64,000 bases of DNA, taken from NCBI GenBank assembly GCA_021773795.1, contig JAJFJT010000029.1, positions 1 through 64,000 of the forward strand. The letters run 5' to 3'. The DNA comes from Gammaproteobacteria bacterium (GTDB lineage: Bacteria; Pseudomonadota; Gammaproteobacteria; HK1). Both the position numbers and the translations under genes were made by a program. Shown piece by piece: positions 1-64,000 of this stretch (position 1 is the stretch's first letter; each line of letters begins with the position of its first letter). Below the pieces are notes generated by a model. It was not told where the DNA came from. It saw nothing but the letters and a program-made list of their open reading frames with translations, and searched no databases.

Positions 1-141
1 GAAATGGTGATGCCTGGCGATAACATCAAAGTTAAGGTCAATCTCATCAACCCCATCGCGATGGAAGAAGGTTTGCGCTTTGCGGTTCGTGAGGGTGGCC
101 GTACTGTCGGCGCCGGTGTGGTTGCCAAAATCATCGAGTAA
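1..141 (+). CDS. tuf: Elongation factor Tu, C-terminal fragment
   Basis: The window opens inside this gene; only the last 46 codons and TAA are present. The translation ends in the EF-Tu domain III signature with [15 protein letters not shown] close to the C-terminus, where the beta-barrel contacts aminoacyl-tRNA. EF-Tu delivers charged tRNA to the ribosome as a GTP complex. rpsJ starts 9 nt after its stop, the usual tuf-rpsJ arrangement of the str/S10 junction, so the two are probably co-transcribed. Confidence 0.97.
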
Positions 142-150
142 ACGACGAAC

Positions 151-462
151 ATGACTAATCAACGCATCCGTATCCGCCTTAAGGCCTTTGATCATCGTCT
201 GATTGATCAGTCGGCTCAGGAGATCGTAAATACTGCCAAACGTACCGGTGCCCAGATTAAGGGGCCGATTCCTTTGCCAACGCGTAAAGAGCGCTACACG
301 ATTTTGATTTCGCCGCATGTGAACAAGGATGCCCGGGATCAGTATGAGCTACGCACCCATAAGCGTTTGCTCGATATTCTGGACCCTACTGAAAAAACTG
401 TTGACGCATTGATGAAACTGGACCTCGCCGCGGGCGTGGACGTCCAGATCAAACTTAACTAA
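151..462 (+). CDS. rpsJ: Ribosomal protein uS10
   Basis: 103 residues, the normal length. It carries the S10 hallmarks [14 protein letters not shown] at the N-terminus and [15 protein letters not shown] in the middle. S10 is a 30S head protein and, in enterobacteria, also the NusE antitermination factor. It is the first gene of the S10 operon, 9 nt after tuf, so no separate promoter is likely. A 67-nt gap follows before rplC. Confidence 0.98.
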
Positions 463-529
463 TAAAGTTCATTTTGTGGTGAGGCCTTTTACAGGTTCCT
501 AATCGCAGCCAGATAGCTGGAAAAGTACC

Positions 530-1183
530 ATGACTATTGGAGTCGTAGGGCAAAAACTAGGCATGACCCGGGTGTTTACTGAGGATGGATTAGCCATTCC
601 GGTCACCGTGGTTGAAGTGCTACCTAATCGGATCACCCAGATCAAAGATCTGGCGCGTGATGGTTATCGTGCCGTGCAAGTGACCGTGGGTAGCCGTAAG
701 GCCTCGCGGGTTAGCAAGGCTGCTGCCGGCCACGCCGCTAAAGCAGGTGTAGAGCCTGGTTTGGGGCTTTGGGAGTTTCGTCTCGCTGATGGCGAGGGTG
801 AGGAGCTAGAGACGGGTGGCGAGATCAAGGTTGATAGTTTTGCTATTGGACAACGTGTCGATGCCGTAGGCACCTCCATTGGTAAGGGGTTTGCCGGCGT
901 TATCAAGCGTTATCATTTCGCCATGCAGGATGCCACGCACGGCAACTCGCTGTCGCACCGAGCTCCGGGTTCCATTGGTCAGAATCAGACCCCTGGTCGA
1001 GTATTTAAAGGTAAGAAGATGGCGGGGCACATGGGTAATGTGCGGCGCACTATTCAAAACCTGGAAGTGGTTCGCGTAGATAGTGAGCGTAACTGCATTC
1101 TTATTAAGGGCGCTGTGCCCGGGTCGCAGGGCGGGAATGTCATTCTCCAGCCTTCGGTCAAAGCCAAGTCAGGAAGCGTGTGA
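530..1183 (+). CDS. rplC: Ribosomal protein uL3
   Basis: 217 residues. It starts with [14 protein letters not shown] and contains the L3 loop region [25 protein letters not shown], which reaches the peptidyl transferase centre of the 50S subunit; the glutamine methylated by PrmB in E. coli lies in the Gly-Gln-Asn stretch of this region. The stop codon overlaps the rplD start (TGATG), so translation is coupled. Confidence 0.98.
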
Positions 1184-1797
1184 TGGAACTGGCACTACAT
1201 AACAGTGACGGGGCCGAGTCCAAGATCGAGGTTGCCGAGGGCGCCTTTGGTGCGGATTACAACGAAGCTCTGGTTCACCAGGTCGTTACTGCCTATCTCG
1301 CCGGGGCCCGTGCGGGTACGAGAGCGAGCAAGACCCGTTCCGAGGTGCGCGGCGGTGGTGCCAAGCCGTGGGCTCAGAAGGGTACTGGCCGGGCACGTGC
1401 CGGTAGCATTCGCAGCCCGATCTGGCGCAGCGGTGGTGTGACTTTTGCCCACAGCCCCGCGGATCATTCGCAAAAGGTTAATCGCAAAATGTATCGCGGT
1501 GCCATGCGCTCCATTCTTTCGGAGTTGCTGCGTCAGGAGCGCCTGCTGATCACTGATAAGATTGCTATCGACGCACCCAGGACCCAATTATTATTGCAGA
1601 AGTTGCGCGAACTATCGCTTGATGACGTGCTTATCGTAACCGCTGAGGGTGACGATAAACTGGCGCTCGCGGCTCGTAATCTCGCCAACGTTTCAGTGGC
1701 GGACAGCTCACACGTAAGCCCGGTAGATTTGCTGCGCTATGAAAAAGTGCTGATGTCTGCTGATGCCGTGAAAGCGCTAGAGGGACGGCTGCTATGA
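1183..1797 (+). CDS. rplD: Ribosomal protein uL4
   Basis: 204 residues from the ATG overlapping the rplC stop; an upstream in-frame GTG at 1180 would add one residue and is less likely. The central loop with [17 protein letters not shown] lines the peptide exit tunnel. In enterobacteria L4 also represses its own operon; I did not find the matching leader, because the operon start shown here is joined to tuf. Ends with a 4-nt ATGA overlap into rplW. Confidence 0.98.
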
Positions 1798-2093
1798 ATC
1801 AAGAACGTATTTTGAGCGTATTACTTGGCCCGCACGTCTCTGAAAAGGGAACGCGGGTTGCTGACAAGCATCAGCAAGTTGTCTTTAAGGTACGCACCGA
1901 TGCCCGCAAGGCTGAGATTAAGAAGGCGGTGGAAAGCCTTTTTGAGGTTCAGGTTGCCGGGGTGCAGGTGGTTAACCAGAAAGGTAAACGCAAAACCTCT
2001 GGTCGCACTCAGGGGCGTCGTTCCGATTGGAAAAAGGCATACGTTAGGCTCCAGCCGGGTCACGATATTGACTTCTCGGTTGGTGGTGAATAA
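1794..2093 (+). CDS. rplW: Ribosomal protein uL23
   Basis: 99 residues, starting in a 4-nt overlap with rplD. It has the L23 core [11 protein letters not shown] and [20 protein letters not shown]23 sits at the exit of the ribosomal tunnel and is the docking point for trigger factor and SRP. It is followed 18 nt later by rplB. Confidence 0.97.
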
Positions 2094-2111
2094 TTCCCAG
2101 GAATTTGTCAG

Positions 2112-2942
2112 ATGGCGCTAGTTAAAAGTAAACCTACTTCTCCAGGACGTCGATTCGTCGTTCGGGTGGTTACCCCGGGGCTTCATAAGGGTAAACCTTA
2201 TGCGCCCTTGGTGGCCCAGAAAAACAAGACCGGTGGCCGTAATAATAACGGCCGCATCACCACACGGCATCGTGGTGGTGGCCACAAACAGCGCTACCGG
2301 ATTATCGATTTCAAGCGTCAAAAGGATGATATTTCCGGGCGGGTGGAACGTATCGAATACGATCCAAACCGCAGCGCGCATATTGCCTTGGTGTTGTATG
2401 CCGATGGCGAACGCCGTTATATCATTGCGCCCAAAGGCGTCAATGCCGGTGCAGAGCTCGTCTCCGGAGCGGCTTCTCCGATTAAGGCGGGTAACTGTCT
2501 TCCGCTGGCTAATATACCAGTCGGTACTACGGTGCATTGTGTAGAACTTAAACCGAAGAAGGGCGCCCAGATTGCTCGTAGTGCTGGTACCAGCGTGCAA
2601 CTGGTGGCCCGCGAAGGTGTGCATGCCACTCTCCGTTTGCGTTCAGGTGAATTGCGTAAAGTGCCAATAGGTTGTCGCGCTACCATCGGTGAGGTTGGTC
2701 ACTCGGAGCACGCTCTGCGTTCGCTTGGTAAAGCAGGTGCCTCCAGATGGCGCGGGAGACGCCCGACTGTTCGTGGGGTGGTTATGAATCCCGTGGATCA
2801 TCCGCACGGCGGTGGTGAAGGACGTACTTCCGGTGGCCGTCATCCGGTTAGCCCGTGGGGCCAGCCCACCAAGGGCTATAAGACTCGTCGGAACAAGCGT
2901 ACGGATAAGATGATCGTCCGTCGTCGTAAGTCCTCGCGTTAA
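2112..2942 (+). CDS. rplB: Ribosomal protein uL2
   Basis: 276 residues, full length. The conserved tail [20 protein letters not shown] is intact, including the histidine near the peptidyl transferase centre. L2 is a primary 23S rRNA binder needed for subunit joining and peptide bond formation. It lies between rplW and rpsS in the standard S10 operon order. Confidence 0.98.
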
Positions 2943-2956
2943 TTTAGGAGTATTTG

Positions 2957-3229
2957 GTGTCTCGCTCAATTAAGAAAGGGCCTTTCGTCGACCTGCACCT
3001 CATTAAGAAGGTGGAGGTTGCTCGGGCAGAAAATAGTAGGCGTCCTATCCGTACTTGGTCGCGTCGTTCAATGGTTACACCGGATATGGTGGGTCTGTCC
3101 ATCGCGGTGCATAACGGACGCCAACATGTTCCGGTGTTGATTACGGAAAATATGGTTGGACATAAGCTGGGGGAGTTTTCTCCGACCCGGACGTTCCGCG
3201 GGCATACTGCTGGCCGCAAAACCAAGTAG
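2957..3229 (+). CDS. rpsS: Ribosomal protein uS19
   Basis: 90 residues from a GTG start at 2957. I prefer it to the in-frame TTG at 2954 because AGGAG at 2946-2950 is then 6 nt upstream and the protein begins with the family-typical [12 protein letters not shown]19 forms a 30S head complex with S13. The C-terminal [12 protein letters not shown] is conserved. Confidence 0.97.
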
Positions 3230-3243
3230 ACAGGGGCAGGCGA

Positions 3244-3576
3244 ATGGAAGTTAGAGCAAAGCTCAGACGAGTGCGGATCTCTCCACAGAAAGGCCGTCTA
3301 GTGGCTGATCAGATTCGTGGCTTGCCCGTTGAGCGCGCTGTTGAACGGCTGGTTTTTAGTAATAGAAAGGCTGCAGACATAATTCGTAAGGTACTCGAGT
3401 CCGCTATAGCGAATGCGGAAAATAACGAGGGTGCGGATATTGACGAGTTGTTGGTTGCAGCAGTGCAGGTGGATGAAGGGCCTTGTTATAAGCGCATGCG
3501 CGCCAGGGCAAGAGGGCGTTCAAACCGCATTCTTAAGCCCACCAGTCACATTACCGTCACTGTTTCGGACAGATAA
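3244..3576 (+). CDS. rplV: Ribosomal protein uL22
   Basis: 110 residues, the standard length. The N-terminal [16 protein letters not shown]-like segment and the C-terminal beta-hairpin motif [14 protein letters not shown] are present; the hairpin lines the exit tunnel and is the site of macrolide-resistance changes in other bacteria. Sits 14 nt after rpsS and 11 nt before rpsC. Confidence 0.97.
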
Positions 3577-3587
3577 GAGAGATCCCT

Positions 3588-4271
3588 ATGGGACATAAGG
3601 TAAACCCAATTGGATTCCGCCTTGGTATCGTCAAGGACTGGTCTTCCACGTGGTACGCGGAACGCGAGAAGTTTGCGGATTATTTGAATGTTGACATTGC
3701 GGTCCGTGAGTTTTTGCGCGAGCGCCTCAGTCATGCATCGGTGAGCCAGATTCATATCAGCCGTCCTGGGACAGCCGCTCGCATAGTTGTGCATACGGCA
3801 CGCCCGGGTATCGTTATTGGCAAAAAGGGCGAGGATATCGACGCCCTTCGCCGCGACGTCAGTAAGATGATGGGGCTACCAGTACATATAGCGGTGGAAG
3901 AGATTCGCAAACCTGAGTTAGACGCCTATCTTGTGGCTGAGGGTGTGGCCAACCAGCTTGAACGCAGAATTATGTTCCGGCGGGCGATGAAACGGGCGGT
4001 CTCTAATGCCATGCGGCTTGGCGCCCAGGGGATCAAGATTGCGGTGGGCGGTCGTTTGAACGGTGCTGAAATTGCACGTGGGGAATGGTATCTCGAGGGC
4101 CGTGTTCCATTGCATACCCTGCGGGCCGATATCGATTATGGTTTGGCAGAAGCGAATACCACCTATGGCGTTATTGGCGTCAAGGTCTGGATCTTCAAGG
4201 GCGAAGTATTTGGCCCACGAGTCCTGAGTCAGCCCAGTGATAAGGGTGCAGAAAAAGCAGCCCGGTCCTAG
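3588..4271 (+). CDS. rpsC: Ribosomal protein uS3
   Basis: 227 residues, starting [14 protein letters not shown]. It has the KH-domain GxxG loop as IGKKGEDI and the C-terminal [11 protein letters not shown]3 lies at the mRNA entry tunnel and has helicase-like activity on the 30S subunit. Preceded by a GAGAG ribosome-binding site about 7 nt before the ATG. Confidence 0.98.
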
Positions 4272-4286
4272 GAGAGTTTTAGATCC

Positions 4287-4700
4287 ATGCTTCAGCCAAA
4301 ACGCACAAAATACAGAAAACAGCATAAGGGCCGGAATCGCGGGCTCGCCAATGTTGGTAGCTCGGTAAGCTTCGGTGAATTTGGCCTTAAGGCCGTAACC
4401 CGTGGACGCTTGACCGCGCGCCAGATCGAGGCAGCACGACGGGCGCTGACGCGGCACGTGAAACGCGGTGCTAAAATTTGGATTCGCGTGTTTCCTGATA
4501 AACCAATTACCAAGAAGCCACTGGAAGTTCGGCAGGGTAAGGGCAAGGGTAATGTTGAATATTGGGTGTCCTTGGTCCAACCGGGAAGGATGCTTTACGA
4601 AATGGAAGGTGTAGACGAAGAGTTGGCGCGGGAGGCTTTCCGGCGTGCAGCTGCAAAACTCCCGGTTAAAACCACCTTCGTTACGCGCACGGTGGCATGA
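4287..4700 (+). CDS. rplP: Ribosomal protein uL16
   Basis: 137 residues, starting [17 protein letters not shown]. The arginine-containing segment [17 protein letters not shown] matches the site hydroxylated by RoxA/YcfD in E. coli. L16 organises the A-site region of 23S rRNA. Its TGA stop overlaps the rpmC ATG. Confidence 0.98.
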
Positions 4701-4903
4701 TGAACGCACAAGAATTACGTAATAAGAGCACTGAGGAATTGCAGTCCGAGTTACTTGAATTGGCACGCGCCGCATTCAATTTGCGCATGCAAAAGGGAAC
4801 GGGGCAGCTTTCAAGGCCCAGTGAAGTAAAGACAGTGCGCAGGAATATTGCGCGAGTAAAAACAGTTTTAAACCAGCGGTTAGCGGGTACAGAAAATGGG
4901 TGA
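4700..4903 (+). CDS. rpmC: Ribosomal protein uL29
   Basis: 67 residues from the second of two tandem ATGs (4697 and 4700), which gives the family-like [14 protein letters not shown]. It is a two-helix hairpin protein near the tunnel exit. The stop overlaps rpsQ by 8 nt, so the L16-L29-S17 block is translationally coupled. Confidence 0.95.
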
Positions 4904-5156
4904 GCAGGAAAAAAGAGCGCGGGCACTGGTAGGCCGCGTTGTTAGCGACAAGATGGATAAGACCATCACCGTTATGGTGGAACGCAGAGTCAAGCACCCG
5001 CTATATAAAAAATACATTCGTCGTTCCGCCAAGCTACATGCGCACGACGAGAATAACGAGTGTCACATTGGTGATACCGTGAGCATTGCACAGACTCGAC
5101 CTTTGTCCAAGACCAAGACTTGGTCTTTGGTTAAAGTTGAAGTTCAGGCTGATTAA
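4896..5156 (+). CDS. rpsQ: Ribosomal protein uS17
   Basis: 86 residues with the OB-fold core [19 protein letters not shown] and [12 protein letters not shown]17 is an early 16S rRNA binder. It is the last gene of the S10 operon in the E. coli order; a 60-nt gap with a strong hairpin separates it from rplN. Confidence 0.97.
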
Positions 5157-5171
5157 TACGCCGGGGAGACG

Positions 5172-5189
5172 TTCTTCCTTGCGGAAGAA
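5172..5189 (+). promoter_or_regulatory. Hairpin at the S10/spc operon boundary
   Basis: A perfect 7-bp stem TTCTTCC / GGAAGAA with a TTGC loop lies between rpsQ and rplN. No T tract follows, so it is unlikely to be a full terminator. It may be an RNA processing or stability element at the junction of the two operons. Role inferred from position only. Confidence 0.4.
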
Positions 5190-5216
5190 TAATTCCTTAG
5201 TCGGTGGAGAGATTTA

Positions 5217-5585
5217 ATGATTCAGATGCAGACCATGCTTGATGCCGCGGACAACAGCGGCGCGCGTCGCCTGATGTGTATCAAGGTGCTTGGCGGCTCC
5301 CATCGTCGCTATGCCGGTATTGGTGACATTATTAAAGTCACAGTCAAAGAGGCGATTCCGCGAGGTCGGGTTAAAAAGGGTGAGGTATTTAATGCTCTCG
5401 TGGTGCGTACCCGTAAGGGCGTGCGTCGGCCTGATGGCTCTCTTATTCGTTTTGACGGCAACGCAGTCGTGCTTTTGAATAACCAGGATCAACCTATCGG
5501 CACACGTATTTTTGGGCCGGTTACCCGTGAACTTCGGGGCGAGAAGTTCATGCGTATTATTTCCCTTGCGCCGGAAGTGTTGTAA
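5217..5585 (+). CDS. rplN: Ribosomal protein uL14
   Basis: 122 residues, exact family length, beginning [18 protein letters not shown]. It has the conserved [19 protein letters not shown] segment. L14 forms an intersubunit bridge and is the binding site of silencing factor RsfS. First gene of the spc block; AGAGA lies just before its ATG. Confidence 0.98.
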
Positions 5586-5601
5586 CAGGAAGACCATAGA
5601 G

Positions 5602-5925
5602 ATGCACAAGATTCGTAAAGGTGACGACGTCATCGTCCGGGTTGGGAAGAATCGCGGTAAGCGCGGTGCGGTGCAACAGGTGTACCCAAATGGCAGGGTG
5701 CTCGTGGATGGCATAAATATTGTCAAAAAACATGTGCGCCCAAATCCCCAGAAGGGGGTGTCGGGTGGCATAGTTGAAGAGGAACGACCGATCCAAATTT
5801 CCAACGTCGGGCTCTATAACCCGACCACGGAGAAAGCCGATCGGGTTGGCATTCGTCGCTTGGACGATGGCACTAAGGTGCGGTATTTCAAGGGCAACGG
5901 CGAGGTCATTGACAGCTCAGCATAA
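5602..5925 (+). CDS. rplX: Ribosomal protein uL24
   Basis: 107 residues from the ATG giving [19 protein letters not shown], with the KOW motif near the start. L24 initiates 50S assembly and sits at the tunnel exit. A longer in-frame reading from 5512 exists but runs inside rplN and is rejected. An 80-nt gap follows before rplE. Confidence 0.97.
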
Positions 5926-6005
5926 CTTGGCTGACGCCACGCGCCCGGATTAGTGCGCTGGATTGGGTTTAACGAATTGAGTAATTAGCATCAGGAATGT
6001 TTTTT

Positions 6006-6548
6006 ATGGCTAGGCTGCAGGAATTTTATCGTACGGAGGTCGTTCCACAATTGGTGGAGCAATTTAAGTACACCAGTGTGATGCAGGTTCCCAGGGTCGA
6101 TAAGATCACCCTTAATATGGGGGTCGGAGAAGCGCTCACTGACAAGAAAGTGATGGATTTTGCTGTAGGCAATATGGAGGCGATCGCTGGACAGAAGGCG
6201 GTGGTTACTCTGGCTCGCAAATCCATTGCCGGGTTTAAAGTACGGGAAGGTTATCCTGTTGGTTGCAAGGTGACTTTGAGGCGCGCCCGGATGTATGAGT
6301 TTCTTGATCGCCTGATCAATATTTCCATTCCACGTATTCGGGATTTTCGGGGCTTTAGTGCTAAGGCATTTGATGGCCGGGGAAATTACAGTCTGGGTAT
6401 CCGTGAACAGATTGTGTTTCCGGAGATTGACTTCGACAAGATCGACGCTATTCGGGGCATGGACATCACTATTAGTACCAGCAGCCGTAACGACAACGAA
6501 GGGCGGGCATTAATGGCCGCATTTAAATTTCCTTTCAGGGCGAATTGA
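6006..6548 (+). CDS. rplE: Ribosomal protein uL5
   Basis: 180 residues from the ATG at 6006 ([14 protein letters not shown]). An ATG at 5997 would add three residues but lies almost on the AGGA box at 5992, so 6006 is preferred. L5 binds 5S rRNA in the central protuberance; the [18 protein letters not shown] block is intact. In E. coli S8 represses the spc operon near the rplX-rplE junction; I could not confirm an S8-type site here. Confidence 0.97.
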
Positions 6549-6556
6549 GGTTTTTC

Positions 6557-6862
6557 ATGGCAAAGCTATCCATGTTGCAGCGTGAAATTAAACGTAATCG
6601 TTTAGTCGCAAAATATGCGGACAAACGAAAAGCGCTTAAGGCGCAGGCCACAGATTCAGGCCTTGATATGGAGGAGCGTCTTGAGGCGCGTCGGCAGTTG
6701 CAGGCTTTGCCGCGAGACTCTAGTTCGGTGCGACTCCGTAATCGTTGCCGCATCACCGGCCGTCCTCGTGGTTACTACCGAAAATTTGGCCTAGGTCGAA
6801 ATAAGTTGCGGGAAGCCGCCATGCGGGGGGATATCCCTGGCTTGGTAATGGCGAGCTGGTAA
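6557..6862 (+). CDS. rpsN: Ribosomal protein uS14, zinc-free form
   Basis: 101 residues from ATG 6557, with TTGAGG upstream. It is the longer, proteobacterial form of S14, without the CxxC-CxxC zinc knuckle of the short form; only a single cysteine is seen in [17 protein letters not shown]. It binds the 30S head next to S3 and S10. Confidence 0.97.
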
Positions 6863-6910
6863 TTAGCCCTCAGGGCACTTACAGACATTTATGAAGCGAG
6901 AATCATTGCG

Positions 6911-7306
6911 ATGAGCATGCAGGATACGGTAGCGGATATGTTGACCCGAATCCGCAATGGCCAAATGGCCGGGAAGGTTAGGGTTTCTATGCCCGCTTCG
7001 CGGTTAAAAGGGGCGGTTGCAGCGGTCCTCAAAGATGAGGGCTATATCAAGGGGTTTGAGGTTGAGACTGAAGGTGTTAAATCAACTCTTTCGGTTTCCC
7101 TCAAGTATTACGAGGGCAAGCCTGTCATCTCCCGTATTCAGCGGGTTAGTCGGCCAGGTTTGCGGGTTTATCGTTCCAAAGATGAACTTCCGGTCGTTGA
7201 CGGTGGCCTTGGTGTCGTCGTTGTTTCGACCTCCAGCGGTGTCATGAGTGGTCGTGCTGCGCAAAAAGCCGGTCACGGTGGCGAAGTGCTTTGTGTCGTG
7301 TCCTGA
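6911..7306 (+). CDS. rpsH: Ribosomal protein uS8
   Basis: 131 residues beginning [18 protein letters not shown], which matches the enterobacterial start exactly in position. It keeps the C-terminal [20 protein letters not shown]-type motif. S8 binds helix 21 of 16S rRNA and, in E. coli, represses the spc operon. Confidence 0.98.
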
Positions 7307-7318
7307 GGCTGATTAGAT

Positions 7319-7858
7319 ATGTCCAGAATAGCAAACGCGCCGGTTACTTTGCCTTCAGGGGTGGAAGCCAAAATTGATGGCCAGCGCCTAACCATCAAAG
7401 GAGCCAAAGGCTCGCTTAGCCACGAGATACATCGGGCGGTTAGCGTCCAACAGGATGCTCAGGTGCTTCGTTTTAAAGCCACAAGTGATGGGGCAGCTGC
7501 CAGCACCGTGGCATTAACCGGAACTACCCGGGCCTTGGCTAATAATATGGTGTTGGGAGTCAGCCAGGGGTTTGAAAAGAAACTGAGTCTTGTGGGGGTT
7601 GGTTATCGCGCCCAGGTAAAGGGAAGGGTGCTTAATCTTTTGCTGGGTTTTTCACACCCGGTGGATTTCGCGATTCCTGCGGGCATCGATATTGAGACCC
7701 CCAGTAACACGGAAATCGTTGTGCGTGGCGTCGACAAACAATTGGTTGGACAGGTTTCTGCGACCATCCGTAGCTTTCGGCCGCCGGAGCCCTACAAGGG
7801 CAAAGGCGTGCGTTACACCGATGAGCATGTGGTTCGTAAAGAAGCTAAAAAGAAGTAA
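7319..7858 (+). CDS. rplF: Ribosomal protein uL6
   Basis: 179 residues with two L6 repeats. The C-terminal repeat carries [19 protein letters not shown], the family signature near the sarcin-ricin loop contact. It sits between rpsH and rplR in the canonical spc order. Confidence 0.98.
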
Positions 7859-7870
7859 GAGGTTCGTGAA

Positions 7871-8224
7871 ATGAGTAAAAAACAATCCCGCACTCGGCGC
7901 GCACGTCGCACCCGTGCAAAGATTAGCGAACTCGGTGTACACCGCTTGGGCGTGCATCGTACCCCTCAGCATATCTATGCTCAGGTGTTTGATCCCACGG
8001 GCACGCAGGTGCTGGCAAGTGCCTCGACACTTGATACCAGTTTTAAAGAGAAAAAGATTAACGGTGGTAACGTAGCCGCAGCGAAGATGGTTGGGCAGTT
8101 GGTTGCCGAGCGTGCGGTGGCAGCGGGTATAAATAAAATCGCATTCGATCGTTCCGGGTTTAAGTACCACGGTCGAATTAAAGCTCTGGCCGATGCGGCC
8201 CGAGATAACGGTCTTAAGTTTTAA
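7871..8224 (+). CDS. rplR: Ribosomal protein uL18
   Basis: 117 residues. It has an arginine-rich N-terminus and the 5S rRNA-binding core [20 protein letters not shown], ending [20 protein letters not shown]. With L5 it brings 5S rRNA into the 50S subunit. RBS GAGG lies before the ATG. Confidence 0.98.
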
Positions 8225-8236
8225 GGGTCTTCTGAG

Positions 8237-8746
8237 ATGGCGCAGCAGTTCCAGGGTCGACAGAAAGCAGATGATTTTCAAGAGAAACTCATCAATATTA
8301 ATCGGGTTGCCAAGGTGGTTAAAGGTGGCCGTCAGTTTGGTTTTTCCGCGCTTAGCGTAGTCGGTGACGGCAAAGGGCGTGTTGGATTTGGTCGTGGCAA
8401 GGCGCGTGAGGTGCCTGCGGCAATTCAAAAATCCATGGAAAATGCGCGCAAGAATATGCGTAGTATCCCGTTAAATGGTGGCACTTTGCAGTATGCCTTG
8501 ACGGCCAATTACGGTGCGGCAAAGGTCTTCATGCAGCCGGCCTCTGATGGTACTGGAATTATTGCGGGGGGGCCGATGCGTGCCGTATTCGAGGTGCTAG
8601 GCGTACGTGATGTGCTCGCCAAGTGCATCGGTTCGCAGAACCCCATTAACGTGGTACGCGCCACCATCAAAGGGCTCACCGATATGGTGGCTCCGGAACA
8701 TGTCGCCGCCAAACGGGGCAAATCCCTCGAACAGATACTGGGGTAA
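8237..8746 (+). CDS. rpsE: Ribosomal protein uS5
   Basis: 169 residues. The N-terminal dsRNA-binding-like domain contains [19 protein letters not shown] and [18 protein letters not shown]5 acts in decoding accuracy and mRNA entry. Only 3 nt separate it from rpmD. Confidence 0.98.
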
Positions 8747-8749
8747 AGC

Positions 8750-8950
8750 ATGGCTAAGGCAAGTAAGAAAACCACGCAGGTCAGGGTCAAGCTCGTACGT
8801 AGCTTTCACGGGCGCCTCGCGGCACATCAGGCATGTGCTCGCGGCTTGGGCCTTCGGCGTATGCACCACAGTGTGGTGGTTGAGGATACCCCCTGTAATC
8901 GCGGCATGATAAATAAGATTTCGTACCTGTTGCAGGTCGAGGAGGCATAA
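8750..8950 (+). CDS. rpmD: Ribosomal protein uL30
   Basis: 66 residues with [19 protein letters not shown] and [15 protein letters not shown], the single L30 domain. It is slightly longer than the E. coli protein through a short N-terminal lysine-rich stretch and a C-terminal tail. The rplO start follows 1 nt after its stop. Confidence 0.96.
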
Positions 8951-8951
8951 G

Positions 8952-9386
8952 GTGCGTTTAAATAGCATATCTCCAGCAGATGGGTCCAAGCGGGATCGAA
9001 AGCGTGTTGGACGCGGCGGTGGTAGTGGGCTCGGTAAAACAGCCGGGCGCGGTCATAAGGGGCAGAAATCCCGCACCGGTAAAGGGGCAATGATTGGCTT
9101 CGAAGGTGGCCAGATGCCATTGCAGCGGAGATTGCCAAAATTTGGCTTCACCTCTCGCACAGCCCGGTATAACGCGGAGCTACGACTGGACGCGTTGCAG
9201 GGGTTGGATGCCGAGGTGATTGATCTGATGACCCTGAAGGATGCGAAACTTGTACGTCCCTTGGTCACTCAGGTGAAAATCATCTTGGCAGGATCCCTGG
9301 ATAAGGCCGTTAGTTTGCGTGGACTATCCGTAACCCGCGGTGCCAGGGCGGCCATTGAGAAGGCTGGAGGCAAGATCGAGGATTAG
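8952..9386 (+). CDS. rplO: Ribosomal protein uL15
   Basis: 144 residues from a GTG start. It has the glycine-rich N-terminal extension [19 protein letters not shown] and the [18 protein letters not shown] block. A GAGGAG box at the end of rpmD is correctly spaced for the GTG. L15 is a late 50S assembly protein. Confidence 0.97.
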
Positions 9387-9436
9387 CTTGAAGTGCTGCT
9401 AATTAGCGCATTTCCTCTTCTCTATTAAGCACCCCT

Positions 9437-10777
9437 ATGGCTTCGAAGCGCAAAAAGCTCGCAACAGCAGATGCCGGCGCCGCACGTTCGGGTGGCTTGG
9501 CCGAGCTTAAACAACGTCTTTGGTTTGTATTGGGCGCGATCATTATCTTTCGCGTGGGCACGTTTATTCCAGTTCCCGGCATTGATCCGGTGGCATTGGA
9601 GGCGCTTTTTAATCAACAGCGCGGCACCATCCTAGATATGTTTAATATGTTTTCGGGCGGAGCACTGGAGCGTTTTTCGCTGTTTGCCATTGGCATCATG
9701 CCCTATATATCGGCCTCAATTATTATGCAGCTGCTTACGGTGGTTTCGCCGCAATTGGAGCAGCTGAAAAAAGAGGGCGAGTCCGGGCGCCGAAAAATAA
9801 CCCAGTACACGCGTTATGGAACAGTGGTGCTGGCAACGATACAAGCATTAGGTGTTGCCATCGCACTGGAAAGCCAACAGGCGGGTGGGGCTTCGGTGGT
9901 TATTGCCACTGGTTTGGGTTTTCGTATTACCGCTGTTGCTACCCTGGTGACGGGTACGGTATTTTTGATGTGGCTTGGTGAACAGGTTAGCGAACGGGGT
10001 ATTGGGAATGGTATTTCCATTATCATTTTCGCTGGCATTGTTGCCGGTCTGCCCTCAGCGATCGGGGGCACCCTGGAACTCGCTCGTACCGGCGAACTGC
10101 ACGTTTTGATGATTTTTGTGTTGCTGGTACTTGCCCTTGGGGTGACGGCCTTTGTGGTTTTTGTAGAACGTGGCCAGAGGCGTATTACGGTGAATTACGC
10201 CAAACGTCAGGTTGGGCGAAAAGTTTATGGCGGGCAGACCAGCCATTTGCCATTGAAGCTGAATATGGCCGGGGTTATTCCCCCCATTTTTGCCTCCAGC
10301 ATCATTCTGTTTCCGGCCACGGTAGGCGGTTGGTTCGGAAGCAGTGGTGAGGGGATGGAGTGGTTAGCGAATCTGTCACAAACCATTGCGCCAGGACAGC
10401 CACTCTACGTAGTGATGTTTGCGGCAGCGATTATCTTCTTCTGCTTTTTCTATACGGCATTGGTATTTAACCCTAAAGACACGGCGGATAATTTGAAGAA
10501 ATCGGGGGCTTTTATCCCAGGCGTCCGTCCCGGTGTGCAGACGGCTAAATATATTGACACGGTAATGACCCGTCTCACGGTAGCTGGGGCAGCCTATATT
10601 ACGGCGGTATGTTTGCTGCCAGAATTTATGATTCTCAAGTGGAATGTGCCTTTTTATTTCGGCGGCACCTCATTGCTGATTATCGTGGTCGTCGTTATGG
10701 ATTTCACCGCCCAGGTGCAATCGCACCTTATGTCGCAACAGTATGACGGGTTGATGCGCAAGGCTAAATTAAAGTAA
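9437..10777 (+). CDS. secY: SecY, protein-conducting channel subunit
   Basis: 446 residues with ten predicted membrane helices. It forms the SecYEG translocon for export and membrane insertion. Seen in sequence: the plug-region segment [36 protein letters not shown], and the cytoplasmic loop around [14 protein letters not shown] where SecA and the ribosome dock. It follows rplO as in the spc operon; the 72-nt gap before rpmJ contains short A/T-flanked inverted repeats. Confidence 0.98.
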
Positions 10778-10849
10778 CGGCTAGGGCTTAGCCAAATTCC
10801 CAAGGGAAAAAATTATTTTTGGGATAGGGACTACAGGTAGGATAGAACG

Positions 10850-10963
10850 ATGAAAGTTAGGGCATCAGTAAAAAGACTTTGCCGACATTGCAAAATCGTC
10901 AAGCGCAAGGGTGTGGTGCGCGTCATTTGCAAAGACGCACGACATAAGCAACGCCAGGGCTAA
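10850..10963 (+). CDS. rpmJ: Ribosomal protein bL36
   Basis: 37 residues: [20 protein letters not shown] followed by a tail ending in HKQRQG. The three cysteines and one histidine form the zinc knuckle of the zinc-binding form of L36 (Cys 11, Cys 14, Cys 27, His 32). It sits at its usual place between secY and rpsM. Confidence 0.97.
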
Positions 10964-10978
10964 GAACTGGCAATATCC

Positions 10979-10998
10979 CTTGCCTTAGAAGTGGCAAG
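10979..10998 (+). promoter_or_regulatory. Hairpin in the alpha-operon leader
   Basis: CTTGCC / GGCAAG 6-bp stem with an 8-nt loop between rpmJ and rpsM, followed downstream by a T6 run at 11015-11020. In E. coli the S4 protein represses the alpha operon through a pseudoknot in this interval. Whether this stem is part of a similar structure cannot be decided by eye. Confidence 0.3.
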
Positions 10999-11043
10999 AC
11001 CTTAAAATCAAGAGCTTTTTTGCGTTTCTAGGAATCTAGTCGT

Positions 11044-11400
11044 ATGGCGCGTATTGCAGGCGTAAATATCCCCGATCGGAAGCACGCGTGGGTTTCCCTC
11101 ACGGCGGTGTATGGCATTGGTAGTACCCGGGCCTACCGCATCTGTAAAGATGCTGGTATTCAGGCGGATACACTGGTGAAGGATCTTACTGAGGCCGAGT
11201 TGGAGTCGGTGAGAACGGAGGTCGTTAAGTACGTTATCGAAGGCGATTTGCGTCGTGATACCGCAATGAATATCAAGCGGCTCATGGATTTGGGCAGCTA
11301 TCGGGGTATCCGTCATCGTCGTGGTCTGCCCACCCGGGGGCAACGAACCTCCACCAACGCGCGTACCCGTAAAGGGCCACGCCGTCTCATTCGAAATTAA
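11044..11400 (+). CDS. rpsM: Ribosomal protein uS13
   Basis: 118 residues starting [14 protein letters not shown], with the helix-two-turn-helix segment and the C-terminal [15 protein letters not shown] tail that reaches the tRNA-binding P site. First gene of the alpha block after rpmJ. Confidence 0.98.
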
Positions 11401-11417
11401 CCGGCGACCGAAAGACT

Positions 11418-11807
11418 ATGGCTCAGGAAAAAGTTCGCAGCAAGAAGAAGGTTAAGCGCAATATCGCTGATGGCATCGCTCACGTGCATGCCTCCTTCAA
11501 TAACACCATCATCACCATTACCGATCGACAGGGTAATGCCCTGGCTTGGGCTACCGCGGGTGGTAGCGGTTTTCGCGGATCCCGTAAAAGCACCCCTTTC
11601 GCTGCTCAGGTTGCGTCTGGTCGTGTTGGCGATATGGTCAAAGAATTCGGCATGATAAATCTTGAAGTTCGTATTAAAGGCCCAGGTCCGGGGCGAGAAT
11701 CTGCTGTCCGTGCCTTGAATAACGCGGGTTTTAAAATCACTGGAATCACTGATGTTACCCCGATTCCCCACAATGGCTGTAGGCCACCCAAAAAACGGCG
11801 CGTTTGA
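11418..11807 (+). CDS. rpsK: Ribosomal protein uS11
   Basis: 129 residues. It contains [18 protein letters not shown] and ends [16 protein letters not shown], the conserved platform-binding tail. The asparagine in HNGC is the residue known to form isoaspartate in S11 homologues. Part of the 30S platform near the Shine-Dalgarno helix. Confidence 0.98.
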
Positions 11808-11821
11808 CGCGGGAGTCAAAG

Positions 11822-12454
11822 TTGGCTAAGTATATTGGTCCTAAGTGCCGCATCTGCCGGCGCGAAAATGAGAAGCTCTTTCTGAAGGGAGAGAAGTGTT
11901 TTTCCGGTAAGTGCGCTATAGAGGGGCGTCCTTTTCCTCCTGGTCAGCATGGCCAAAGCCGTCGTCGCCCTCGGGTGTCTGACTACGCTTTGCAGTTGCG
12001 TGAAAAACAGAAACTGCGCCGTAGTTACGGGCTTCTGGAACATCAGTTCAAGCGCTACTATCAAGAGGCTGATCGTCGCAAAGGCTCCACCGGTGAGAAT
12101 CTCTTGCAGCTGTTAGAAGGTCGCCTAGATAATGTGGTTTACCGGATGGGTTTTTCCGCTTCCCGGAGCGAGGCACGCCAACTGGTGCGGCATAACGGGG
12201 TGGAAGTGAATGGGCGCAAAACTAACATTCCTTCCTATCAGCTAGATCCCGAAGACGCGATCAATGTGTCCAAGAACAGTGAGAATCAGCTGCGCATCAA
12301 GGCGGCTATGGATATGGCACGTCAGCGTGGCTTTGCCGATTGGTTGGATGTAGACCCCGAGAAATTGCACGGTGTTTACCGTGCACATCCGGAACGAGGA
12401 GAGCTCTCGGCGGATATTAACGAACATCTCGTGGTTGAGTTGTATTCCAAGTAG
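11822..12454 (+). CDS. rpsD: Ribosomal protein uS4, zinc-binding form
   Basis: 210 residues from a TTG at 11822, which gives the family start (M)[14 protein letters not shown]. An upstream TTG at 11804 overlaps rpsK and lacks a ribosome-binding site, whereas GGGAG at 11810-11814 fits 11822. Four cysteines near the N-terminus (CRIC, then KCFSGKC) make this the zinc-binding variant, unlike the zinc-free E. coli S4. S4 nucleates 30S assembly and can repress the alpha operon. Confidence 0.96.
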
Positions 12455-12488
12455 GTTGTCGTTTCCCTCATCAGGAGTTACAGGATAA

Positions 12489-13496
12489 ATGCAGGCCAAC
12501 GAAATCGAACTTCTTAAACCACGTCAGGTGGAAGTGCGGGAGCTCGGGAAAAATACCGCTAAAATTATTATCGAGCCTCTGGACCGTGGTTACGGACACA
12601 CCCTTGGGAATGCCCTTCGGCGCGTTCTTTTATCCTCCCTGCCGGGGCAGGCAATCGTGGACGTCGATATTGATGGCGTATTACATGAGTACAGCACCAT
12701 TGAAGGTGTTCAGGAAGATATTACCGAGATTTTGCTTAACCTCAAAGGCGTGGCAGTTCGCTTAAATGTCCACCAGGAAGTTGAACTAAACCTAAATCGT
12801 AAGGGCCCGGGCGTGGTAACTGCGGGGGATATCGAAGTCGACCACGACATTGATGTTATCAATCCGGATCATGTGATTGCTCACCTTAGCAAAGAGGGTG
12901 AGTTGAATATGAAGTTGCGCATCGAAACCGGGCGTGGTTATCAGCCGGCAACGCAGCGCAAGGTAGAGGCTGAGGAGGATGAAGAGGCTTCGGTCGGTCA
13001 TTTGGTGCTTGATGCATCTTTTAGCCCGATAAACCGGGTTGCTTATCAGGTCGAGAGTGCCCGGCTGGAACAACGCACTGATCTGGATCGCCTGATACTG
13101 GAGATCGAGACCAATGGCACCATCGATCCGGAAGAGGCAGTGCGACGCGCTAGCGCGCTATTGCAGCAGCAGATCGCGGTTTTCTTTGATCTGGAGGGCA
13201 GCCCAGAGCAGGAACCTGCAGATGCCGGGGCTGAGATTGATCCGATACTATTGCGTCCCGTAGACGATTTGGAGCTCACGGTACGCTCGGCAAATTGTTT
13301 GAAGGCCGAAAATATTTATTATGTTGGGGATCTGATTCAGCGGACAGAGGTCGAGTTGCTGAAGACGCCTAACCTTGGCAAGAAGTCACTCACCGAGATT
13401 AAGGATGTGCTCGCTTCTCATAGTCTGTCTTTGGGTATCCGGCTGGAAAATTGGCCGCCGCCTGGACTGTATGATGAGGCCGAGGCTGCGGTTTGA
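12489..13496 (+). CDS. rpoA: RNA polymerase alpha subunit
   Basis: 335 residues. The N-terminal dimerisation domain has [20 protein letters not shown]; the C-terminal domain (about residues 250-320) has the DNA- and activator-binding determinants [17 protein letters not shown] and [14 protein letters not shown]. It assembles core polymerase and contacts UP elements and activators. It lies between rpsD and rplQ as in all gammaproteobacteria. Confidence 0.98.
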
Positions 13497-13535
13497 ATCG
13501 TAGTCTGATTATTAAGCCTCTTTTATAAACTGATT

Positions 13536-13573
13536 CCGTAGGCGCCATCAGGTAGTACTACGGGCCTTTTTTT
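13536..13573 (+). terminator. Possible attenuator between rpoA and rplQ
   Basis: A CCGTAG / CTACGG stem with a 16-nt loop is followed closely by GGCC and T7 (13567-13573). It sits 13 nt before the rplQ start codon. The stem is short and rplQ belongs to the same operon, so it would act at most as a partial terminator that lowers rplQ transcript. Confidence 0.4.
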
Positions 13574-13585
13574 GGAAATTCTGGC

Positions 13586-13969
13586 ATGCGTCATCGGAAA
13601 AGTGGTCGTCAATTAAACCGGACATCGAGTCATCGAAAGGCGATGTTCAGGAACATGGCGGTCTCGTTGCTACAGGAAGAACTCATTCGAACCACGGTTC
13701 CCAAGGCCAAGGAACTGCGGCGTGTCGTGGAACCTTTGATTACTGCTGCAAAAACTGATGGTGCTAGCCGCCGCCAGTTGGCATATTCGCGGCTACGTGA
13801 TCGCTCGACGGTAGGCAAGCTCTTCGACGAACTGGGACCTCGCTACCGTGATCGTCCTGGTGGTTATCTGCGCATTTTGCGCTGTGGCTTCAGGCCAGGA
13901 GACAAGGCACCAGTCGCCGTTGTCGAGTTGGTGGACCGCCCTCAGCCAGAAGAAGAATCAGAAGACTAA
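13586..13969 (+). CDS. rplQ: Ribosomal protein bL17
   Basis: 127 residues with [20 protein letters not shown] at the start and [20 protein letters not shown] near the end. L17 sits at the back of the 50S tunnel exit. Last gene of the ribosomal supercluster; a strong terminator follows immediately. Confidence 0.98.
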
Positions 13970-13972
13970 CGA

Positions 13973-13999
13973 AAGCCGGGCTTAGCCCGGCTTTTTTTT
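13973..13999 (+). terminator. Rho-independent terminator of the ribosomal supercluster
   Basis: A perfect 9-bp stem AAGCCGGGC / GCCCGGCTT with a TTA loop runs into T8. It lies just after the rplQ stop and separates the ribosomal operon from the next gene. Confidence 0.9.
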
Positions 14000-14047
14000 A
14001 TCCAAAAACTACTGACGCTGTTTGAAAGAGTATCGGGAAGGAAATAC

Positions 14048-14785
14048 GTGATTCTGCTGTTTACGGACTTCGGTTCAGCCGGTCCCTACACCGGGCAGCT
14101 GCAGGCAGTATTGCATCAACAGGCGCCTGGGATCAGGGTTATTAATCTGTTTTCTGATGCGCCTGCATATAATCCCACCGCCGCTGCCAGCCTGCTTTCC
14201 GCATTTAGCTCCAGTACCCCACCGGGCAGCATATTTTTATGTGTGGTTGATCCGGGTGTCGGAAGCGACGCTCGAATGCCCATCGTGCTTTACACGGGTG
14301 GGCGCTGGTATGTGGGGCCAGATAATGGGTTGTTCGGTCTATTGGGTACCGATGGTGCCGATACGGCTTGCTGGGAAATTCATTGGCGCCCGCAGCAATT
14401 ATCTAACACCTTTCACGGACGTGATTTGTTTGCCCCTGTAGCAGCGGCACTGGCACAGGGGGAACGGCCGCAGAAACCTCATTACCAGCGGCGCTGTATG
14501 CCTAGGGTTAGTGAGGACTCACTGTCTCCGCAGCTAATTTACCTGGACCACTATGGCAATGCGTGGACCAGCGTACGTGCGGAGTATTTGCGCCCGGACA
14601 CCCGTTTGCGGGTAGCCGGCCAAGTATTCGGTTATGCGCGAAATTATGCGGAAGTGGCTAAGGGCACCTGTTTTTGGTACCAGAATTCTAGTGGCTTAGT
14701 GGAGCTGGCGATAAATCAGGGTAATGCTGGTCGCCGCTATAATCTCCGGGTGGGGTTAAGGCTGGAGATTATAGCGGCGGCTTAA
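14048..14785 (+). CDS. SAM hydroxide adenosyltransferase (DUF62 family)
   Basis: 245 residues from a GTG start. Homologues cleave S-adenosylmethionine with water/hydroxide to adenosine and methionine. The family triad can be picked out: Asp68 in VVDPGVGS, Arg76 in DARMP, and His123 in TFHGRDLF; the C-terminal barrel follows. It lacks the loop typical of fluorinases as far as I can judge, so hydrolysis rather than halogenation is expected. It starts 49 nt after the rplQ terminator and converges on ssb with a 3-nt gap. The biological role of this family is still unclear. Confidence 0.88.
   Translation: MILLFTDFGSAGPYTGQLQAVLHQQAPGIRVINLFSDAPAYNPTAAASLLSAFSSSTPPGSIFLCVVDPGVGSDARMPIVLYTGGRWYVGPDNGLFGLLGTDGADTACWEIHWRPQQLSNTFHGRDLFAPVAAALAQGERPQKPHYQRRCMPRVSEDSLSPQLIYLDHYGNAWTSVRAEYLRPDTRLRVAGQVFGYARNYAEVAKGTCFWYQNSSGLVELAINQGNAGRRYNLRVGLRLEIIAAA
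14732..14779. terminator. Perfect 16-bp inverted repeat at the convergent gene ends
   Basis: CGCCGCTATAATCTCC (14732-14747) is repeated exactly inverted at 14764-14779 with a 16-nt spacer. It lies wholly inside the last codons of the SAM hydrolase gene, just before the convergent ssb end. It lacks a T tract. It may stop readthrough or protect 3' ends in both directions. Confidence 0.5.
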
Positions 14786-14788
14786 GGC

Positions 14789-15244
14789 TCAGAACGGTAT
14801 ATCGTCGTCAAATTCTGCGGTGGGCGCTGCGGGGGCAGCAGACGGTGTTGCCGAAGAACGGGAACTGGGCGCTGAACGGGCCGGTGCGCTATAGCTTCCG
14901 GAATCCCCGCGGCCATCAAGCATCTGCATATCGTTGGCGACAATTTCGGTGGAGTAGCGGTCATTGCCGTCTTTACCCTGCCATTTTCGGGTTTGTAATC
15001 GGCCTTCAATATAGACCTTGGCGCCCTTTTTGAGATATTCGGCGGCAATTTCACCAAGCCGTCCAAAGCAGACTACGCGGTGCCACTCGGTACGCTCCTG
15101 ACGTTCGCCGCTTTGCTTGTCTTTCCAGTTATCGGTGGTTGCAAGGCTTAGATTTGCTACCGCACCGCCACTAGGCATATAGCGTGCTTCGGGGTCGGCG
15201 CCAAGATTGCCGATTAGAATGACCTTGTTAATACCTTTTGCCAT
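14789..15244 (-). CDS. ssb: Single-stranded DNA-binding protein
   Basis: 151 residues. The OB-fold (about 1-110) starts [19 protein letters not shown] and contains the DNA-stacking WxxR region; a Gly/Ser/Ala/Pro-rich linker follows. The acidic tip DDDIPF, which recruits repair and replication partners, is intact. It is near uvrA with a transporter gene between, a layout shared with Pseudomonas-type genomes. Confidence 0.97.
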
Positions 15245-15351
15245 GAATGTTCTCCGTCATTGTGTCGGCCTTCCTGGCCAACGGATTGGAAGATTAGGGG
15301 TGCGAGTATTGCTAAAAACAGGAGGCACTATCACCCGGGTGGAAAATAACT

Positions 15352-16707
15352 TTACCCTTCGGTGGATGCGAATGCACGCAAGGAGTCCTCGTCCAGCTCG
15401 TGCCGCTCGACCTTGAGGTAGGCGAGGCCTTCATTAACTCGAACGACCGCTTCAACAACGCCACGAACTGCGTGTAGCCGTTGTTCTATATCACTGCTGC
15501 TCTCGGTGCTATTTATCGGAAGACGAAGTATGCGGTTACTGAGTGGGCGTGGAGTACGCATACCACCGGCAATGATTAACCAGAGTAGCGAGAGCACAGA
15601 ACACAGGGCGAACACACCACTAAAGCCGTACAGGTGGTGTAGCCAACCGCCACTTAGTCCACCAAGAAAGGCGCCGAAAAACTGTGCGGTAGAGTAGACC
15701 CCGAGCACACTGCCTCTCTTGTCGGCAGGGGCTAACCGCGATGCTAGTGAAGGTAAATTGGCTTCCAGGATATTAAAGCCGGTAAAAAATAGCAGCATCA
15801 ACAGGATGATTACGGTGGCTTGGGATTGGGAGGCGTAGAGCCCGCCCTCCGCAAGTATCAGGAGGCCGATTGCCGCCAGAAAAACGGCTTTTTGTCGGCC
15901 ATGACGTTCAGCTAGCAGTATGGCGGGGAGCATGAACAATACAGAGCCCAGCAGTACCACGAGATAGATCCACCAGTGGTCAACCCGATGGATTCCGGCT
16001 TTTAACAGGCTGAGTGGGAGCACCACAAAGGTGGCGGTCATCACCAGGTGCAGTAGCAATATTCCCAGGTACAGGCGAACTAACTGCGGATCACGAAGCA
16101 GAGCAAGAAACTGTCGGGGCTCGGCCTCAGTGTCGCGATGGAAACGTTCATCCTTCGGGTCACTGACGGTCAGGTGTAGGAGGACGACGGCACCAAGGGC
16201 AAGACCGGCAGTGGCCCAGAATATCCCCTCCATACCAACCCAGCTGCTGAGTACTGGGCCCAGTATCAGTGCCAAGGCAAAGGCACCGCCAATGCTTGCG
16301 CCGATCATGGCCATGGCTTTGGTGCGGTTGTCTTCGTGGGTAAGATCGGCGGTCATGGCCATGACCGCGGCGGCGATGGCTCCAGTACCCTGCAGGGCGC
16401 GGCCCACAATAACACCTAGCATGCTATCGGACAGGGCAGCGACTACGCTACCAAGGCAAAAGACAAGGAGGCCGATAGTGATCACCGGCTTGCGCCCGAT
16501 CTTGTCGGAGAGTCGTCCGAAGGGGATCTGGAAAATGGCCTGGGTAAGGCCGTATATGCCAATGGCGAGGCCGGCCAAGGTCGCGGTATAGCCGCTATAG
16601 CTTGTGGCGTGCAGCGCAAATACCGGCAGGATCATAAATAACCCAAGCATCCGCAGTGAGTAAATTCCGGCTAGGGATATAACGCTGCGGCGCTCTGATG
16701 GCGACAT
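15352..16707 (-). CDS. MFS transporter, YajR-like with C-terminal YAM domain
   Basis: 451 residues. Twelve hydrophobic segments with the MFS motif A loop [13 protein letters not shown] are visible, and a smaller copy lies in the second half. After the last helix a soluble stretch of about 60 residues ([14 protein letters not shown] onward) resembles the ferredoxin-like YAM domain of E. coli YajR. The substrate is unknown; efflux is inferred from the family. Transcribed toward ssb, divergent from uvrA. Confidence 0.85.
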
Positions 16708-16736
16708 TCGGGTCGGATTGGAAATGGGGTAGACCT

Positions 16737-16766
16737 TTGCTTCATGAGGCGGGAGGCGCGTAATAT
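16737..16766 (+). promoter_or_regulatory. Candidate sigma70 promoter for uvrA
   Basis: TTGCTT and TAATAT hexamers are separated by 18 nt, 32 nt before the uvrA ATG. Each matches 4 of 6 consensus bases. No complete LexA box (CTGT-N8-ACAG) was found in this interval, only an isolated ACAG-type half. Confidence 0.35.
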
Positions 16767-16797
16767 TAACAGTTTGCCTTCAACTTCGGCCATCCTT

Positions 16798-19656
16798 ATG
16801 GATCTCATCAAAATTCGCGGTGCACGCACCCATAATTTGCAGAATATCGATCTGGAATTGCCCAGAGATCGACTCATCGTGGTTACCGGCCTGTCCGGTT
16901 CCGGCAAGTCTTCGCTGGCCTTCGATACCATCTATGCCGAGGGGCAGCGGCGCTATGTGGAATCTCTTTCCGCTTATGCCCGGCAGTTTCTTTCCATTAT
17001 GGAAAAGCCGGATATGGATCATATCGAGGGTTTGTCGCCGGCTATTTCCATTGAGCAGAAATCCACCTCGCACAATCCCCGTTCCACCGTTGGCACCATT
17101 ACCGAGATTTACGACTATCTCCGCCTGCTTTTTGCGCGTGCTGGCGAGCCTCGCTGCCCCCATCATCAGCTCCCTCTGCGCGCCCAGATCGTGAGCCAGA
17201 TGGTCGACCAGGTGTTGGCGCAACCTGAGGGCTCGCGTCTGATGCTGCTGGCTCCCGTGGTGCACGAGCGTAAGGGAGAGCATCGTCAGGTGCTGGAAGA
17301 GTTGCGTGCCCAGGGCTATATTCGGGTTCGTATCGACGGCGAGGTGATGGAAATCGATCAGGCTCCGGAATTGGGTCGCTACCAGTCCCACACGGTGGAA
17401 GCTGTAGTCGATCGCTTCAAAGTGCGTTCCGATCTGCGCTTGCGTCTGGCGGAGTCCTTCGAGACCGCCCTGGGATTGGGAGATGGGCGCGCGCAAGTGA
17501 TGTGGATGGACGAGCCGGAGCGTGCAGAACTGGTATTTTCCTCGAAATTTTCCTGTACCCAATGCGGATATAGCCTGCAGGAGCTGGAGCCACGTCTGTT
17601 TTCCTTCAACAATCCGGCCGGGGCTTGTCCCGAGTGTGATGGCTTAGGGGTGAAGTCTGTTTTCAGTCCAGAAAAGGTAGTTAGCCACTCAGAACTCAGC
17701 CTGGCGGGTGGCGCGGTGCGTGGTTGGGACAGGCGTAATGCCTACTACTATCAGATGCTACAGGCACTTGCTGAGCATTATGGCTTTGATATGGACCTGC
17801 CCTTCCATACGCTTCCCGAGGACGTCCGCCAAGTACTTCTCTACGGCAGTGGGGAGGAAAAGATCGACTTCCGCTATGTTCACGAGAAGCGTGGCCACCG
17901 CCGTCGGCAGCCCTTTGAGGGGGTGATTCCGAATATGCAGCGCCGCTATCGGGAAACCGAGTCCGGTGCGGTGCGCGAGGAACTGGCAAAGTATCTGACT
18001 AGCCAATACTGCCCTGCTTGCCATGGGCAGCGTCTAAATGAAGGGGCGCGCAACGTGTATGTGGCGGAGCAAAATTTGCCGCAGATCACCAGCCTGCCCA
18101 TAGCGCGGGCCCTGAAGCTTTTCACTGAGATGCATCTTGAGGGTCAACGTGGGGCAGTGGCTGAGCGGATTCTCAAGGAAATTAATCAGCGGCTCACTTT
18201 TCTGGTGGATGTGGGACTTGATTATCTCTCTCTGGATCGCTCGGCAGAAACCCTGTCGGGAGGTGAGGCCCAACGGATTCGCCTTGCCAGCCAGATTGGC
18301 GCGGGGCTCGTTGGCGTCCTGTATGTGCTGGATGAGCCCTCTATCGGTTTGCATCAGCGTGACAATCGCCGTTTGCTCGATACCCTGATACACCTGCGTG
18401 ACATTGGTAATACGGTGATCGTGGTGGAGCACGATGAGGAGGCGATCTACGCCGCTGATCAGGTGGTAGATATGGGGCCAGGTGCCGGTGTACATGGAGG
18501 CCATGTGGTGGCTCAGGGGACGCCTGCGGAAATTGCCCGTAATCCCGCCTCACTCACCGGGCAATATCTCTCAGGCCGGCGCAGTATCCGGGTGCCTGAA
18601 AAACGGGTTACCGTAGACTCAGAACGGATGCTGAGTCTTTATGGTGCTACAGGCAATAACCTTAAGTCGGTGAATCTGCGTGTACCGCTCGGGCTCATGA
18701 GCTGTATTACCGGCGTTTCTGGTTCGGGTAAATCCACCCTGATCAATGACACGCTGTACCGTATTACCGCCCGTCATCTCAACCATGCCAATTTAGATCC
18801 CGCCCCCTATGCCACCATCGAGGGGCTGGATGCCCTCGACAAGGTGGTGGATATAGACCAGAGCCCCATCGGTCGCACTCCGCGTTCAAATCCGGCCACC
18901 TACACGGGTTTGTTTACCCCCATTCGTGAATTGTATGCAGGCACCCCCGAGGCTCGTTCGCGTGGTTATACCCCCGGGCGCTTTAGTTTCAATGTACGAG
19001 GCGGGCGTTGTGAGGCTTGCCGTGGTGATGGGGTAATTAAGGTGGAGATGCATTTCCTGCCGGATATATATGTGGCCTGCGACGTTTGTCAGGGCAAGCG
19101 CTATAACCGTGAGACCCTGGATATACGCTACAAGGATCGCACTATCCACGAGGTGCTGGAAATGACTGTGGAGGATGCACGGGAATTTTTTAGTCCGGTG
19201 CCGGTGATTGCGCGTAAGCTTCAGACCCTGATGGACGTGGGGCTCTCTTATATCAGGCTGGGGCAGAGTGCCACCACTCTCTCGGGGGGCGAGGCACAGC
19301 GCGTCAAACTTTCCCGGGAACTCTCCAAGCGTGATACTGGCAGTACCCTGTATATCCTCGATGAGCCCACCACCGGATTGCATTTCCACGATGTAGAGCA
19401 GTTGCTACAGGTGCTGCACAAGCTGCGGGATCGGGGTAATACGGTGGTGGTTATCGAACATAATCTTGACGTCATCAAGACCGCTGACTGGATTATTGAT
19501 CTCGGTCCTGAGGGTGGGGACGGTGGCGGTGAGATTGTGGCGGAGGGTACACCTGAGGTAGTTGCCAGGGGCGACAATGGAAGCACCTCTCATACCGGGC
19601 ACTTTCTTGCCCGCGTGCTTTCCACGGCACAGCAGCTGCAGGCTGGGGCTGTGTAA
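16798..19656 (+). CDS. uvrA: Excinuclease ABC subunit UvrA
   Basis: 952 residues from ATG 16798 ([14 protein letters not shown]); an upstream in-frame ATG at 16744 would add 18 unconserved residues. It recognises bulky DNA damage with UvrB. Two ABC ATPase modules are visible: Walker [15 protein letters not shown] and [14 protein letters not shown], and two LSGGEAQR signatures. Zinc-binding CxxC pairs lie in CTQCGY/CPECDG and in [14 protein letters not shown]. Full length and apparently intact. Confidence 0.98.
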
Positions 19657-19688
19657 AACAACTTACTGAATTAAAAGGGGAAGTCAGC

Positions 19689-20621
19689 GTGTCAGCTTTA
19701 ATCTGCGGTTCCATGGCCTTTGATAGCATCATGGTGTTTCACGATCGGTTCAGGAACCATATCCTGCCGGACAAAATTCATATGTTGAGTGTCTGTTTTC
19801 TGGTGCCGGATCTGCGGCGGGAATACGGTGGTTGCGCGGGGAATATTGCCTATAATCTGGCACTGCTCGGTGGTGATCCCTTGCCCATGGCTGCGGTGGG
19901 CAAGGACTTTGAACCTTATCGGGCCTGGCTTGAACAGCGAGGGATTCCTTGCACCCATATTGAGGTATACGAGGACAACTATACCGCCCAGGCATTTATC
20001 ACCACGGATCTGGATGACAATCAGATTACCGCCTTCCATCCAGGGGCCATGGATCATGCACACCGGCAGGCCTTACCTCTCGATGCGGGCGTTTCCATCG
20101 GCATGGTGGCACCGGATGGTCGTGAAGGCATGCTCGAACACGCGGCCCAGTTTGCCGCTGCGGGTATTCCGTTTATCTTTGACCCAGGTCAGGGCCTGCC
20201 GATGTTTGGTAGTGAGGAGATCCAAGCCTTTATCGAACAGGCCAACTGGATCACGGTTAATGATTATGAGTGGGAGTTAATCCACGAGCGTACCGGCCTC
20301 GACGAGCGGCAGGTGGCGGCTAAAGTGGAAGCTCTGATCATCACCCGAGGCGCCCGTGGTTCGGCCATTTATACTGCCGGAAAATGTATAGAGGTGCCCG
20401 TAGCGAAGGCCACCGAGGTAGTGGATCCCACCGGCTGTGGCGATGCCTATCGTGGTGGGCTGCTCTGGGGGCTGATGAATGATCAGGACTGGGAAACCAC
20501 CGGTCGGGTGGCCTCGCTAATGGGGGCAATTAAGGTGGCGCATGCCGGCACTCAAAATCATCATTTTTCCGGGCAGGAGTTTGCGGCTCGTTTTCACCAA
20601 GAGTTTGGGTGTGCGCTTTAA
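19689..20621 (+). CDS. PfkB-family carbohydrate/nucleoside kinase
   Basis: 310 residues from a GTG start. The N-terminal YGGCAGNIAYNLALLGG binds the sugar; the C-terminal DPTGCGDAYRGG is PfkB signature 2, with the catalytic Asp and anion hole. The closest pattern I recognise is the adenosine-kinase-like group of proteobacteria, but the substrate cannot be assigned from sequence. It starts 33 nt after uvrA and may be co-transcribed. Confidence 0.85.
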   Translation: MSALICGSMAFDSIMVFHDRFRNHILPDKIHMLSVCFLVPDLRREYGGCAGNIAYNLALLGGDPLPMAAVGKDFEPYRAWLEQRGIPCTHIEVYEDNYTAQAFITTDLDDNQITAFHPGAMDHAHRQALPLDAGVSIGMVAPDGREGMLEHAAQFAAAGIPFIFDPGQGLPMFGSEEIQAFIEQANWITVNDYEWELIHERTGLDERQVAAKVEALIITRGARGSAIYTAGKCIEVPVAKATEVVDPTGCGDAYRGGLLWGLMNDQDWETTGRVASLMGAIKVAHAGTQNHHFSGQEFAARFHQEFGCAL

Positions 20622-20657
20622 GGTGTTCTGGTAGTTAAATCCGATAGACTCGTGGGA

Positions 20658-20679
20658 GTCAGCCTTCCGTCAGGCTGAC
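20658..20679. terminator. Hairpin between convergent kinase and GGDEF genes
   Basis: GTCAGCCT / AGGCTGAC, an 8-bp perfect stem with a 6-nt loop, straddles the stop codon of the minus-strand GGDEF gene. No T tract is present. Position between converging genes suggests a bidirectional transcription stop. Confidence 0.35.
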
Positions 20680-21879
20680 CTGGTCCGACTGACTTTCCAC
20701 ATCGATGTAGTTGGCGCACTGATCCCGCCCGTGGGACTTGCAAAAATAAAGCGCGACATCGGCCTGGCGCAGGAGCTCATCAAGCAGGGATTTGTTGTCA
20801 GCACTGCGGCGCTCACCGAGGCTGGAGATGCCAATGCTTATAGTGGTACGCACCGCGGCTGCGGGCCCACTCCAGCGCAGCCTGCGAATGCTTTCGAGGA
20901 CACGTTCCGCGAGCAGATGGGCGCCATTCAGTGGGGTGTTATGCAGGGCGAAGACAAATTCTTCACCACCGAAGCGGGCGATGATATCGCCTTCACGGAT
21001 GGCTTTTTTAAGTTCGGCTGCAATGTCCCGGAGCACTGAATCACCGACGGAGTGCCCAAAGGTATCGTTGACTTCCTTGAAGTGGTCGATGTCGATGATC
21101 AGCATGCTAAAGGGATGACCATAGCGGGCCGCACGGGCCAGCACCGCCTCGGCTTCCGGAAAGAAGAAGCGTCGGTTGTGGAGGTTGGTCAGTTCATCCA
21201 CCAGAGAGAGCTGTTCATAGCGACTCTTCAGATTTTCCGCTTCCTGTAACGCGTTTTCCAGTTGCCCGGTACGTTCTCGAACAGCATCTTCCATATTACG
21301 CATCAGGCGGTTGTTTTCGAGGATACGAGCAAGGATGTCACAGAACAGGTTGATCAGATGTTCATGCCAGATCTCGAAGAAATCCGGTTCCGGGTGGTAA
21401 ACATTGACCACCCCGAGCACCTCTTCGGTTGTGCAAATGGGGGCACAGATTAACGAGCCGCTTGCTGGTGTGTTGCCACCGGAACCCTTTTTCTTGAAAC
21501 GATCGTCGGTGCTGCAGTTGCGACAATGCTGCATTTCTCCCGTTTCTGCGGCCTGGCCAATCAGGCCTTCGCCTACGCGAAAAGTGAGCGTCGACCGTCC
21601 AGCACGCACGGTGTCTTCACCCAAGGCGCTGGAGGTGAGATCCTGCCAATCACGTCCGACGCTGCATTCCAGCAAGCCGTTCCGGAGCGAAAAAATTGAG
21701 CATCGCTCTAGGTCCTGATGCTGGAGTAGTACATCCAGCACGCCTGCCATCAAGCTGTGCTCATCCTGCTGGCGGCCTTCCAGGGTAACCAGACTCTTAA
21801 GCGCAGAGAGGGCGTCAATCAGGGAGAAAAAATGACGCCGGATAACCCGGTTTGCCTCGGCGAAGGGTGCGTTATCCAT
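20659..21879 (-). CDS. GAF-GGDEF diguanylate cyclase
   Basis: 406 residues from the ATG giving MDNAPFAEANRVIRRHFF. It makes cyclic di-GMP from two GTP. A GAF-like sensor region (about 60-220) precedes a short coiled linker and the GGDEF domain. The active-site loop reads GGEEF and is preceded by an RxxD (REGD) five residues upstream, so the product-inhibition I-site is present. The start lies 1 nt after the stop of the upstream HDOD gene, so both form an operon. The signal sensed by GAF is unknown. Confidence 0.92.
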   Translation of the reverse strand: MDNAPFAEANRVIRRHFFSLIDALSALKSLVTLEGRQQDEHSLMAGVLDVLLQHQDLERCSIFSLRNGLLECSVGRDWQDLTSSALGEDTVRAGRSTLTFRVGEGLIGQAAETGEMQHCRNCSTDDRFKKKGSGGNTPASGSLICAPICTTEEVLGVVNVYHPEPDFFEIWHEHLINLFCDILARILENNRLMRNMEDAVRERTGQLENALQEAENLKSRYEQLSLVDELTNLHNRRFFFPEAEAVLARAARYGHPFSMLIIDIDHFKEVNDTFGHSVGDSVLRDIAAELKKAIREGDIIARFGGEEFVFALHNTPLNGAHLLAERVLESIRRLRWSGPAAAVRTTISIGISSLGERRSADNKSLLDELLRQADVALYFCKSHGRDQCANYIDVESQSDQVSLTEG

Positions 21880-21880
21880 A

Positions 21881-22765
21881 CTAACGGGTTCCCGCGAAGA
21901 CCTTAGTGAGTTCTGAAATTTCACTGATGCGCTGGTGGGTTTGCGCCGTAACCTTTTCCATTCGGTTGTGGGGGATACCCAAGGCCTCAATGGCATCGGG
22001 TTCGTGCCACAAGCGTTCCGGATCGACCAGTAGTTGTTGGGTCCAGCGCGAGGCAAAACCTACCAGCAGGGCAAGCGGCCAATGGCGTCCCCGGTAAGTG
22101 TGTTCCCGGTAGTGCTCAATGACCGTAGTGACCTCTGGTGGCAGGTGCCAGCGACTGCTGACCCAGGCGCCAGCGCGGTAATGCTCGAGGCCAAGTTGCT
22201 CATTGGTTAGCTCGGCAAGCCCACGTTCCGGGTTCTTGGCAGTGGTGGTAAAGATAGCCTGCATTTCCTGGGGAGCCACGTGGGTTAGCGCTAGCACACC
22301 AAGATTGTGTAGCAGGCCACAGAGATAGGCGCCCTCTGGATCCACGGGTTCTTCATCGGTTTGCACCGCACCGGCGAGCAGGCGGCATAGGGTTGCGGTA
22401 AACAGTGCGCTGCCCCAATAACGCTCGATATTGAAGGCCGGGCAGCGGCTTGGATCGAAAGCATCGCTAACGGCCATGCTGAGCGACAGGCTTTTTACAG
22501 TTTGTAGTCCGAGCACACGGATAATCGCCTGTTCCACCGAGCGTACCGGCTGAGTCTGGGCAAAATAGGCGGAGCCAGCCAAGCCGATGACCCGCGCAGT
22601 AACCGCGGGACATTCCTCGATGGTCTTGGCTACATCCTCGATCTCGCAATCTTCATCACCAAACAGGGCGAGTAGCCGCTGAGCGGTCTGCGGTAAGGGC
22701 GGTAATTCTTGTAGTTTTCGTAGCTTCACGGTGATGGCGTGATAACGCTCCCGGCTTATTATCAT
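21881..22765 (-). CDS. HDOD domain signalling protein
   Basis: 294 residues. The HDOD domain, a catalytically degenerate HD relative, spans roughly residues 15-230: LQELPPLPQTAQRLLAL, the VIRVLGLQTVKSLSLS-type helix, and LCGLLHNLGVLAL. Such proteins act in signalling, often with c-di-GMP enzymes. It is directly upstream of and almost abutting the GGDEF gene, which supports joint function. Confidence 0.9.
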   Translation of the reverse strand: MIISRERYHAITVKLRKLQELPPLPQTAQRLLALFGDEDCEIEDVAKTIEECPAVTARVIGLAGSAYFAQTQPVRSVEQAIIRVLGLQTVKSLSLSMAVSDAFDPSRCPAFNIERYWGSALFTATLCRLLAGAVQTDEEPVDPEGAYLCGLLHNLGVLALTHVAPQEMQAIFTTTAKNPERGLAELTNEQLGLEHYRAGAWVSSRWHLPPEVTTVIEHYREHTYRGRHWPLALLVGFASRWTQQLLVDPERLWHEPDAIEALGIPHNRMEKVTAQTHQRISEISELTKVFAGTR

Positions 22766-22775
22766 TCTAGTGCAT

Positions 22776-22792
22776 CCCGATCCCGGATCGGG
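22776..22792. repeat. 17-bp palindrome in the HDOD/methyltransferase divergent gap
   Basis: CCCGATCC-C-GGATCGGG is a perfect 8-1-8 palindrome 11 nt upstream of the HDOD start codon. It could be an operator for the HDOD-GGDEF operon or part of its 5' leader as a hairpin. Confidence 0.4.
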
Positions 22793-22944
22793 CGATGGCG
22801 CAAAACCCCCTTCCCCGGGGAGGTAGCAAGGACGCTAGCGGCGGATGCCCGATTATCTTTAATTTTCCGTTACACTCGTCCATCGCGGAAGCGGGACTCT
22901 CTGTCCTGCTTTTCCATTTTTGTCTAATGACACTCAGGCCTAAT

Positions 22945-24153
22945 ATGAAGCCCCCTATAATATCACACGCGTCTCCTATCTATCTGAAAAGGCGAAGAGA
23001 ACGCCGTCTCCGTGGCGGTCATCCCTGGATATTCAGTAATGAGATCGATGTGGGCCGTAGCCCCCTCAATGATTTTGTGCTGGGCCAAAATGTGGAAGTG
23101 CGCGATCATGGCGGAAAGTTTCTTGCGCACGCTTATGTGAATCCCCACAGTCTGATCAGTCTGCGCATTATCAGCCGTACCCCTGGCGAGATCCTCAGCC
23201 AGGAGCTGATCGTCCAACGCCTGCAGCGCGCCTTGGCGTGGCGGGAAAGGCTATTTCCTGGCGGGTTTTATCGACTGGTCTTTGGCGAGGGTGATGGCCT
23301 TCCCGGCTTGGTGGTGGATCGCTATGGCGATATCGTCGTGGTGCAGATTGGCACTGCCGGTATGGAGGCAGCACGTGAAATGATGGTGTCTGCTCTGGAT
23401 GAGTGCCTCAAACCCAAGGGGATCCTGTTGCGTAATGATAGCTCCAGTCGTTCACTGGAACAGCTTGATTCTTATATAGAACTCGCCCAAGGACAGGTGC
23501 CAGAGACCTTGCTGATGGAGGAAAATGGCGCTCGCTTTGAGATTTCTCCCCATGGCGGCCAGAAAACCGGCTGGTTTTATGATCAGCGTGAGAATCGTCG
23601 CTATAGTCTGCAATTTGCCTCGGGCAGCCGAGTGCTCGATCTGTTCAGCTATAGTGGTGGCTGGGGAGTGCAGGCGGCGGCAGCTGGTGCGCGTGAAGTG
23701 CTGTGCGTGGATTGCTCGGCGAATGCGCTGGAGCAAGTGACGCGCAACGCCCAGTTGAGCGGTGTTCAGGAACGGGTGCAGGTACGCCAGGGCGATGCCT
23801 TTGATGTGCTCAAATCCCTGCGTGCGGATGGAGAGCGTTTTGATCTGGTTATCGTTGATCCACCAGCCTTCATTCGCCGCAAGAAAGACCGCACTGCGGG
23901 CCTGACCGCCTATCGGCGAGCCCATGGTCTGGCCATGCAATTGGTGAGTGATGGCGGCATTCTGGTGGCTGCTTCCTGCTCCTATCACCTGCAGCGTGAA
24001 CAGCTTACCGAGCTGATAGCCCGGGTTGCCCACGGCAATCGGCGTAATGTGCAGATCTTTGCCGAGGGACGCCAGGCAGCGGATCACCCGGTGCATCCGG
24101 CACTGCCCGAGAGCAGCTATCTGAAGGCGCAATTCGTTCACTGTAGTAGTTAA
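22945..24153 (+). CDS. Class I rRNA methyltransferase, RlmI-like
   Basis: 402 residues from ATG 22945; an ATG at 22927 is an equally open alternative and farther upstream codons lack similarity. The PUA-like N-terminus has [19 protein letters not shown]. The Rossmann domain carries [20 protein letters not shown] for SAM, then [10 protein letters not shown] and a cysteine in AASCSYHL. RlmI makes m5C1962 in E. coli 23S rRNA; the same target is inferred, not shown. Confidence 0.87.
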
Positions 24154-24163
24154 TCCGGACACC

Positions 24164-24973
24164 GTGCTCAGCTTTCCAAACATCGATCCCGTTGCCATCG
24201 CTCTGGGACCGCTCAAGATTCATTGGTACGGACTCATGTATCTACTGGGTTTTTTGGCTGCCTGGTGGCTGGGTCGACTGCGGGCGCGAGATGGGAGCCG
24301 TGGCTGGAGCATGGCCCAGGTGGACGATGTGATTTTTTATAGCGCCCTGGGCGTGGTACTGGGCGGGCGCATGGGTTACACCCTGTTTTATGGCTCGCAA
24401 CAGTATTTGCAGGATCCGTTGGCTATTCTGCGTATCTGGCAGGGGGGGATGTCGTTTCACGGTGGTTTGTTGGGGGTGCTGTTGGCCATGTGGCTGTTTG
24501 GCCGCCGTTATCAGAAGGGTTTTTTTGCCACTACTGATTTTATCGCTCCGCTGGTCCCCTTGGGGCTTGGTGCCGGGCGCATGGGTAACTTTATCAACGG
24601 TGAGTTATGGGGGGCGCCCACGGACTTGCCCTGGGGGATGATTTTCCCCGCCGCTTTGGCTGGGGGTATTGCCCGCCATCCCTCCCAGCTTTATCAGGCC
24701 GCCCTGGAAGGGGCGTTGTTGTTTGGTTTGCTGTGGTGGTACTCGCACCGACCACGTCCGCTGATGGCTGTCTCCGGCTGTTTCCTGTTGGGCTACGGCA
24801 TCTTTCGGGGGCTGGTTGAATTCGTGCGCATGCCTGATCCCCAACTGGGCTATCTCGCCTTTGGCTGGCTGACCATGGGGCAGTTATTGAGCCTTCCTAT
24901 GGTGCTGCTAGGAATATTTTTTATTTGGCGGGCCTATGTGCGCCAGACAGAGCAACAGGGTCTGGAACTATGA
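24164..24973 (+). CDS. lgt: Prolipoprotein diacylglyceryl transferase
   Basis: 269 residues from a GTG start, with seven membrane segments. It moves a diacylglyceryl group from phosphatidylglycerol to the lipobox cysteine of prolipoproteins. The Lgt signature [13 protein letters not shown] and the HGGLLG-type motif [11 protein letters not shown] are intact. It overlaps thyA by 4 nt (ATGA), the classic lgt-thyA arrangement. Confidence 0.97.
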
Positions 24974-25764
24974 AGCAATATCTGGATTTGATGGAGCACG
25001 TGCTGAAGCATGGCGTGCGTAAAGAAGATCGCACGGGCACCGGCACCCTGAGCGTATTCGGCTATCAGATGCGTTTCCCGCTGGCCGCTGGCTTTCCTGC
25101 CGTGACCACCAAAAAATTACATATGCGCTCCATCATCCATGAGTTGCTATGGTTTTTGCGCGGCGATACCAATATCCGTTATCTGCATGAAAACGGGGTC
25201 AGTATCTGGGATGAATGGGCCGATAAAAACGGCGAGTTGGGTCCGGTTTACGGGGCTCAGTGGCGTTCGTGGCCCACGGCAGACGGTGGCTCAGTGGATC
25301 AGATTAGTGGCTTGCTTCATGCTTTGCGCCACAACCCGGATTCGAGGCGCATGTTGGTCTCTGCCTGGAATGTGGCGGAGGTAGAACACATGGCTCTGCC
25401 ACCCTGCCATTTACTGTTTCAGTTCTATGTTGCCGATGGCCGCTTATCCTGTCAGCTCTACCAGCGCAGCGCCGATATCTTTTTGGGGGTGCCCTTCAAT
25501 ATTGCCTCCTATGCCTTGCTCACCCATATGGTGGCCCAGGTGACCGGTTACGAACCGGGGGAGTTTATCCATACCCTGGGTGATGCACATCTCTATCTGA
25601 ATCACTTAGAGCAGGTGAAAACCCAGCTGGCACGGGAACCGCTTCCCTTGGCCGAATTGCGGTTGAATCCAGAGGTCAAGGATCTCTTTTCCTTTTGTTA
25701 TGAGGACGTGGCCTTAGAGGCTTACCAGAGTCATGCCATTATTCGTGCGCCAGTGGCCGTTTAG
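24970..25764 (+). CDS. thyA: Thymidylate synthase
   Basis: 264 residues, the length of E. coli ThyA. It methylates dUMP with methylenetetrahydrofolate. The catalytic cysteine lies in [34 protein letters not shown] binds dUMP. The product dihydrofolate is recycled by FolA, encoded 0.7 kb downstream; nsrR and a small mobile element now lie between the two genes. Confidence 0.98.
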
Positions 25765-25879
25765 TCGGTAGAAAAAACTGCGTGTGAGGGGGATGTGGCT
25801 GAAAAATTGAGGCAATAAGGTGATAAGCTACAAACAATATGCTTCTTAATCTGATGTTGTCCCTGACGGACTCTATATC

Positions 25880-26335
25880 ATGCAACTAACTCTTTACACT
25901 GATTATTCCCTACGGGTGCTGATCTATCTTGGGCTGTACCCCGATCGCTTGGTAACCATCAATGAGATTGCGGAAAGCTACCATATTTCCCGTAATCACC
26001 TGGTTAAGGTGGTGCACCATCTTGGGCAGGTCGGTTTTATTAAGACCGTGCGTGGCAAGGGTGGTGGCATGCGTCTCGCGCATCCGCCTGAGGAGATCAA
26101 CCTTGGTGCGGTGGTGCGGTCCACTGAGACCAATTTCGATCTGGTGGAATGTTTCGATATGGAAAAAAACACCTGCCCGATTGAACCCGCCTGCGCTTTC
26201 AAGGGGATGTTGGCCGAGGCTAGTGCCCGTTTTCTGGAAGTCCTCGACAGTTATACGCTTGCCCCGGTTTTGGGGGCGGCTCCCCGGCTGAAAGTTTTGC
26301 TCAAACTACCGGAACCAACAGATTCGTCAGATTAG
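25880..26335 (+). CDS. nsrR: NsrR-like Rrf2-family nitric oxide sensor/repressor
   Basis: 151 residues. The winged-helix reads DYSLRVLIYLGLYPD, then HISRNHLVKVVHHLGQVGF. Three cysteines, at residues 91, 99 and 105 (ECFDMEKNTCPIEPAC), match the iron-sulfur ligands of NsrR. NsrR holds a cluster that NO destroys, which lifts repression. It is more likely NsrR than IscR because of the cysteine spacing and the Asn-His in the recognition helix. A candidate target lies at 45038-45060, before a heme-copper NO reductase-like cluster. Confidence 0.88.
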   Translation: MQLTLYTDYSLRVLIYLGLYPDRLVTINEIAESYHISRNHLVKVVHHLGQVGFIKTVRGKGGGMRLAHPPEEINLGAVVRSTETNFDLVECFDMEKNTCPIEPACAFKGMLAEASARFLEVLDSYTLAPVLGAAPRLKVLLKLPEPTDSSD

Positions 26336-26340
26336 CTTAT

Positions 26341-26480
26341 GGGTGCCTCTATAAACTCAAGATTCCAGGCAAGACAAGGCATGTTAAAAAAGTTGAGCGC
26401 AGCATATGTTTTATATGCAAGCGAAACTTTTTTGCGAGAAACGCCGTATTGCGACGAAAATTGTGTTTTTAGAGGTGCCC
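26341..26480. mobile_element. Miniature element, family A copy 1
   Basis: 140 bp with imperfect terminal inverted repeats GGGTGCCTCTA / TAGAGGTGCCC, flanked by TTAT on both sides (26337-26340 and 26481-26484). It has no coding capacity. Its centre folds into a hairpin: AAAAAAGTT (26386-26394) pairs with AACTTTTTT (26425-26433), with an inner GCATAT/ATATGC stem, so it could end transcription in either direction. An inverted, nearly identical copy lies on the other side of folA. Confidence 0.85.
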
Positions 26481-26504
26481 TTATAGCCGTCATCAGCTGA
26501 TCCC

Positions 26505-27005
26505 GTGTCTATATCCTTGATTGTCGCGATGGCCGAGAATCGGGCTATTGGGGCTGATAATGGGCTGCCCTGGCACTTGCCCGCGGATCTTCGGCATTTC
26601 CGGGAGCTGACTATCGGCAAGGTAGTGGTGATGGGACGCAAGACCCACGAATCCATCGGCCAGCCTTTGCCCCAGCGGAAAAACCTGGTGTTAAGCCGGG
26701 ACCCGGATTATCAGGCCACTGGTTGTACCGTGGTGTCCTCTCTGGACCAGGCTTGTGCATTGGTACCATCTGGCGAGGAACTCATGGTGATGGGTGGTGC
26801 TTCGATCTATGGCCAGGCCATGCCCCGAGCCCAGCGGATCTATCTCACAGAGGTGCACCACAGCGTTGTCGCCGACACCTTTTTTCCACCACTCTCTACG
26901 GGGGAATGGCGGGAGGTGACGCGTAGCGAGCATTCGGCGGATGCCAATAACCCCCATGACTTTAGTTTTGTGGTGCTGGAGCGCTTAAAGCCGATAGCTT
27001 CTTGA
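26505..27005 (+). CDS. folA: Dihydrofolate reductase
   Basis: 166 residues from GTG 26505. It reduces dihydrofolate to tetrahydrofolate with NADPH. ISLIVAMAENRAIGADNGLPWHLPADLRHF holds the Met20-type loop and the acidic Asp after the LPA motif; MGRKTHESIG binds NADPH. The gene is enclosed by two inverted miniature elements, 25 nt upstream and directly at its stop codon. Confidence 0.97.
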   Translation: MSISLIVAMAENRAIGADNGLPWHLPADLRHFRELTIGKVVVMGRKTHESIGQPLPQRKNLVLSRDPDYQATGCTVVSSLDQACALVPSGEELMVMGGASIYGQAMPRAQRIYLTEVHHSVVADTFFPPLSTGEWREVTRSEHSADANNPHDFSFVVLERLKPIAS

Positions 27006-27144
27006 GGGCACCTCTAAAAACTCACTGTCGTCACAATACGGCGTTTCTCGCAAAAAAGTTTCGCTTGCATATAAAACATATGCTGCGCTCAACTTTTTTA
27101 ACATGCCTTGTCTTGCCTGGAATCTTGAATTTTTAGAGGCACCC
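27006..27144. mobile_element. Miniature element, family A copy 2 (inverted)
   Basis: 139 bp, the reverse complement of the element at 26341-26480 with only a few differences. Its ends are GGGCACCTCTAAAAA and TTTTTAGAGGCACCC. TTGA flanks both sides (27002-27005 and 27145-27148); the left copy contains the TGA stop codon of folA, so the insertion fell exactly at the end of that gene without changing the protein. Confidence 0.85.
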
Positions 27145-27162
27145 TTGAGTGTTTTTATAGCG

Positions 27163-28023
27163 TCAGCCGGACGTTGTTTCCACCACCTGATTGATATCGG
27201 CGCAGCTTTCACAGGGGACGTGATAATAGCGCCCATTATCGAGACAAAAGGCAGTTAATCGCCCCCCCCAGACACAGCCGGTATCCAGATGGTAGACCTG
27301 TTCCCGGGTAGATATTTCGGGGGTGAGACGCAGGGTGGCCCAGTGACCGAAGAGGATCTTCAGGCCGCTGCTCTTGCGTGCCGGTAGCAGGAACCAGGGC
27401 AACAATCCCGCTGTCTGGCTATTGGGAGAGCCCTTCTCTTTATGACTCATTCTGCCCTCATGGTCGCAATAGCGTATGCGGGTCAGGGCATTGGTGATCA
27501 TCCTTAAACGCTTCCAGTTCTTCAGCTCTTTCGACCAAATATCGGGCCGGTCTCCATACATTTTCGCAAAGAATTTTGGATAATCTGGGCTTCGCAACAC
27601 GGCCTCTACTTCAGCAGCACAATCCAGCGCCAGCGCCAGATCCCATTGTGGCGGTAGACCGGCATGGACCAACAAATAGTTACGTTCGGAATCGTGATAG
27701 AGCAGTGGCTGTCGACGCAACCAGGCAAGCAGTTCTTTACAGTCCGGAGCGGCAAGCACTGCGTCCAGAGTGTCTTTCTGATGGGGCTTGCGGTCACCGG
27801 TAGCGGTGGCAAGTAGATGCAGGTCGTGGTTACCAAGCACGGTACGCGCCCTCGGACCCAATTCCCGGACGAAGCGCAACACGGCCAATGACTGCGGGCC
27901 TCTATTAACCAAGTCGCCACAAAACCAGAGTTGATCCCGTGCCCGATTAAAGTTGATGTGGGCAAGGAGGCGCTCTAGTGCCTGCATGCAGCCTTGCACA
28001 TCGCCAATAACGTAGGTAGCCAT
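27163..28023 (-). CDS. apaH: Diadenosine tetraphosphatase ApaH
   Basis: 286 residues. A symmetric Ap4A hydrolase that also removes nucleoside tetraphosphate RNA caps in E. coli. The metallophosphatase motifs are clear: MATYVIGDVQGC, WFCGDLVNRGP and VLGNHDLH. It is downstream of apaG on the same strand; the gap between them was enlarged by a 160-bp miniature element. Confidence 0.96.
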   Translation of the reverse strand: MATYVIGDVQGCMQALERLLAHINFNRARDQLWFCGDLVNRGPQSLAVLRFVRELGPRARTVLGNHDLHLLATATGDRKPHQKDTLDAVLAAPDCKELLAWLRRQPLLYHDSERNYLLVHAGLPPQWDLALALDCAAEVEAVLRSPDYPKFFAKMYGDRPDIWSKELKNWKRLRMITNALTRIRYCDHEGRMSHKEKGSPNSQTAGLLPWFLLPARKSSGLKILFGHWATLRLTPEISTREQVYHLDTGCVWGGRLTAFCLDNGRYYHVPCESCADINQVVETTSG

Positions 28024-28072
28024 ATGTCGCCTATCTTCGAGAGTACCGTACTATCGATTTAATGGTGTTTAG

Positions 28073-28232
28073 GGAAGCTCTAATCTATTCGTGGACTCGT
28101 ATCTTGCGCCCAAAATGTCCCTCTTTATCGTTGCTGCTCTTCGCAATAGATTGACTATTACGTGCGAGCAGTGCCTCAAAGCCGAACATTTTGAATCACA
28201 ATCTACTTCGCCCAGAATAAATCAGAGTTTCC
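28073..28232. mobile_element. Miniature element, family B copy 1
   Basis: 160 bp with terminal inverted repeats GGAAGCTCTAATCTATTC / GAATAAATCAGAGTTTCC and TTAG on both sides (28069-28072, 28233-28236). TTAG fits the YTAR target used by IS5-group elements. On the minus strand the right TTAG contains the TAA stop codon of apaG. No open reading frame of note. A copy of the same length is at 42562-42721. Confidence 0.85.
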
Positions 28233-28631
28233 TTAGTGGAGTTGTCGACTACAAGCCAGGCTAAACGGCGAGATGGCGACGTCAAACTCCATACCATCAT
28301 CGGTGACCATGAGATAACTGCCATGCATGCTGCCCACCGGGGTCTCCAGCATTGCCGCACTAGTGTAGCGAAAGCCTTCACCTGGCAGCAGATGTGGTTG
28401 CTCTCCAACCACCCCTTCACCTCGTACCTCCTGACTCACACCATCACCGTTAGTAATAATCCAGTGGCGGCTATGCAGGCGCGCAGCGATGGTACCGATA
28501 TTGCGGATGGTTACGGTATAAGAGAAGACGTAGCGTGCCTGGTCGGGGACGGATTCAGTCTCCATATAGCGGCTCTCTACCTCTACCTCAATATCACAAG
28601 ATTCATTTTCCATGGCTGCATTGGAACCCAT
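28233..28631 (-). CDS. apaG: ApaG domain protein
   Basis: 132 residues from the ATG at 28631, or 126 from the next ATG at 28613, which gives MENESCDIEVEVESRY; neither has a strong ribosome-binding site. It is a fibronectin-III-like fold, with RYVFSYTVTIRNIGT and the GxGVVGEQPHLLPGEGFRYTS region of the family. The Co/Mg-homeostasis role reported for enterobacteria is not mechanistically settled. Its stop codon is part of the duplicated target of the adjacent family B element. Confidence 0.93.
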   Translation of the reverse strand: MGSNAAMENESCDIEVEVESRYMETESVPDQARYVFSYTVTIRNIGTIAARLHSRHWIITNGDGVSQEVRGEGVVGEQPHLLPGEGFRYTSAAMLETPVGSMHGSYLMVTDDGMEFDVAISPFSLACSRQLH

Positions 28632-28667
28632 CCCATGGGGCTGCGCAAGTAACCCAAAGTTTGACTA

Positions 28668-29016
28668 GGAGTCTGTCGGATTTAGGCGCCCGTAGTGAGA
28701 GGAAGCTATTTCGTGCAGGGAAACGCTTATGCTGCGATGGCATGGATGCCAGAGGGCAGTCCATGGCCAAAGAAGCCAAAGAGCGGTGATTGAGACAGAT
28801 TTTTCGATCATTTGAGGATAATAACCGGGCTATTAGAAGCTTCCGCATCCTGCTCACGCCCCTTACCCCACATCCCTGTAGGTAACGAAAAGGACCAAGA
28901 AATATGGCCAAAATGGCTTTTCCGCAGCAGAGCAGTCCTAAGGAAGCTCTGATCTATTCGTGAATTCGCATCTTGCGTCCAGAATAAATCAGAGCTTTCC
29001 TAAGTCCGACAGACTC
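28668..29016. mobile_element. Miniature element, family C copy 1, carrying a nested insertion
   Basis: Terminal inverted repeats GGAGTCTGTCGGATTTA / TAAGTCCGACAGACTCC, flanked by TA on both sides. The unit is 349 bp, of which 62 bp are a nested family B element and its duplicated target; the original unit was about 287 bp. It fills the gap between apaG and comM. It aligns in inverse orientation with the element at 47759-48018, including the central GGCATGGATGCC and the GTGATTGAGACAGATTTTT block. Confidence 0.8.
28941..28998. mobile_element. Internally deleted family B element nested in family C
   Basis: 58 bp that keeps both ends of family B (GGAAGCTCTGATCTATTC and AATAAATCAGAGCTTTC) but lacks about 100 bp of centre. 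The deletion joins the two CGCCCA-like motifs present in the full copies. CTAA flanks both sides (28937-28940, 28999-29002). Removing the insert and one CTAA restores the family C sequence seen uninterrupted near 48000. Confidence 0.8.
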
Positions 29017-29032
29017 CTATGATCCCCGGCAC

Positions 29033-30532
29033 CTAGTTGGCGGTCCAGCCCCGGTAGCCCAAGGCCTCGCCCAGATGGTCTTCACCAAGTTGCCTGGTAC
29101 CCGCGAGATCGGCGATGGTGCGTGCCACCTTGAGTACCCGATGGCAGGCACGGGGGGAAAGCGCCAGGCGGGTCGCTGCCTGTTCCAATAGCGATCGCTC
29201 ACTGGCTCCCAGACGACAGTTTTGGGTGAGTTCCCGGCTTTCCAGCAACTGGTTGGGTTTTCCGGAGCGCTGTAATTGCCGATTTCGTGCCGTGATGACA
29301 CGGGCACGGATCGTCACGCTGTCTTCCTGAGCATGGCTGCTGGTGATGGGGAGATGTTTGAGTCGTGGCACTTCTACATGCAGATCTATGCGATCCAGCA
29401 AGGGTCCTGAAATGCGGCTGCGGTAGCGTGAGATAGTATCTGGGCTGCAACGACAGGATTTGAGTTGATCCCCTAGATGTCCGCAGGGACAGGGATTCAT
29501 GGCGGCGATGAGCTGGAAATTCGCGGGAAATGTCATCTGCCGGGCCGCCCGGGAAATGGAGATGCTGCCAGATTCCAAGGGCTGGCGTAGTGCCTCGAGC
29601 ACCCGGCGCTCGAACTCCGGCAGCTCATCGAGAAATAATACCCCATGATGAGCCAGAGAAATTTCCCCGGGGCGAGGTTGAGAGCTGCCCCCCACCAGTG
29701 CCACCGCCGAGGCGGTATGGTGGGGGCCACGGAATGGGCGTCGGCCCCAGTGCCTAGGTGTAAAGCCCTCGCTGCTTACTGACAGGATGGCCGCTGATTC
29801 CAGACTCTCACTTTCGGTCATGGGCGGCAGGATGCCGGGCAGGCGTGAGGCCAGCATGGTTTTACCGGTGCCAGGTGATCCACTCATGAGTAGGTTATGG
29901 GCCCCGGCGGCGGCTATCTCCAGCGCACGTCGGGCGCGATACTGGCCCTGGATATCGGCCATATCCAGTTCGGCGGCGGGATGCGGTGGCGTAGGTGGCG
30001 CCTCAAAGACGGATATTTCCGGGCCTGTTCCAAAGTGAGCGCAGATAGCCAGCAGATGATCTGCGCCCAGGATGCGAGCCTCCTTTACCAATGCGCCTTC
30101 GGCGGCATTTTCCGTGGGCACCATCAGGCTGCGTCCGGCGGTCTGAGCCTGCAAAGCGGCCGACAAGACGCCGCGTACCGGGCGGAGCATGCCGGTTAAT
30201 GCCAGTTCCCCGAGAAATTCGTAATCTGCCAGGGCCTCGGTTGGAATCTGGCCAGAGGCGGCAAGGATGCCGAGCGCAATGGGCAAATCGAAGCGCCCGC
30301 CTTCTTTGGGAAGATCGGCGGGGGCGAGATTGATGGTGATGCGCCGCGCCGGAAAACTGAAGCGGCTGTTTAGCAGTGCGCTACGGACTCGGTCTTTGGC
30401 CTCGCGTACCGCAATTTCGGGCAGTCCGACGATGGATAGGCGGGGCAGACCGCCACTGAGATGGACCTCAACGGTTACCTGAGGTGCATCCAACCCTAAT
30501 TGGGCACGGCTATAAACGACTGCGAGAGACAT
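29033..30532 (-). CDS. comM: ComM/YifB, AAA+ ATPase with Mg-chelatase-like fold
   Basis: 499 residues. An N-terminal Lon-like/ChlI domain (SIVGLPEIAVREAKDRVRSA, VNLAPAD-type) is followed by the AAA+ core: Walker A SGSPGTGKTMLASRLPGIL, Walker B GVLFLDELPEF, and a C-terminal helicase-type lid. ComM is a hexameric branch-migration helicase needed for natural transformation in Haemophilus and Vibrio. It lies just downstream of ubiK, a common gammaproteobacterial pair. Confidence 0.95.
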   Translation of the reverse strand: MSLAVVYSRAQLGLDAPQVTVEVHLSGGLPRLSIVGLPEIAVREAKDRVRSALLNSRFSFPARRITINLAPADLPKEGGRFDLPIALGILAASGQIPTEALADYEFLGELALTGMLRPVRGVLSAALQAQTAGRSLMVPTENAAEGALVKEARILGADHLLAICAHFGTGPEISVFEAPPTPPHPAAELDMADIQGQYRARRALEIAAAGAHNLLMSGSPGTGKTMLASRLPGILPPMTESESLESAAILSVSSEGFTPRHWGRRPFRGPHHTASAVALVGGSSQPRPGEISLAHHGVLFLDELPEFERRVLEALRQPLESGSISISRAARQMTFPANFQLIAAMNPCPCGHLGDQLKSCRCSPDTISRYRSRISGPLLDRIDLHVEVPRLKHLPITSSHAQEDSVTIRARVITARNRQLQRSGKPNQLLESRELTQNCRLGASERSLLEQAATRLALSPRACHRVLKVARTIADLAGTRQLGEDHLGEALGYRGWTAN

Positions 30533-30600
30533 AGGTTCCTTCCTTTTTGGCCAGGGATGGCCTTATGCCGTGAAGCACATGGATGTGCGGTAGCGGCGCT

Positions 30601-30672
30601 TGGCCATAGACTGCTCTTTGGCATCCATGCCATCGCAGCATAAATGCATCCCTGCATAAAATGGCCTTAGGT
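30601..30672. repeat. Fragment related to family C
   Basis: About 70 bp between comM and ubiK match the inner part of family C: CTCTTTGGCATCCATGCC, then a CATCCCTGCA block and AAATGGC. Both ends of the element are missing, so it is a decayed remnant or an internal-only copy. Related tracts continue weakly to about 30700. Confidence 0.6.
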
Positions 30673-30731
30673 CGCAGAGCACAGGACGTGCGGTAGCGAC
30701 CGGTTCCGTTGGTGGCAAAATTGTCCTTGGT

Positions 30732-31028
30732 TCAATCCTTGGTAGTCGTGTCTCCTGAGGATTCCACTGCAGTGCGCTTGAGTACGTGCAATTCTGTTTC
30801 CAGCTCTCCGAGTTTCTCTTCCAGCGCAATCAGCTGTTCACGACTACGTGCAAGCACCGTGGTTTGTACATCAAATTCCTCACGGGTCACGAGATCCATA
30901 CGTCCAAGGGCTGCTTCCAGGGCCGTGCGCAGATTTTTTTTTACATCGGCCTGAATCTGACCAAGCCCCTTGGGCAGGGCTTCCATGAGTTTGCGGGTTA
31001 ATTCGTCGAGGGATTTCGGACTCACCAT
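30732..31028 (-). CDS. ubiK: UbiK/YqiC accessory factor
   Basis: 98 residues from ATG 31028 (MVSPKSLDELTRKL). The N-terminal amphipathic helix with LPKGLGQIQADVKKNLR and a C-terminal coiled coil (RSREQLIALEEKLGELETEL) are typical. UbiK helps UbiJ and the Ubi complex in aerobic ubiquinone synthesis. An upstream in-frame ATG at 31091 is rejected because the family starts at 31028. Confidence 0.9.
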   Translation of the reverse strand: MVSPKSLDELTRKLMEALPKGLGQIQADVKKNLRTALEAALGRMDLVTREEFDVQTTVLARSREQLIALEEKLGELETELHVLKRTAVESSGDTTTKD

Positions 31029-31162
31029 AATTGCGGTAATACTCTGTAAGTTGGTGGAGTGAACCATAACTTTTGCCCTTGGGGCAGGCAAGCATTGTGG
31101 TTGTGCCGGTTGTCAGTTGTAGAGGCTATGCATAGGATGAGGCTTGGTCTCCCGGATAGCTT

Positions 31163-32416
31163 ATGCGGGCTGAAGCAGGAAAGTTATTGCTTGAACTATT
31201 CGCCGCGGCCGTTGCTGCAGCGCAGGCGGAACGCTGCCTGCCCGCTTACCTGCCAACCTTGCCCGCCAGACGTACCGTGGTGGTCGGGGCGGGCAAGGCG
31301 GCGGCTGCCATGGCGCAGGTGGTGGAGTCGGAGTGGTCCGGACCCCTAAGTGGGCGGGTGGTGACGGCTTATGGGCACGGCTTGCGTTGCCGGCAGATAG
31401 AAGTGCTGGAGGCTGCTCATCCAGTACCCGATGCAGCGGGGGTGGCTGCGGCCCGAGGAATGTTGGCATCGGTGCAGGGCCTGAGTGCCCAGGATCTCGT
31501 GCTGTGCCTGCTTTCCGGTGGTGGCTCTGCACTGATGCCATTGCCGGCAGAGGGTATTACGCTCGAGGAAAAGCGCGCCTTGAATCAAGCATTGCTGCGT
31601 TCCGGGGCGAGTGTGGGAGAGCTCAATTGCGTACGCAAACACCTCTCCGCAATCAAGGGTGGCCGACTGGCTATCGCCTGTGCGCCCGCACCGGTATTTT
31701 CGCTGTTGATTTCCGATGTTTGCGGCGATGACCCGGCCACTATCGCCTCTGGTCCCACCGTGCCTGATGCCAGCACCTGTGAAGAGGCACTGGAAATTCT
31801 GCATGCTTACGACATCCAGGTTCCGGACTCGGTCCACGGTCTTTTGCAAAGCGGGAAAAGTGAAACCCCGAAGCCGGGGGATCCGCGTTTTAGCTCAAAC
31901 CGGGTCCAGCTTGTTGCGACTGCTGATAATGGCCTGAAGGCGGCGGAAAAGGTGGCGGGCAGGGTGGGGATCGATACCCTGATGCTCGGCGGTGGGATTG
32001 AGGGTGAAGCACGGAGCGTGGCCCAGGAACAGGCGGCCCTGGTAGAGAAAATCCGCCATCATCAGGGGCCGGTGTCACCACCCTGTGTGATATTATCCGG
32101 CGGCGAGACCACGGTCACCGTGCGGGGCTCCGGCAGGGGTGGTCGCAACGGCGAGTTCCTCCTGTCTTTGGCTATTGCCCTGGATGGAATGCCGGGGGTA
32201 TATGCCATTGCCTGCGATACCGACGGTATTGATGGCATGGGGAATAATGCGGGTGCCTTGCTGTATCCGGATAGCCTGGCTCGGTCCCGTCGGGATCCCC
32301 GGAAGAGTCTCGCCAATAATGATAGTGACGGTTTCTTCGAGGCCCTTGGTGATCAGGTGGTTACCGGACCGACTCGAACCAACGTCAATGATTTTCGCGC
32401 CATTTTTATCACCTAG
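31163..32416 (+). CDS. Glycerate 2-kinase, MOFRL family
   Basis: 417 residues. The N-terminal DUF4147 domain has VVVGAGKAAAAMAQ and LLSGGGSALMPLPAEG; NCVRKHLSAIKGGRLA is the family core. The C-terminal MOFRL domain follows with GRGGRNGEFLLSLAIAL and the CDTDGIDG tip. It phosphorylates glycerate to 2-phosphoglycerate; older annotation called this family hydroxypyruvate reductase (TtuD). It is 6 nt before aroG and probably co-transcribed. Confidence 0.92.
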   Translation: MRAEAGKLLLELFAAAVAAAQAERCLPAYLPTLPARRTVVVGAGKAAAAMAQVVESEWSGPLSGRVVTAYGHGLRCRQIEVLEAAHPVPDAAGVAAARGMLASVQGLSAQDLVLCLLSGGGSALMPLPAEGITLEEKRALNQALLRSGASVGELNCVRKHLSAIKGGRLAIACAPAPVFSLLISDVCGDDPATIASGPTVPDASTCEEALEILHAYDIQVPDSVHGLLQSGKSETPKPGDPRFSSNRVQLVATADNGLKAAEKVAGRVGIDTLMLGGGIEGEARSVAQEQAALVEKIRHHQGPVSPPCVILSGGETTVTVRGSGRGGRNGEFLLSLAIALDGMPGVYAIACDTDGIDGMGNNAGALLYPDSLARSRRDPRKSLANNDSDGFFEALGDQVVTGPTRTNVNDFRAIFIT

Positions 32417-32422
32417 ACCACT

Positions 32423-33496
32423 ATGAAATATCAGACTGACGACCTTCGTATCCTCGGCATCAAGGAGGTCATTTCACCCTCCGCTCTGCACGCCGAATTA
32501 CCGATTACCGAACAGGCGGCCCAGACCACTGCTGAGGCACGGCTGGCCATACGCCAGGTGTTACGCAAGACTGACGATCGCTTGCTGGCGGTGGTGGGGC
32601 CCTGTTCCATTCATGACCCGGAAGCAGCCCGTGAGTACGCTGCGAAGTTACGCGTGGTTCAACAGCGTCTTTCCGCCGATCTATTGCTGGTGATGCGGGT
32701 TTACTTTGAGAAGCCACGGACCACCGTGGGTTGGAAGGGTTTGATCAACGACCCCGATCTTGATGGCAGTTTTCATATTAACCAGGGGTTGCGCATCGCT
32801 CGCCGCCTGCTGCTTGATATCAATAAAATGGGCTTGCCCGCCGGTACAGAATATCTGGACCTCATCACCCCGCAATATGTCACCGACCTGGTGAGTTGGG
32901 GTGCCATTGGTGCGCGCACCACGGAGAGTCAGGTGCATCGCGAACTGGCTTCTGGGCTTTCCTGTCCGGTGGGCTTCAAAAACGGCACCAACGGCACAGT
33001 AAAACTAGCCACTGATGCCATCGGCTCTGCCCGTCAGCCGCATAATTTTCTATCCGTTACCAAGGCGGGACATTCAGCGATTTTTGCTACCCGTGGCAAT
33101 GAGGACTGTCACCTTATTCTGCGTGGTGGCCGTGAGCCTAATTACGATTCGGAGAGTGTGCACAAATCCGTGGCAAGCCTGGAGGCAGCCGATCTACCCT
33201 CCGGTCTGATGATCGACTTCAGCCATGCCAACAGTCTCAAGCAATATCAGCGTCAGATGGATGTCGGCCGGGATGTTGCCGGGCAACTTGCGGCCGGTGA
33301 GCGACAAATCGTTGGTTGCATGGTGGAAAGTAATCTCAAGGCGGGAAATCAGAGCATTGTCCCGGGTAAGACGCCGGTCTACGGTCAGAGCATCACCGAT
33401 GCCTGTCTGGGCTGGGAGGATACCGAGCGGCTGTTGGAAGAGCTGGCCGAGGCAGTGCGTGCCCGCCGCGGAAGCAGTAGCAAGCTCGCCTCCTGA
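32423..33496 (+). CDS. aroG: 3-deoxy-7-phosphoheptulonate synthase, class I
   Basis: 357 residues. It joins erythrose 4-phosphate and phosphoenolpyruvate in the first shikimate step. AVVGPCSIHDPEAAREYA, RVYFEKPRTTVGWKGLINDP and GFKNGTNG are intact, as is the metal-ligand region near MIDFSHANSLKQYQRQ. It belongs to the AroF/G/H type; which aromatic amino acid inhibits it cannot be read by eye, so the aroG symbol is nominal. Confidence 0.93.
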   Translation: MKYQTDDLRILGIKEVISPSALHAELPITEQAAQTTAEARLAIRQVLRKTDDRLLAVVGPCSIHDPEAAREYAAKLRVVQQRLSADLLLVMRVYFEKPRTTVGWKGLINDPDLDGSFHINQGLRIARRLLLDINKMGLPAGTEYLDLITPQYVTDLVSWGAIGARTTESQVHRELASGLSCPVGFKNGTNGTVKLATDAIGSARQPHNFLSVTKAGHSAIFATRGNEDCHLILRGGREPNYDSESVHKSVASLEAADLPSGLMIDFSHANSLKQYQRQMDVGRDVAGQLAAGERQIVGCMVESNLKAGNQSIVPGKTPVYGQSITDACLGWEDTERLLEELAEAVRARRGSSSKLAS

Positions 33497-33505
33497 AGCC
33501 GGTTG

Positions 33506-33829
33506 TTATTCCAATAGTCTCCGGATACGGAGGCTGCCGCCAGCCAGAGCTGCCAGTGTGGCAATACCCCAAGCCATGGCAAGGTCGCGGGTAAATCCAT
33601 CCCCTATCGTTTTGGTCCAGAGCCAGTAGCCCTGAGGATCACCCAGCCCTGCCTGGAGATGCCGCTGTAAGCCGTCCCATTCCACCCCGGTGAGCAGCAG
33701 GCCGATCGGCAATAAGACGGCAAAAACGCCCGCGGAAGTCACCACAAAGCAGAGTATGCCATCCGCTAAAACACCGTAGCGAAGCGTGAACGAGCTATGG
33801 TCTTCAGTCACCGATCTTGCCGCCATCAC
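33506..33829 (-). CDS. Small membrane protein of unknown function
   Basis: 107 residues with two clear hydrophobic segments (LCFVVTSAGVFAVLLPIGLL and AMAWGIATLAALAGG). I do not recognise a family. It starts 26 nt inside the 3' end of phoX in another frame, so it is the last member of the overlapping operon 40745-33506. Function unknown. Confidence 0.6.
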   Translation of the reverse strand: MMAARSVTEDHSSFTLRYGVLADGILCFVVTSAGVFAVLLPIGLLLTGVEWDGLQRHLQAGLGDPQGYWLWTKTIGDGFTRDLAMAWGIATLAALAGGSLRIRRLLE

Positions 33830-35660
33830 GCCGTTGGATGGCCACTACGGCCGGGCGTGCCGGCATGCCCGGGTTGAAGTCCGGCCAGCCTCCACCCGGG
33901 TGCTGGATGGAGAGAAACAGGGTGCGTTGATCCGGGCTGAAACAAGGGCCGGTTACCTCAGCACTCTTGGGTGCGCGCAGGAAGTGCCGGCTCAACGCTC
34001 GCCCTGGGCCGAGGGTGTCGCAGGCCCACAGACTATCCGCAATACCGCTCGCTGAGGTGGCGCCGTCGCTGGCAATCCACAGTCGGCCACGGGCATCGCA
34101 GGCGAGATTATCCGGACAGGCAAACCAGCCGGCGGGACCAAGTTCGGGGAGATTGTTTGCACCCTCGCCGCCCAGGGCAAAGATCTCCCAGTGGGCTTCA
34201 GTGGTGGCGTGATCGGCATCCTCCCCCGGGGGAATGATTTCCAGGATATGACCGTAGCGATTGACCGCATGCGGATTGGCGCCATTTCTCTGCCACGGTG
34301 CCCGGGCGTGATTTTTGGTCAGTGCAAGATAGATTCGGCCATTGTCTGGTTGAAGGCTAATTCCCTCCGGTCTATCCATGGGGGTGGCACCCAGCAGATC
34401 AGCAGCGCGGCGGGTTTCGATGAGCACCTCGGCTTGGCTGGCAAAGCCATTTTCCTTGCTAAGCGGCCCCCGCCCGTAGATCAGGGGTAGCCACTGGATA
34501 CCACCATCCTCATTAAAACGTGCGACATGGAGCACGCCCTCATCCAGTAATCGTCCCGTGTCCGCACCTGCAGCGTAGCGCCCGTGACTGACAAATTTGT
34601 AAAGGTATTCAAAGGCTTGATCGTCACCACTGTAGACCACCACTCGGCCATCTGGAGCCAGTGCGACTGTGGCGCTTTCGTGTTTAAAGCGCCCAAGCGC
34701 AGTACGCTTTACTGGCATGGAGCTAGCATCGTAGGGATCGATCTCCACTACCCAGCCGAAGCGATTGGGTTCCCGTGGCTCCTGGGCCAGATCAAAGCGG
34801 GGATGGAAGCGTGCCCAGCGATAGCGGTGCCGAGGACCGATGCCATAGCGCTCGTAATTGTCTTGCTCTGAGTGCTCGGTGGCGATGCCGCCAAAGTAGG
34901 CCTGAAAGTTTTCTTCGCAGATCAGAACGGTACCCCAGGGTGTGGTGCCACCGGCGCAGTTATTGAGGGTGCCGAGCACCCGTGTTCCCCCTGGATCGGC
35001 CATGGTGCGCAGGCGAGGGTGACCGGCGGCGGGGCCTGCGAGGCGCATCCAGGTATCCAGCGGGCTGATGCGGCGGTTGTACGGGCTGTTTGTAACCACC
35101 GTCCAGGCAGCCCGTTGTAGGCGTATTTCCACCACGCTATGGCCGTGGCTTGCCAATTCCACTCCAGTGCGGGTTTCTGCAGAGAGCCGTGGGCTATGGG
35201 CGAACATCCGTGAAGAACTGTATTCGTGACTGACACAGAGCAGGCCCCTCTGATGATTGCGTTTATCGGCGGGCAGGGGCATGAAGGCGATGAAGTCACA
35301 GTTGTAGCCAAATTGGCGCTGTTGCGCCGCCGCCGTTTGCTGGGCCGGATTAAAAACCGGAGAGTCGCTAAATAGCGGGTCACCCCAACGTAGCAATACC
35401 TGGGACTGGTAGCCCTCGGGAACATGGAGTTGTGTATCGAGGCCGTGGGGTATTTCGCCAAAGCCAAGGCTTGATAGCGTGGAATTGGCTGCTGACAAAG
35501 GTATGGGCAGGCCCGCTGAAAGAGCAACGGCCGCACCTCCTCGTAGAAGGTGGCGGCGTGACAGGCGTTGGTTCAGTAGTTTGGCAAGGCTCGGGCCCGA
35601 GTGCTGGCGCGGGATGGCCTCGTCTTCGGTTTCAGGAAAGGGTGCTTTTTTGCTGTTCAT
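33804..35660 (-). CDS. phoX: PhoX-type alkaline phosphatase (DUF839), Tat-exported
   Basis: 618 residues from ATG 35660 (MNSKKAPFPETEDE). A twin-arginine signal SRRHLLRGGAAVALSAG is present near residue 40. The beta-propeller body contains the family's NNCAGGTTPWGTVLICEENF, the PhoX metal-site region, and RPEGISLQPDNGRIYLALT. PhoX enzymes are periplasmic or exported Ca/Fe phosphomonoesterases. The gene overlaps the 3' end of rquA by 29 nt, so the two are translationally linked. No Pho box could be located by eye. Confidence 0.88.
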   Translation of the reverse strand: MNSKKAPFPETEDEAIPRQHSGPSLAKLLNQRLSRRHLLRGGAAVALSAGLPIPLSAANSTLSSLGFGEIPHGLDTQLHVPEGYQSQVLLRWGDPLFSDSPVFNPAQQTAAAQQRQFGYNCDFIAFMPLPADKRNHQRGLLCVSHEYSSSRMFAHSPRLSAETRTGVELASHGHSVVEIRLQRAAWTVVTNSPYNRRISPLDTWMRLAGPAAGHPRLRTMADPGGTRVLGTLNNCAGGTTPWGTVLICEENFQAYFGGIATEHSEQDNYERYGIGPRHRYRWARFHPRFDLAQEPREPNRFGWVVEIDPYDASSMPVKRTALGRFKHESATVALAPDGRVVVYSGDDQAFEYLYKFVSHGRYAAGADTGRLLDEGVLHVARFNEDGGIQWLPLIYGRGPLSKENGFASQAEVLIETRRAADLLGATPMDRPEGISLQPDNGRIYLALTKNHARAPWQRNGANPHAVNRYGHILEIIPPGEDADHATTEAHWEIFALGGEGANNLPELGPAGWFACPDNLACDARGRLWIASDGATSASGIADSLWACDTLGPGRALSRHFLRAPKSAEVTGPCFSPDQRTLFLSIQHPGGGWPDFNPGMPARPAVVAIQRRDGGKIGD

Positions 35661-36486
35661 GGACGGACAGAGATTCGAGCTTGAACACATTGACTCCATA
35701 AAGGCCACCGCCAAAAAGGCGATGATGGAGGCGGCTAATGCTTTTGCCCTGAGTCACTGCCATTTGCTCTAGGCGTTGATTCAAATCTTGGCCCAGAAAT
35801 CCCTTAAGCCAGGGTTCGGCACGGGCAAGCAAGTGCCGCCGGGGATCGAGGTGGGTAAGGAAGTTGGTGGGCGAGGCGAATTCGGTAATTAGCAGGCGTC
35901 CGCCGGGTTTAAGTACGCGCAGGCACTCATTGAGTGTCCTTTCGCGCACTTCCGGGGGAAGTTCGTGGAGCAGGAAAAACACCACGATGGTGTCCAGAGA
36001 GTCATCACGATAGGCGAGTGACGCTGCATCCATCCGGCTAAAACAGACGTCTTTGTCCGCTTTGATTTTTTGTTGGCTGAGTTTTATTTGGCCGGGCAGG
36101 ACATCTGCCAGGTGAAAGCGCTGACCATCCAGAGCCTGCTGCATGCGGGTGCTGAAGTCGCCGTAGACACAGGCGAGCTGCAGGGTTTCACCCGCTGCTT
36201 CGCGGGTCAGGCAGCGCAGGGTTTCTTCCTTGAGGGCGCGGTACTGGCCAAACAGGATGAGGTTGATGATCGCGGGGCGATCAAAGAAGCGCATCCCGCG
36301 TGGTGATAGATAGGCCCAGCCATAGTGGCGGATGAGATATTCTGGAATCCCGTTTTGCGTCGCTATGGGGGTTGCCGCTGGAGGCGGGGCCGGTTGCAGT
36401 GCCTGAGGGGTGGGCGCAGATCTCGCGTGCCCGTCGGCGCTACCCTGCTTGGGGTAGGGGGCTGCTAGTGTGCTAGGCTTCGCCAC
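35632..36486 (-). CDS. rquA: RquA-like rhodoquinone biosynthesis methyltransferase homologue
   Basis: 284 residues from GTG 36486 (GAGAAGGA upstream); a longer frame from ATG 36555 lies inside the preceding gene. It shares the RquA signature: YGWAYLSPRGMRFFDR, NLILFGQYRAL and LQLACVYGDFS, with VYG where ordinary SAM methyltransferases have GxG. VVFFLLHELPPEVRERTLN and RVLKPGGRLLI follow. RquA converts ubiquinone to rhodoquinone, using SAM as amino donor. An alanine/proline-rich stretch of about 40 residues precedes the domain. It could be a relative with another quinone-like substrate. Confidence 0.8.
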   Translation of the reverse strand: MAKPSTLAAPYPKQGSADGHARSAPTPQALQPAPPPAATPIATQNGIPEYLIRHYGWAYLSPRGMRFFDRPAIINLILFGQYRALKEETLRCLTREAAGETLQLACVYGDFSTRMQQALDGQRFHLADVLPGQIKLSQQKIKADKDVCFSRMDAASLAYRDDSLDTIVVFFLLHELPPEVRERTLNECLRVLKPGGRLLITEFASPTNFLTHLDPRRHLLARAEPWLKGFLGQDLNQRLEQMAVTQGKSISRLHHRLFGGGLYGVNVFKLESLSVHEQQKSTLS

Positions 36487-37003
36487 GTGCCGGATAATCC
36501 TTCTCAATAATGAATTCGAGTGCGCCCAGGATTTCGCGGAAGTGGGGTCTGGCAAAGGGCATGGTGCTAAGCGTAGCCGCGTAGAGGGTCTGGTCGGGGC
36601 GCAGTAGAAATACGCCGGGTTCGTTGAACAGTGCGGGCTCTTCCACGCCCATCGAGGTCACCCCTCGCCCGCTTGAGATATACAATCCCCAGGCCCGCGC
36701 CTCGGCAATGCTAAGGCCATAGCCGATACGCAAATTATCGAGTCCCCATTCTGCTTTTGCCTGTTCGGCCCGCCTGTGGATGTCCGTGCTGAAGGCCAGA
36801 GCATGGACCCCCAGCTGATAGAAGCCGTCCAGATGGCGCTCCAGATCCTGCAGATAAGTCTTGCAGATGGGGCAGTGCAGGCCGCGATAGGCCACCAGCA
36901 GGCTGAAATGTTCTGGTGCATCGTCGCCTGGCTGCCATGCCTGTTCTGGCAGCAGTTTGAGATTGAGGGCAGGCACCTTCTGGCGTGGTGTCATAGCGGG
37001 CAT
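36473..37003 (-). CDS. Peroxiredoxin-like (AhpC/TSA) protein
   Basis: 176 residues with a thioredoxin fold. LLVAYRGLHCPICKTYLQDLE holds a CxxC pair where classical peroxiredoxins have TxxC, so disulfide exchange or reductase activity is also possible. It belongs to the 'peroxiredoxin-like' group often seen beside respiratory genes. It starts 10 nt after the large flavoprotein gene and its end overlaps rquA. Confidence 0.85.
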   Translation of the reverse strand: MPAMTPRQKVPALNLKLLPEQAWQPGDDAPEHFSLLVAYRGLHCPICKTYLQDLERHLDGFYQLGVHALAFSTDIHRRAEQAKAEWGLDNLRIGYGLSIAEARAWGLYISSGRGVTSMGVEEPALFNEPGVFLLRPDQTLYAATLSTMPFARPHFREILGALEFIIEKDYPARGEA

Positions 37004-37013
37004 TGAGGTTTTC

Positions 37014-40000
37014 CTAGATTCGGGGAATATCCTGCTGTTCCATGAGATAGGTTAGCCACAGGTTCGACAGTTTTTCCGGTACAGAATTCTGTCGCAAACG
37101 TCCATCCAGATGATTGAAATCCACCTCGTCCAATAATTGATCCTGGTTGAAGCAGGAGTAGACGAAGCTTTCCTGGCCGGTCTCCGGGTCCTCGTGGCGA
37201 CACATGCACTGGGCGCAGACTCCCTTCATCATGCACTGCATGGTGGAGTTAATGGAGCCGTAGGCGATGGGGGCATCGGCGTTGAGGTAGGGTTTAAGCA
37301 GGCCTCTACGCTCCACCTTTACCGCCCCCATCATGCGATGGGAGCCGATGGCGATGAGATGGTCCACCTCGCTTAACGGAATCTCCGCAGTTCCCAGTTT
37401 ACCCTCGGCATAGTGGATCATGGCCTGGATGATATTGCCGACAAAGGTCCGATCCTGGGGGCGGCGCGGGGTGATGGCTTCGTTGCCTGGCAGCGGGTCC
37501 ACGGCCCACACCACGACGTCCGAGGCTTCCTCCACTTCCTTCATTTTGAAGGTGTCTTGGGCGAGCCGATAGCCGGCAAAGTAGACGACTCGGTTGCCGG
37601 CATCACGCATGGCTTTACCGATGGAAAACAGCACCGCATTGCCCAGCCCGCCACCGGCCAGCAGGATGGTTTTGTCGCGGGGGATCTCTGTGGGCATGCC
37701 GGTGGGGCCCATGAGAATGATGCGCTCGCCCGGTTGCCAAGTAGCGCACAGTCGTGAGGAGCTGCCCATCTCCAGCACGATGACCGCCACCAGCCCTTTT
37801 TCACGGTCCACCCAGGCACCAGTGAGCGCCATGCCTTCGGAGGCGAGGCGGGTGCCCTCTACCGTGGTGGCCAGACTCTCCATGCTCTGAGCCCGGAAGA
37901 ACTGGCCGGGCTGGAATTTCTCGGCCTGCTGAGGGGCGTGCAGTACCACTTCGATGATGGTGGGGCTGAGCCGATTGACCTCCACCACGGTGGTGATAAG
38001 CCGATCATCGAGTTGGCCCTGGAAGTCGGTCAGGGCGTCGTCGCGCGCTGCTTGATCTGCGGCCTTCAGTGTCGCCGTTTCTGCGGTAAACAGGCGTGCG
38101 ATGTGCGGATAACCGTGCTTCGCGCTGGCCATGGCCTTGACCACATTACCCACATAGACCGGGTGGTTGTCACCAAAGTAGGAGATGTATTTGCCCGCCT
38201 CCTGATAGGAGGTGAAGGGGGCCGGGGAGGTGAATTTCGGTGGACCCGTACGCTCTGCCGGCACCAGGCGGAAACCGTCTTTGGTGCTATCGATATCGTG
38301 GCTACGATAGAACTTGCCATCTTGCTCGAAGGTGCCGGGATTTTCCCGCTGGTAAATGATGTTCGGTGAGGTGCCGGCGGCAACAAACAGGGCACGCAGG
38401 GGCACCGTGACATGTTTGCCTGTACCCACCAGTTTGTCGTCACAGTATTCGGTACGCTCGAAATTTACTGTGGATAAATGCCCATGTTCATCAGGCCCGG
38501 CTTCCACCGGGTTCATATAGGGGGCGATGGAGATTTGTTCCTCCAGGGCCTTCTGGATTTCCTCGTGATTCTGGCGATAGGAGGGGGCATCCTCTAGCGG
38601 CCGGCGATAGAACAGGGTGACACCACCCCAGCTGTTCACCAGCGGCGCAAAGTCGGGCACCCGTCCCTCGCTCTCGGCGAGTTCACGCTCGGCACGAATG
38701 GCACTGCCATGTTCGAGGAATTCATCGAGAATGCCGCAATCTTCCTCATCCATGCGCTCACGGATGGTGTCTTCACCGTAGCGGGCCGTGAGGATTTCGT
38801 GGCGATGGAGAATCTTTTCCACTTGCACCGGGTAATAGGCCATCAACTCAGTGGTGGTGTCGATGGCGGTGAGACCGCCGCCCACCACTCCGGCCGGCAG
38901 GCGCACCTGCAGGTTGGCGAGAGAGCTGTGCTTGGCCGCACCGGTCAGTTGCAGACCCATGAGAAAATCCGAGGCCTTGCGGATACCGCGGATGAGGTTG
39001 TTCTTGATGCGGATGACCGTGGGCTCGCCGGCACCGGAGGCGATGGCGATGTGATCGAAGCCGAGAGCCCAGGCATCCTCAATACTCAGGGTGCCACCAA
39101 AGCGCACGCCGCCATAGGCACGGAAGGCATTACGACGGGCGAGGGTCAGGTAGATGACCTTGAGGAAGTTTTTGTCCCAGCGCACGGTGATGCCATATTC
39201 AGCCACACCGCCGAAGCCCGCCATGATGCGGGTATCGAGATCGTCGTAGATGGCGCCGAAGTCGTGTAGCGGCGGCGGGTACTCGCCCGCTTTTCCAGTG
39301 AGTGATTCGGGTAGGGGCTCTATCTTCAGCCCATCGATACCCGTGACTGAAAAGCCCTCGTTAAGCAGGTAATGGGCCAGGGTGTAGCCTGCGGGGCCCA
39401 AGCCCACTACAAGGACGTTTTTGCCGTTGTAGGGCAGTGCCACGGGACGCTCAATATTGAGGGGGTTCCAGCGCGTCAGCAGGCTGTAGATCTCAAAGCC
39501 CCAGGGCATAAACAGCACATCGGTGAGCACATTGGTTTCGATCTGCGGAATATTCACCGCCTCCACTTTTTGGTAGATGCAGGCCTTCATGCAGTCGTTA
39601 CAGATACGGTGCCCGGTACCCGGCACCATGGGGTTATCGATAATAACCATCGCCAGCGCAGCAATATTGTCACCATGACGCTTGAGCAGATTGGCTTCAG
39701 AGATACGTTCGCCCAGCGGGCAGCCGGTGGTGGGGACATTTAGCGGATTACTGCGCGGGCTGCCGTCCTTATTGCGGATACCCTTGTTACAGGAGTCAGT
39801 ATCCCGTTCGTGGCAATAGATACAGCGATCCACCTCGTAGTGAACGGCACGGGAGTCATAGCGGTTATCGGTCAGTGCGAAGCCGTCACGGCTGCGATTA
39901 AGCGCCAGTGGGCCGGTGAGTATTGGGTAACCCCTGGACTCATCCCTATTCATTTCCACCAGGCTGGAGAAATTGGTGCGTCCCGGGCTCTTGAAGGCCG

Positions 40001-40745
40001 GCCAGCCTTTGACCGTTGCGCTGAGCTTGGTGTCGTGGCTGGCCGCATGGGTCCAGCGCATCAGGCATTCCATCAGACCTTCGATAAAGTCCCCGGATGC
40101 ATCGGCGGCGAGGGCGCTGGCAAAGGTTGCTGCTGCCTCGGTGTTTGCCGCCAGCGCCGTGCGAATGTCGTTGCAGTCCTGGTCCGGATTGCCGTCCCCG
40201 TATTCGCTGGGTTTGTTCTTGCCTATGCGCTCGTAATGTTTGGCCAGTGCCAACAGGCGGGAGCCGGCTACCATGGTGGCATCTTCCCGGTCCTTTTCCG
40301 GGTCAAGGTCCGGAAAGCCAGCCCGTAGCAGCAGGCCCATGTCCTGCTCTATTTTAGCCAGATCCCAGTCTGATACGTCGCGAGCCTTCTTGAAACGCTT
40401 GGCTGCACCAGCCACTACTCCGCGGCGAAAGCTCGCCTGGGATTCCAGTTCGCGTGTCGTTATTGCCCGACCGTTTTCCTGTTCATCCCCAACGTTGAAG
40501 AGCTTGGCGAGGAAATCCCCCAGGTGGGGGGCCACTGCAACCAGCAGTTCCGACACCTCTGGTGCCTCCATCTCCCCGCTCTTTGTACGGTAGTGGTTGA
40601 AGCGTGCAAAGAGCGCGTCGTCAGCTGATTTCAGTTTCGCATCGAAGTGCTGCAGCAACTCGGCGAGTGATTCCGGGTGGTAAAGATCTGCATAGCTGAA
40701 GCCGGGGATACCAAGTTCTAAATCAACGCGCACAGTATTATTCAT
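37014..40745 (-). CDS. NfnSL-like fused flavin/iron-sulfur oxidoreductase
   Basis: 1243 residues. Region 1-300 is helical with no domain I recognise. Cys308, 311, 319 and 342 form one iron-sulfur site (CIYCHERDTDSC ... GCPL); Cys382, 385 and 389 suggest another. A GltD-like FAD/NAD(P) module follows (VLVVGLGPAGYTLA at 444). The C-terminal third is a PyrK/NfnS-like reductase with LAGGGLGNAVLF and a [2Fe-2S] site at Cys1171, 1177, 1180 and 1198. NfnL is GltD-like and NfnS is PyrK-like, so this looks like a single-chain version of both halves. Electron bifurcation is possible but unproven. Confidence 0.75.
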   Translation of the reverse strand: MNNTVRVDLELGIPGFSYADLYHPESLAELLQHFDAKLKSADDALFARFNHYRTKSGEMEAPEVSELLVAVAPHLGDFLAKLFNVGDEQENGRAITTRELESQASFRRGVVAGAAKRFKKARDVSDWDLAKIEQDMGLLLRAGFPDLDPEKDREDATMVAGSRLLALAKHYERIGKNKPSEYGDGNPDQDCNDIRTALAANTEAAATFASALAADASGDFIEGLMECLMRWTHAASHDTKLSATVKGWPAFKSPGRTNFSSLVEMNRDESRGYPILTGPLALNRSRDGFALTDNRYDSRAVHYEVDRCIYCHERDTDSCNKGIRNKDGSPRSNPLNVPTTGCPLGERISEANLLKRHGDNIAALAMVIIDNPMVPGTGHRICNDCMKACIYQKVEAVNIPQIETNVLTDVLFMPWGFEIYSLLTRWNPLNIERPVALPYNGKNVLVVGLGPAGYTLAHYLLNEGFSVTGIDGLKIEPLPESLTGKAGEYPPPLHDFGAIYDDLDTRIMAGFGGVAEYGITVRWDKNFLKVIYLTLARRNAFRAYGGVRFGGTLSIEDAWALGFDHIAIASGAGEPTVIRIKNNLIRGIRKASDFLMGLQLTGAAKHSSLANLQVRLPAGVVGGGLTAIDTTTELMAYYPVQVEKILHRHEILTARYGEDTIRERMDEEDCGILDEFLEHGSAIRAERELAESEGRVPDFAPLVNSWGGVTLFYRRPLEDAPSYRQNHEEIQKALEEQISIAPYMNPVEAGPDEHGHLSTVNFERTEYCDDKLVGTGKHVTVPLRALFVAAGTSPNIIYQRENPGTFEQDGKFYRSHDIDSTKDGFRLVPAERTGPPKFTSPAPFTSYQEAGKYISYFGDNHPVYVGNVVKAMASAKHGYPHIARLFTAETATLKAADQAARDDALTDFQGQLDDRLITTVVEVNRLSPTIIEVVLHAPQQAEKFQPGQFFRAQSMESLATTVEGTRLASEGMALTGAWVDREKGLVAVIVLEMGSSSRLCATWQPGERIILMGPTGMPTEIPRDKTILLAGGGLGNAVLFSIGKAMRDAGNRVVYFAGYRLAQDTFKMKEVEEASDVVVWAVDPLPGNEAITPRRPQDRTFVGNIIQAMIHYAEGKLGTAEIPLSEVDHLIAIGSHRMMGAVKVERRGLLKPYLNADAPIAYGSINSTMQCMMKGVCAQCMCRHEDPETGQESFVYSCFNQDQLLDEVDFNHLDGRLRQNSVPEKLSNLWLTYLMEQQDIPRI

Positions 40746-40887
40746 GTTGGCTTGAACCCTTTTTTTGACTAGAGTTTTTGCTAATAGAGGGAGGATGGCA
40801 CGAGTTTCATCATATTCGATTCAAGAGTGGCTGGCGAATGCCGCTACAGGGGTACGGTCAACTGAATTCCGGGTAATTATTCGAATT

Positions 40888-42006
40888 ATGGGCACACACA
40901 TTTTCCGATTTCCTGCCGCTCTCTGGTTGCGGGCATTGCTCTTGGTCGTGGGCGCGGTTCTAGCGTCCGTGGTCTGGGCCCAGGGAAGCCACGACCCGGA
41001 CCCGAGCACCGGAAGCTTGCGTCTTGAACAGGTGATTTCCCCGGGGTTTTCCGGAGCCCTTGCGGATCAGGGTGGGGATGCCTACCCGCCCTTTGTTTTG
41101 GGGGTACTGGATCTTGAGCGTCGGCGGGATATTGGCCGTGAAGGGGGGCGTCAACTTGCCGTTGAAGGGGAAGTGCTGAACCAGCAGATTGTCGATCGAG
41201 AGGCCTATATGGCGGCGCTCAAGGATCTCGCGCTCAAACAAGAGGTGGTGATACAGGTGCTGAAGTCACGTCTGCAACAGCGTGATGGCAGTCCACGGGC
41301 GCAACGGCGTGTTGCCTCTGAAAGTACTACTGCAGAGACGGCCCCGGAACAATATATGCTCCAAATATCCGCCCTGCTAGTGGTCGCTTTGTTGCTGACC
41401 CTTGGGCTTTATCTTCGCTCGCGTTTCGCGGAGCGACGACTGATAGCCGCTGCCCTGCGTGGAGAAGCAGAGCGGCGGCACGGGGAGGCTGAACGGCGGC
41501 ATGCTGAAGCGAAGCGGGCTGCCAGTACCCATCCTGTCTCCGGAGAGGATGTTTCAGCAGCGCCTGTTGACGTCCCGGAGGAAGTGGCTCTGCAACAAAT
41601 TGAAGCTGCTGTCAAAGTGGCACAGACGCCCCAGGTTTTAGATGTTGCCCAGCAGCTTCGGGAGATCGATACCCTGCTTGCCTATGAAGATTATGAGGGA
41701 GCTGGAAAGCGGCTGCTGGAGTTGATAGATACCTACCCGGAGAATCCCGAATTTCGTCTGCGCCTGTTACATTTGCAATCGGTACAGGGGGATACAGAAG
41801 CTTCTGCGGCCGAGTCGGAGATTCTGGCGACGATGATGGACGGCCCGCTCTCGGATACCTTGCGTCGGGTGCGCAGTGTTGGCCACGACATGTTGCCGGA
41901 ACATCCCTTGTTCAGTGCGGACTCGAAAGGAGGGCCTGCAGAGGAAAGCGAGGATCTTCAAAAAACCCAAGTCCTGAACCTCACACCGAAAGATGGCAAA
42001 GACTAA
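40888..42006 (+). CDS. FimV-like membrane protein, short form
   Basis: 372 residues from ATG 40888, just before the signal peptide (FRFPAALWLRALLLVVGAVL, cut near VWAQG). A second membrane helix lies near residue 160 (LQISALLVVALLLTLGLYL). It is followed by a charged repeat of EAERRHGEAERRHAEAKR and a C-terminal TPR-like segment LAYEDYEGAGKRLLELIDTYPENPEF, which resembles the end of FimV. It lacks the LysM and long acidic region of full FimV. Role in polar assembly or twitching is only suggested by this similarity. Confidence 0.55.
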   Translation: MGTHIFRFPAALWLRALLLVVGAVLASVVWAQGSHDPDPSTGSLRLEQVISPGFSGALADQGGDAYPPFVLGVLDLERRRDIGREGGRQLAVEGEVLNQQIVDREAYMAALKDLALKQEVVIQVLKSRLQQRDGSPRAQRRVASESTTAETAPEQYMLQISALLVVALLLTLGLYLRSRFAERRLIAAALRGEAERRHGEAERRHAEAKRAASTHPVSGEDVSAAPVDVPEEVALQQIEAAVKVAQTPQVLDVAQQLREIDTLLAYEDYEGAGKRLLELIDTYPENPEFRLRLLHLQSVQGDTEASAAESEILATMMDGPLSDTLRRVRSVGHDMLPEHPLFSADSKGGPAEESEDLQKTQVLNLTPKDGKD

Positions 42007-42009
42007 CCC

Positions 42010-42495
42010 CTAGCCAGCACTAACCTCCTCAATTTCCCGACAGGCCTCCAGCACTTCGGCCACGTGGCCTGCCACTTTTACCTTGCGCCACTCGTGGCAC
42101 AGTACGCCGGCGGCATCGATGAGGAAGGTACTGCGTTCTATGCCCATGTATTCCCGGCCATAGAGCTTTTTCAGCTTGATGACATCGAATAGGCGGCAGG
42201 CTGTCTCGTCTTCATCCGAGAGTAATTCAAAGTTGAATTCCTGTTTGGCCTTAAAGTTCTCGTGGCGGCGCATGCTATCCCGTGAAATTCCAAAAATCAG
42301 CGCCCCGGCGGAGGCGAAATCTTCTGCGGCATCACGAAAATCCTGCCCTTCGCGGGTACAACCCGGGGTGCTGTCTTTTGGATAGAAATACAACACCAGT
42401 TTTTTTCCACGCTGCTCTGAAAGTTTAAAGGTGCCGCCACCCGTGGTGGGAAGACTGAAGTCGGATAGTTTTTTGCCAAGTTTTACTTTGCTCAT
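42010..42495 (-). CDS. bcp: Thioredoxin-dependent thiol peroxidase Bcp
   Basis: 161 residues. Peroxidatic Cys in DSTPGCTREGQDFRD, preceded by LVLYFYPKD. It belongs to the BCP/PrxQ group that reduces hydroperoxides with thioredoxin. The second typical Cys five residues on is not present in this loop, suggesting a one-Cys form or a resolving Cys elsewhere (a Cys lies in ETACRLFD). It converges on the FimV-like gene with a 3-nt gap. Confidence 0.92.
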   Translation of the reverse strand: MSKVKLGKKLSDFSLPTTGGGTFKLSEQRGKKLVLYFYPKDSTPGCTREGQDFRDAAEDFASAGALIFGISRDSMRRHENFKAKQEFNFELLSDEDETACRLFDVIKLKKLYGREYMGIERSTFLIDAAGVLCHEWRKVKVAGHVAEVLEACREIEEVSAG

Positions 42496-42561
42496 GGGGC
42501 CTCCGGAGGGTCGCCTCAGTGGGTATCGTATGATGAGAAGTATTCCTGTTATCTTCTTTAA

Positions 42562-42721
42562 GGAAGTTCCGATCTATTCATGAACTCGTATCTTGCGCCC
42601 AAAATGCCCGGATTTTTTGTCGCTGCTCTTCGCAATAGACTGACTATTACGTGCGGTCAGCATCTCAAATCCGAACATTTTGAATCGTAATCTACTTCGC
42701 CCAGAATAAATCAGAGCTTCC
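42562..42721. mobile_element. Miniature element, family B copy 2
   Basis: 160 bp, exactly as long as the copy at 28073-28232 and highly similar along its whole length and in the same orientation. Ends GGAAGTTCCGATCTATTC and GAATAAATCAGAGCTTCC. Flanks are TTAA and CTAA, which both fit YTAR but differ by one base. It lies 86 nt upstream of the MBL/CNBD gene and may affect its promoter. Confidence 0.82.
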
Positions 42722-42807
42722 CTAAGTTGTCCTGGAACAGCCATAGCCATATATTTGAGGCAGCGGGTTCCAGATGTAACCCCGATATTTTGGCATAGGG
42801 AGGCGCA

Positions 42808-45000
42808 ATGTCCGAGTTGGAACTGACAAGTCCTATGGATGGTTGCAAGGCAGTGGCGGTGCAAGACCGCACAGTGCTGTTTGGCCAGCCTCCGGAGGTG
42901 CTCAAAGCCCTGATTAAATCGGGGGCCAGCCCACTGGATGCCATGGTATTGCCGGATGTGCGTGAGCGTTCCGGCGCGCTGCTCAATAATCTGGAATTTC
43001 CCCTTTATTATTTCCTGTTTATGACCGATGGCTTGAAACATGGCCGTCGTCTAAAGCTCATCGGTGAACCCGAGCACTTGGCCCATGCCATGGAACAGCT
43101 GCGCCTGACCCTGCTGGGCCCACACCGTGAGGAGTTGGAGGCTTGGGATACGGATCCAAAGCTCCGTGAGGAATGGCTCAATGCGGGTGAATTTTTTGCC
43201 CTAAAGGACGATCAGGGGGCGGTGCGTCCGGTAGAGCATTTTATCGAACCGATTCCGTTTCACGACAATCGGGTCGAACTGGACGGTTACCACATTGAGC
43301 GTCTGGGGACAGATCGCTTCGTATTAGGTGCGGACGCAGGAAGTGTGGAAATCGACCTGAATGAGGTTGGGCAAATTACTCCGCCCTACGAGGTTTATGC
43401 CGACAATCTTCCGGGGCCGTTGTGCAAGTTTGGCATTGATGTATTGGGCGGGGCCTCGGGCTTCACCCCCGAAGAGGCGTCTACTGGTCTGGTGCTTTGT
43501 TTCAATGGCTGGTACGTCCTTATCGACTCCATCCCCTTCGCGGATTGGCATCTGCGGGCACGGGGGATTTCGAGAAACCAGATTCGTGCTTTATTTCTCA
43601 CGCATATCCACGATGACCATTGCAGCATGCTTCCACTAATGCAGATGTCACACCGGATTGAGGTGATCACCACCCGTGCGATCTACGAGATGGCGATGCA
43701 AAAGCTCGCCCTGGGGCTGGGCTGGACGGCGGCTGCGGTGAAGGAACATTTCCGCTTTTTGGAGATTACCCCCGGCCGTCCTTTTGGCTATTACGGCCTC
43801 AACATTGATGCGCATTGTGCCGTCCACAGCGTGCCGACCATCGGGGCGGTTTTTTCTGCCTCACGAGAAGGGCAAAAGCACCAGATCTGTGTAGTAGGGG
43901 ACAACCAGAGCTTTGCCGAGATCGAGCAGATGAGCACTCAGCAATTGATTCGGCCAGACACCGAGGCCTATCTCAAGCATCTCTACCGCGCACCCTTTGA
44001 CATGCTGGTAGCTGACGGGGGGATGGGTCTTATCCATGGTGATCCGGCGGATGCGCTCCAATCCGAGGCTGAGCGCGTGGTTTTTGTGCATGTGGACCGT
44101 CTGCCAAACCGTTATAACGCTACCTTCTCACTGGCCAGTTCGGGCAAACGCTATACCATTCTCGAAGGTGGCAATGATCTCTACACCATGCGCGCCATTG
44201 AGTTGCTCATGGAGAACTTTGGTGAGGCACTTTCCGGGCGCTGGTTGAGTAGCCTGTTTGCCGATACCGATATTCGCCACTTCAATACCGATGATGTGAT
44301 TCTCAAACAGGGTTGGGAGACCCGCGGTAATGTGCTGCTCATACTCACCGGCCATTGCCGGGTAATTCACCATGACGGCGAGCAGCTGCGCCTATTGGCA
44401 ACCCGCGAGGCCGGCGAGTTTGTGGGTGAAATGGCGGTGGTAACCGGCAGCGAAAAACGTAATGCCAGTGTGGTAGCGGCGACTCCGGTAACGGTCTGTG
44501 AATTTCGTGAGGATTCTTTTGGGATCTTCATTGAAAAGCGTGGTCTCAAGGAAGCGTTGCTGGCGCAGTGGGGCCTGCGTGAGACTATCTCCGTGCTGCC
44601 ACAGTTCGCCGGGCTCAGTACCACGGTGATTGATGCCCTGTCCGCTATCGTAGAGCGGCGCAGTCTTGAGCCGGGGCAGACTATGAGACTGGACGATGCT
44701 GGCGGTTGGTGGGCGATTATCTCCGCTGGTAGAGCGATCGATGTGGCCAGCGGTGAATTACTTGGCGTGGGTGACGAGGCAGGCTTTATGCCGCATGCAC
44801 CGCAAGGATCTTTGCGTCTTAAGGCAAAGGAAAAATGTATCGTACTTGGAATATCGGCGATGGTCCTGCGTGACCTGCTTGCAGAGAGTCCGCAGTTTAA
44901 TTTCAGCTTGCGGCAATATCGTGAAGGTCTGCACCCAGGGCGCCAACCTTGGAGTCTGACGCTCCATACACTGGCGGATGGTGCTGGCTCTGGTGCCTAG
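42808..45000 (+). CDS. Metallo-beta-lactamase fold plus cyclic-nucleotide-binding domain protein
   Basis: 730 residues; GGGAGG precedes the ATG. A family-specific N-terminal part (1-200) contains LLNNLEFPLYYFLFM. The MBL domain has the metal motif HIHDDH at 266-271, His340 and Asp365 (VVGDNQ). A cNMP-binding domain follows (about 480-590) with the phosphate-binding-cassette pattern GEFVGEMAVVTGSEKRNASV. A second, weaker CNBD-like segment ends the protein. It may be a nucleotide-gated phosphodiesterase or hydrolase; the substrate is unknown. Confidence 0.75.
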   Translation: MSELELTSPMDGCKAVAVQDRTVLFGQPPEVLKALIKSGASPLDAMVLPDVRERSGALLNNLEFPLYYFLFMTDGLKHGRRLKLIGEPEHLAHAMEQLRLTLLGPHREELEAWDTDPKLREEWLNAGEFFALKDDQGAVRPVEHFIEPIPFHDNRVELDGYHIERLGTDRFVLGADAGSVEIDLNEVGQITPPYEVYADNLPGPLCKFGIDVLGGASGFTPEEASTGLVLCFNGWYVLIDSIPFADWHLRARGISRNQIRALFLTHIHDDHCSMLPLMQMSHRIEVITTRAIYEMAMQKLALGLGWTAAAVKEHFRFLEITPGRPFGYYGLNIDAHCAVHSVPTIGAVFSASREGQKHQICVVGDNQSFAEIEQMSTQQLIRPDTEAYLKHLYRAPFDMLVADGGMGLIHGDPADALQSEAERVVFVHVDRLPNRYNATFSLASSGKRYTILEGGNDLYTMRAIELLMENFGEALSGRWLSSLFADTDIRHFNTDDVILKQGWETRGNVLLILTGHCRVIHHDGEQLRLLATREAGEFVGEMAVVTGSEKRNASVVAATPVTVCEFREDSFGIFIEKRGLKEALLAQWGLRETISVLPQFAGLSTTVIDALSAIVERRSLEPGQTMRLDDAGGWWAIISAGRAIDVASGELLGVGDEAGFMPHAPQGSLRLKAKEKCIVLGISAMVLRDLLAESPQFNFSLRQYREGLHPGRQPWSLTLHTLADGAGSGA

Positions 45001-45037
45001 TCCAGATACCCCTACATGTCCCAAGGTGATTGCATAA

Positions 45038-45060
45038 AAGGTTGACATGGTATATACCTT
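45038..45060. promoter_or_regulatory. Candidate NsrR-type operator upstream of the oxidase-like cluster
   Basis: AAGGT (45038-45042) and ACCTT (45056-45060) bound a 23-bp imperfect palindrome with GGTATATACC inside. The outer five pairs are perfect; the inner ones are mixed. Rrf2/NsrR sites share this 11-1-11 layout and AAG...CTT ends. It lies about 130 nt before the first gene and overlaps possible promoter elements (TTGCAT-17-TATACC). Assignment to NsrR is inference. Confidence 0.4.
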
Positions 45061-45191
45061 GAAGCTGGCATAATAAAAATAAAAGTGCACAGAGTAGTTG
45101 AGTAAGCAGTTTTCCCCTGATAGTCATTTGAGTCCGGACGCAAGTCCCGGCGCTGTCAGCGGCGGTTCATAACGCAACGGGAGGAGACCGC

Positions 45192-45368
45192 ATGACCGAG
45201 TCCACGCAAGAACAGCCCACGAGTGGTGACGGGGAAGAGCCCATTCCCTTCATGCAGCGGCTACTCGATAATCCCTTTGCTCTGCTGGCGCTGGGAGTTG
45301 CTGTACCCACCATTTTCTATCTCGTCTGGGGAATTATGGAAATTGTCCAGATTCCCGTCGCCAAATAG
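45192..45368 (+). CDS. Small single-helix protein of the heme-copper cluster
   Basis: 58 residues: a polar acidic N-terminus (MTESTQEQPTSGDGEEPIPF), then one membrane helix LLALGVAVPTIFYLVWGIME. A good GGGAGGAG box precedes the ATG. It lies 11 nt before the CuA subunit gene. Ba3-type oxidases have a small subunit IIa with one helix, so an accessory subunit is likely, though I cannot show homology. Confidence 0.65.
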   Translation: MTESTQEQPTSGDGEEPIPFMQRLLDNPFALLALGVAVPTIFYLVWGIMEIVQIPVAK

Positions 45369-45379
45369 GAGGTACCGTT

Positions 45380-45913
45380 ATGGCCATTAGTCCTCCAAGC
45401 AATCGTCTGTGGTGGAAGGAACCCATCGCCAAGGTAGAACTTATCTGGATCCTCATCGCCTTCGTCTGGGGCTTGGTGATGTTCTTCATGATGATCTACT
45501 GGCACGGAGCGGGAAATCAAAACCTCTCCAACGAAGCCTATAAGATTACACCTGAGGCCTTCGCCGAGAAGGCTCAGGCCATGACGGCAAAATATACCGT
45601 GCGTGAGGAGGCCGGATTTCCGGTGGTGAGTCCGCCGCCAGGCAGTGACGTCTATCTCATCGCAAGGCTCTGGCAGTGGTGGCCGATCCTGGAACTGAAA
45701 AAGGATCAAAGCTATCGCTTCCACCTTTCCTCCCTGGACTGGCAGCATGGTTTTTCACTCCAACCCACTAATATGAATCTGCAGGTCCACCCAGGCTACG
45801 AACTGGTTACCTCGATGACCCCGAATGCAGCCGGGGAATTCAGCGTGGTCTGTAATGAATTCTGCGGGATCGGCCACCACACCATGGTTGGCAAGATCTA
45901 CGTCAAGGAATAG
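45380..45913 (+). CDS. CuA-containing subunit II of a heme-copper reductase
   Basis: 177 residues, short as in ba3-type enzymes. One N-terminal membrane helix (VELIWILIAFVWGLVMFFMM) anchors a cupredoxin domain. The CuA ligands are all present: His123 (WQHGF), Cys158, Glu160, Cys162, His166 and Met169 in CNEFCGIGHHTM. It takes electrons from a soluble donor such as cytochrome c. AGGAGG precedes the start. If the cluster is an sNOR, this corresponds to NorS. Confidence 0.93.
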   Translation: MAISPPSNRLWWKEPIAKVELIWILIAFVWGLVMFFMMIYWHGAGNQNLSNEAYKITPEAFAEKAQAMTAKYTVREEAGFPVVSPPPGSDVYLIARLWQWWPILELKKDQSYRFHLSSLDWQHGFSLQPTNMNLQVHPGYELVTSMTPNAAGEFSVVCNEFCGIGHHTMVGKIYVKE

Positions 45914-45922
45914 GAGCAGTCG

Positions 45923-47608
45923 ATGGCAAACTCTGATGAATTTCGTACCTGTCCCGCCACCGGACTGCGCGTTCACCTTCAGGCCGATAACCTGATTAAG
46001 GCGAATGCGGTGGTTGCAGTGGTATTTCTCCTCATTGGTGGCCTGTTCGGTCTGCTGGTGGCACTTACCCGCTGGCCCGCGGTGCATATCCTGCCGGCGG
46101 ACTGGTTCTATCTTGCCCTCACCGCCCACGGATTTGACGTGCTACTGGTGTGGATCATCTTTTTCGAGATGGCGGTACTTCACTTTGCCTCCGCCGTACT
46201 GCTCGGTTCACGCGTCGCCACACCCAGGGTGGCTTGGGCAGGTTTTGTGCTGATGCTTATCGGTGCGCTGATGGCTAATGTGGCGGTATTGCAGGGTGAC
46301 TCCAGCGTTATGTTCACCTCCTATGTGCCCATGAGAGCGGCGCCTCATTTCTACCTCGGGGTGATTCTGTTTGCGGTAGGAGCCTTGCTCCAGGTCGGGG
46401 TGTTTTTCGGCACCCTGGTGGTGGCCAAGGCGGAAAAGACCTACGAAGGTTCTGTCCCGCTGGTGACTTTCGGGGCGCTGACTGCCGCCATCATCGCGGT
46501 GTTTACCATTGCCTCGGGCGCGATCATCCTGATTCCCACCTTCCTCTGGTCGCTGGGCTTTATCAGCCATATTGACCCGCTGGTGTACAAGACCATCTGG
46601 TGGGCCATGGGGCACTCCTCCCAGCAGATCAATGTAGCGGCTCACGTATCCATCTGGTATCTCGTTGCCGCGGTGGTATTGGGGGCGAAGCCACTCTCGG
46701 AAAAGGTGAGTCGTATGGCCTTTCTGATGTATATCCTGTTTTTGCAACTCGCCAGTGCGCATCATTTGTTGGCGGAGCCCGGGATATCCTCAGAATGGAA
46801 GATCTTTAACACCAGTTATGCCATGTATCTCGCGGTGCTGGGCAGCATGATCCATGGGCTGACGATCCCCGGGTCGATTGAAGCGGCACAACGTGCAAAA
46901 GGCTTTACCAATGGCCTCTTTGAGTGGTTGCGCAAGGCTCCATGGGGAAATCCGGCCTTTTCTGGAGTCTTCTTGTCCTTGCTGCTTTTTGGTTTCCTGG
47001 GTGGTATCTCTGGCGTGGTGATGGGGGTGGAACAGATCAACCTCATCATGCACAACACCCTCTATGTACCCGGTCATTTTCATGCCACCGTAGTTGCCGG
47101 TACGACGCTGACCTTTATGGCGGTAACCTACCTGCTGGTGCCGCTGATCTTCCAGCGTGAAATTATCTGGCCCAGGATCGCGCAATGGCAGCCCTATGTG
47201 TTTGCCGCTGGTGTGGCAGGAATATCTGTGTTCATGATGGGTGCAGGTACCCTGGGAGTGGCTCGTCGCCACTGGGACATGACTTTCGCTGACTCGGTAC
47301 TGCAGTTTGATTATCCAGCCGCAGCATTTCTGATGATGGGCCTGAATGGCTTGAGTGCAATACTGGCGGCTGTCGGTGGTGTGATGTATATCGCTGTGGT
47401 GGTTGCCTCCCTGCTCTTTGGTAAGCGTACTTCCAGTGAACCGGCAGCGGCTGCTCCATCAGAAGCTGCGGCGGTGGGCGAATACGGCAGCGCCACGGAG
47501 GTTCAGATTCCCGGGACGGCGGTACTCGCCGGGGTCTTCCTGACCGCTTTCGTGCTTTATTATTTCGTCAACTGGAAATACCTGTCCGAGATCTGGCCAC
47601 TCAGTTAG
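45923..47608 (+). CDS. Heme-copper reductase subunit I, probable sNOR-type
   Basis: 561 residues, 12-13 helices. Low-spin heme ligands His69 and His387, high-spin heme ligand His385 (VPGHFH), and CuB ligands His231 and His280-His281 (SAHHLL) are all present. The canonical GHPEVY is GHSSQQ, so residue +4 after the CuB histidine is Gln235, not the cross-linked Tyr of A/B-family oxidases. The C-family Tyr position on helix VII is also not Tyr. With the adjacent CuA subunit and Sco gene this matches the norSY-senC layout known from ammonia oxidisers, so NO reduction is the likely role. A divergent oxygen reductase remains possible. Confidence 0.8.
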   Translation: MANSDEFRTCPATGLRVHLQADNLIKANAVVAVVFLLIGGLFGLLVALTRWPAVHILPADWFYLALTAHGFDVLLVWIIFFEMAVLHFASAVLLGSRVATPRVAWAGFVLMLIGALMANVAVLQGDSSVMFTSYVPMRAAPHFYLGVILFAVGALLQVGVFFGTLVVAKAEKTYEGSVPLVTFGALTAAIIAVFTIASGAIILIPTFLWSLGFISHIDPLVYKTIWWAMGHSSQQINVAAHVSIWYLVAAVVLGAKPLSEKVSRMAFLMYILFLQLASAHHLLAEPGISSEWKIFNTSYAMYLAVLGSMIHGLTIPGSIEAAQRAKGFTNGLFEWLRKAPWGNPAFSGVFLSLLLFGFLGGISGVVMGVEQINLIMHNTLYVPGHFHATVVAGTTLTFMAVTYLLVPLIFQREIIWPRIAQWQPYVFAAGVAGISVFMMGAGTLGVARRHWDMTFADSVLQFDYPAAAFLMMGLNGLSAILAAVGGVMYIAVVVASLLFGKRTSSEPAAAAPSEAAAVGEYGSATEVQIPGTAVLAGVFLTAFVLYYFVNWKYLSEIWPLS

Positions 47609-47615
47609 CCAGCCC

Positions 47616-47655
47616 CGTGAGGGGGTGATAACTCGCCCCCTCACGCCTCTTTTCA
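47616..47655 (+). terminator. Terminator-like hairpin after subunit I
   Basis: A perfect 10-bp stem CGTGAGGGGG / CCCCCTCACG with a 10-nt loop begins 7 nt after the subunit I stop and is followed by a weak CCTCTTTT tract. It would separate the structural subunits from the Sco gene, whose region was also changed by a mobile element. Confidence 0.6.
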
Positions 47656-47730
47656 AACACTTTCTTATTGAGAATATCCCACTGGGAAGCATCTGCCTGT
47701 CGTAGTGGCACGGTCACTGCGAAGGGTTTA

Positions 47731-47757
47731 AGGAAGCTCGGATTTACTTGTGACTCT
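47731..47757. repeat. Truncated end of a family B element
   Basis: AAGGAAGCTCGGATTTACTTG and the following GTGACTC resemble the first 26 bp of family B. The sequence then stops at the left end of a family C element. The family C copy may have landed in, or replaced, an older family B copy. Confidence 0.5.
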
Positions 47758-47758
47758 A

Positions 47759-48018
47759 GGAGCCTGTCGGATTTAGGACTGCCCCACTCGGCTTTGGCGT
47801 CCTGCGTTGCCCTACCTCCTGCATCCATGCAGTCGTGCGGAAACGCCCTATTGGCCATAATTCCCGCTTCTTTTCGTCTAATAGAGTGACTATTATCCTC
47901 AAACGACCAAAAAATCTGTCTCAATCACCACTCTTTGGCATCCATGCCACCGCGCCATATGTGCATCCCTGCACGAAATGGCTTCCCTCACTACGGACGC
48001 CTAAATCCGACAGGCTCC
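47759..48018. mobile_element. Miniature element, family C copy 2
   Basis: 260 bp with nearly perfect terminal inverted repeats GGAGCCTGTCGGATTTAGG / CCTAAATCCGACAGGCTCC. Left flank is TA, right flank TG, so the target duplication is decayed or absent. It is inverted relative to the copy at 28668-29016. It lies between subunit I and the Sco gene and reads in frame into the Sco signal peptide. Confidence 0.8.
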
Positions 48019-48854
48019 TGGTAAAAACAATCTGCTTTCTACGGTGGGCGGTTTCCGTGCTTTTGGTGCCTGTGTTGATGCTTGCAAGTGCTAGTGTCAG
48101 CGGCCATGGGGGCCCGACCATGTCAGTAGCCGGTAGTGACTTTAATGAAAAATCGGCACTCACTTTTAGCCAAGCAGCCATAGGTCGTAAGCTAGGCGAA
48201 TATAGCTTCCGCAATCGTCAGGGGGAGCCCGTATCCTTCTCCTCCTTTCACGGAAAACCGTTGTTGATAAGCCTTATCTATACCAGTTGCTATCATGTTT
48301 GCCCCCTGCTGACCCGCCATCTCGCACACGCTGTGGAGGTCGCCCGCGAGGCCTTGGGAGAGGACAGTTTTACGGTGCTGACCATCGGTTTTGACAGCGT
48401 CGTGGACAACCCTGAGCGCATGCGTATTTTTGCCAACGGGCAGGGTATACGGGATCCGCAATGGCATTTCCTGAGTGCTGATGCCGATACCATTAAGCAT
48501 TTAGTCCGCGATGTGGGTTTTATCTATTTTTCTTCCCCCAAGGGTTTTGACCATCTCGCTCAGACCACGGTTATCGACGGGGCGGGGCGGGTATATCGTC
48601 AGGTCTACGGAAATGAACCAGAGGTCCCCCACGTGGTAGAGCCATTGAAGCAACTGGTTTTCGGTCGTCCGGTAGCGGCTACGGAGTTGGGTGACTGGAT
48701 TAGTCGAGTGCGCCTATTCTGCACCGTCTATGATCCGGCGACAGGCCGCTATCACTTTGATAAATCGCTGTTTGTGGGTATTTTTGCGGGCATCCTCAGC
48801 CTTGGGGCGGTGGCTGTTTTTCTGGTTCACGGTTGGCGTCAACGCAAAGCCTGA
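47961..48854 (+). CDS. Sco/SenC copper chaperone
   Basis: About 297 residues if started at GTG 47961, which lies inside the mobile element. The signal peptide FLRWAVSVLLVPVLMLASASVSG (48036 on) has no ATG upstream of its hydrophobic core outside the element; ATG 48078 would cut into it. The thioredoxin-fold domain has YTSCYHVCPLL (the CxxxC copper pair) and a C-terminal membrane helix LFVGIFAGILSLGAVAVFL. It delivers copper to CuA. Start uncertain; family certain. 4 nt separate it from the cytochrome b gene. Confidence 0.85.
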   Translation: MHPCTKWLPSLRTPKSDRLLVKTICFLRWAVSVLLVPVLMLASASVSGHGGPTMSVAGSDFNEKSALTFSQAAIGRKLGEYSFRNRQGEPVSFSSFHGKPLLISLIYTSCYHVCPLLTRHLAHAVEVAREALGEDSFTVLTIGFDSVVDNPERMRIFANGQGIRDPQWHFLSADADTIKHLVRDVGFIYFSSPKGFDHLAQTTVIDGAGRVYRQVYGNEPEVPHVVEPLKQLVFGRPVAATELGDWISRVRLFCTVYDPATGRYHFDKSLFVGIFAGILSLGAVAVFLVHGWRQRKA

Positions 48855-48858
48855 TGCC

Positions 48859-50445
48859 ATGACGGGAACGAGAACACCGCGGCGCTGGCTCGATCGCCTT
48901 GAGGGTGGTTTTGACCTCATCTTCACCCCGAGACACAACCCCCTCAATCAACTCGGTGCCTTGGGCTGGTTTTTCTATTGGATAGTCCTGGTTACCGGGA
49001 TTTACCTGTACATCTTTTTTGATACCGGCTTGCGCGATGCCTATGAGTCGCTGGAGCGTATTACCCATGTGCAGTGGTTTGCCGGTGGCGTCATGCGTAG
49101 CCTGCACCGTTATGCCTCTGATGCCCTCGTGCTGGTGATGGTGGTGCATGTAATGCGGGAATGGGTACTGGGGCGGTTCCGCGGTGCGCGCTGGTTTGCC
49201 TGGGTCAGCGGTGTGCCACTGCTCTGGTTTGTCTATGCCAGTGGTATTAGCGGCTACTGGATGGTGTGGGACCAGCTGGCCCAGTATATTGCCATCGCTA
49301 CCACCGAATGGCTGGATGCACTGCCCTTCTTTGGCGAGCCTATCGCCCGTAATTTCCTTCGTGACGGGACCCTCAGTGGTCGCTTTTTCACTCTGATGGT
49401 CTTCATCCATATCGGTGTGCCGCTATTTCTGATGTTCCTGATGTGGGTGCATATCCAGCGCCATATGAGCCCTCGTGTTAATCCACCGCGCGGGTTGGCG
49501 GTGGGGATCCTCCTGGTGCTGGTACTGCTTTCCCTTATCAAGCCGGCATTGAGCCAGGCACCGGCAGATCTCGGGGTCGTACCTGCAGTAATTGGCTTTG
49601 ACTGGTTCTATCTGCCTGCTTACCCGTTACTGGAGAAAATCTCCGGTCTGAGTTTGTGGGGAATCCTTGTTTTCGGCAGCCTGTTTATGCTGTGTTTCCC
49701 ATGGATTGGCCGCATCAGGCGGCAACCCGTCGCAGTGGTGGATCTGGATAATTGCAATGGTTGCGGTCGCTGCGTACAGGATTGCCCCTTTTCTGCCCTG
49801 ACCCTGGAGCCACGACAGGATGGCTTACCATTTAGTCATCAGGTCGAGGTTAAGAGCGCCTTGTGCATGAGTTGCGGCATCTGCGCTGGAGCTTGTCCCA
49901 CGGCCACACCCTTTCGTCGCAGCAAAGCATTGACGCCGGGCATTGATATGCCACACCGGCCCTTACAGGAAATTCTGGGGCAGAGCGTTGCGGCCACGGC
50001 AGTGCTCACGGGGGAAGATCGCGTACTGGTTTATCTCTGTGACGCTGGCCCGAAGCTAGCCGATGTTATTGCGGACAGTGGGGTTGCGGTGGTGTGTTTA
50101 CCCTGCGTCGCCATGTTGCCACCGCCTTTCATGGACTATCTGTTAAGCCGTGATCATGTGGATGGTATTTTCCTTGCCGGTTGTCGGCAGGGCGATTGTC
50201 ACTTCCGTCTCGGCCTGGAGTGGACTGAGCAACGTATTGCCCGTGAGCGTGACCCCATGTTGCGTCGGCGAGTACAGCGGGAAAGAATCGGGCATGCTTG
50301 GGTTGGCTGTGCCCATGACGTTCAGCTGCAGGCGCAGTTGGCCGATTTCCGCGCGGGCCTCCCACACCGGAGGGGAGAGCCGCCCGCAAAGGGCGTGGCG
50401 CCGGAAAGCAGTGAGCCTGTAACCGAGGATGCAGGGCATGTTTAG
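48859..50445 (+). CDS. Cytochrome b / 2[4Fe-4S] ferredoxin / MvhD-like fusion protein
   Basis: 528 residues from ATG 48859. Residues 1-290 are cytochrome b/b6-like: His83/His97 and His184/His198 keep the 14-residue spacing of the two heme pairs of bc1 cytochrome b. A double ferredoxin follows: Cys299-302-305-309 and Cys336-339-342-346. The C-terminus resembles MvhD/FlpD, the iron-sulfur subunit linking hydrogenase to heterodisulfide reductase (Cys394, 413, 416, 442, 447; GCRQGDCHF). It could pass electrons between quinone and a cytosolic partner. Overlaps the next gene by 8 nt. Confidence 0.82.
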   Translation: MTGTRTPRRWLDRLEGGFDLIFTPRHNPLNQLGALGWFFYWIVLVTGIYLYIFFDTGLRDAYESLERITHVQWFAGGVMRSLHRYASDALVLVMVVHVMREWVLGRFRGARWFAWVSGVPLLWFVYASGISGYWMVWDQLAQYIAIATTEWLDALPFFGEPIARNFLRDGTLSGRFFTLMVFIHIGVPLFLMFLMWVHIQRHMSPRVNPPRGLAVGILLVLVLLSLIKPALSQAPADLGVVPAVIGFDWFYLPAYPLLEKISGLSLWGILVFGSLFMLCFPWIGRIRRQPVAVVDLDNCNGCGRCVQDCPFSALTLEPRQDGLPFSHQVEVKSALCMSCGICAGACPTATPFRRSKALTPGIDMPHRPLQEILGQSVAATAVLTGEDRVLVYLCDAGPKLADVIADSGVAVVCLPCVAMLPPPFMDYLLSRDHVDGIFLAGCRQGDCHFRLGLEWTEQRIARERDPMLRRRVQRERIGHAWVGCAHDVQLQAQLADFRAGLPHRRGEPPAKGVAPESSEPVTEDAGHV

Positions 50446-50941
50446 GGCTTTGCGTTATAGCCTGCAAGCTGCCATAGCGCTGCTGTTCGTGGCTTTGATT
50501 GGGTATTTTTCCGATTCTCCCCCTTACATTTATCACGATGCCAGGATGGCGCTGGTGAAACTGAGTTTTAGCCATGCCAGCCAGCGCGCGGTGGAATGCC
50601 GTCGGCGAAGCGCGGAAGAATTGGCGCAACTCGCACCCAATATGCGCATAGCCATGGATTGCCCGCGCCAACGGGTAGTGGCTCGGGTGGAGCTTTATCT
50701 GGATGAGAAATTATTGTTTGCGGGTGATATGCCGCCGGGTGGCATTGCGGGAGATGGCGCGGGTTCGGTTTATCAGCGTTTTGTGGTTTTGCCAGGAAGG
50801 TATCTGGTGACCGCGCGCTTGCGGGATAGTGCCCGTTCCGAGGGCTTTGATTACGAAAACAGCAAGCTGGTGGAACTACGATCACGGCAGAATTTTGTAG
50901 TGGATTTTCGTGCCGAAACCGGGGGCTTTCAGTTCTTTTGA
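50438..50941 (+). CDS. Membrane-anchored protein of unknown function in the oxidase-like cluster
   Basis: 167 residues from ATG 50438, overlapping the cytochrome b fusion gene. One N-terminal helix (YSLQAAIALLFVALIGYF) anchors a soluble domain predicted to face the periplasm, with VVARVELYLDEKLLFAGDMPPGG and FVVLPGRYLVTARLRD; the pattern suggests a beta-sandwich. No family recognised. Tight coupling suggests it serves the same complex. Confidence 0.65.
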   Translation: MFRALRYSLQAAIALLFVALIGYFSDSPPYIYHDARMALVKLSFSHASQRAVECRRRSAEELAQLAPNMRIAMDCPRQRVVARVELYLDEKLLFAGDMPPGGIAGDGAGSVYQRFVVLPGRYLVTARLRDSARSEGFDYENSKLVELRSRQNFVVDFRAETGGFQFF

Positions 50942-50964
50942 GCAGCGGAGCAGGGGAGTGAGGT

Positions 50965-51363
50965 ATGGGGTGGTTAGCGTGGAAGGATGAATACTCGGTG
51001 GGAGTGCCAGGTGTGGATCATGAGCACCAGCAACTCATCGAACACATTAATCAGGCTGTCACCCAATTTTCCGGTTCCGACGCTGAAGGTGCGGTGAGTG
51101 AGATGCTGGAGGAGATTCATGCCCAGATTTCGGCCCATTTTGCCCTTGAGGAGCGATATATGCGGCAGGAATCCTACCCGCGCTACAGTGGGCACAAAGA
51201 GGATCATGAGCGTCTGTTGGAGGATATTCACGATATTATGGATGACTACGAGGCGCGGCAGTTTTACGATCAGGCGGCATTTTCCAAGCGTTTGCATCAC
51301 TGGTTCAGCCGCCATTTTTCCACTTGGGACAGCTGGTGGCACGAGCAGGATCCGATTTCATGA
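50965..51363 (+). CDS. Bacteriohemerythrin
   Basis: 132 residues. The diiron ligand set is visible: GVDHEHQQLIEHIN, HFALEERYM, YSGHKEDHERLLEDIHD and the C-terminal HHWFSRHFSTWD. It binds O2 reversibly and related proteins handle NO. It ends in a 4-nt overlap with the heme A synthase gene, so it is co-translated with this respiratory cluster. Confidence 0.92.
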   Translation: MGWLAWKDEYSVGVPGVDHEHQQLIEHINQAVTQFSGSDAEGAVSEMLEEIHAQISAHFALEERYMRQESYPRYSGHKEDHERLLEDIHDIMDDYEARQFYDQAAFSKRLHHWFSRHFSTWDSWWHEQDPIS

Positions 51364-52457
51364 ATACAGCACCGATGGCGGGGATAGGGGACGATATGAG
51401 GGAGCGGCGTGCCATTGCCGTTTGGCTATTGCTGGTGTGCGGCTTGGTGTTCGCTATGGTGGTGCTGGGTGGGGTCACGCGGCTGACCCATTCCGGCCTT
51501 TCAATGGTGGAATGGAAACCCATCATGGGGATTCTGCCACCCCTCAATGAGGCCGAGTGGGAGATTGCTTTTCACAAATATCAGCAGTACCCGGAGTTCC
51601 AGCAGATTAACTCCGGCATGGATCTCGCGGGCTTCCAGTCAATCTTCTGGTTTGAGTATTTGCATCGCCTGCTGGGACGCAGTATCGGGCTGATATTTTT
51701 CCTGCCCTTTATTTGGTTTCTGGTGCGTCGACGCATACCGCCAGGGCTTATGCCAAAGCTGATTGTGATGTTTGTTCTCGGGGGACTACAGGGCCTGATG
51801 GGTTGGTATATGGTGAAGAGTGGACTGGTGGACCGACCGGATGTGAGTGCCTACCGCCTGACTGCTCATTTGGGATTGGCGCTGATTATCTATGCCTATA
51901 CCTTCTGGGTGGCGCTGGACCTGCTTTCTCCGCGCCTGCCACGGGGCAGCGCTTTGCCGTGGCCCGGCTCGCGAAAAACGGCACTTCGGCTGGTGCACGC
52001 GATCTTTTACACCGCGCTGGCGGGTGGTTTGGTGGCGGGTACCGATGCCGGTTTTGCCTACAACACCTTTCCGTTGATGGGTGGCCAGTGGTTTCCCGAT
52101 GGAGCCTTCGTGCTGGAGCCAGTGGCCCGTAATTTCTTTGAGAATATTGCCTTGGTGCAGTTCAATCACCGTATGCTAGCCATGGGCACCCTGGTTGCGA
52201 CCATCATCTTTTGGCTATGGATGCTGCCCCGGAACTGTCCCTTCGCCATCCGTTTGCCCATGCATTGTCTGATGGCAGCGCTAATGTTGCAGGTGAGCCT
52301 GGGGATTGGCACCTTGCTGCTGAGTGTTCCGGTCCCGCTGGCGGCCGCTCATCAGGCAGGTGCGCTGGTGGCGTTAACGGCGGCCCTCTGGCTCACCCAT
52401 TGTTTCCGCCAACGCAACATCGTAGAGGCGTGGTTCTCTGCCAAGAAGGGTGATTGA
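51360..52457 (+). CDS. ctaA: Heme A synthase (CtaA/Cox15)
   Basis: 365 residues, eight helices in two four-helix halves. Key histidines appear in RLTHSGLSMVEWKP, FEYLHRLLGR, LTAHLGLAL, FNHRMLAMG and AAHQAGAL. It oxidises heme O to heme A. Its place in the operon implies that the neighbouring reductase uses an A-type heme or that the genome couples heme A supply to it; CtaB is not in this window. ATG overlaps the hemerythrin stop. Confidence 0.95.
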   Translation: MNTAPMAGIGDDMRERRAIAVWLLLVCGLVFAMVVLGGVTRLTHSGLSMVEWKPIMGILPPLNEAEWEIAFHKYQQYPEFQQINSGMDLAGFQSIFWFEYLHRLLGRSIGLIFFLPFIWFLVRRRIPPGLMPKLIVMFVLGGLQGLMGWYMVKSGLVDRPDVSAYRLTAHLGLALIIYAYTFWVALDLLSPRLPRGSALPWPGSRKTALRLVHAIFYTALAGGLVAGTDAGFAYNTFPLMGGQWFPDGAFVLEPVARNFFENIALVQFNHRMLAMGTLVATIIFWLWMLPRNCPFAIRLPMHCLMAALMLQVSLGIGTLLLSVPVPLAAAHQAGALVALTAALWLTHCFRQRNIVEAWFSAKKGD

Positions 52458-52636
52458 TGGAATTCATTTATTTTACCGCCACCGCCATCATCCTTTACGT
52501 GCTATCGGATATGATTTTGTTACGGGTGGAGCGTATGCGCGGGCGCCCGTTTCAGCAACGTAGTCTGGTTTTTATGGCCATATTGATGCCGCTTTCATTG
52601 GCAGTCTTCGCCCTTATTCGCAATCTGGCGGGCTAA
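52457..52636 (+). CDS. Small two-helix membrane protein
   Basis: 59 residues from ATG 52457, overlapping the ctaA stop. Two hydrophobic segments (FIYFTATAIILYVLSDMILL and SLVFMAILMPLSLAVFALI) are joined by a basic loop. No family recognised; likely an accessory subunit or assembly factor of the cluster. Confidence 0.6.
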   Translation: MEFIYFTATAIILYVLSDMILLRVERMRGRPFQQRSLVFMAILMPLSLAVFALIRNLAG

Positions 52637-52713
52637 CAAAGCACATTCTTCCGGAGGCCGACCTGGTGGAATAGAATTCACGCTGGCTTTAATCACGAAG
52701 CGGAGCATCACGA

Positions 52714-52929
52714 ATGGTGGATGAATCAGGGCGTGCGCCCTCCTTGTGGGAAGTGGCGTGTAGTGTGGTTGCCGCGCTTGGCGGTATCCAGAGCGAGAAA
52801 AACCGGGAGCGTGATTTCAAGCATGGCAAGCCTATGCAGTTCATCGTTATCGGCCTTATCGGCACCCTCATTTTTATACTGACCCTAGTGGGTGTGGTGC
52901 AACTGGTACTCCACTTGGCTGGCATTTAG
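52714..52929 (+). CDS. DUF2970 family small membrane protein
   Basis: 71 residues. The N-terminal SLWEVACSVVAALGGIQSEKNRERDF followed by a single membrane helix (FIVIGLIGTLIFILTLVGVV) fits DUF2970, which is often found beside cytochrome oxidase genes. Function unknown. AAGCGGAG lies upstream of the ATG. Confidence 0.75.
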   Translation: MVDESGRAPSLWEVACSVVAALGGIQSEKNRERDFKHGKPMQFIVIGLIGTLIFILTLVGVVQLVLHLAGI

Positions 52930-52954
52930 TGGGCGCTTTCCGGGTTAAGGGCCT

Positions 52955-54610
52955 GTGTCCCAACTTTCCCTGAAATTCTATTCCCTCTCTGCCTTCCGGG
53001 GCGAGCTCTATGGTGGGCTCAGCGCTGCTGTGGTGGCTCTCCCTCTGGCTCTCGCCTTTGGGGTGGCCTCGGGGCTGGGGCCCATCGCGGGTCTCTATAG
53101 TGCGATTCTCACGGGCTTTTTTGCAGCACTATTTGGTGGTACGCCCGGGCAGATCAGTGGTCCTACTGGCCCCATGACCGTGGTGATGGCTGCCGTAGTG
53201 GTGCAGTTTGCCGGACAGCCATCTCTGGCTTTCAGCGTGGTGGTGCTTGCCGGTTTGTTTCAAATCGCCTTCGGGATGGCCAAACTTGGGCGCTATATCA
53301 ATCTCATTCCCTACCCGGTGCTCTCGGGGATTATGAGTGGGGTTGGATTCATCATCCTGTTGCTACAGCTGGCTCCAATATTTGGAACAGTGATGTTACC
53401 CAATCATTTATGGGCCCTCGTGCGTTTGCCCGGGATGCTGCAGGAAGCCAATTTTCATGCTCTGCTAACCGCCGCCCTCACCCTCACCGTCGTCATTTTC
53501 CTGCCGGGGCGGATCAGCCGCTTTGTGCCCGCTACCCTGGCAGCCCTCATCGTTGGTACCCTGGTGGGAGTGACCATTTTTCCCATGGCTCCCGGCCTCG
53601 GGGAAATTCCCACTGGCTTGCCCCATCCTGCTTTGCCGGGTTTTTCGCTCACTGCCTTGCCGGCCGTCCTCAAGGCGGCCCTGGCGCTCGCCTTTCTCGG
53701 CGCAGTGGATAGTCTGCTCACCTCGGTGATTGCCGACAGCGTGCGCTATACCCAGCATAATTCCGATGCAGAACTCCAGGGGCAGGGCATCGGCAATATG
53801 ATTGCTGGCTTGTTTGGAGCCTTGCCAGGGGCCGGTGCGACGGTTCGTACCATCGTCAATATCCGCGCCGGGGGCCGTGGCAAGGCCTCTGCCGTGGTGC
53901 ACTCGGTGGTGTTATTGGCCGTTGCCCTCGGGCTTGGTGATCTGGTTGGTCATATCCCCCAGGCGGTGCTGGGAGCAATTTTGCTAAAAGCGGGCTTTGA
54001 CCTCATTGATCGGAACTACCTGCGTCAGCTGCGCCATACGCCACGTGCTGAAGTGTTCCTGATGGTTGCCGTTTTGCTGTTGACCGTATTTGTAGACGTA
54101 ATCGCCGCGCTTGCCGTTGGCGTTATTGCCGCCAGCCTGATGTTTGTAAACCGCATGGCCGAGCTGGAACTTGAGGGTGTGGAGCTCATTGCCGAGCCGG
54201 GTTCGAAAACGCGTTTTAGTGATGAGGAAAGCGCATTGCTGGGCGAGGCCGGAGGGCGCGTATTAGTCGTACACCTTGCCGGGCCACTCAGTTTTGGAGC
54301 AGCTAATGGCATGGTCCGGCGCCTTGCCAATGTGGGTGGTTGCGAGGTGTTGGTACTGGATTTCGCGGACTGTTCTTATCTGGATGGCAGTGCGGCTATC
54401 GCCATTGAGAGCATTGTGCGTCGGCTTGAAGGCAGTGGCCGACGGGTATTGATGGTTGGCTTGCAGCGTGGGCTCACCAAGGTACTCAACCCCACCGGTG
54501 CATTAAAGGATCTGCAATCAGGATCCCGCTTTCGCTCACGCCCAAAGGCGTTACGTTATGCACTTTCCCTGCTGGTGTCGGCAGACAAAGCATCAGCCGA
54601 TCAGGCCTGA
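52955..54610 (+). CDS. SulP family anion transporter with STAS domain
   Basis: 551 residues from a GTG start. The N-terminal transport core has ALPLALAFGVASGLGPIAGLYSAI and GGTPGQISGPTGPMTVVM. The C-terminal cytoplasmic STAS domain (about 430-540) has VLDFADCSYLDGSAAIAIE. SulP members carry sulfate, bicarbonate or other anions; substrate not predictable by eye. It lies 25 nt after the DUF2970 gene. Confidence 0.92.
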   Translation: MSQLSLKFYSLSAFRGELYGGLSAAVVALPLALAFGVASGLGPIAGLYSAILTGFFAALFGGTPGQISGPTGPMTVVMAAVVVQFAGQPSLAFSVVVLAGLFQIAFGMAKLGRYINLIPYPVLSGIMSGVGFIILLLQLAPIFGTVMLPNHLWALVRLPGMLQEANFHALLTAALTLTVVIFLPGRISRFVPATLAALIVGTLVGVTIFPMAPGLGEIPTGLPHPALPGFSLTALPAVLKAALALAFLGAVDSLLTSVIADSVRYTQHNSDAELQGQGIGNMIAGLFGALPGAGATVRTIVNIRAGGRGKASAVVHSVVLLAVALGLGDLVGHIPQAVLGAILLKAGFDLIDRNYLRQLRHTPRAEVFLMVAVLLLTVFVDVIAALAVGVIAASLMFVNRMAELELEGVELIAEPGSKTRFSDEESALLGEAGGRVLVVHLAGPLSFGAANGMVRRLANVGGCEVLVLDFADCSYLDGSAAIAIESIVRRLEGSGRRVLMVGLQRGLTKVLNPTGALKDLQSGSRFRSRPKALRYALSLLVSADKASADQA

Positions 54611-54697
54611 TAGCGGCTATTAGGGGAGGGGAATGGGCGCGCTGTTTTACCGGGTCCTCGCAGCTCCCATGATCGTGTGCAGAACAGCGAGGAAACG

Positions 54698-55513
54698 ATG
54701 ATGATGGAAAAAAATCTCAGATATTTGGCGGGATGCATCATGTGCTTGGCAATGGCGGGCGCTGTCGGGGCCCTTGAGCTTCAGTGGTTTGGTCAGGCCG
54801 CCTTTAAGATCACCACAGATGGCGGCAAGGTCATTCTAATCGACCCCTTTATCAGTGCTAACCCGGTCACTCCCCAGGTCCACAAGGATTTGACTGAGCT
54901 AGGTAAGGTGGATCTCATCCTGCTCACCCATGGTCATGGTGATCATGTGGGTGATACCGCGAAGATAGCCAGGATGACAGGAGCCAAAGTAGCGCTCAAT
55001 GCCGACTTTGGCCACACCCTCGGTACCCTGGGCGTGGTGCCCTACAAGCAGCTCGTTCGCTTTAACAAGAGTGGCCCCATCGAACCGTTGGGTGCAGGTA
55101 TCACCATCACCATGGTGCACGCCGAGCACAGTTCGGAGTACGTACACCGTGACCCGCAGAGCGGGAAGAAGGAGGTTCATCCGGGTGGCGAACCTGCCGG
55201 CTACATCATCCGCCTGGAAAACGGTTTCACCCTCTACCATGCGGGAGACACAGGCGTGTTCGGCGACATGAAATTCATTGGCGAATATTACCGCCCGGAT
55301 CTCGCACTACTGCCCATCGGTGGTCACTTCACCATGGACCCGGCACACGCGGCTTATGCCGTGAAGCGTTTGCTCAAACCGAAAAATGTGATTCCCATGC
55401 ACTACGGCACCTTCCCACCGCTCAAGGGCACACCGGAGCAATTTATCAAGGCGTTGGGTGACACATTGACCCGGGTGATTGTGATGACTCCGGGGGAGAG
55501 TCGAAGGTTCTAG
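54698..55513 (+). CDS. Exported metal-dependent hydrolase (UPF0173/MBL fold)
   Basis: 271 residues from ATG 54698, 5 nt after GAGGAAA; a GTG at 54677 is possible. A signal peptide (LRYLAGCIMCLAMAGAVGALE) precedes an MBL domain with LLTHGHGDHVGDTA, VHAEHSSEY, LYHAGDTGVFGDM and PMHYGTFP. The cytoplasmic UlaG/YtkL-like families lack the signal, so periplasmic action is inferred. Substrate unknown. Confidence 0.85.
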   Translation: MMMEKNLRYLAGCIMCLAMAGAVGALELQWFGQAAFKITTDGGKVILIDPFISANPVTPQVHKDLTELGKVDLILLTHGHGDHVGDTAKIARMTGAKVALNADFGHTLGTLGVVPYKQLVRFNKSGPIEPLGAGITITMVHAEHSSEYVHRDPQSGKKEVHPGGEPAGYIIRLENGFTLYHAGDTGVFGDMKFIGEYYRPDLALLPIGGHFTMDPAHAAYAVKRLLKPKNVIPMHYGTFPPLKGTPEQFIKALGDTLTRVIVMTPGESRRF

Positions 55514-55662
55514 CCGGGGCCATCGTGGGAGAACAATCGGGTCGGGATGTCACCAGTGGCCTGGCAGGAATGGCAGGCAGGGTTGGCTTTAACCTGTCGG
55601 CCCGACTCACTGCAAAAACAATCCACACGTGATGGGGCTGTACAGGGTGCTCCCTCAACGGT

Positions 55663-57081
55663 TCAATACCGTTTTCTTTTCCTGCTGATGCCAATACCGG
55701 CCAGGCCGAGCCCCAGGAGGATAAGGGTGGCGGGTTCGGGGACCGCCGATTCGATGACTGCCGGGTAGGTATGGCGGTGGGTCGGCATTTGCGCCACGCT
55801 CATGGCAAGGGACTCAACACCAGAGCTTTGACCGAGCCGCCAGTCCGTGAGCAATCCTACCCCCCGGCCATCACCCAAGGCGAGCCGTCCGCGCAGGTCC
55901 GGAAGCCCGAAGGTCGTTCGGCCATTACCGCCGTAGATGCTACCGAACAGCGAGAACAAGGCTTCGTTCTGGATTATTTCGAGTAGTTGCCCATCGGCCA
56001 CGGCCCAGCCGCGGGGCACAAAATGACCGGCAAACAGCGCAATCTCACCCAGAATCGGACCTATATCGGGGTCCCCATCCGGGTACGCGCCATTTATCGC
56101 GACCAAGTATTGCAGGGCGAGGGTTGGCTGCATGTTGGTCTGGGGCTGACCGCCGCCGGTGTTGCCGGTCACGTCGGAAGATGGGGGCAGGGTGTGATTG
56201 TGGCCCGGCATGTTGGCTGCTGACATGGAAACCGATTCCACACCGCCTTTCTGGCCAAGTCTTTGTTCGCTCAGATCGGGTCCCGAGCCTGCACCAATCG
56301 CCGCACGGCCACGCAGGTCGGGGAGCCCAAAAGTTGTTCGGCCGTCACCGCCGTATATGGTCCCGAGCAGTGAGAACAAAGCTTCGTTCTGGCTTATTTG
56401 AAGTAGTTGTCCATCGGCGGATACATAGCCGCGCAAGTCGAAGGGATTGCTGGTAAAGAGCTCCACGAAGCCGAGAGTCGGCTCGATCGATGTGTCGCCG
56501 TGGCCAGGAAACAAGCCGGTCAGCGGCACCATGTAATTCAGGCCGAGCGAAGCTTGCATGTTTGTATAGGATTGACCGCCGCCGGTCATATCCGTGCTGC
56601 CACCAGCCGGCAATCCGTGGTCATGGGCCGGCAAGTTGTCTGGAGTTAATGAGACGGATTCAACACCGACCTTTTGACCAAGTGTCCGTGGGGTCAGTCC
56701 TGGCCCTGCGCCATCGCCGATAGCGGTGCGGCCACGCAGATCCGGCAGTGCGAAGGTCGTTCGGCCATCGCCGCCGTATCGGGTGCCGAGCTGTGCGTAC
56801 AAAGCGGTGTGATCGGCTATTTGAAGCACTTGCCCGTTGGCTTCCGCCCAGCCCCGGGGCGCGAAGTTCCCGCCAAAAAGCACAACTTCCCCGAGCGTGT
56901 CAAAGTTTCCCGTAATACGAATAAGCGGGTTCAAGGCCAAAGAGGGCTGGATTGTCGTCTGTGCCTGGCCGCCGCCCGTTAGCCCGGTCGTCATTGGAAT
57001 TGCCGTGGCGTCCGCCGGAAGAAATCCGGCCACCGCCCAGCACATGGTAATGACAACCGCTAGATTATTTTGTCGGAACAT
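55663..57081 (-). CDS. Triple phage-tail-collar domain protein with PEP-CTERM anchor
   Basis: 472 residues from ATG 57081, preceded by GGAGGGGGG. After a signal peptide (AVVITMCWAVAGFLPADATA) come three tandem units of about 140 residues, each with a GWAxADGQLLxI stretch, YGGxGRTTFxLPDLRGR and an xxPxHxH end, as in microcystin-dependent (MdpB) and tail-collar proteins. It ends with the sorting signal VPEPATLILLGLGLAGIG and RKRKRY. PEP-CTERM proteins are exported, cleaved by exosortase and often linked to extracellular polysaccharide. Function of the collar repeats outside phage is unclear. Confidence 0.88.
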   Translation of the reverse strand: MFRQNNLAVVITMCWAVAGFLPADATAIPMTTGLTGGGQAQTTIQPSLALNPLIRITGNFDTLGEVVLFGGNFAPRGWAEANGQVLQIADHTALYAQLGTRYGGDGRTTFALPDLRGRTAIGDGAGPGLTPRTLGQKVGVESVSLTPDNLPAHDHGLPAGGSTDMTGGGQSYTNMQASLGLNYMVPLTGLFPGHGDTSIEPTLGFVELFTSNPFDLRGYVSADGQLLQISQNEALFSLLGTIYGGDGRTTFGLPDLRGRAAIGAGSGPDLSEQRLGQKGGVESVSMSAANMPGHNHTLPPSSDVTGNTGGGQPQTNMQPTLALQYLVAINGAYPDGDPDIGPILGEIALFAGHFVPRGWAVADGQLLEIIQNEALFSLFGSIYGGNGRTTFGLPDLRGRLALGDGRGVGLLTDWRLGQSSGVESLAMSVAQMPTHRHTYPAVIESAVPEPATLILLGLGLAGIGISRKRKRY

Positions 57082-57785
57082 GATGCCCCCCTCCAGCCAC
57101 CTTCTTGCTGAAACACATTGACGCAAAAAGAAGGATAGCAACCTGCTTTCAGCACCTGCAGGCCGAGGAGCCTCGTTGGTGATAAGTGTATTGCTGGCAT
57201 GCTTGAAATAACGCCTGTTCGAGATATCCATGTGTAATTCTTCCTTTAGCTCTTCCCGAGTCGATTCTTAATATTTGTTATTTAATACCTGCTTTCGTGG
57301 CTTGCAAGATTCATGCACAACCTTATAAACGTAGTTAAATCAATGGCTTGTATTGTTAAGGTTTGGGCAGACATTCAGAACTGTAAAAATTACTGATAGT
57401 TTTCAGCCTGATTGGGGGCTCAAAATATCGATAATATTTCGTGATCGCCGGACATAACCTTATAAAACATAGGGTTATTGGGTTTTGGCCAGTGTAAAGA
57501 ATTTTGACAACTTTTTGGTTTGAAGCAATTGGTGACAGACTTGGCTGATTTAAACATGCGAGAGAATTGAGTTGTTCCGCTAGCGGGAGGGGGCTTTATT
57601 CAGGTCTGCCAGGTATGGCTAATGCTATTGTCGTCGGAGGATGGCCAGACTATTTTAGCCGGAAAGCAGTTGCCAGGGAAAAATGCCCACAATGATGAGA
57701 AGGATACAGTCCTGTCATTTATGCGAAGTCGAAGTCACTGTAAAAACAGTGCTTTTCGTATCACAAGGTGGGACAATCCGAAGAT
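57082..57785. other. AT-rich noncoding interval upstream of the PEP-CTERM gene
   Basis: No convincing gene. The part 57240-57560 is clearly more AT-rich than its surroundings. It has an AAATAT-N5-ATATTT palindrome (57423-57439), ATAACC / GGTTAT inverted (57454-57459, 57473-57478), a repeated ACCTTATAAA motif (about 57320 and 57458), and a CACTGT-AAAA-ACAGTG hairpin (57736-57751). It probably carries the promoter and regulatory sites of the PEP-CTERM gene. Confidence 0.5.
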
Positions 57786-57872
57786 TGGTGCCGAGGAGAG
57801 GACTTGAACCTCCACTACCTTTCGATAACTAGCACCTGAAGCTAGCGCGTCTACCAATTCCGCCACCTCGGC
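57786..57872 (-). tRNA. leuT: tRNA-Leu (anticodon CAG)
   Basis: 87 nt including an encoded CCA. The acceptor stem GCCGAGG pairs with CCTCGGC; the D arm has GGTAGACGCG; the anticodon loop TTCAGGT sits on a CTAGC/GCTAG stem; a long variable arm and a T arm GGTTCAAGTCC follow. The long variable arm and CAG anticodon identify leucine. The symbol is nominal. Confidence 0.97.
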
Positions 57873-57926
57873 ATTGAGGACCGGTTACCATCCGAATGGA
57901 GCGGTAAACTGAACGGGAAGCCGCGC

Positions 57927-57955
57927 ACTCTACCCACCACCTGTTTTATTGTCAA
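57927..57955 (-). promoter_or_regulatory. Promoter of tRNA-Leu
   Basis: On the minus strand TTGACA (57955-57950) and TAGAGT (57932-57927) are 17 nt apart, followed by a GC-rich GCGCGG discriminator, the type linked to stringent control of stable RNA genes. The start point would be about 45 nt before the mature tRNA. Confidence 0.75.
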
Positions 57956-57964
57956 CGAGCCCGC

Positions 57965-60205
57965 ATGTCTAAAAAGAAATGGCGTTCCAGCCAGGATCCC
58001 TGGTCTGTGCAGGAGGCGGAGAATTACGATCGCCCCGTCGCTAGTCGCAAATACCTTCTTGAGTTTCTCGCCAAGCGCGGCGTACCGCTGAGCTATAAAC
58101 AGATCGTCTCCGAGTTGGGGGTCGAGGATGCGGATGCGCGCGAAGGTCTGCGGCGCCGGCTACGGGCCATGGAGCGCGACGGGCAGGTATTTTGTAACCG
58201 CAGTGCCGGTTATGGTCTGCCGGAGAAAATGGATCTGGTGCGTGGCCAGGTGCTGGCCCATAAGGATGGATTTGGTTTTCTGCGCCCCGAGGGTGGTGGT
58301 GAGGATTTGTATATACCCTCACGCCAGATGCGTGCCCTGATGCACGGCGACCGTGCGCTGGTGCGGATTACCGGCATCGGCATGCGCGGGCGCAACGAGG
58401 CGGCTCTGGTGGAGGTGCTGGAGCGGGGTACGCAGCAATTAGTCGGACGTTTTTGCATTGAGCGCGGGGTGGCCTTTATCACTCCGGACAGTCGCCATCT
58501 GCCGCGTAATGTGCTGGTCCCCCCCGAGGAATACGGCGGGGCGGAAGATGGCCAGATAGTCGCCGCAAAAATTCTCACCCCACCGAGTAAACATTCCCAG
58601 GCCATTGCCCGGGTAACCGAGGTGCTGGGAGATCGTATGGCCCCCGGTATGGAAGTGGAGCTGGCGGTGCGCACCCATGATTTGCCGTGGGAATGGCCGC
58701 AGGCGGCGTTGGAAGAGGCCGCAGCATTTTCCCTGGAGGTGCCGGAGGAGGCCAAGCAAGGGCGAGAGGATTTGCGGGATGTGCCGCTGGTCACCATTGA
58801 TGGTGAGGATGCTCGCGATTTTGATGATGCGGTTTATTGCGAGAGAAAAGGCCGCGGCTGGCGGTTACTGGTGGCCATTGCCGATGTCTCCGCATACGTG
58901 CAGGAAGGCAGCTTTCTGGGAGCCTCTGCGGTAGAGCGCGGCACCTCGGTCTATTTTCCCGGCCGGGTGATTCCCATGTTGCCGGAGGTCCTTTCCAATG
59001 GCCTGTGCTCGCTGAATCCACAGGTTGACCGCTTGTGTATGGTCTGTGAAATGACGGTCAATGCCGGCGGTAAGGTCACCCGTAGCCGTTTCTTCCAGGG
59101 TTTGATGCGTTCTCACGCACGCCTGACCTACACCGAAGTGGCGGCCATGGTAGTGGAGCAAAAGCCGGGGGTCCGCAAGCACTACCATGCCCTAGTTCCT
59201 CATCTGGAGGAGCTCCACCGTCTGTACACGGCACTCCACGGGGCGCGCCAACAGCGAGGTGCCATCGATTTTGAGACCACTGAGACCCGTATCGTTTTTG
59301 ACGACGCGGGCAAGATTGATCGTATCGAGCCCACTGAGCGCAATGACGCCCATCGCATGATCGAGGAATGCATGGTGGCGGCAAACGTGGCGGCCGCTGA
59401 ATTTCTGCAGCGTAAGCGCCTGCCGGCCTTATACCGGGTGCACGAAGGCCCGAGTTTGGAAAAACTCACCGCACTAAGGGAATTTCTCGGAGAGATGGGG
59501 CTGGGACTCGGTGGTGGCGAGAAACCCGAGGGGCATCACTATGCGGCGTTGCTGGCGCAGGTGACGGGGCGTGTAGATGCGCATCTGATCCAGACCGTAT
59601 TGCTACGGTCACTTTCGCAGGCAGTCTACACCCCGGAAAATTCCGGCCATTTTGGTCTGGGACTCGAGTGTTACGCCCACTTCACCTCGCCTATCCGGCG
59701 CTATCCCGATCTGCTGGTGCATCGTGCCATCCGTCATGCGGTGTCTGGCGGTAAGGTGGCGGAATTCCGTGCCCGGGCCCCGGATATGGTGGCCATGGGA
59801 GAGCATTGCTCGGCCACTGAGCGGCGCGCCGATGAGGCCACTCGTGAGGCCACCAGTTGGCTTAAATGTGAGTATATGAGTGACAAGGTAGGGGAGGAAT
59901 ACACCGGCACCGTCGGTGGGGTGACCTCCTTTGGCCTGTTTGTGGAATTGGACAATATTTATGTGGAGGGTCTGGTTCACATCAGCTCCCTGGGCAGTGA
60001 CTATTTCCATTTTGATGCCCCTCATCACCGTTTGAGTGGCGAGCGTACCGGTCGTATCTATCGGCTGGCGGATCGCCTTAAGGTGCGGGTGATCCGGGTT
60101 AGCCTGGATGATCGCAAGATTGATTTTGAGCTGGTGGAAGACAAGCCCAAGTCGAAATCCAAGGCAAAGTCCAAGCGCCGTGGTGGACGCCGGCGGCGGC
60201 GTTGA
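57965..60205 (+). CDS. rnr: Ribonuclease R
   Basis: 746 residues. Order: N-terminal winged helix, cold-shock domains (GQVLAHKDGFGFLRPEG), the RNB catalytic centre with DGEDARDFDDAV that holds the Mg-binding aspartates, an S1 domain (YTGTVGGVTSFGLFVELD), and a Lys/Arg-rich tail. It degrades structured RNA 3' to 5'. Its stop overlaps the rlmB region (ATG 2 nt later), the usual rnr-rlmB pair. Confidence 0.97.
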   Translation: MSKKKWRSSQDPWSVQEAENYDRPVASRKYLLEFLAKRGVPLSYKQIVSELGVEDADAREGLRRRLRAMERDGQVFCNRSAGYGLPEKMDLVRGQVLAHKDGFGFLRPEGGGEDLYIPSRQMRALMHGDRALVRITGIGMRGRNEAALVEVLERGTQQLVGRFCIERGVAFITPDSRHLPRNVLVPPEEYGGAEDGQIVAAKILTPPSKHSQAIARVTEVLGDRMAPGMEVELAVRTHDLPWEWPQAALEEAAAFSLEVPEEAKQGREDLRDVPLVTIDGEDARDFDDAVYCERKGRGWRLLVAIADVSAYVQEGSFLGASAVERGTSVYFPGRVIPMLPEVLSNGLCSLNPQVDRLCMVCEMTVNAGGKVTRSRFFQGLMRSHARLTYTEVAAMVVEQKPGVRKHYHALVPHLEELHRLYTALHGARQQRGAIDFETTETRIVFDDAGKIDRIEPTERNDAHRMIEECMVAANVAAAEFLQRKRLPALYRVHEGPSLEKLTALREFLGEMGLGLGGGEKPEGHHYAALLAQVTGRVDAHLIQTVLLRSLSQAVYTPENSGHFGLGLECYAHFTSPIRRYPDLLVHRAIRHAVSGGKVAEFRARAPDMVAMGEHCSATERRADEATREATSWLKCEYMSDKVGEEYTGTVGGVTSFGLFVELDNIYVEGLVHISSLGSDYFHFDAPHHRLSGERTGRIYRLADRLKVRVIRVSLDDRKIDFELVEDKPKSKSKAKSKRRGGRRRRR

Positions 60206-60207
60206 GG

Positions 60208-60993
60208 ATGGCTGCGCCGAAAGAAAAAAGGGCTGAGTCCGAAACTTTTATCTATGGCTGGCATGCGGTGGCCGCGGTGTGGGCCAACCGGCCGAGAGGC
60301 ATCAGCGGAGTGTGGACCTGCAGGCGGGAGAGTGATGCCCGTAGCCAGGAGATCATCCAACCCATGGACGTGGCGGGGATTGCCGTTCATCAGCGTAGTC
60401 GCAAGGATCTTGATCGCATGGTGGAGGGAGCCAATCATCAGGGCATTGTGATTCGTTGTCGCGAGGCCACCGCCATTGATTGGCACGAACTGGAGGCGCG
60501 GCTGGACGTGCTTGAGGAGCCACCCTTCCTGCTGGTGCTGGACGGGGTCCAGGACCCACATAATTTAGGTGCCTGTCTGCGCAGCGCGGGAGCCGTCGGG
60601 GTGCATGCGGTGATTATCCCTAAGGCGCGCAGTGCGCCGCTTACGCCAGTGGTTCGACGGGTCGCCTGTGGCGCTGTGGAATCGGTGGCGGTGGTTCAGG
60701 TCAGCAATCTGGCGCGTACCCTGAGAGCCCTTAAGGATCGTTTTATTCAGGTGGTGGGCGCCGCGGGTGAGGCGACGGAGAGTCTGTATGAGGCTGAGTT
60801 GACCGGGCCACTGGCCTGGGTGCTCGGTGCCGAGCAACATGGTTTGCGCCGCCTGACCCGGGAGCAATGCGACCAGCTGTTATCGATACCCATGGGCGGA
60901 GCGGTGGAGAGTTTGAATGTGTCCGTGGCCACCGGGATCTGCCTGTTCGAAGCTCAGCGGCAACGACTGGCAGGTGCGTTGCGCACCCCATAA
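60208..60993 (+). CDS. rlmB: 23S rRNA (guanosine-2'-O-)-methyltransferase RlmB
   Basis: 261 residues from ATG 60208. The N-terminal substrate-binding part has FIYGWHAVAAVW; the SPOUT knot has LVLDGVQDPHNLGACLRSA, WVLGAEQHGLRRL and IPMGGAVESLNVSVA. It makes Gm2251 in the P-loop of 23S rRNA. The HNLGA motif and the deep trefoil knot end are intact. Confidence 0.95.
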   Translation: MAAPKEKRAESETFIYGWHAVAAVWANRPRGISGVWTCRRESDARSQEIIQPMDVAGIAVHQRSRKDLDRMVEGANHQGIVIRCREATAIDWHELEARLDVLEEPPFLLVLDGVQDPHNLGACLRSAGAVGVHAVIIPKARSAPLTPVVRRVACGAVESVAVVQVSNLARTLRALKDRFIQVVGAAGEATESLYEAELTGPLAWVLGAEQHGLRRLTREQCDQLLSIPMGGAVESLNVSVATGICLFEAQRQRLAGALRTP

Positions 60994-61129
60994 CGATGGC
61001 GTACAATCCGCCGCTCTTCGAAAGTCACGTAAAAACAGTTTCTTAGGCTTTTCAAGATTACTCCTTGCCACAGTACATTTAGGTACGTGGCCGACGCCCT
61101 CCAGGGCATAACCCGTAAGGAGCTCTTCA

Positions 61130-61612
61130 ATGAGACATTACGAAGTCGTATTTTTGGTCCATCCCGATCAGAGTGAGCAGGTATCGGGGATGGTGGATCG
61201 CTACCGCAGCATGATTGAGGAAAGCGGTGGTTCCATACACCGTCTTGAGGACTGGGGCCGGCGCCAGCTTGCCTATCCCATCAACAAGGTACACAAGGCC
61301 CACTACATTCTGATGAATGTGGAGTGCGGTCAGAAAGTGCTCGACGAGTTGGGCAGCGCCTTCCGTTTCAACGATGCGGTTATCCGCAACCTCATTATTG
61401 CCCGTGATGAAGCCGTCACTGAGCCTTCCACGCTGGCCAAGAGCCAGGAAGATTCGCGTGGTGGTGATCGCAGGCCGGCACCAGCACGAGCACCGGCACC
61501 AGCACCTGTGGCTGCGGCAGAGAGCGACAGCGTTGCCAGCAGTGAAGAGGCGGCAGCCCCTGAAGCTGAGGCCGAAGTCGAAGCAGAGGTCAAGCCGGAA
61601 ACTGGGGCCTGA
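61130..61612 (+). CDS. rpsF: Ribosomal protein bS6 with long C-terminal tail
   Basis: 160 residues, longer than the E. coli protein. The core (1-100) has [18 protein letters not shown] and [20 protein letters not shown]. The rest is a low-complexity tail rich in Ala, Pro and Glu ending [18 protein letters not shown]. coli S6 also has a glutamate tail extended by RimK. First gene of the S6 operon; a leader of about 130 nt precedes it. GGAG lies before the ATG. Confidence 0.96.
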
Positions 61613-61674
61613 TTTTTCCAGGTCGAGGTTATGCGGATTCTTTCTGAAAAATATTTAGCGTATAGAGGTTAGTC

Positions 61675-61899
61675 ATGGCACGGTTTTTTCGTCGTCGGCG
61701 GTATTGCAGATTTACGGTAGAGGGCACCAAAGAGATCGATTACAAGGATCTCGCCACTCTAAAGGCTTTTGTTACTGAGACCGGCAAGATTGTTCCCAGC
61801 CGGATCACGGGCACCAAGGCACGCTATCAGCGTCAGTTGTCCACTGCTATCAAGCGGGCCCGTTTCCTGGCGCTGTTGCCTTATAGCGACGCCCACTAG
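61675..61899 (+). CDS. rpsR: Ribosomal protein bS18
   Basis: 74 residues with [15 protein letters not shown] and the core [33 protein letters not shown]. It dimerises with S6 on the 30S platform. A single cysteine remains near the N-terminus. Confidence 0.97.
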
Positions 61900-61942
61900 G
61901 CGGATTCCTCCGCCGTTGAGAAGTGGAGATGCGGGCTAAGTC

Positions 61943-62851
61943 ATGCGCGCACTGCTCGGATACATAAATAAGGGGCCATTGCAGGCGATCACGGTGACTG
62001 CCGTGTTCGCGATTCTGTCTCTGGTCTTGCCGATGCTGATTTATATCAGCGGCGCGGTGGTAGGACTGGTCAGCCTGCGGGTTGGCCCGCGTCAGGGTGC
62101 GGTGGTTATCGCCGGCTCTATGGCATTGGCGGGCGTTTTCTCGCTGGTGTTGCTAGGCAATGCGCTACCGGTGCTGATGTTTGCGTTGCTGACCTGGGTT
62201 CCGGTTTGCCTGTTAGCAACCTTGTTGCGGCAGGTGGCTAACCAGGGATTGATGCTGGGTGTGGCCTTCGTGTTTGCGGTGGTGGCCATTGCCATCGTGC
62301 ATTTGCTGGTGGGAGTGCCTACAGAATGGTGGAGTGCACTGTTACACAGCATGCTTCGTGGGGCCGTCTCTGAAGGGGGCCTAAAGCTGGACCCGGAGCA
62401 GGCTGAGAGTGTCGCCCACTTCGTTACTACTATTGCGCCGTTGATGACGGGCCTGGTGGTGGCTACGCTGTTACTGAGTATGGTGTTGAGTGTTTATCTG
62501 GCGCGCTGGTGGCACTCGCTGATAGATAATCCCGGTGGCTTTGCACGCGAATTTCGGGAATTGAGTCTGGGGCCACGGGTAGCCTATGCGGTGACCGGGA
62601 TTGGCCTGGCAGCATTTTTGCCTCTGGTTGAGGTTCGTGCGCTGGCAACCGACGTGCTATGGTCAGCGGTTGTAATTTACATGCTTCAGGGCTTGGCGCT
62701 AGCCCATTGGGTGGCGAAAAAACGGGGTATATCCAGGGCTTGGATCGTCTGTTTTTATATAGTGATTTCGGTATTCCCCCAAGTGATTCTGATGCTGGCT
62801 TTGGCCGGGTTTTCAGAGACTTGGCTTAAGCTGCGGAAACGAGAGGCCTAG
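61943..62851 (+). CDS. DUF2232 membrane protein
   Basis: 302 residues with about eight hydrophobic helices; no soluble domain. This family (YybS-like) commonly sits between rpsR and rplI in gammaproteobacteria. Function unknown. A conserved-looking cytoplasmic GGFAREFRELSLGPRVAYAV segment links the two halves. Confidence 0.85.
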   Translation: MRALLGYINKGPLQAITVTAVFAILSLVLPMLIYISGAVVGLVSLRVGPRQGAVVIAGSMALAGVFSLVLLGNALPVLMFALLTWVPVCLLATLLRQVANQGLMLGVAFVFAVVAIAIVHLLVGVPTEWWSALLHSMLRGAVSEGGLKLDPEQAESVAHFVTTIAPLMTGLVVATLLLSMVLSVYLARWWHSLIDNPGGFAREFRELSLGPRVAYAVTGIGLAAFLPLVEVRALATDVLWSAVVIYMLQGLALAHWVAKKRGISRAWIVCFYIVISVFPQVILMLALAGFSETWLKLRKREA

Positions 62852-62895
62852 CAGGCTGAATGGTTTGGTAGCAACAAGATGATAAAGGTGACGTG

Positions 62896-63345
62896 ATGGA
62901 AGTGATATTGCTGGATGGGGTAGAGAAGCTCGGAGAACTGGGCGCCAAGGTCAAGGTTAAGGCAGGATACGCGCGCAACTATTTGTTGCCCCAGGCCAAG
63001 GCTGTACTGGCGACCCCGAAAAACCTGGCTGACTTCGAGGCGCGCCGAGCTGAGCTGGAAAAGCAGCGGGCCGGTGAATTTGCAACATCCGAGGCTCGAC
63101 TGGATGCCATCACTGCACTGCCACCGCTTCAGCTTGCACGCATTGCTGGCGAGCAGGGTAAGCTGTTTGGCTCTGTTGGCCCGCAGGATGTTGCCGAGGC
63201 GATTACCGCGGCCGGGGCAGAGCTGAACAAACAGGAAGTACGGATGCCTGAAGGGCCAATACGTGAACTCGGCGAACATAAGGTGTTGGTACATCTACAG
63301 GTTGGTGTAGAGGCTACTCTTGATCTCGAGATTGTTGCCGAATAA
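62896..63345 (+). CDS. rplI: Ribosomal protein bL9
   Basis: 149 residues from ATG 62896 (a GTG at 62893 is less likely). The N-terminal domain has VKVKAGYARNYLLPQAKAV, the central helix connects to the C-terminal RNA-binding domain. L9 spans two ribosomes in polysomes and limits frameshifting. It follows the DUF2232 gene by 44 nt. Confidence 0.97.
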   Translation: MEVILLDGVEKLGELGAKVKVKAGYARNYLLPQAKAVLATPKNLADFEARRAELEKQRAGEFATSEARLDAITALPPLQLARIAGEQGKLFGSVGPQDVAEAITAAGAELNKQEVRMPEGPIRELGEHKVLVHLQVGVEATLDLEIVAE

Positions 63346-63422
63346 CAGCTTTTTTGCGGTGGCCCGTCTGGTGTAGGATTTCCCTCTGCACTGCTGTGGG
63401 TAGTTCTGGGTGATACAGGCTT

Positions 63423-64000
63423 ATGCAATTCACCGCTACAAATGATCGCGAAACCGCGGCGCTAAAGATTCCGCCTCATTCCATAGAGGCGGAACAGTCG
63501 GTGATCGGCGGTTTGTTGCTGGATAATAATGGCTGGGACCGGGTGGCGGATCGGATCACCGAGGAAGATTTCTACCGCCACGATCATCAACTCATCTTCG
63601 GCGCCGTCCGTGCGCTATCAGAAAAAAGCACCCCCTTTGATGTGGTCACGGTCAGCGAGTGGCTTGAGGCCAATGACAACCTCGAAGATGCCGGTGGCTT
63701 GGTCTATCTGGGCGAACTGGCGCGCAATACTCCCAGTGCTGCCAATATTCTCGCTTATGCCAACATCGTTCGTGAGCGCGCGGTACTGCGTGGTTTGATT
63801 CGTGCGGGTGGCGAGATCTCCGCCAATGCTTTCAATCCGGAAGGACGGGATGCCGCGGAATTGCTCGACCACGCCGAGCAGCTGGTGTTTCGGCTGGCGG
63901 AGAAGGGTGGGCGCCAGGGGCAGGGCTTTGTCGCCATGAAGGACATCCTGCCGGCGGTGATGGATCGCATTGATGAACTCTATCAACAGGATAGTGCCAT
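63423..64000 (+). CDS. dnaB: Replicative DNA helicase DnaB, N-terminal part
   Basis: The window ends after about 192 codons. The helical N-terminal domain, which binds primase and loader, is present: PPHSIEAEQSVIGGLLLDN and DFYRHDHQLIFGAVRAL, then GGLVYLGELARNTPSAANI. The RecA-type ATPase lies beyond the end. It is the last gene of the rpsF cluster, as in many gammaproteobacteria. The first in-window Met at 63423 fits the usual start. Confidence 0.96.
   Translation, partial: MQFTATNDRETAALKIPPHSIEAEQSVIGGLLLDNNGWDRVADRITEEDFYRHDHQLIFGAVRALSEKSTPFDVVTVSEWLEANDNLEDAGGLVYLGELARNTPSAANILAYANIVRERAVLRGLIRAGGEISANAFNPEGRDAAELLDHAEQLVFRLAEKGGRQGQGFVAMKDILPAVMDRIDELYQQDSA

Follow-up and report, generated by a model that had tools for sequence, protein, structure and literature searches.

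A cytochrome b-ferredoxin-MvhD/FlpD fusion protein encoded with eNOR-type nitric oxide reductase in Proteobacteria

The eNOR, sNOR, gNOR and nNOR classes of nitric oxide (NO) reductase were reportedly defined by Murali et al. Several of the heme-copper enzymes can be told apart by one active-site residue, which is glutamine in eNOR, asparagine in sNOR and tyrosine in the oxygen reductases (PMC8756737 Table A4). In a different setting, the electrons of HdrA run from MvhD to the C-terminal ferredoxin and from there to the flavin (PMC9012536). We have analyzed a window of 64,000 nucleotides (contig JAJFJT010000029.1 of a gammaproteobacterial assembly, GCA_021773795.1) in which a membrane protein with an MvhD-like domain is encoded close to a heme-copper enzyme. 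The features of this operon, by position in the window, are as follows.

45380 to 45913, plus strand: eNOR subunit II, a cupredoxin with the CuA motif C158-x3-C162-x3-H166-x2-M169 and H123
45923 to 47608, plus strand: eNOR subunit I, the heme-copper enzyme, with Gln235 replacing the oxidase tyrosine
47616 to 47645, plus strand: 13-bp hairpin with a T-rich tail between eNOR subunit I and SCO1, terminator- or attenuator-like
47835 to 48854, plus strand: SCO1/SenC copper chaperone (mechanical ORF; the conserved protein begins at about 48024)
48859 to 50445, plus strand: cytochrome b-ferredoxin-MvhD/FlpD fusion, an uninterrupted frame of 528 aa that opens with ATG
48859 to 49722, plus strand: cytochrome b part of the fusion, residues 1-288 (Pfam, AlphaFold model, alignment)
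49729 to 49905, plus strand: double [4Fe-4S] ferredoxin of the fusion, residues 291-349, predicted cytosolic
50023 to 50355, plus strand: MvhD/FlpD-like [2Fe-2S] domain of the fusion, residues ~389-499, with C394, C416, C442 and C447
50429 to 50941, plus strand: orf170, with a predicted N-terminal membrane helix and periplasmic beta-sandwich, overlapping the fusion by 17 nt
50965 to 51363, plus strand: hemerythrin-family protein, conserved in position
51324 to 52457, plus strand: CtaA/COX15 heme A synthase

A GTG at 48691 gives a longer in-frame ORF for the fusion; the alignment of homologues begins at the ATG at 48859. Searching Pfam with the protein returned, in this order, Cytochrome_B (residues 30-199, E 1.8e-16; 61 bits vs. 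a cut-off of 27.2), a double Fer4 (Fer4/Fer4_7, residues 291-349, E 1.7e-10 and 6.2e-10) and FlpD (PF02662, residues 406-499; 43.8 bits vs. a cut-off of 22.3). The sequence-only reading had placed four heme histidines, eight ferredoxin cysteines and an MvhD-type GC-GDCH motif on this one chain, and each was recovered: 1) the histidines are H83/H97 and H184/H198, in helices B and D, with a spacing of 14 residues within both pairs, the second pair being spaced 15 in the organism's own bc1 cytochrome b as counted from the alignment; 2) the ferredoxin cysteines are C299/302/305/309 and C336/339/342/346; and 3) the MvhD motif is 441-GCRQGDCH-448, with C394 and C416 as further conserved cysteines. 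The same architecture was found at full length in more than 100 aligned homologues with nearly all ligands retained. Among these 105 homologues, the four heme histidines and the eight ferredoxin cysteines were kept in all rows that reach them, and C394, C416, C442 and C447 were jointly kept in 100; in alignment A2, Cytochrome_B, Fer4 and FlpD were matched by all 65 fusion members at E<=1e-5. The assignment of the C-terminal part to MvhD held by profile as well as by sequence to solved chains, as C416, C442 and C447 align with 5odc_D and 9sw2_D; in the profile search, the match to the HdrA2 model NF040770 covers positions 564-766 only. An origin by frameshift or chimera, a concern raised for this gene earlier, was ruled out, since independent genomes encode intact full-length homologues that are 47-83% identical to the fusion.

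The AlphaFold model of the fusion (pLDDT 87, pTM 0.86) has six membrane helices, and its membrane part superimposes on bc1 cytochrome b with Z scores of 20-24 over ~255 residues. An amphipathic helix is followed by helices A-F; in comparison with 13 bc1-type cytochromes b, including those of relatives, the alignment stops after helix F, with helices G-H being absent. At the PEWY/PVWY position of the ef loop the fusion carries FDWF, of which D248 and W249 are invariant, and the residues of the cd1 segment are Qo-like and likewise invariant. The inner loops of the cytochrome b part are rich in arginine. Homology with bc1 would place both ferredoxin and MvhD on the cytosolic side.

The neighboring enzyme, described at first simply as heme-copper, does belong to the heme-copper enzymes and is B-family by its similarity to ba3, but it does not appear to be an oxygen reductase. 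The position of the cross-linked tyrosine (H231+4) is occupied by Q235, and glutamine is found there in >=97% of 65 rows, as it is in the Thermus and Thermomicrobium relatives (47% and 45% identity, respectively); haloarchaeal ba3-type enzymes carry tyrosine at this position. In the tree, the enzymes of the fusion operons and those of Thermus/Thermomicrobium form one group with support of 100/99, apart from the Tyr-type enzymes, with some long branches. The CuA ligands of subunit II (C158/C162/H166/M169 and H123) are conserved. From the glutamine at the tyrosine position and from this grouping, we class the neighbor, which has a CuA subunit, as a nitric oxide reductase of the eNOR type and not as an ordinary oxidase. 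An identity with sNOR/norSY, first considered from gene order, was ruled out by the active-site glutamine and the tree. The only other COX1 protein in this organism is a Tyr-type oxidase. The genome also encodes a NirK-like copper protein (G000:C27:44836-45672, minus strand) scoring below the NCBIfam cut-off, which is a likely NO source for eNOR; cytochrome cd1 was not found in this genome. In the surroundings of one Thermus eNOR copy are genes for a nitrite reductase and a regulator of the Rrf2 family.

A subset of the operons also carries a second COX1-family protein (~459-477 aa) with no adjoining CuA subunit, in which the histidines of helices II, VI and X are kept; from its copper site, the His-His pair in helix VII is missing.

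L145:11490-12866; L147:7027-8457 (minus strand); L190-L194: second COX1-family protein
L052:9679-11022; L035:9643-10992; L032:661-2037: second COX1-family protein, further loci

The fusion, a bacterial membrane protein of wide occurrence and as yet uncharacterised, is almost always found with eNOR. Within the genus, it is present in another species at 83% identity and absent from a third, and six further sampled relatives carry it at 49-60% identity. A scan with one genome per species yielded at least 569 related stretches; the best 80 of these, which we inspected, all came from Gamma- or Alphaproteobacteria or unclassified Proteobacteria. An even sample of 398 genomes, all from the phylum Pseudomonadota, contained 34 with the fusion: 29 had both fusion and eNOR, five the fusion alone and one eNOR alone (Fisher p 8e-38, with shared ancestry ignored). 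Four of the five fusion-only genomes are <90% complete, and the contig of the single eNOR-only genome terminates directly after SCO1. Cytochrom_D1 proteins, which include NirS, were encoded in 28/34 genomes with the fusion vs. 30/364 others (p 3e-21, ancestry again ignored). In some genomes, the fusion-orf170 pair adjoins nirS while eNOR and SCO1 are located elsewhere, and this placement argues that the pair is a part of denitrification in general and not just of the eNOR structural cluster. The eNOR loci of Thermus and Thermomicrobium are without the fusion, which is thus not generally needed for eNOR catalysis. A plasmid of Defluviimonas sp. SAOS-178_SWC (NZ_CP156080.1, 165 kb; locus L110) carries a complete eNOR-CyoE-SCO-fusion-orf170-hemerythrin operon, so that the gene set may travel; this fusion copy, the only annotated one on a plasmid, is labelled just "cytochrome b N-terminal domain-containing protein". 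Tandem pairs of full fusion genes occur at loci L144, L145 and L146 (genomes G187, G252 and G278) and also in G329, with one orf170 after the pair in the three loci read.

The order of genes around the fusion is well conserved. Among the best 80 of at least 569 loci, orf170 lies downstream in 79 and hemerythrin in 76, and SCO1 lies upstream in 78 and a heme-copper subunit in 72, several of the loci without the latter being contigs that start shortly upstream of the fusion. A gap of ~0.7-0.9 kb separates the heme-copper subunit from SCO1 in many loci and, where read, holds CyoE (heme O synthase). In our window, this interval contains the hairpin at 47616-47645 (-26 kcal/mol, z -5), a possible terminator or attenuator within the operon, and a MITE-like element at 47758-48019 (262 bp) from which the SCO1 ORF probably gets its spurious start; the element is one of two such elements with matching ~20-nt inverted ends, the other being at 28667-29018 (352 bp). 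Upstream of the operon, at 42808-45000 on the plus strand, lies a gene for a 730-aa protein with a metallo-beta-lactamase fold and a cyclic-nucleotide-binding part, which is retained in the nearest relative (L030) and absent from the other loci.

Of 67 loci, 64 have the fusion and orf170 either overlapping or <=10 nt apart, with a median of -8 nt; this suggests that the two proteins are stoichiometric partners. The predicted model of orf170 (pLDDT 96) consists of one membrane helix and a beta-sandwich domain that we take as periplasmic. The protein has H49 as well as Cys57 and Cys78; two rows without the cysteine pair have lost both residues together, as would be expected of a disulfide. Foldseek gave no match for this fold at E<=0.001, and VIA-align returned generic beta-sandwiches only, the best being HGSNAT (Z 8.9, rmsd 2.7, 93 residues); such generic matches provide no functional hint.

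One explanation suggested by this neighborhood is that the fusion is a maturation reductase, a functional analogue of CcoG/FixG of the cbb3 oxidases, through which cytosolic electrons would cross the membrane to reduce Cu(II), the thiols of SCO1/CuA or the disulfide of orf170 in the service of eNOR copper and heme. The fusion gene indeed follows directly on the structural genes, in the company of CyoE, SCO1 and, in some cases, CtaA, and the presence of these three genes fits a maturation role and a role in electron input equally well. The translational coupling of orf170 to the fusion, together with its membrane helix, beta-sandwich, H49 and jointly lost cysteine pair, is also in keeping with maturation. 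CcoG itself, a Cu(II) reductase whose gene follows those of the oxidase, has two [4Fe-4S] clusters and an Ig-like periplasmic domain (PMC7558416). On the other hand, CcoG is no cytochrome b, two hemes and three clusters appear excessive for an assembly factor, and in several genomes fusion-orf170 adjoins nirS, which needs no copper, away from eNOR-SCO1. Weighing these points, we consider a maturation role possible but doubtful, and the chief rival of electron input. The adjoining hemerythrin, together with the reactivity of NO with Fe-S clusters, might instead speak for a redox- or NO-sensing or regulatory membrane protein that is not an enzyme of the electron chain; with all redox ligands retained and a signalling output domain absent, we regard this idea as highly improbable.

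The best clue to polarity came from a variant cytochrome b in which Fer2, FAD_binding_6 and NAD_binding_1 replace the ferredoxin-MvhD part; among 120 genomes of a single family, 12 encode it.

L147:10543-12519, minus strand: cytochrome b-Fer2-FAD-NAD variant
G507, G474, G543, G542, G533, G559, G549, G537, G452, G536 and G540: further genomes with the variant

In G417 and five further operons, the variant is encoded within ~10 kb of the eNOR genes, near a normal fusion. Reductase modules of the Fer2-FAD-NAD(P)-binding kind oxidise NAD(P)H, and the exchange of cytosolic modules thus suggests that electrons enter from the cytosol. HdrA, whose C-terminal ferredoxin receives electrons from MvhD (PMC9012536), is in agreement with this polarity.

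Based on these data, we propose that the fusion and orf170 bring electrons into the membrane as an input module for the NO-reducing eNOR system of proteobacteria, which is the most likely of the explanations considered, at about even odds. Behind it stand the architecture of the fusion, the conservation of its ligands, its coupling to eNOR at the level of operon and genome, and the swap of its cytosolic module. We infer the direction of the electrons, the order of the clusters, the donor and the acceptor as follows. A cytosolic reductant would deliver electrons to the MvhD-type [2Fe-2S] center, from which they would pass through the two ferredoxin [4Fe-4S] clusters to the heme b on the cytosolic side (H97/H198); crossing the membrane, they would then reach the heme b on the outer side (H83/H184). 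For the exit from this heme, we tentatively consider quinone at the Qo-like pocket, the basis for putative quinone binding being D248-W249 and the cd1 segment only; a direct exit to NO-reduction components on the outer side, either orf170 or eNOR, seems somewhat less likely still. A direct wire by which a cytosolic donor would supply quinone or the reductase had already been suggested from the letters of the DNA, and in the light of the NAD(P)H/FAD/[2Fe-2S] swap it is the best-supported reading, with quinone, eNOR itself and a maturation partner as candidate acceptors. Counting against electron input are the presence of a bc1-type cytochrome b of its own in the genome, which also ruled out the fusion as a replacement of bc1, and the CuA site, since a CuA-bearing subunit II is normally fed with electrons by cytochrome c or a cupredoxin. 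The operon contains no gene for a donor such as a flavoprotein, hydrogenase or formate dehydrogenase. In a more far-reaching form, which we think unlikely, the fusion, orf170 and eNOR would constitute one membrane complex, a cytosolic-donor:NO oxidoreductase that by-passes quinone, bc1 and cytochrome c and has interchangeable donor modules, either ferredoxin-MvhD or NAD(P)H-FAD.

Flow in the opposite direction would have the cytochrome b oxidise quinol and hand electrons, by way of ferredoxin and MvhD, to an acceptor in the cytosol; the high-potential electron might meanwhile go towards eNOR, in a bifurcation without a Rieske protein. The invariant Qo-like D248-W249 and cd1 residues would suit such a scheme, and cytochromes b of the HdrDE type do feed Fe-S disulfide reductases; however, the potentials of b hemes are normally too high for reducing ferredoxin-type clusters, the NAD(P)H-reductase swap indicates the opposite direction, and the operon is devoid of an HdrB/HdrA-type acceptor. 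The link to heterodisulfide reductase known for MvhD/FlpD in anaerobes found no counterpart either, as searches of the organism's own genome yielded only ferredoxin matches for HdrA and no second FlpD. Taken together, these points render reverse flow quite improbable.

We found no published description of the cytochrome b-MvhD fusion or its operon among open-licence PMC papers. NO reductases of the eNOR type occur widely, their usual annotation being that of oxygen reductases, and the fusion is useful as a marker gene to distinguish proteobacterial eNOR from ba3 oxidase. Proteobacterial eNOR has in the fusion a conserved, unstudied membrane partner, the parts of which suggest a private electron supply or an assembly route. 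If cytosolic electrons are indeed channelled to NO reduction by this protein, the wiring of N2O production and NO detoxification would change for many uncultured Gamma- and Alphaproteobacteria, and an MvhD electron plug of the methanogen type would have been placed in membrane respiration.

Set against known systems, the fusion resembles the cytochrome b of bc1/b6f (PF00033) in its helices A-F, four heme histidines and cd1 segment, but differs in lacking helices G-H, in its attached cytosolic Fe-S domains and in having FDWF for PEWY/PVWY; beside it are SCO1, orf170, hemerythrin and CtaA, with genes for a Rieske protein and cytochrome c1/f being absent. With the C-terminus of HdrA2 and MvhD (5odc_D) it shares the ferredoxin-then-MvhD order, GC-x2-GDCH and the conserved cysteines; unlike HdrA, it has no FAD/thioredoxin-reductase-like part and is joined to a cytochrome b, and unlike in MvhD/Hdr systems, no hydrogenase, formate dehydrogenase or HdrBC gene adjoins it. 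The heme-copper neighbor, with its glutamine and CuA subunit, is like the eNOR of Ardenticatena, Thermus and Thermomicrobium (PMC8756737 Table A4), but in the proteobacterial operon it is joined by SCO1, the fusion, orf170, hemerythrin and, in many cases, CyoE; the Thermus/Thermomicrobium loci are without the fusion. The succession of a CuA subunit, a heme-copper subunit, SCO/SenC and an extra gene recalls norSY-senC-orf1, the sNOR of ammonia oxidisers (PMC4940428), whereas the active site of sNOR has asparagine (PMC8756737) in place of the Gln235 found here. Finally, CcoG/FixG of ccoGHIS is also a membrane protein with two [4Fe-4S] clusters encoded after heme-copper oxidase genes, but it belongs to another sequence family and has neither a cytochrome b nor an MvhD domain.
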